Shown: one piece after another, positions 1 through 18,239 of the stretch
Layout: each line of letters starts with the position of its first letter
Numbering within the stretch: position 1 is the stretch's first letter
Origin: Deltaproteobacteria bacterium
GTDB taxonomy: Bacteria > Desulfobacterota > Desulfovibrionia > Desulfovibrionales > Desulfovibrionaceae
Length of the DNA: 18,239 nt
Assembly: GCA_031253875.1 (NCBI GenBank)
Contig: JAIRVN010000163.1
Location: 1-18,239, forward strand
Direction: 5' to 3'
Position numbers and translations under genes: made by a program
Notes under the pieces: model-generated
The model's database searches: none
What the model saw: the letters and a program-made list of their open reading frames with translations, nothing else
Told to the model about the DNA's origin: nothing

Positions 1-920
1 TCAAGCTTGGGCCAGGCGTCCCCGTCGAACAGGGACAGGCGGATCAATTCAGCTCCGGCTCTGCGCAGGGCGTCGAGATTTTCCTCATAATAAAACCAGA
101 GCACGGCGTCCTGCACATAGCCGATACGGGGCCGCGCATCCGCCGACGTCGGAGAAACTGCCGTCCAGGCCATCTTTTCACCGGGCACGGGAGGAGCTGC
201 TTGCGCCAGGCGGCGTATACTGAGCAGATCGAGGTGCTCGCGCATGGCGGCGGCGAGCGTGTCAAGCCGGGTTTCGGCATCGGCGCGCTGTAGCGCGGTC
301 GTTTGCCGCAGCACGAGGCCCATGTGGCGTTCGGGCAGGGGATTGCCGGGCAGGCGCGGCAAAGCGCCGAACACCCGCACGGGGCAATAATGTTCAATCG
401 CGCGCCGTACCAGCGTACTGTGGCGCTCAGAACCCACCTTGTTGAGCACCACGCCCGCTATGGGCAGATCGGGCTCGAAGCTGAGCATGCCCTGTACCAA
501 CGCAGCAGCGGTGCGCGTCATCTTTGTGCAGTCCAGTGAGAGCAGGATGGGGCTTTGCAGCGTACGGGCCAGGGCGGCCGTGGAGCAACTGCCTTCCAGA
601 TCGCGTCCGTCAAAAAGGCCCCGGTTGCCCTCAATGAGCGCGAAATCCGCCGGTTGGCCATCATCGCTGTCGGGCAGGGCGCACGCATGCAGAAACAGCG
701 CGCGCAGCTCGTGAGGAGCCAAAAAAAAGAGGTCAAGGTTGGTGGCCGGACGGCCTGCGGCAAGCCCAAGCCAAGCGGCGTCTATATAATCCGGCCCTTT
801 TTTGAAGGGTTTCAGGCGCAGCCCGTCCTGCGCCAGCGCGCGGGCAAGGCCAAGGGCGAGCAAAGTTTTTCCCGCTCCCCCTTTCAAGCCGGAAACTGTC
901 AGACGCGGTACAGGCGTCAA
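1..920 (-). CDS. CbiA/CobB-family amidotransferase, possibly DsrN-like siroheme amidase (3' end off window)
   Basis: ATP- and glutamine-dependent amidation of tetrapyrrole carboxylates: cobyrinate a,c-diamide synthase in cobalamin synthesis, or the DsrN relative that amidates siroheme for dissimilatory sulfite reductase. About 306 codons are present; the C-terminal glutaminase part and its cysteine are outside the window. Seen: a P-loop SGLKGGAGKT near residues 10-19, KKGPDYID at 40-47, LIEGNRGLFDG at 95-105, and the start of the second domain (FYYEENLDALRRAGAEL) near residue 280. The EGNRGLFDG and CTKMTRTAA wording resembles DsrN more than classical CbiA, where EGxMGLFDG is usual; this choice is from memory of the family. 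The start is a TTG at 920 whose last bases form TTGA with the stop of the upstream lipoprotein gene; GAGG lies 7 bases upstream (928-931). No ATG or GTG is available in frame after the preceding stop. Family call is firm; cobalamin versus siroheme role is open. Confidence 0.85.
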   Translation of the reverse strand, partial: MTPVPRLTVSGLKGGAGKTLLALGLARALAQDGLRLKPFKKGPDYIDAAWLGLAAGRPATNLDLFFLAPHELRALFLHACALPDSDDGQPADFALIEGNRGLFDGRDLEGSCSTAALARTLQSPILLSLDCTKMTRTAAALVQGMLSFEPDLPIAGVVLNKVGSERHSTLVRRAIEHYCPVRVFGALPRLPGNPLPERHMGLVLRQTTALQRADAETRLDTLAAAMREHLDLLSIRRLAQAAPPVPGEKMAWTAVSPTSADARPRIGYVQDAVLWFYYEENLDALRRAGAELIRLSLFDGDAWPKL

Positions 921-1585
921 CGGGCATCCTCAAGTTGCCAAGCCTTCTTTGCCTCCCGGCTGACGGAGCCTTCCACCGTCACGTCGCCGATACGCAGGGA
1001 AAAATTGCGCACGATACTGTTGCCTTTGATGTCGGTGTTCTGGAAGATCAGGGCGCACGGCCCCGCATCGCCGTTCCAGTTGTTGCCCTGCCCGTCTTTG
1101 GACTGGTCAAGGCCTTTGTAAAAGGCAAGCGTATCGGCATTGCTCCAGCGTTGCGCACGGTCGACAAAGTGCCAGACATTCTGGCTGTCGCGCACGGTAA
1201 GCCCCGACCATTCCTTCACGTCGTCAGCGGCTTGCATGCGCACGCGCGCGCTGCGCACGGGCTGTCCGCGCCATTTGAAGACCGGTCCGGCCGTAAGAGA
1301 ATAAAAAGCTTCCCGGCCCCGCCAGGAATTGGTTCCGCCGTCCTGCAACTTGTGCAGCGCGGCCTGGGACGCTTCGCCGCCTTTCACTTCATTGGGCAGG
1401 GCGTCGGTTCCCCGCATCAGGGGATCGCCGCCGGCAAATGCCAGATCCACGACGCAGGCCAACGCGCTGTCAAGCTGTCCGCCTTTGGGAGCGCCGTATT
1501 CCGGGTCGTTTTCTCCCAGAAAAGTCGGGCCGCAGGCGGCAAGCAACAAACAGAACGCGGCGCAGAGTATACACAGGCGTTTCAT
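917..1585 (-). CDS. Uncharacterised lipoprotein
   Basis: A 222-residue protein with a short basic N-terminus, a hydrophobic stretch and a lipobox L15-A-A-C18, so very likely a lipid-anchored envelope protein. I do not recognise the mature domain. It is rich in Trp, Gly and Asp, with no repeats or transmembrane segments after the signal. Start ATG at 1585 is supported by GGAGG five bases upstream. Its TGA overlaps the TTG start of the CbiA/DsrN-type gene, so the two are probably translated together, and it lies 87 bases downstream of proB in the same direction. The coupling hints at a shared function, but nothing in the protein itself shows one. Confidence 0.75.
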   Translation of the reverse strand: MKRLCILCAAFCLLLAACGPTFLGENDPEYGAPKGGQLDSALACVVDLAFAGGDPLMRGTDALPNEVKGGEASQAALHKLQDGGTNSWRGREAFYSLTAGPVFKWRGQPVRSARVRMQAADDVKEWSGLTVRDSQNVWHFVDRAQRWSNADTLAFYKGLDQSKDGQGNNWNGDAGPCALIFQNTDIKGNSIVRNFSLRIGDVTVEGSVSREAKKAWQLEDAR

Positions 1586-1672
1586 GCGACCTCCATGAGA
1601 TCATTGTTGCACGGATTGCGGGAAGGAACAACATCCGGAACCTGTCATTGCAGGAATTTCCCGGAAAAAATG

Positions 1673-2812
1673 CTACACGGCGGCGTCAAGCAACATGTTA
1701 TCACGATGTATCACTTCCGGGTAGTGGGCATCGCCGAGCAGCGCCGCCACTTCAAGCCGAGGGCGACCCATAATGCGCCGCAAATCCGCGGCGCTGTAGT
1801 TGGAGAGTCCAACACCCAGCGTGCGTCCCTGGATATGAATGCGTACCAGAGCCGCGGGCTGAAAATTCCCTTCCACCCGGCACACCCCGCCCGGCAAAAG
1901 ACTGGAGCCGCGTTCCATAAGCGCTTTGGCGGCTCCGTCATCCACTTCGATTTCGCCCTGCGGATCGGACTGGTAGGCCAGCCAGTACTTGCGGCGCGAA
2001 ATGCTTTGCCCCTCTGGCCGCACCCAGGTGCCAAACTCTTCGCCGGCAAAGGCGCGCGCGATAACCTGCGGTTCCCGGCCCGGCAGAATGAGGGTGGGCA
2101 CGCCAAGCTGGGCGGCACGGCGCGCGGCGAGCAGTTTGGAATACATGCCTCCTGAACCGAGCGTGGTCTTGGCGCCGCACAGTTCATCAAGCTTGAGTTC
2201 ACGCACGCATTCCACGCACGGCAACAGCTTGGCGTCCGGATAGCGTTGCGGATCCGCGGAAAAAACACCCCCGGCAGACGTCAGGTTCACAAAAAGCTCC
2301 GCTTCCACCGGATTGAGCAACAGGCTGGCCAGACAGTCGTTATCGCCGAAGCGCAATTCCTGTACGGCTACGGTATCGTTTTCATTGACTACCGGGACAG
2401 CGCCCCAATCAAGCAACGTCATGAATGTATTGCGTATATTGAGGAAGCGCTGGCGACTGCGAAGATCGTCACGGGTAAGCAGAACCTGGGCGGAAAGAAG
2501 GTTGTGCCGGACAAAAAGCTGGTCATAGGTATGCATGAGACGGCTTTGTCCCACCGCGGCGGCAGCCTGCCTGCCCGACATGCTCCGGGTATCGCGTTCC
2601 GGACCGAGAGCCGCGCGTCCGGCAGCCACCGCGCCGGAGCTCACCAGCACCACGCGGCGGCCTTGTCCGCGCAAAAGGGCAAGCTGCGCGACGATCGCCT
2701 CCATCACCCCCGTGTCCAAGCCCCCGGGGCCGGCAAGCACGGCGCTGCCCACCTTGACAACGATACAACGGGCCTGTGCCAGCGCGCCGGCGCGTTCGCC
2801 CTGCCAATTCAT
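1673..2812 (-). CDS. proB: Glutamate 5-kinase ProB
   Basis: Phosphorylates L-glutamate to gamma-glutamyl phosphate, the first step of proline synthesis, in the cytoplasm. The 379-residue product has the amino-acid kinase fold at about 12-260: VVKVGSAVL (18-26), LVSSGAVAAG (56-65), VVNENDTVAV (141-150), FGDNDCLAS (155-163), GSGGMYSKLLAA (219-230). A PUA domain follows at about 285-363. Length fits two-domain ProB. An ATG 17 codons further upstream is open in frame, but the start at 2812 is preferred: it has GGAGGGG four bases upstream (2817-2823) and forms an ATGA overlap with the obgE stop. Translation is therefore probably coupled to obgE. proA is not present in the window. Confidence 0.97.
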   Translation of the reverse strand: MNWQGERAGALAQARCIVVKVGSAVLAGPGGLDTGVMEAIVAQLALLRGQGRRVVLVSSGAVAAGRAALGPERDTRSMSGRQAAAAVGQSRLMHTYDQLFVRHNLLSAQVLLTRDDLRSRQRFLNIRNTFMTLLDWGAVPVVNENDTVAVQELRFGDNDCLASLLLNPVEAELFVNLTSAGGVFSADPQRYPDAKLLPCVECVRELKLDELCGAKTTLGSGGMYSKLLAARRAAQLGVPTLILPGREPQVIARAFAGEEFGTWVRPEGQSISRRKYWLAYQSDPQGEIEVDDGAAKALMERGSSLLPGGVCRVEGNFQPAALVRIHIQGRTLGVGLSNYSAADLRRIMGRPRLEVAALLGDAHYPEVIHRDNMLLDAAV

Positions 2813-3885
2813 ACGTCCCCTCCGCAGTCCGTGCGTTCTGTCATTGCTGTACCGTGCGGGCAAGGCGCGCCCGTATCAAGCGCATCACGCAGACGCCACA
2901 TGGCGGCGAGCAATTCCTCCATACCCTGCCCCTGTTCAGCGGAAATGAAAAAGATTTCGCGTCCCTCGTGTGCCGCGGCCCGGCGCAGGGCGTCAATCTG
3001 CTCAGCCGTGGCCAGATCCGTCTTGTTGATCGCCTGCAACTGCGTCCGCCCGGCCAAGGCCGGTTCAAAAAGCGCCAATTCCTCATTGATGAGGGCAAAA
3101 CCCGTAAACGGATCGTCCATATGCACATCTTCAAAACTCAGCATGTGCAGCAAAAAGCGGGTACGCTCCACATGCCGGAGAAAACGGTGCCCAAGCCCGA
3201 GTCCCTGATGCGCGCCTTCGATCAAACCGGGAATATCGGCCAGAATCAGGCGGCGCTCCGGATCCGTCTCGTCAATCATGACGCCGAGGTTGGGCGTCAG
3301 CGTAGTGAACGGGTAGGCGCCGATCTTCGGGCGGGCCGCGGACACTTTGGAAATGAACGTTGATTTCCCTGCATTGGGCAGCCCGATGATGCCAGCGTCC
3401 GCGAGTATTTTCAACTCAAGGCGCAGACTCAATTCCTCGCCTGGCTCGCCGGGCTGGGCAAAACGCGGCGCGCGCTGCACAGCGGATTTGAAATGCTCGT
3501 TTCCCTTGCCGCCGCGCCCGCCACGGGCAACGATGACCCTGACTGCCGGATCGCACACATCCGCCAGCAGTTCCTCTCCTTCGGCAGTGCGCGCAAACGC
3601 CAAGGTGCCCACAGGAAGAGCCAGTTCCAAATCCTGGCCCTTGCGGCCGTCGCATTGGCTGCCCATGCCGGGGCTGCCGTTCTCCGCCTCATACAGGCGC
3701 TTCAGGCGAAAGTCGTACAGGCTGAGCAGATGCGGATCCGCCCGCAGCTCCACGTTGCCGCCGTCCCCGCCGTTGCCGCCGTCCGGCCCGCCGCGCGGCA
3801 CGAATTTTTCGCGCCGGAACGAAACGCAGCCGTGCCCGCCTTTGCCGGAGCGCACGGTAATGACAGCCTCATCCACAAACTTCAT
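2809..3885 (-). CDS. obgE: Obg-family GTPase ObgE/CgtA
   Basis: Essential GTPase of large-subunit ribosome assembly and stress signalling, 358 residues. Seen: glycine-rich Obg fold at 1-158 (GGPDGGNGGDGGNV at 32-45, RGGRGGKGN at 121-129), then the G domain with G1 GLPNAGKS (168-175), switch TTLTPNLG (194-201), G3 DIPG (217-220), G4 NKTD (287-290) and G5 SAE (315-317). The C-terminal tail is short, as in the minimal form without the OCT domain. ATG at 3885 has AAGGTG about nine bases upstream. It follows rpmA by 91 bases that contain a stable hairpin, and overlaps proB by four bases. Confidence 0.98.
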   Translation of the reverse strand: MKFVDEAVITVRSGKGGHGCVSFRREKFVPRGGPDGGNGGDGGNVELRADPHLLSLYDFRLKRLYEAENGSPGMGSQCDGRKGQDLELALPVGTLAFARTAEGEELLADVCDPAVRVIVARGGRGGKGNEHFKSAVQRAPRFAQPGEPGEELSLRLELKILADAGIIGLPNAGKSTFISKVSAARPKIGAYPFTTLTPNLGVMIDETDPERRLILADIPGLIEGAHQGLGLGHRFLRHVERTRFLLHMLSFEDVHMDDPFTGFALINEELALFEPALAGRTQLQAINKTDLATAEQIDALRRAAAHEGREIFFISAEQGQGMEELLAAMWRLRDALDTGAPCPHGTAMTERTDCGGDV

Positions 3886-3918
3886 GAAACTTCACCTTAC
3901 AAGCCACAGAACGTCAAA

Positions 3919-3947
3919 CGGGAGTGGAAGCTTGCCTCCCACCCCCG
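3919..3947 (-). terminator. Hairpin in rpmA-obgE gap, possible attenuator or processing site
   Basis: On the minus strand the RNA can form a 12-bp stem, including two G-U pairs, around the 5-base loop GCAAG. The left arm is CGGGGGTGGGAG and the right arm CTTCCACTCCCG. Only three U residues follow, so full termination is unlikely. It sits between the ribosomal protein genes, which need high output, and obgE-proB, which need low output, so a partial terminator or 3'-end stabiliser is a reasonable reading. Confidence 0.4.
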
Positions 3948-3976
3948 CCCGAGTGCGTCAAGTGTGAAAAAATACG

Positions 3977-4255
3977 TTATTCCGCCGCAGGATTGCGTGC
4001 GTCGATATGAACCCTGACCAGTTCACGGCGCTTGCGAAAAAACTTCTCGTAGCGCACCACGCCGTCAATCGTGGCAAAAAGCGTATAATCCCTGCCCATA
4101 CCCACATTGTGGCCAGGAAAAATGCGCGTGCCGAGCTGGCGCACAAGGATGCTGCCCGCAGACACCTTCTGTCCGCCAAAACGCTTCACGCCGCGGCGCT
4201 GACCTGCGCTGTCGCGCCCGTTGCGTGAGCTGCCGCCTGCTTTTTTATGTGCCAT
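3977..4255 (-). CDS. rpmA: 50S ribosomal protein L27
   Basis: Large-subunit protein whose N-terminal tail reaches the peptidyl-transferase centre. The 92 residues begin [16 protein letters not shown] and contain [19 protein letters not shown] and the [12 protein letters not shown] core, all hallmark L27 sequence. There is no cleavable Firmicutes-type N-terminal extension. The C-terminus is a few residues longer than the E. coli protein. GAGGAG lies upstream of the ATG. It is the second gene of the operon, 86 bases after rplU. Confidence 0.98.
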
Positions 4256-4277
4256 GGCTTACTCCTCAATATAACTT

Positions 4278-4297
4278 CGGCGGCTCTGTCGCCGCCG
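4278..4297 (-). other. GC-rich hairpin in rplU-rpmA gap
   Basis: Perfect 7-bp inverted repeat CGGCGGC / GCCGCCG around a 6-base loop, upstream of the rpmA ribosome binding site. It has no U-tract, so it is not a terminator. It may stabilise the mRNA or modulate rpmA translation, or be incidental in GC-rich DNA. Confidence 0.3.
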
Positions 4298-4341
4298 GCG
4301 TATCAGCAACATAACCGTATGCCGCCGTGCCGTCCGGGACA

Positions 4342-4650
4342 CTACGCCGAAATAGCGGTGATCTTCAGAGCGGTATATTCCTGCCGGTGTCCTTTGAGCT
4401 TGCGCGAATCGTGGCGCCGCCGCTTCTTGAAGATCAGCACCTTCTCGTTGCGACCGTGTTCAAGCACCTCGGCTCTGACAACGGCGCCCTGCACATACGG
4501 GGCGCCAAGATTCAGCTTGGGGCCGCCCACCAGAAGCACTTTATCGAGCACAAGCTCGCTGCCCACGTCAACGCGCAGCTTTTCCACCCGGATCTTACTG
4601 CCTTCCACAACGCGGAACTGTTTGCCGCCGGTTTCAATGATAGCGTACAT
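4342..4650 (-). CDS. rplU: 50S ribosomal protein L21
   Basis: A 102-residue large-subunit rRNA-binding protein. The start [14 protein letters not shown] and the C-terminal [16 protein letters not shown] signature are diagnostic of L21. The start at 4650 is chosen because it begins the conserved MYAIIETGG and has GGAGG upstream; the open frame extends further upstream without homology. First gene of the rplU-rpmA-obgE-proB operon. Confidence 0.98.
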
Positions 4651-4677
4651 GAAAAAACCTCCGAAAGCGAGACAGGA

Positions 4678-4707
4678 ACTATTGCCCCATTGCTGGAAAA
4701 ATGTCAA
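4678..4707 (-). promoter_or_regulatory. Putative sigma70-type promoter of the rplU operon
   Basis: Minus strand: perfect -35 TTGACA (4707-4702), 18-base spacer, -10 AATAGT (4683-4678, four of six consensus bases). The predicted start point would give a leader of about 20 bases before the rplU ATG, just enough for the GGAGG. It is in the 91-base divergent gap shared with rfbA. Confidence 0.6.
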
Positions 4708-4741
4708 GGCAGTAGTCGAGATATATCTGGGGAGGAAACAC

Positions 4742-5605
4742 ATGAAAGGCATCATTCTGGCGGGCGGTTCCGGCACTCGCCTGTATCCCATTACCCGGGG
4801 CGTGTGCAAACAACTCGTCCCGGTGTATGACAAGCCCATGATCTATTATCCTCTTTCCGTACTCATGCTGGCGGGCATCCGCGAAATATGCATCATTTCC
4901 ACGCCGACGGATCTGCCGCACTTTCACGCTCTGTTCGGCGACGGAAGCCAGCTCGGCCTGTCCATCCGATATGTCCGGCAACCCAGCCCCGATGGTCTGG
5001 CCCAGGCCTTTCTGCTGGCGCGCGATTTTATAGGCGGCAAACCCTGCTGCCTGATCCTGGGCGACAACCTTTTTTACGGCGACCATCTGCCGCGCCAATT
5101 GACCGCAAACACGTCACTTGAACGGGGCGGCATTGTCTTCGCCTATAAGGTGAAAGACCCGGAACGATACGGCGTTGTGGAGTTTGACGAACACAACCAG
5201 GTCATCAGCATTGAAGAAAAACCCCAAAAGCCCAAATCGCGCTATGCAGTGACAGGATTATATTTCTACGACGGACGGGTCAGCGACATGGCGGCCGCCT
5301 TGCGACCCTCGGCGCGCGGTGAACTGGAAATCACCGACCTCAACAACCTGTACCTGCGCGAAGGCAGCCTGGAAGTGCGCTTTCTCAGCCGCGGCGTGGC
5401 CTGGTTGGACACCGGAACCTTCGATTCGTTGCATCAGGCGTCTGCCTTTGTGCGCGCCGTACAGGACAGGCAGGGGCTTAAAATTGCCTGTCCTGAAGAA
5501 ATCGCCTACAGCCGGGGCTATATCGATGCAGCCCAACTCGAAGCCCTGGCCGCGCCCATGCTCAAAAACGACTATGGCATGTACCTGATGGACATTCTGA
5601 CCTGA
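4742..5605 (+). CDS. rfbA: Glucose-1-phosphate thymidylyltransferase RmlA/RfbA
   Basis: Makes dTDP-glucose from dTTP and glucose-1-phosphate, the first step to dTDP-L-rhamnose for surface polysaccharide. The 287 residues align almost throughout with RmlA from memory: [11 protein letters not shown] (8-18), [17 protein letters not shown] (23-39), [10 protein letters not shown] (81-90), LGDNLFYG with catalytic-site D108 (106-113), EEKP (158-161), [11 protein letters not shown] (191-201), WLDTGT (221-226). The ATG at 4742 has GGGGAGG upstream; an open frame further upstream is not homologous. The rmlB, C and D genes are not adjacent. It ends 10 bases before the convergent EAL gene, with no clear terminator between. 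Confidence 0.97.
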
Positions 5606-5615
5606 AACGCGCCCG

Positions 5616-7307
5616 CTACTCACGGCGGGATATTGCTTCTCCGTATTCTTCTCCCATCAGGGCATCCGCGGCGTAGCTGCCCAGCGGCTTGTAGAAATAG
5701 AAGCCCTGTATCAGCAGGCGGTCAATGTCGCCCAGCAGGGCAAGCTGCGTTTGCCGCTCCACGCCCTCCACCACAAGGGTGTACCCCAGATCTGTGCCGA
5801 GAGTAATAATATGCCTGAGGAGCACCCTGGAAATGGCGTCTTTCTCCAGGTCTTGCACAAAACTGCGGTCAATCTTGAGAGCATCGAGGGGCAACAGCTT
5901 CAGGTAACTCAAGGAAGAATATCCTGTGCCGAAGTCATCCAGACAAAAACGCACACCCTGCTGGCGAAGCCGGTTGATATTGTGCAGCGCCTTGGCAAAA
6001 TCGCGCAGAAATATGGACTCTGTCACTTCAAAAAACAACTGGGCGCCCTCAATGCCGGTACGGTACAGCGTGTCGCGCACACTGTCGGGAAAATCATGTG
6101 CTACAAGCTGATGCGGGGAGACATTGATATGCATGCAGATGTCAGTGCCGTACTCGTTCCGCCAGCGGCGCAGTTGGCGGCAGGCAGTCTCCAGGACAAA
6201 CTGTCCGAGGCTTTTGATAAAACCTGTTTTTTCAGCAATGGGGATGAAGATGGACGGCGACACGGCCTTGCCCTGATGCGACCAGCGCGCAAGGGCTTCA
6301 AAGGCATACAGGCCGCTGTCTGCCGGTCGCATAATGGGTTGATAGACTACGCTGAAGCCTTTCAAGTCGTGTTTTTTCTGCAAAACAACGGCCAGAGAGA
6401 GCTCCTTGCGGGTTTTTTCCATCATTTTTTTGGAAAAAAATTTGCAGGAAAGGCTGTTACCGGTTGTTTTGGCCATGCTGGTGGCCAGTCCAACGTCACG
6501 GAGAACGGACTCCGCATGGTTGTACTCGCTCAAGGGGAATATAACGCCGAAATGGGCCGAAATCGCGCCCAACTGCTTATCCCAGACTGTAAAAGGGGTC
6601 TCGAACTTGGCACGGATGCGCTTTATAATTCTTATCAATCCCGGGCCGCCCTCCGGATCGCGCAGAAGTACGGAAAATTCATCACTGCCCGTGCGGCCCA
6701 CCGTATCCGTCTCACGGCAACAGGCCACGAGGGTTGCGGCCGTGTGGCGCAGCAGCATGTCGCCGAAATCACGCCCGTAATGCTGGTTGATGTTGTACAA
6801 GGCGTCCATATCAAGGCTGATAACCGCGTACTGCTCCGGATATCTTTTTGCGGCATGCAGGGCCGCCCCCACTTTGTTAATAAAGAGCGACCTGTTGGGC
6901 AAGCCGGTCAGGGAATCGAAAAAAGCCAGATGTGACAGTTCGGCTTCCTTGAACTTCAGGCTGGTGATATCCGTGAGGTAGGCCACGTAATAGCGTGTCT
7001 TGCCGTCGGCATCCGGGATGCGCCGCACATCCGCCTTGATCCAGCGTAACGGGTCAGCTGCGTGGGGCAGGCGGCACTCGAAATTGCTGATCACGCCCTG
7101 AGCTTCGACTTGCTGCATGAGAGCGTCGGATATTTCGGAGAAGGCAAAAGAAAGAGCGCCCGCATCGTCGATTGCGGAAAAGGGCGTTCCCGTTTTAAGG
7201 CCCATCATATGGAGGAAGGCGGCATTGGCTTGCACCAGGCGCCGTTCTGGCGTCCAGCAGGCGAATCCTTCATTGAAACCGTCAAAAATTTCCCGAGTAT
7301 CAAGCAT
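5616..7307 (-). CDS. PAS-GGDEF-EAL protein, predicted c-di-GMP phosphodiesterase with degenerate GGDEF
   Basis: 563-residue cytoplasmic signalling protein with no transmembrane segment. PAS/PAC sensor at about 5-118, GGDEF domain at about 127-290, EAL domain at about 305-555. The cyclase site reads RTGSDEF (205-211): the second glycine of GGDEF is serine, and the INDxxGH region reads INQHYGR, so cyclase activity is doubtful. The EAL site looks complete: E337-A-L, R341, N395, E427, D457-D458 in DDFGTGYSS, K478, E514 and Q534. The likely activity is hydrolysis of c-di-GMP to pGpG, possibly with the GGDEF domain as a GTP sensor. Only a weak GGTAGAG precedes the ATG. It is the last gene of a run of same-direction signalling genes, 24 bases after the small exported protein. 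Confidence 0.93.
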   Translation of the reverse strand: MLDTREIFDGFNEGFACWTPERRLVQANAAFLHMMGLKTGTPFSAIDDAGALSFAFSEISDALMQQVEAQGVISNFECRLPHAADPLRWIKADVRRIPDADGKTRYYVAYLTDITSLKFKEAELSHLAFFDSLTGLPNRSLFINKVGAALHAAKRYPEQYAVISLDMDALYNINQHYGRDFGDMLLRHTAATLVACCRETDTVGRTGSDEFSVLLRDPEGGPGLIRIIKRIRAKFETPFTVWDKQLGAISAHFGVIFPLSEYNHAESVLRDVGLATSMAKTTGNSLSCKFFSKKMMEKTRKELSLAVVLQKKHDLKGFSVVYQPIMRPADSGLYAFEALARWSHQGKAVSPSIFIPIAEKTGFIKSLGQFVLETACRQLRRWRNEYGTDICMHINVSPHQLVAHDFPDSVRDTLYRTGIEGAQLFFEVTESIFLRDFAKALHNINRLRQQGVRFCLDDFGTGYSSLSYLKLLPLDALKIDRSFVQDLEKDAISRVLLRHIITLGTDLGYTLVVEGVERQTQLALLGDIDRLLIQGFYFYKPLGSYAADALMGEEYGEAISRRE

Positions 7308-7331
7308 AACTCTACCGTTGGGGCAAATCCA

Positions 7332-7610
7332 TCAATGGCTGTCGCATTTCACACGCACGGAATAGATATGCTCAAGCGTATGCCGCTCAGGATCCACCCA
7401 ACCGCCCTGGTAACGCGCTACCGGCCCTTCCTCAAGGACAGTAAAGCCGCCCCGGCACCTGTTTTCCGCCGTGTGCAGGCATTCTTCCTTCGTATTTTCC
7501 CGGATGACATGGATAGGCTTTCCATCCGCAAATCCGAAGCTGGATCCGGGTCTGGGCGAACAGTTTGCACACAGGACACATAAAATAATAACTATATAAT
7601 ATCTATGCAT
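7332..7610 (-). CDS. Small exported protein or lipoprotein of unknown function
   Basis: 92 residues with a hydrophobic N-terminal segment (3-17) ending LCANC, a poor lipobox because Asn precedes C17, so lipidation is uncertain. The mature part has three cysteines (C44, C52, C89) in an ECLHTAENRCRGGF motif and an SVRVKC end. This resembles, from memory, short proteobacterial lipoproteins with a C-x7-C-x2-G-[YF] core and a terminal xxKC, none with a known role. It starts 3 bases after the stop of the REC-HD-GYP gene, in a locally AT-rich stretch, and has no clear ribosome binding site, so translational coupling is likely. It lies between two c-di-GMP phosphodiesterase genes. Confidence 0.7.
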   Translation of the reverse strand: MHRYYIVIILCVLCANCSPRPGSSFGFADGKPIHVIRENTKEECLHTAENRCRGGFTVLEEGPVARYQGGWVDPERHTLEHIYSVRVKCDSH

Positions 7611-7612
7611 AA

Positions 7613-8767
7613 TTATAAACCGCCGGAGACTGCTGTTACGACACTCTCATGGGGTTCCTGATCCTGGAAGCGTTGCGCGATAGCTTGGAATGCGCCTTGT
7701 AGCTGCAAAAACGCATCAACAACGTCCGGATCGAACTGTCCGCCCCGGCCCTGCCGGATCATCGCGGCAACCTCATCATGCGGCAGGGCGGGTTTGTACA
7801 CTCTGCGGCTGGTCAGCGCGTCATACACGTCGGCAAGGGACATAAGCCGCGCCGGCAGCGGAATGGCTTCTCCCGCGACACCCTGCGGATAGCCTTTGCC
7901 ATCCCAGCGTTCGTGGTGTCCGTAGGCGATCTCCCGCGCCAGACGCAAAAAGGAGTTGCCGCCCAGCTTGCGCTCCGCCGCAGCCAGGGCGTCGCGACCG
8001 CGGACGGTGTGGAGCTTCATTTCCGTAAATTCTTCATCCGTGAGGCGATCGGGCTTCAGCAAGATGGAATCGGGAATGCTCACCTTACCCACGTCATGCA
8101 GGGGAGCGGAAAGGTACAAAAGCTCTATGGTATTCTTATCAAGCTGCAGGGCATCTTTGGAATTCTCGGCCCTGTATTCGGCCAGTAAGCGCACAGAGTT
8201 CTGCGTGCGCTTGATGTGGCCTCCGGTCTCGGGATCGCGCCCTTCCGCGAGTGTCGCCCTGGCTTCAATGGTCACTTCCTTGGTCAGGGCCAGCTCTTGC
8301 GTGCGTTCACGCACCAATTCGTCAAGCCTGTCCCTGTGACGCTTGAGTTCAAGCTGGTTGGCCACCCGGTTCTTCACCAAAGAAGCCTTGAAAGGTTTGC
8401 CGATATAGTCCACAGCCCCCAAAGACAAGCCGCGGGCTTCATCCACCGCTTCGCTCTGGCCGGTGACAAACACTATCGGAATATTGTGGGTGCGCAGGTT
8501 CTCCTTCAAACGTCGGCACACCTCATATCCGTCCATACCCGGCATGATCACGTCCAACAGAATGATATCCGGCGGCGGCGCGCTCTCCGTTGCGATACGC
8601 AAGGCGCCTTCACCGTTGCGGGCGAACCTGATGATGTACTCGTCTTTCAGAGTTTCCACCAAAATGCGGATATTCTCCGGAGCATCGTCAACAATCAGCA
8701 CTCTGCTCTGCTGGCTGACAGGGGATGCGCTTTCATGCGCATCCTGCGGCTGCAGTATAGCAGTCAT
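7613..8767 (-). CDS. Response regulator REC-HD-GYP, predicted c-di-GMP phosphodiesterase (RpfG-like)
   Basis: 384 residues. Receiver domain at about 20-140 with acidic pair D27-D28, phospho-acceptor D72 in LLDVIMPGMDG, T102 and K124 of the KPF motif. A linker helix (140-165) leads to the HD-GYP domain at about 165-365 with H224-D225 (PLHDVGKVSIPD), HHERWDGKGYP (284-294) and the trailing LADVYDALTS. All expected metal ligands are visible, so c-di-GMP hydrolysis controlled by phosphorylation is expected. AAGGAG eight bases before the ATG supports the start. It sits 74 bases downstream of the PAS-REC-Hpt gene, a plausible phosphate donor or relay partner. No cognate histidine kinase is next to it. 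Confidence 0.95.
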   Translation of the reverse strand: MTAILQPQDAHESASPVSQQSRVLIVDDAPENIRILVETLKDEYIIRFARNGEGALRIATESAPPPDIILLDVIMPGMDGYEVCRRLKENLRTHNIPIVFVTGQSEAVDEARGLSLGAVDYIGKPFKASLVKNRVANQLELKRHRDRLDELVRERTQELALTKEVTIEARATLAEGRDPETGGHIKRTQNSVRLLAEYRAENSKDALQLDKNTIELLYLSAPLHDVGKVSIPDSILLKPDRLTDEEFTEMKLHTVRGRDALAAAERKLGGNSFLRLAREIAYGHHERWDGKGYPQGVAGEAIPLPARLMSLADVYDALTSRRVYKPALPHDEVAAMIRQGRGGQFDPDVVDAFLQLQGAFQAIAQRFQDQEPHESVVTAVSGGL

Positions 8768-8841
8768 CCTGCTTCTCCTTGTTCAACCATGCGTATAGCA
8801 CGATATTAATCTGATTACGGGTATTGCATCGTTGCATTACG

Positions 8842-10422
8842 CTAGATGGCGGCGAGCAGAAGCCCGCTTTTTTCCGCCACGGCCTCGCTGTCAAATTCTT
8901 CCAACGCCGCGGTTATTTCTCTGAAATGCGCGGAAACCACAGTGCCTTCCACGACGGGGGCCAACGCCAGAAGCTGGCATTGGGCGCCGTACCAGTCAGT
9001 CTGCATCAGGGTGGGCAAGGCGTCGAGCACTGCGGCGATGTGTTGCGTATCGGCAGCCGATACGGATTGCTGCCCCACACGCACATCGTCCTGCTTCGGC
9101 AGGCTGTCCAGGGAATCCAGAACTTCGCACAGCAACGACTCGTAACGCGCAAGCATGTCTGCCCGTGCTGCGTTCTTTTTTATGGCGCTCTCCAACTCTC
9201 CCGCGACCGCCGCCAACGCATGCGCGCCCAGGTTGGCAGCCACGCCCTTGGCGGTATGCGCCAGACGCAGTGCTTCTTCATGCGCGGAAGCGTCATATTC
9301 CATGCGTTGCACCGTATCTCGAAGCTCCGCGCCCGAACGGCTGTAATGCTTGGCAAATCTGTCCAACAAGCGCAGATACAGCTCCCGGTTGCCCGCCACA
9401 TTGGACAGGCCTGCCTGCACGTCCAAACCTTTCAAGTTACGCAGAATGTCCTGCTCCGGCGCTTTCTCGGGAGAGTCAGCTTGCGGAGAAAGCTGATCAT
9501 CTGTGGCCGCACTCCGGCTGTCAATCACGGGATCCGGCGCCGTTGCAGCCGGGCGCACGCTCCCGGGGAGCCAAGCATTCAGTGCTGCGTATAACAACTG
9601 CGGCTCAATGGGTTTGGTAAGATGTTCATTCATTCCCGCAGTCAGGCTTTTTTCTCGGTCACTGCTCATGGCATGCGCCGTCATGGCAAGAATGGGTATC
9701 GTATCCGCTCCCGCCTTTCCGCTTTCCCGAATGGCCCGCGTTGCGGTCACTCCATCCATCACGGGCATCTGGATATCCATAAGAATAAGATCGAAGTGCT
9801 GCTGCAGAAAGAGATCCACCGCTTCCTGTCCGTTGGAAGCCACTGCAGCCTCCACACCGACATTTTCCAGCAATTCTACGGCTATCTGCTGATTGATCTC
9901 ATTATCTTCCGCAAGGAGTATCTGTGCCTTGGACGTGGCGAATCGTGCGCCGTCTTCCTGGAGAGACGAGGGCATGCCTTTGATGTTCCGGTCGGCGCTT
10001 TGTCCGGGAGATTCCGGAGGAGAACACGGCGCCGGCGCGGGATGTCCGGAATCCGAAAGATGCAGGACGGCATAGTGTACGGTATCGTCGCCAAATCCCG
10101 TCATCCAGAGAAAACAAGCCTCTTCTCCGCCGTAGCCGGCCATGCGCGCAACCAGCCTGATCCGGCCTTCATTCCCGTCTGCGGCATCCCAGCACAAGGT
10201 GGCATTCCTGCCGCCCGGATCGGCATCTTCTCCCTCGGACAACGCAACGTCGGGCACAATACGCAAGCCCTCAACGCCTGCAGCAAGCTGCGTACGTTCC
10301 AAAAAGACCGTGTTGGCAAAACACAGCCGTCCATGCGCCACAACGGCAGCGCCGACAGGACATCCTTCCAGCACTGCATGCAGGTTGGCAAGATCAAGAT
10401 CCGGGACATGTTCGCAACGCAT
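8842..10422 (-). CDS. PAS-like/REC/Hpt phosphorelay protein lacking a kinase domain
   Basis: 526 residues. An N-terminal PAS-like segment (about 11-120) and a Pro/Ser-rich linker lead to a receiver domain at about 166-285 with E172-D173, phospho-acceptor D216 in LMDIQMPVMDG, T248 and K270. A second linker precedes an Hpt domain at about 345-440 with H389 in AHTAKGVAANLGA, and a C-terminal helical segment of the kind often following Hpt in BarA-like kinases. The layout equals the C-terminal half of a hybrid histidine kinase, but no H-box/ATPase domains lie between PAS and REC. The ATG at 10422 has no Shine-Dalgarno. No other good start is present before the PAS region. It probably passes phosphate to the downstream REC-HD-GYP protein; that is inference. 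Confidence 0.88.
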   Translation of the reverse strand: MRCEHVPDLDLANLHAVLEGCPVGAAVVAHGRLCFANTVFLERTQLAAGVEGLRIVPDVALSEGEDADPGGRNATLCWDAADGNEGRIRLVARMAGYGGEEACFLWMTGFGDDTVHYAVLHLSDSGHPAPAPCSPPESPGQSADRNIKGMPSSLQEDGARFATSKAQILLAEDNEINQQIAVELLENVGVEAAVASNGQEAVDLFLQQHFDLILMDIQMPVMDGVTATRAIRESGKAGADTIPILAMTAHAMSSDREKSLTAGMNEHLTKPIEPQLLYAALNAWLPGSVRPAATAPDPVIDSRSAATDDQLSPQADSPEKAPEQDILRNLKGLDVQAGLSNVAGNRELYLRLLDRFAKHYSRSGAELRDTVQRMEYDASAHEEALRLAHTAKGVAANLGAHALAAVAGELESAIKKNAARADMLARYESLLCEVLDSLDSLPKQDDVRVGQQSVSAADTQHIAAVLDALPTLMQTDWYGAQCQLLALAPVVEGTVVSAHFREITAALEEFDSEAVAEKSGLLLAAI

Positions 10423-10430
10423 ATCTGTAA

Positions 10431-10459
10431 CTAGTATCGTAATCCAGATGTTATAACAA
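10431..10459 (-). promoter_or_regulatory. Possible promoter with 10-base palindrome upstream of PAS-REC-Hpt gene
   Basis: Minus strand: TTGTTA (10459-10454), 17-base spacer, TACTAG (10436-10431). This would start RNA only a base or two before the ATG. A perfect palindrome TGTTATAACA (10449-10458) overlaps the -35 and could be an operator. Matches are partial, so this is a weak call. The 81-base gap otherwise shows no terminator for the upstream mla operon. Confidence 0.3.
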
Positions 10460-10503
10460 GCGAAAACACGACCTCTTCCCAGCCTCTTCCACGCTCCGCG
10501 CCG

Positions 10504-11142
10504 TTAACGCTCTTTTTTCTGCTTTCCGGCCCCGGCCCGGCCTTGCGCCGCAAGCCGCTCGTATGCGCCCCCCGAAGCGTGCGCCAATGCCCGGCCGAAA
10601 TCTGCCAGCAGACGGCTCAGGGCGCGTACCATGCTCTCGTGACTGTCTCCGGCATCCGTTTCCCCCGTGAACAGCCCTTGAGCGAGCAAGGCGCCTTCTC
10701 TGTCCGCAATCCGCCAACGCGCGCTGATTTCCGCGCTGCTGCCGGGAGCTCCGTCCAAGCGCAGGAGGGCGACATCCATTTGCAGCGCCGCATCCGCCGC
10801 ATCCCGCCAGGGCAGATTCAGACCTTTTTCCTGAAGGAGCGGACGCATACTCTCTTCCAGCAGGCGCGGCACAGCCTTGTTCAAGGGTTCAGCCCAGAGG
10901 TGGTATTCAGCCACCGTAATCTGCACGGCCCCGCCGGAACGCAGAACAAGCCCATCTCTATCCAGATACGACGGCAGGGAAAGCTGGCGCAGCACAACAG
11001 CCGGCCTGTCTCCCGGCACTGGGGCGACAAGCGGCTGTTCTTCTCCGAGCAGGTAATATCGGGGCTGCGGACTCCGTCCGCCGCAAGCCGCCAGACAGGC
11101 CAGCGCAAACAGCACTGCCGGGAATACATGGATTTTTTTCAT
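10504..11142 (-). CDS. PqiC/YmbA-like lipoprotein of MCE transport system (ABC-type transport auxiliary)
   Basis: 212 residues with signal peptide and lipobox L17-A-A-C20. The mature start PRYYLLG and the following VVLRQLSLPSYLDRDGLVLR and EYHLWAEPLN stretches are typical of the PqiC/DUF330 family of outer-membrane lipoproteins that work with MCE proteins in lipid transfer across the periplasm. The C-terminus is basic (KQKKER). Its ATG overlaps the MCE gene stop as ATGA; AAAGGAAA lies about ten bases upstream. Last gene of the four-gene operon. Confidence 0.85.
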   Translation of the reverse strand: MKKIHVFPAVLFALACLAACGGRSPQPRYYLLGEEQPLVAPVPGDRPAVVLRQLSLPSYLDRDGLVLRSGGAVQITVAEYHLWAEPLNKAVPRLLEESMRPLLQEKGLNLPWRDAADAALQMDVALLRLDGAPGSSAEISARWRIADREGALLAQGLFTGETDAGDSHESMVRALSRLLADFGRALAHASGGAYERLAAQGRAGAGKQKKER

Positions 11143-12116
11143 GGCTGCTGCTTTCCTTTCCCCCGCAGCAGGCTCTCCGGGCTGCGCTCCAGGGTTTTCG
11201 CCAAGCTGCGTACAGCTCTGGCGGCTTCGGTCAGTTCATGCACGGCGCTCTGCACATCCCGCAGCATCGCGGACTTGGGAGAGCTCAGACGGCTTGTGTT
11301 GAGAAAAAGTTTTTCCGCGCGATCCGCAGCCTTGCTGAAACTGTCCAGAGCAAGGCTCATGTCGCGGCCGAGCCTGGGCACTTCCTGGGCTGTCCTGTCC
11401 GCCGCCGTTTCAATCCGCTGCAGGGTCCTGCGGGCGCTTTCCACCAGAGCCGGCATGTTCTGTGCCACGGCGGAGAGTTCGTCCGCAGTCCGTTTAAGCC
11501 CGGCAAGAGTGTCTTTCAGTTCCTCGCTGCCCATCACGCTGGTGATGGCTTCCAACGCCTGAAAAAGGCTGCGCGCAATCTTGTCAATGTTGATTCTGGC
11601 AAGCGCCCGCGAAAATTCCTCCAACGGCGATGCCAGGGTGGGAATTTCAGTGGAGGGATCCGCCGAGTGATAGCGGAGGGGCGCTTCAGGAAAAAAATCC
11701 AGTTCAATGCGCGCCTGGCCTGTAAGCAAGCTGACAATCGCTATGCGCGCGCGCAATCCCCGTCCCACCATACTCTGTATCATCCTGTCGCGCGCTTCAT
11801 TCGTCATTCCGCCGGAGTCCCCGATGATGTTCTTGATATTGTCTCTAAAAATATCAATGCCTACAGGTATGATGATGGTGTCGTCCCTGTCGTGCGCCAC
11901 CAGGGAGATGCTCGTGACCCTGCCGAGCGGCACGCCCCTGAACACCACCGGCGCTCCCACGGCAAGTCCGGCGACCGACCCTTCAAAATAGAGCATGTAA
12001 TCTTCGTTGGCCTTGAAAAATGCATCGCCCGCCAGCAAACCCACGCCCGCCACAAGCAGGGCGAAGGCTATCGCTGCAAAGATGCCCACTTGCAACTGAA
12101 GGCGTTTATCAGGCAT
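11139..12116 (-). CDS. mlaD: MlaD-family MCE lipid-transport protein
   Basis: 325 residues. One N-terminal transmembrane helix (about 11-30), an MCE domain at about 38-145 with the hallmark VGAPVVFRGVPLGRV (53-67), and a long helical C-terminal region (about 165-315) likely to form the coiled extension seen in PqiB- or LetB-like proteins. It is expected to be inner-membrane anchored and to bind phospholipid between the permease and outer-membrane partners. Start: an ATG at 12122 touches the AGGAGG directly, whereas the ATG at 12116 has a 6-base spacer, so 12116 is chosen. It overlaps the ATPase gene by eight bases. Confidence 0.92.
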   Translation of the reverse strand: MPDKRLQLQVGIFAAIAFALLVAGVGLLAGDAFFKANEDYMLYFEGSVAGLAVGAPVVFRGVPLGRVTSISLVAHDRDDTIIIPVGIDIFRDNIKNIIGDSGGMTNEARDRMIQSMVGRGLRARIAIVSLLTGQARIELDFFPEAPLRYHSADPSTEIPTLASPLEEFSRALARINIDKIARSLFQALEAITSVMGSEELKDTLAGLKRTADELSAVAQNMPALVESARRTLQRIETAADRTAQEVPRLGRDMSLALDSFSKAADRAEKLFLNTSRLSSPKSAMLRDVQSAVHELTEAARAVRSLAKTLERSPESLLRGKGKQQP

Positions 12117-12891
12117 GCCCATCCTCCTGTCCGGCTGCGCCCCGGGTCAAAAAATTCTTTATATACGCTGAGTTCGTGTTGCGCAGAAGCTCTTTCGGGT
12201 CACCGCCGCCGTCGGAGCTTCGTGTTGTATTGTTCAAAAAGATGGAATTGTTGCCGATGGCGAAAATGCTCGCCAGTTCATGCGTCACCACAACAAAGGT
12301 CATATCCAGGCTCTGGCGCAACTGCAGGATCAGGGCATCCAGATTGCGCGCGCTGACAGGATCGAGACCGGCGGACGGCTCGTCAAAAAATACGATGTGC
12401 GGATCCAGGGCCAGTGCTCTGGCAAGTCCGGCCCGCTTGCGCATCCCTCCGCTTATTTCGGAAGGATAGTATGCTTCAAAGCCCGCAAGCCCCACCAGGG
12501 CAAGCTTCAGGCAGGCCTGCTCATAAATTTCCCCTTCGTTGAGCGTGGTGTACCGGGAGAGCGGCAAGGCGACATTCTCCGCCAGCGTCATGGACGTCCA
12601 CAAGGCGCCGCCCTGGAACAGCACGCCGATACTCCGCAGCAGACGTTGGCGTTCGTCTTCCGTACAGCGCCAGAAATCCGTTTCGCCATAGCGCACGGTA
12701 CCGGTCACGGGAGCCTTCAGCCCCATGATCACGCGCAACAGCGTGCTTTTTCCGCAGCCGCTGCCTCCCATGATGATAAAAATATCCCCCCGCCGCACCG
12801 TAAAATTCAGATCGCGCATGAGTACGAAATCGCCGTAGCCCAGGGTGAGATCCCTCACCTCAATGCAGGAAGGGGCCGCCGCTCCGTTCAT
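12109..12891 (-). CDS. mlaF: MlaF-family ABC transporter ATP-binding protein
   Basis: 260 residues. Powers phospholipid transport by the MlaE permease. Seen: Walker A GGSGCGKST (42-50), Q-loop Q93, signature ISGGMRKRAGLARAL (146-160), Walker B IVFFDEPSAGLDP (166-178) and switch H204. The start at 12891 forms ATGA with the permease stop and directly precedes the conserved IEVRDLTLGYG; a longer in-frame reading runs back into the permease gene and is not homologous. No strong ribosome binding site is visible, so coupling to the permease is likely. The C-terminus overlaps the MCE gene. Confidence 0.95.
   Translation of the reverse strand: MNGAAAPSCIEVRDLTLGYGDFVLMRDLNFTVRRGDIFIIMGGSGCGKSTLLRVIMGLKAPVTGTVRYGETDFWRCTEDERQRLLRSIGVLFQGGALWTSMTLAENVALPLSRYTTLNEGEIYEQACLKLALVGLAGFEAYYPSEISGGMRKRAGLARALALDPHIVFFDEPSAGLDPVSARNLDALILQLRQSLDMTFVVVTHELASIFAIGNNSIFLNNTTRSSDGGGDPKELLRNTNSAYIKNFLTRGAAGQEDGHA
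12123..12128 (-). promoter_or_regulatory. Ribosome binding site deciding the MCE gene start
   Basis: AGGAGG on the minus strand, inside the 3' end of the ATPase gene. Spacing is zero bases to the ATG at 12122 and six bases to the ATG at 12116, which favours the latter. Confidence 0.7.
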
Positions 12892-14018
12892 ATCTGTACC
12901 AGATTGCAAAATATGGTAATGATGGCTGTCGCCAGGATGATGCATACAATGGACGACACCACCGCCGATGTCGCCGCCTTGCCCACGGCCTCCGCGCTGC
13001 GCCCACAGCGCATGCCCTGGTAGCAGCCGCACAAGCTGACGATGACCCCGTAGCTTGTCGCATACACGAGCCCCACAAGAAGCTGCCGCAGCTCGACTGC
13101 GTTGATGGTCGCCTGGTAATAAGCATGCGCCGGGAGATCCAGCATGAAGACCCCCACGAGAAACCCGCCTGCAACTCCCATCAGATCCGCATAGAGCGTA
13201 AGCAGGGGCACCATGAGGGACAAGGCCAGCACTCTCGGCAACACCAGATAATCCATGGGGGAGATGCCGAAGGTGATCAGCGCGTCCACCTCCTCATCCA
13301 CCTGCATGGTGCCTATAATGGCCGCATAGGCCGCGCCGGTGCGCCCGGCCATGACCACTCCCACCAGCACCGGCCCCATCACGCGCAGCATGCCTATGCC
13401 TACAAGCCCCGCCACATATATCTGCGCTCCGAAACGCGTCAGTTGCACGGCGCCCATGAAGGCCAGAATCATCCCGAACAGCGTGCTGGTCAACATGATA
13501 ATCGGCAGCGCATGCAGACCGCATTCCAAAGCCGCACGCAACAGGTCTTCCAGGCGCATGTCGCTTTTGCCGCGCAGCAATCGCCAGAACGACAACACAA
13601 GCGCACCCTGGAAACGCAGAAGCTCCGCAAACCGGGGGGGAATGTCCAGAACAAGCCCGCCCAGCCGGACATACAACCCGTCCTCGCTCCGGCGTTCTTT
13701 CGTCCCTGAACCGGGAGGCACCGCGAAGGCCATGTCCACAAGGCGTTGCAGACCTTCAGGCAGCGCATCGCGGGAAATGGACAGCGCATGTGCTTTGGCC
13801 GCACGCTCAAGCCGCACGACAAACGCGAGCAGGCTGGTGTCCCAGTGCTTCAGATCCCCTGCCTCATACACAATCCTGGAAATACGTCCATCCGTAAACG
13901 CCGAAGGCAAGCCGCCGAGATCCGCGGGGATCCCGGCTCCCATCCGCCATACTCCTCCCAACCGGATGTGGAGGGTATCTTCATCGCGGAAATACGACAC
14001 AAGTGGGCAGGCTTCCAT
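12888..14018 (-). CDS. mlaE: STAS-MlaE fused phospholipid ABC permease
   Basis: 376 residues. An N-terminal STAS domain (about 10-105, with AGDLKHWDTSLLAF at 53-66), corresponding to a fused MlaB, and an MlaE permease at about 150-375 with several membrane helices and the conserved AGRTGAAYAAIIGTMQV (224-240). First gene of the operon permease-ATPase-MCE-lipoprotein. Separate mlaB and mlaC genes are absent here. The ATG at 14018 is the first start after an in-frame stop ten bases upstream, and has no Shine-Dalgarno. Confidence 0.94.
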   Translation of the reverse strand: MEACPLVSYFRDEDTLHIRLGGVWRMGAGIPADLGGLPSAFTDGRISRIVYEAGDLKHWDTSLLAFVVRLERAAKAHALSISRDALPEGLQRLVDMAFAVPPGSGTKERRSEDGLYVRLGGLVLDIPPRFAELLRFQGALVLSFWRLLRGKSDMRLEDLLRAALECGLHALPIIMLTSTLFGMILAFMGAVQLTRFGAQIYVAGLVGIGMLRVMGPVLVGVVMAGRTGAAYAAIIGTMQVDEEVDALITFGISPMDYLVLPRVLALSLMVPLLTLYADLMGVAGGFLVGVFMLDLPAHAYYQATINAVELRQLLVGLVYATSYGVIVSLCGCYQGMRCGRSAEAVGKAATSAVVSSIVCIILATAIITIFCNLVQI

Positions 14019-14026
14019 GTGGAAAA

Positions 14027-14055
14027 ACTATGCCCCATACGCGGGCCGGTGGCAA
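14027..14055 (-). promoter_or_regulatory. Putative promoter of the mla operon, near-leaderless
   Basis: Minus strand: TTGCCA (14055-14050, five of six), 17-base spacer, CATAGT (14032-14027, four of six). The -10 ends nine bases before the ATG, which implies a leader of only a few bases and agrees with the absence of a ribosome binding site. Confidence 0.45.
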
Positions 14056-14099
14056 GCGCAGTGCGGCACAACTTGCGGGCAGCGCTGGAGCGTGGTACG

Positions 14100-14127
14100 T
14101 TTGGAAACCTGCTTGAGACATTGTAAT
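14100..14127 (+). promoter_or_regulatory. Possible promoter of the BON lipoprotein gene
   Basis: TTTGGA (14100-14105), 16-base spacer, TGTAAT (14122-14127, five of six). It would start RNA about 17 bases before the ATG, with CCGGAGG inside the leader. The 132-base divergent gap thus seems to hold two back-to-back promoters. Confidence 0.35.
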
Positions 14128-14150
14128 CCTTGTGTTCCGGAGGCACACCC

Positions 14151-14747
14151 ATGCATCGTTCACTTTTTTTCCTTCTGGCGGGACTTTTGCTGGTCATCGG
14201 ACTTGCGGCCTGCGCCACTCCCTACGGAGTGTATGCCGACAAACGCCCGATCGAAGTGCTCAAGGATGACTCCATGGTGCGATCCAGGGCAGGCGATGCG
14301 CTCAGAGCCCAGGGCTTCACCGGTGTCAACGAACTTACCGTGCACGCCTATTTCGGCAAGGTTTTTTTGACGGGCGAAGTGCCGGAAAACCAGCGCGCCA
14401 AGGCCGTGCAAACAGCCCAAGGGGTACGGGGCGCCAGAAGCGTCACCCCGCACTGGTTTACGTCTCTGAAGGCCGATACCGAGGGTGACGCCGCGATCAA
14501 GCTGCGCCTGGAAAAGAATCTGGTCAGCTCTGACGGCGTGACGTCAAGCCGTATCGATTACGTGGTCAACAGCGGCCGCGTGGTGCTGCTCGGCGTGGTG
14601 GAAAGCGAAGCGGAGCGCGCTGTGGCCATTAAAGCCGCACGCGGAACCCACGGCGTGCGATCCGTCACCTCGTATTTATTCATGCGCGATACGGCCTCCG
14701 CCCCGTTACAAGCGCCCCAGACGGAGCAAAAACCCGCTTCCGTGTAA
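14151..14747 (+). CDS. BON-domain lipoprotein (DolP/YraP-like)
   Basis: 198 residues with signal peptide and lipobox L18-A-A-C21. Two BON domains at about 42-105 (YFGKVFLTGEV at 68-78) and 113-178 (GRVVLLGVVESEAERA at 142-157), then a Pro/Gln-rich tail. The two-BON lipoprotein layout equals DolP, an outer-membrane protein that binds anionic phospholipid and supports envelope integrity. The start at 14151 is preferred over an ATG 21 bases upstream because GGAGG lies eight bases before it and the signal peptide begins there. It is divergent from the mla-type operon, which fits a common envelope-lipid role. Confidence 0.88.
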   Translation: MHRSLFFLLAGLLLVIGLAACATPYGVYADKRPIEVLKDDSMVRSRAGDALRAQGFTGVNELTVHAYFGKVFLTGEVPENQRAKAVQTAQGVRGARSVTPHWFTSLKADTEGDAAIKLRLEKNLVSSDGVTSSRIDYVVNSGRVVLLGVVESEAERAVAIKAARGTHGVRSVTSYLFMRDTASAPLQAPQTEQKPASV

Positions 14748-14749
14748 TG

Positions 14750-14770
14750 CCGGCACGCACAAAGTGCCGG
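14750..14770. terminator. Hairpin between convergent genes, possible weak bidirectional terminator
   Basis: Perfect 7-bp inverted repeat CCGGCAC / GTGCCGG with a 7-base loop, placed exactly between the stop codons of the BON lipoprotein gene and the receiver gene. There is no long T-run on either side, so intrinsic termination would be weak. Confidence 0.45.
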
Positions 14771-15124
14771 TTAACGGATGCAGTCCAATAATTCATCCAT
14801 GCGCAACGGCTTTCTCAGCACGCGCTGCGCGCCTGCCTCATAGGCGGCGCGTTCTTCCTGATCGTCAATATGGCCGGTGAGCATGATGACCCGAATCAAA
14901 GGATGGCTCTTTTTCAGCGCGCGCAGAACTTCAAGCCCGTCCATGCCGGGCATGCGCAGATCAAGCACCACCAGCTCGGTGGGCAGTGCAACGGCAGCCA
15001 GAGCCTCGGCGCCGCTGTACACCGCCCGCACTTCAAAGCCGCGCATCTCCAGCCGGGCGGCCAGGGTGTCGGCAAAATGTTTTTCGTCATCCACAAGCAA
15101 AATCCGGAATCCAGCACCGGTCAT
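14771..15124 (-). CDS. CheY-like single-domain response regulator
   Basis: 117 residues, a receiver domain only. Acidic pair D12-D13 (LLVDDE), phospho-acceptor D55 (VVLDLRMPGMDG), T83, and K105 in the RKP motif are all present, so phosphorylation is expected. There is no output domain, so it probably acts through protein binding or as a phosphate shuttle. GAGGAG about seven bases upstream supports the ATG. It follows the GAF/DHp gene by 37 bases in the same direction; the two are probably one operon and partners. Confidence 0.93.
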   Translation of the reverse strand: MTGAGFRILLVDDEKHFADTLAARLEMRGFEVRAVYSGAEALAAVALPTELVVLDLRMPGMDGLEVLRALKKSHPLIRVIMLTGHIDDQEERAAYEAGAQRVLRKPLRMDELLDCIR

Positions 15125-15161
15125 GCAGCACTCCTCGTCTATCCAGCCGGAACATAGCGCT

Positions 15162-16280
15162 CTATTCCAGCTTCAGCACCTTGTGTCCCATGACATAATG
15201 CATCAGGCGCGGCTGTTCGACCGATTTTTTCAGGGCATTGATAATCCGGACCATGCGGAGCACACCGTTGTTCACGCCCTCAAGCTGTTCGGAAAGCTGA
15301 CCCAAGTCCGTTCGGGCAAGCAGCGCTTCAAGTTCCGCAGCCTGGGCGCGCGCGGGCGCATCCTCGGGAAGCATTGCCAGAAGCCCCTGCGAAAAATCCC
15401 GTGCCCGGCGCAAATCCGCCTCCACGTCTTCCAGCAGTTCGCCGCAAAATTCCGCGTGATTGCGCATGATGTTCAAGGCATTGTTGCCAAAGTGAGCGAC
15501 GGCGCCGGCGGCCTTTTCCAGGGTGTCCTTGGCCACGGCCACGCGGCGGCCGACCGTCAGGGAAACGATGCGCGCGAACTTGGACAGGAAGCGTTCGTCA
15601 AAACCCTCAAAACCGTATTCATTCCTGGTGTACAGCATGATCAGGCCGAAAGGCGATTGGTGTTTGTTGCTTTCGCGCAGGACAAAGGCCAGGCGGGAGC
15701 GGTAGCCCGCACTGTAGATGGAGCAATCGAGAGATTGACCGCCTTGCTCAATGGCGTGCAGGTCGTTGGAAACAACAAAACCCGCGTTTCCCTGCTTGAT
15801 TGCCTGGGCGACCGGATGTCTGGAAAAGTCCTCGTCCATAGCCCGCGAAATCAGGGGCGTGCTGTCTTCGCCCGGCGCGTCGCAAAAGTGGACGATCCAT
15901 TCCCCGTTGGCATTTCTCAAACGGCAGACGTAAAGATCCGCATGCAACGCACGCACCAGCACCTCGGCGCTTTGGCGCAGCACCTCCTCCGGCGGCGCCA
16001 TGCGATCTCCGATCATGAGCAGTTCATTGGAGAGTTGCAGGAGCAGTTCCGTATCGTCCTGCATGGCTGTAATGGCCGCCAACAGGGCCAGGAGGCAACG
16101 CCAGCTCTTGATGTGCGACTCGCCTATCGCATGGCGGTAGCCGGAATCGAGGGCACGCTTCGCCGCAGGCAGCAGGGCCAGAACCGCGGCGCGTATCGGC
16201 GGCGGCGCATATTGCAGAAAGCGGATGATTTCCGCCCGGACAAGGGCATCTTGTGAAGCAACTGTCATCATGCAGGGCAT
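15162..16280 (-). CDS. GAF-domain protein with histidine-kinase-like DHp helices but no ATPase domain
   Basis: 372 residues, soluble. N-terminal helical part (1-90), GAF-like sensor at about 95-250, then an antiparallel helix pair at about 255-355. Helix one carries GAVAHFGNNALNIM (259-272), which looks like the H-box AHDFNNLL of HisKA with H263 kept but the following acid replaced by Phe. Helix two has GVLRMVRIINALKKS (339-353), like the end of a DHp domain. The protein ends soon after, with no N, G1 or G2 boxes. There is no room for a lost ATPase domain before the CheY-like gene. It may be a phosphotransfer or scaffold protein rather than a kinase. Starts at 16280, 16271 or 16268 are all possible; none has a Shine-Dalgarno. 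Confidence 0.85.
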   Translation of the reverse strand: MPCMMTVASQDALVRAEIIRFLQYAPPPIRAAVLALLPAAKRALDSGYRHAIGESHIKSWRCLLALLAAITAMQDDTELLLQLSNELLMIGDRMAPPEEVLRQSAEVLVRALHADLYVCRLRNANGEWIVHFCDAPGEDSTPLISRAMDEDFSRHPVAQAIKQGNAGFVVSNDLHAIEQGGQSLDCSIYSAGYRSRLAFVLRESNKHQSPFGLIMLYTRNEYGFEGFDERFLSKFARIVSLTVGRRVAVAKDTLEKAAGAVAHFGNNALNIMRNHAEFCGELLEDVEADLRRARDFSQGLLAMLPEDAPARAQAAELEALLARTDLGQLSEQLEGVNNGVLRMVRIINALKKSVEQPRLMHYVMGHKVLKLE

Positions 16281-16346
16281 ATATCGTATAAAACGGGAAA
16301 TGCCTAGACGCTGCCGCAGCTTCGACCTGATTTGCCCTGACTTGTC

Positions 16347-16375
16347 TTGCCCGACAACAAATAACTGTTTATGGA
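16347..16375 (+). promoter_or_regulatory. Possible promoter of the MBL-fold lipoprotein gene
   Basis: TTGCCC (16347-16352), 17-base spacer, TATGGA (16370-16375). Only partial matches, in the 119-base divergent gap. The opposite strand of the gap shows TATACGAT just before the GAF gene but no convincing -35. Confidence 0.25.
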
Positions 16376-16399
16376 AGACGAAACGAAGAAGTCTGTCAG

Positions 16400-17512
16400 A
16401 TGAAAAAAAACGCCAAAATCATTGCCGCCATCGTCTCCGTTCCACTTGCAGCCGCGTCTGTCCTTGCAGCTTGTGCTCTGCGAGAACTCGGCAAAACACC
16501 GGAAGACCTTTCCGCGTATAAAAATTTGCCCTATTTTGCTGACGGCACATTTTATAGCCCTGAGGCGGACACGCCCTATTATCCTGAGCGCGTCAGGGGC
16601 GGCAGCGCCGGCTGGTGGCGCTTTCTCCTGACCAATGCCAACGCCCCGAAAACTTCTCTGCCCATACAAAAAATCGGCAAAGATTCCTTTGCTGAAAAGC
16701 CGGATGAATTGGCAACATATTGGCTGGGGCACTCTTCTCTCATCATAGAGCTGGAAGGCAAACGCTTTCTGGTTGACCCGGTTTTCGGCAATGCCGCGCC
16801 CGTACCTTTTGTTGCGCGACGCTACGTTCCTCCCCCGCTGGATCGCAAAGAACTGCCGCCCGTTGACTATGTGTTGATCACGCATGACCATTACGATCAC
16901 CTGGAGTATCCTACCATACGCTATCTCAGGAGCCGGGAAACTCTCTTCATCGTGCCGCTCGGCGTCGGCGCGCACCTTGCCAAATGGGGCGTGCCGCCGG
17001 AAAAAATCCACGAACTGGGCTGGGGCGAAGAATTCAACCAGGACGGCAACAGCATCGTTACGGAGCGCGACAGACACTTTTCCGGTCGCACCTTCTCCAC
17101 GCGCAACAGCAGCCTGTGGGCCGGTTACGCGTTGAAGGGGAAGAAACGCCGGGTCTTCATCGCCGGCGACACGGGTTACGGAGAACATTTTCGCGCCGTG
17201 GGCGACAAACACGGCCCCTTCGATCTGGCTTTCATGGAAATAGACGGCTGGAATTCAGGCTGGCCCCACACGCATTTGTTCCCGGCTGAAGTGATCCGGG
17301 CCAATCATGATGTCAGGGCCAGGGCGCTGGTCCCCGTGCATTGGGGAGTTTTCGATCTTGCCCTGCACCATTGGGACGAATCTATTCGCGCTCTTTGCGC
17401 CCTGGCGGACGAGGACGGCAGTATCACTCTGCTCACGCCGCTTATGGGGCAAAAGCTGATTCCCGGCGTCACGCCGGTTTCGCGCTGGTGGGAGAGTCGG
17501 ATTCATGAATGA
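16400..17512 (+). CDS. MBL-fold metallohydrolase lipoprotein (NAPE-PLD/RomA/UlaG type)
   Basis: 370 residues. Hydrophobic N-terminus ending in lipobox L22-A-A-C25, then a metallo-beta-lactamase fold: WLGHSSLIIE (108-117), FLVDPVFG (123-130), THDHYDHLEY (161-170) giving H162, H164, D166 and H167, then H226, AGDTGY with D257 and PVHWG with H314. The set of zinc ligands looks complete. The arrangement fits the NAPE-PLD-like branch, whose members hydrolyse phosphodiester or lipid-like substrates; the true substrate is unknown. Predicted to be lipid-anchored in the envelope. The ATG at 16400 has only a weak GAAGAAG upstream. It converges on comF with 18 bases between the stops. Confidence 0.9.
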   Translation: MKKNAKIIAAIVSVPLAAASVLAACALRELGKTPEDLSAYKNLPYFADGTFYSPEADTPYYPERVRGGSAGWWRFLLTNANAPKTSLPIQKIGKDSFAEKPDELATYWLGHSSLIIELEGKRFLVDPVFGNAAPVPFVARRYVPPPLDRKELPPVDYVLITHDHYDHLEYPTIRYLRSRETLFIVPLGVGAHLAKWGVPPEKIHELGWGEEFNQDGNSIVTERDRHFSGRTFSTRNSSLWAGYALKGKKRRVFIAGDTGYGEHFRAVGDKHGPFDLAFMEIDGWNSGWPHTHLFPAEVIRANHDVRARALVPVHWGVFDLALHHWDESIRALCALADEDGSITLLTPLMGQKLIPGVTPVSRWWESRIHE

Positions 17513-17530
17513 TGGGATGGCTCCGCCCGC

Positions 17531-18239
17531 TTATCGCCCATGCAGCGTGGTACGCGCCACAACCGTCACACACACGGCCGCCGCGCCCGACTGGAGCAGA
17601 CAACGCACGCCGTAGCGCAAGCTTGTGCCGGTGGTCATGGTGTCATCCAGCAGCAAAATCCTCTTCCCCTGCACGGCGGGATCCGCGGCAAAACTTGCGC
17701 CCAGATCCGCGCGACGTTCCCGGCGACGCAACTGTGTTTGGGGACGCGTAAGCAGCGTGCGCCGTAAATAGCGCGGCATCAGCGGCAGCGCCAGTCCCTG
17801 GGCGAGCGGGCGCGCTATTTCCTGGCATGGATTACAGCCGCGCTTGCGCAGTTTGGCGGGATGCTGGGGCATGGGCACAAGCGCATCGCAAGCGGGCAGT
17901 TCGCGGCACACGGGGAGTAAAAGTTCCCCGAGCGCCCGCGCTATGAAGAGATCCGGCAAAAATTTCGTCCGCAGGATGAGTCGACGCAACAAACCCTCGT
18001 AAGTGCCGTAAAAACAAAACGCTTCCCAAGGAGGCGCATCATTAAGGCAGGCCGTACAGGGAACAGGCTGGGCAAGGGGCAGGGCCATCGGTTCTCCGCA
18101 TACGGGGCAATAGCCTGCCACACGACGAGGCAGCGTTCCATGACAGGCAGGACACAGCATCGCCGCCCCATCGGTTGCGGCAGACGGCGCAAAAGGCGCC
18201 TGACAGACGGCGCAACGCCGCTCGTCAAGCAGGAGCCCA
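17531..18239 (-). CDS. comF: ComF-family phosphoribosyltransferase (5' end off window)
   Basis: ComF/GntX-type double-zinc-ribbon plus PRTase-fold protein; in transformable bacteria it supports DNA uptake, elsewhere its role is unclear. The frame stays open to the right edge. An ATG at 18160 exists, but CAVC encoded at 18203-18214 belongs to the conserved first zinc pair, so the real start lies beyond the window. Counting from that ATG, further pairs are C3-C6, C18-C21 and C35-C38. The PRTase part has LVPMPQHPAKLRKRGCNPCQ, with the usual RGFNQ reading RGCNPCQ, and the PRPP loop LLLDDTMTTGTS. Stop TAA at 17531. Confidence 0.92.
   Translation of the reverse strand, partial: GLLLDERRCAVCQAPFAPSAATDGAAMLCPACHGTLPRRVAGYCPVCGEPMALPLAQPVPCTACLNDAPPWEAFCFYGTYEGLLRRLILRTKFLPDLFIARALGELLLPVCRELPACDALVPMPQHPAKLRKRGCNPCQEIARPLAQGLALPLMPRYLRRTLLTRPQTQLRRRERRADLGASFAADPAVQGKRILLLDDTMTTGTSLRYGVRCLLQSGAAAVCVTVVARTTLHGR

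Follow-up and report, generated by a model that had tools for sequence, protein, structure and literature searches.

DHp hairpins mediate dimerisation, pseudo-kinases are known to exist, and in Spo0B and ChpT, which are kinase-derived proteins of DHp type, a conserved His is present in the absence of kinase activity, together with a degenerate CA-like C-terminal domain and an acid at the position following the His (H+1). A further kinase-derived protein, PhyT of Sphingomonas, is described in the available portion of the source as taking phosphate from SdrG, a single-domain regulator, and passing it on to PhyR via a conserved His; it is membrane-bound, and its authors suspect its catalytic domain to be degenerate (PMC5898713). 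For kinases of the HisKA type, the accessible part of the mutagenesis study of Willett and Kirby (2012; PMC3510030) reports that H+1 mutants lost kinase and kept phosphatase activity, that the H+2 mutant I373A had no kinase and a partly lost phosphatase activity, and that the H+4 mutant N375A lost the phosphatase, the rule being that kinase activity alone depends on the acid at H+1, and phosphatase activity alone on the Asn/Thr at H+4. The same excerpt states that an isolated NtrB or EnvZ DHp, a laboratory construct lacking the CA domain, suffices for phosphatase activity and gives a constitutive phosphatase phenotype, that the CA domain greatly raises the phosphatase activity of the DHp, and that the half-life of CrdA~P is 2.6 min with CrdS H371A, 0.7 min with the wild type and 53.5 min without protein (PMC3510030).

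The locus compared here with these systems lies in the window, i.e., the whole stretch of 18,239 nucleotides that was analysed (contig C74 of assembly G000, 58% complete). Two genes follow each other on its minus strand, the second encoding a receiver (Response_reg domain, E 8e-27) and starting 37 bp downstream of the first, and their features are:

15162-16280, minus strand: GAF-DHp protein of 372 aa, whose start may instead lie at 16271 or 16268
15996-16280, minus strand: N-terminal helical region, residues 1-95 (AF2 model)
15543-15995, minus strand: GAF domain, residues 96-246, with conserved C119, W128, H155, P156, C186 and R194
15210-15542, minus strand: DHp-like helical hairpin, residues 247-357 (AF2 model and alignment)
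15492-15494, minus strand: H263, the histidine of an A-H-x-G-N-N motif (alignment)
15480-15491, minus strand: F264-G265-N266-N267, with no acid at H+1, Gly at H+2 and Asn at H+3 and H+4
15165-15209, minus strand: conserved C-terminal tail, residues 358-372, stopping where a CA domain would start
15125-15161, minus strand: intergenic stretch of 37 bp with a ribosome-binding-site-like gaggag
14771-15124, minus strand: single-domain receiver, 117 aa, complete, D55 codon at 14960-14962

The gaggag between the two genes is also found in the sister genome G001 (L045), where the gap is 63 bp.

In the AF2 model the N-terminal region of the GAF-DHp protein folds into four helices (residues 10-23, 27-45, 60-72 and 75-90). 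The window protein has no NCBIfam match and its GAF_2 match is sub-threshold (E 0.039); by its fold the domain is a GAF domain, with free methionine sulfoxide reductases among its closest structural matches. C119 is present in 109/109 aligned rows and C186 in 101/108, H155 and W128 being conserved as well, and a redox or metal role for this domain is possible. As regards the hairpin, Pfam HisKA was matched by 11 of 36 family members (best E 2.3e-4), the window protein not being among them, and a Foldseek search with the hairpin model gave nothing significant (best E 0.16). Profile matches revealed a weak but consistent homology to the DHp of HisKA-type proteins that are larger and come from the same bacterial family, with H-boxes reading AHEINNPL or AHEVNNPL; 12 such weak matches were inspected, eight from genomes with a weaker match only and four from genomes with a strong match too. 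After helix 327-353 only 19 residues remain, and the CA-like C-terminal domain of Spo0B and ChpT is missing. A CA/HATPase_c domain was found in none of the 36 family members scanned, and precomputed annotation gave no HATPase among the 120 proteins listed of the 136 relatives retrieved by profile search.

The histidine motif is strongly conserved. In the 111-row alignment H263 is kept in 106/108 rows, G265 in 105/107, N266 in 105/107 and N267 in 105/108, the two rows without H263 failing to align through the motif, and the H-x-G-N-N motif, including both H263 and N267, is kept in all 98 genomes with a strong match. The residue at H+1 is variable and never acidic: it is Y in 54, F in 23, V in 17, H in 12 and W in one of the 107 aligned rows, and Y in 45, V in 43, H in 8 and F in 2 of the 98 genomes, D or E being found in none. 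The earlier note on this DNA, which had described a GAF protein with DHp helices and a recognisable H263, ending without an ATPase domain and carrying Phe in place of the H+1 acid, is thus borne out on each of these points, as it is on the conservation of H263 and, for the 36 members scanned, on the lack of a C-terminal ATPase. Its suggestion of a converted protein is also well supported, in that the weak but consistent DHp homology points to an ancestral sensor kinase of HisKA type whose CA domain and H+1 acid were lost. With the ATP-using part lost and the phosphate-handling helix kept, the proteins of this family, which come from sulfate-reducing bacteria, may serve not as kinases but as an off-switch or relay under sensor control.

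The DHp and H-box of the protein, with Asn at H+3 and H+4, are shared with HisKA kinases of the CrdS, EnvZ and NtrB type; unlike these, it has no CA domain, and both the H+1 acid and the hydrophobic residue at H+2 are replaced. By the rules given in the available part of PMC3510030, a protein of this sequence should not be a kinase. The residues at the kinase-critical positions H+1 and H+2 are both lost throughout the family, and the Asn at the phosphatase position H+4 is kept. It is because the ATPase and the H+1 and H+2 residues are gone and H+4 is frozen that we rank first, tentatively, the reading of the GAF-DHp protein as a putative GAF-gated, kinase-dead receiver phosphatase. The protein would dimerise through its DHp hairpin, the GAF domain would sense an internal ligand or redox state and set the position of the H263/N267 face, and this face would dock a phosphorylated receiver and speed the loss of its phosphate. 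In the window's genus the likely client would be the co-operonic receiver. The DHp constructs of EnvZ and NtrB are engineered, whereas the GAF-DHp protein would be a natural, sensor-linked form. The phosphatase reading is weakened by the lack of the CA domain, which raises this activity in HisKA kinases, and by the absence of a significant structural match for the hairpin model. Moreover, H263 is strictly kept, yet CrdS H371A retains much of its phosphatase activity, and a strict His therefore also suits phosphotransfer.

The opposite view, i.e., that the gene is what is left of a decayed, non-functional kinase, could draw on the absent ATPase domain and on the fragments with a stop found in G146. 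The gene is nonetheless widespread: 98 of the 288 genomes from this taxonomic family give strong matches (E <= 1e-100), they are distributed over 13 genera and all have the motif, and between the window and G001 it is under purifying selection (dN/dS about 0.25, and 0.14 for the receiver). Conservation largely refutes decay, which we consider highly improbable. Besides the 98 genomes, the other 47 of the 145 that match at all do so more weakly. Across the phylum, 13/395 genomes match at E <= 1e-10, all of them in the window's own taxonomic family, and none of 24 genomes from other families of the same order matches.

The earlier note had also proposed that the GAF-DHp gene and the adjacent receiver gene form a two-gene phosphorelay-like module. 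Neighbours were counted in all 98 genomes, receivers being sought within 600 bases and SulP genes downstream, eight of the genomes offering at most 1121 bases beyond the GAF-DHp gene. A receiver follows on the same strand in 2/98, namely the window and G001, which are the only genomes of their genus (g1) in the set; the downstream region of G061 has a hybrid kinase with a receiver, encoded on the opposite strand. In 27 of the 43 genomes of genus g53 the GAF-DHp gene is instead followed by a same-strand SulP sulfate permease gene, although in 3 of the 16 without it (G096, G123, G156) at most 602 downstream bases are available, and several of these SulP genes overlap the GAF-DHp gene or start within a few bases of it (L058:6043-9034, L057, L020). 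The single g4 genome (G004) has a SulP gene in this position as well, and none was found behind the gene in the 54 genomes of the other 11 genera, five of which (G028, G196, G202, G203, G298) have little downstream sequence (0-1121 bases). The three SulP permeases examined contain Sulfate_transp and STAS domains. The two-gene module therefore stands for the window's genus, with its two genomes, and is not general across the family; likewise, of the proposed family with H263, no HATPase_c domain and a neighbouring receiver, the first two traits hold, the second in the 36 members scanned, and the third does not. Support for a dedicated two-gene phosphorelay is limited to one genus.

The place of the receiver behind the gene in both genomes of the window's genus, after 37 and 63 bp, favours the phosphatase reading. 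The neighbourhoods also count against it, given that the receiver is adjacent in 2/98 genomes and that in G089, which is 99% complete and carries the GAF gene, the six receiver matches all fall in open frames of at least 248 aa, so that no stand-alone receiver is seen there. Owing to the SulP coupling, the client in many g53 genomes would be some other receiver, and sulfate uptake may be influenced by the output. The broader proposition that the family represents a natural, sensor-gated receiver phosphatase made of a DHp only, in which the ATPase and the residues at the two kinase-critical positions were removed and the phosphatase position was frozen, and whose gene is re-used with different clients by lineage (next to SulP in one genus, next to a single-domain receiver in another), seems doubtful to us. 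The coupling to SulP-STAS genes in 27/43 g53 genomes and in G004 is also what a non-catalytic partner would lead one to expect, in which the GAF-DHp dimer would regulate kinases, receivers or SulP, the latter through its STAS domain, by docking and with no phosphate chemistry; the dimerising nature of the DHp hairpin and the existence of pseudo-kinases agree with it. Docking alone, however, explains poorly why H263 and N267 are kept in 98/98 genomes, and it has to accommodate the 54/54 genomes of the other 11 genera with no SulP behind the gene; we regard it as unlikely and rank it third.

The receiver of the window is the orthologue of REC2 in a different operon of other genera, arranged as HK-REC1-DHp-REC2-REC/HK. 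Its best g53 relatives are about 53-63% identical to it, clearly more so than the next receivers in those loci. In the loci read, the order is a Cache-type kinase, REC1, a stand-alone DHp protein, REC2 and usually a REC-HisKA-HATPase hybrid, the latter not being seen in L108-L110. The stand-alone DHp protein (family A2; 210-250 aa) sits between the two single-domain receivers (L108-L125), as exemplified by:

L113:6389-7048: A2 DHp protein
L109:12157-12795: A2 DHp protein
G000:C64 = L130:2108-2851: A2 DHp protein

H16 and N20 of A2 are invariant in 16 rows, with D or E at H+1 and N at H+4 in 16/16, and no ATPase domain was present in the three members scanned. The A2 profile matches 209/285 genomes at E <= 0.001, a count that includes weak matches to the DHp parts of kinases. 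The third example belongs to an additional, diverged copy of the HK-REC1-DHp-REC2-type operon in the window's genome, whose receiver is 42% identical to that of the window. Among the 55 g53 genomes at least 90% complete, 28 have both the GAF gene and REC2, 8 the GAF gene alone, 1 REC2 alone and 18 neither (Fisher p 2.4e-7, uncorrected for phylogeny or genome reduction), and in G105, G115 and G116 the GAF gene and the REC2 orthologue share a contig, with about 10 kb between them. This co-occurrence counts in favour of the phosphatase reading.

The comparison with Spo0B and ChpT put forward in the earlier note is plausible by analogy, as the GAF-DHp family is likewise of DHp type with a conserved His on the hairpin; it differs from them in having a GAF sensor, no CA remnant and no H+1 acid. 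PhyT and PhyP of Sphingomonas, kinase-derived and partners of a single-domain receiver, would resemble it in these respects as far as the available text of PMC5898713 describes them; compared with PhyT, the GAF-DHp protein has a GAF domain in place of the membrane part, and its chain carries no remnant beyond the hairpin. A phosphotransferase of the Spo0B/ChpT/PhyT type, in which H263 would pass a phosphoryl group between two receivers under control of the GAF domain, would account for a His kept in 98/98 genomes without an ATPase; PhyT, in the part of its description at hand, provides a kinase-derived precedent for relay via a conserved His (PMC5898713), and the orthologues of the receiver do adjoin a further small DHp protein, whose operon comprises two receivers and two kinases. 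The H+1 acid is lost in the GAF-DHp family, whereas Spo0B, ChpT and the relay-like A2 keep it, no conserved second receiver was found beside the gene, and a same-strand receiver follows it only in one genus. We rank such a transferase second and consider it rather improbable, and hold the same view of its version for the window, where the receiver at 14771-15124 would be one of the two partners. A phosphatase accounts for the lost H+1 acid no less well than a transfer of the Spo0B/ChpT type, and the A2 DHp protein is the better Spo0B/ChpT-like candidate of the two.

No such protein was recognised among the literature titles and abstract openings covered, which excluded subscription papers. The parts available of a sulfate-transporter review (PMC5840216) make no mention of a histidine kinase or response regulator, those of a Desulfovibrio response-regulator map (PMC3333781) none of GAF, phosphorelay or orphan, and those of a D. 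vulgaris mutant-library paper (PMC10102598) none of GAF or DHp. The family constitutes a natural test of the rule that H+1 serves the kinase only and H+4 the phosphatase only, the kinase half having been removed by evolution; the phosphatase reading, if true, would give two-component signalling an "off only" element under sensor control, and the SulP linkage in a sulfate-reducing genus offers a concrete physiological place to look.

Relatives of the GAF-DHp protein numbered 110 by protein search and 136 by profile search; alignment A1 comprised the window and 35 of the 110, and alignment A3 the window and 28 of 29 loci, L058 being left out. The source names are mostly Desulfovibrio or Desulfovibrionaceae among the matches listed, with divergent labels for P0005 (Betaproteobacteria), P0008, P0014, P0015 and P0020 (Desulfobulbaceae) and P0132 (Acidobacteriota); these come from assembled genomes and may be mislabelled. 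Record L002, titled as a Betaproteobacteria MAG, carries a close relative (80%), and its label is probably wrong. The gene is duplicated in tandem in G028 (L054:185-2315), and the locus tags of P0015 and P0020 suggest tandem neighbours as well. Elsewhere in the window, a protein of 526 aa that combines a receiver with an Hpt domain is encoded at 8842-10422; its neighbours are a REC-HD protein (7613-8767) and a GGDEF-EAL protein (5616-7307), and together these genes form a signalling island and may be a source of phosphate. A Mla-type lipid transport operon (MlaE, ATPase, MlaD and an auxiliary lipoprotein) occupies 10504-14018 and is adjoined by a BON-domain gene at 14130-14747.
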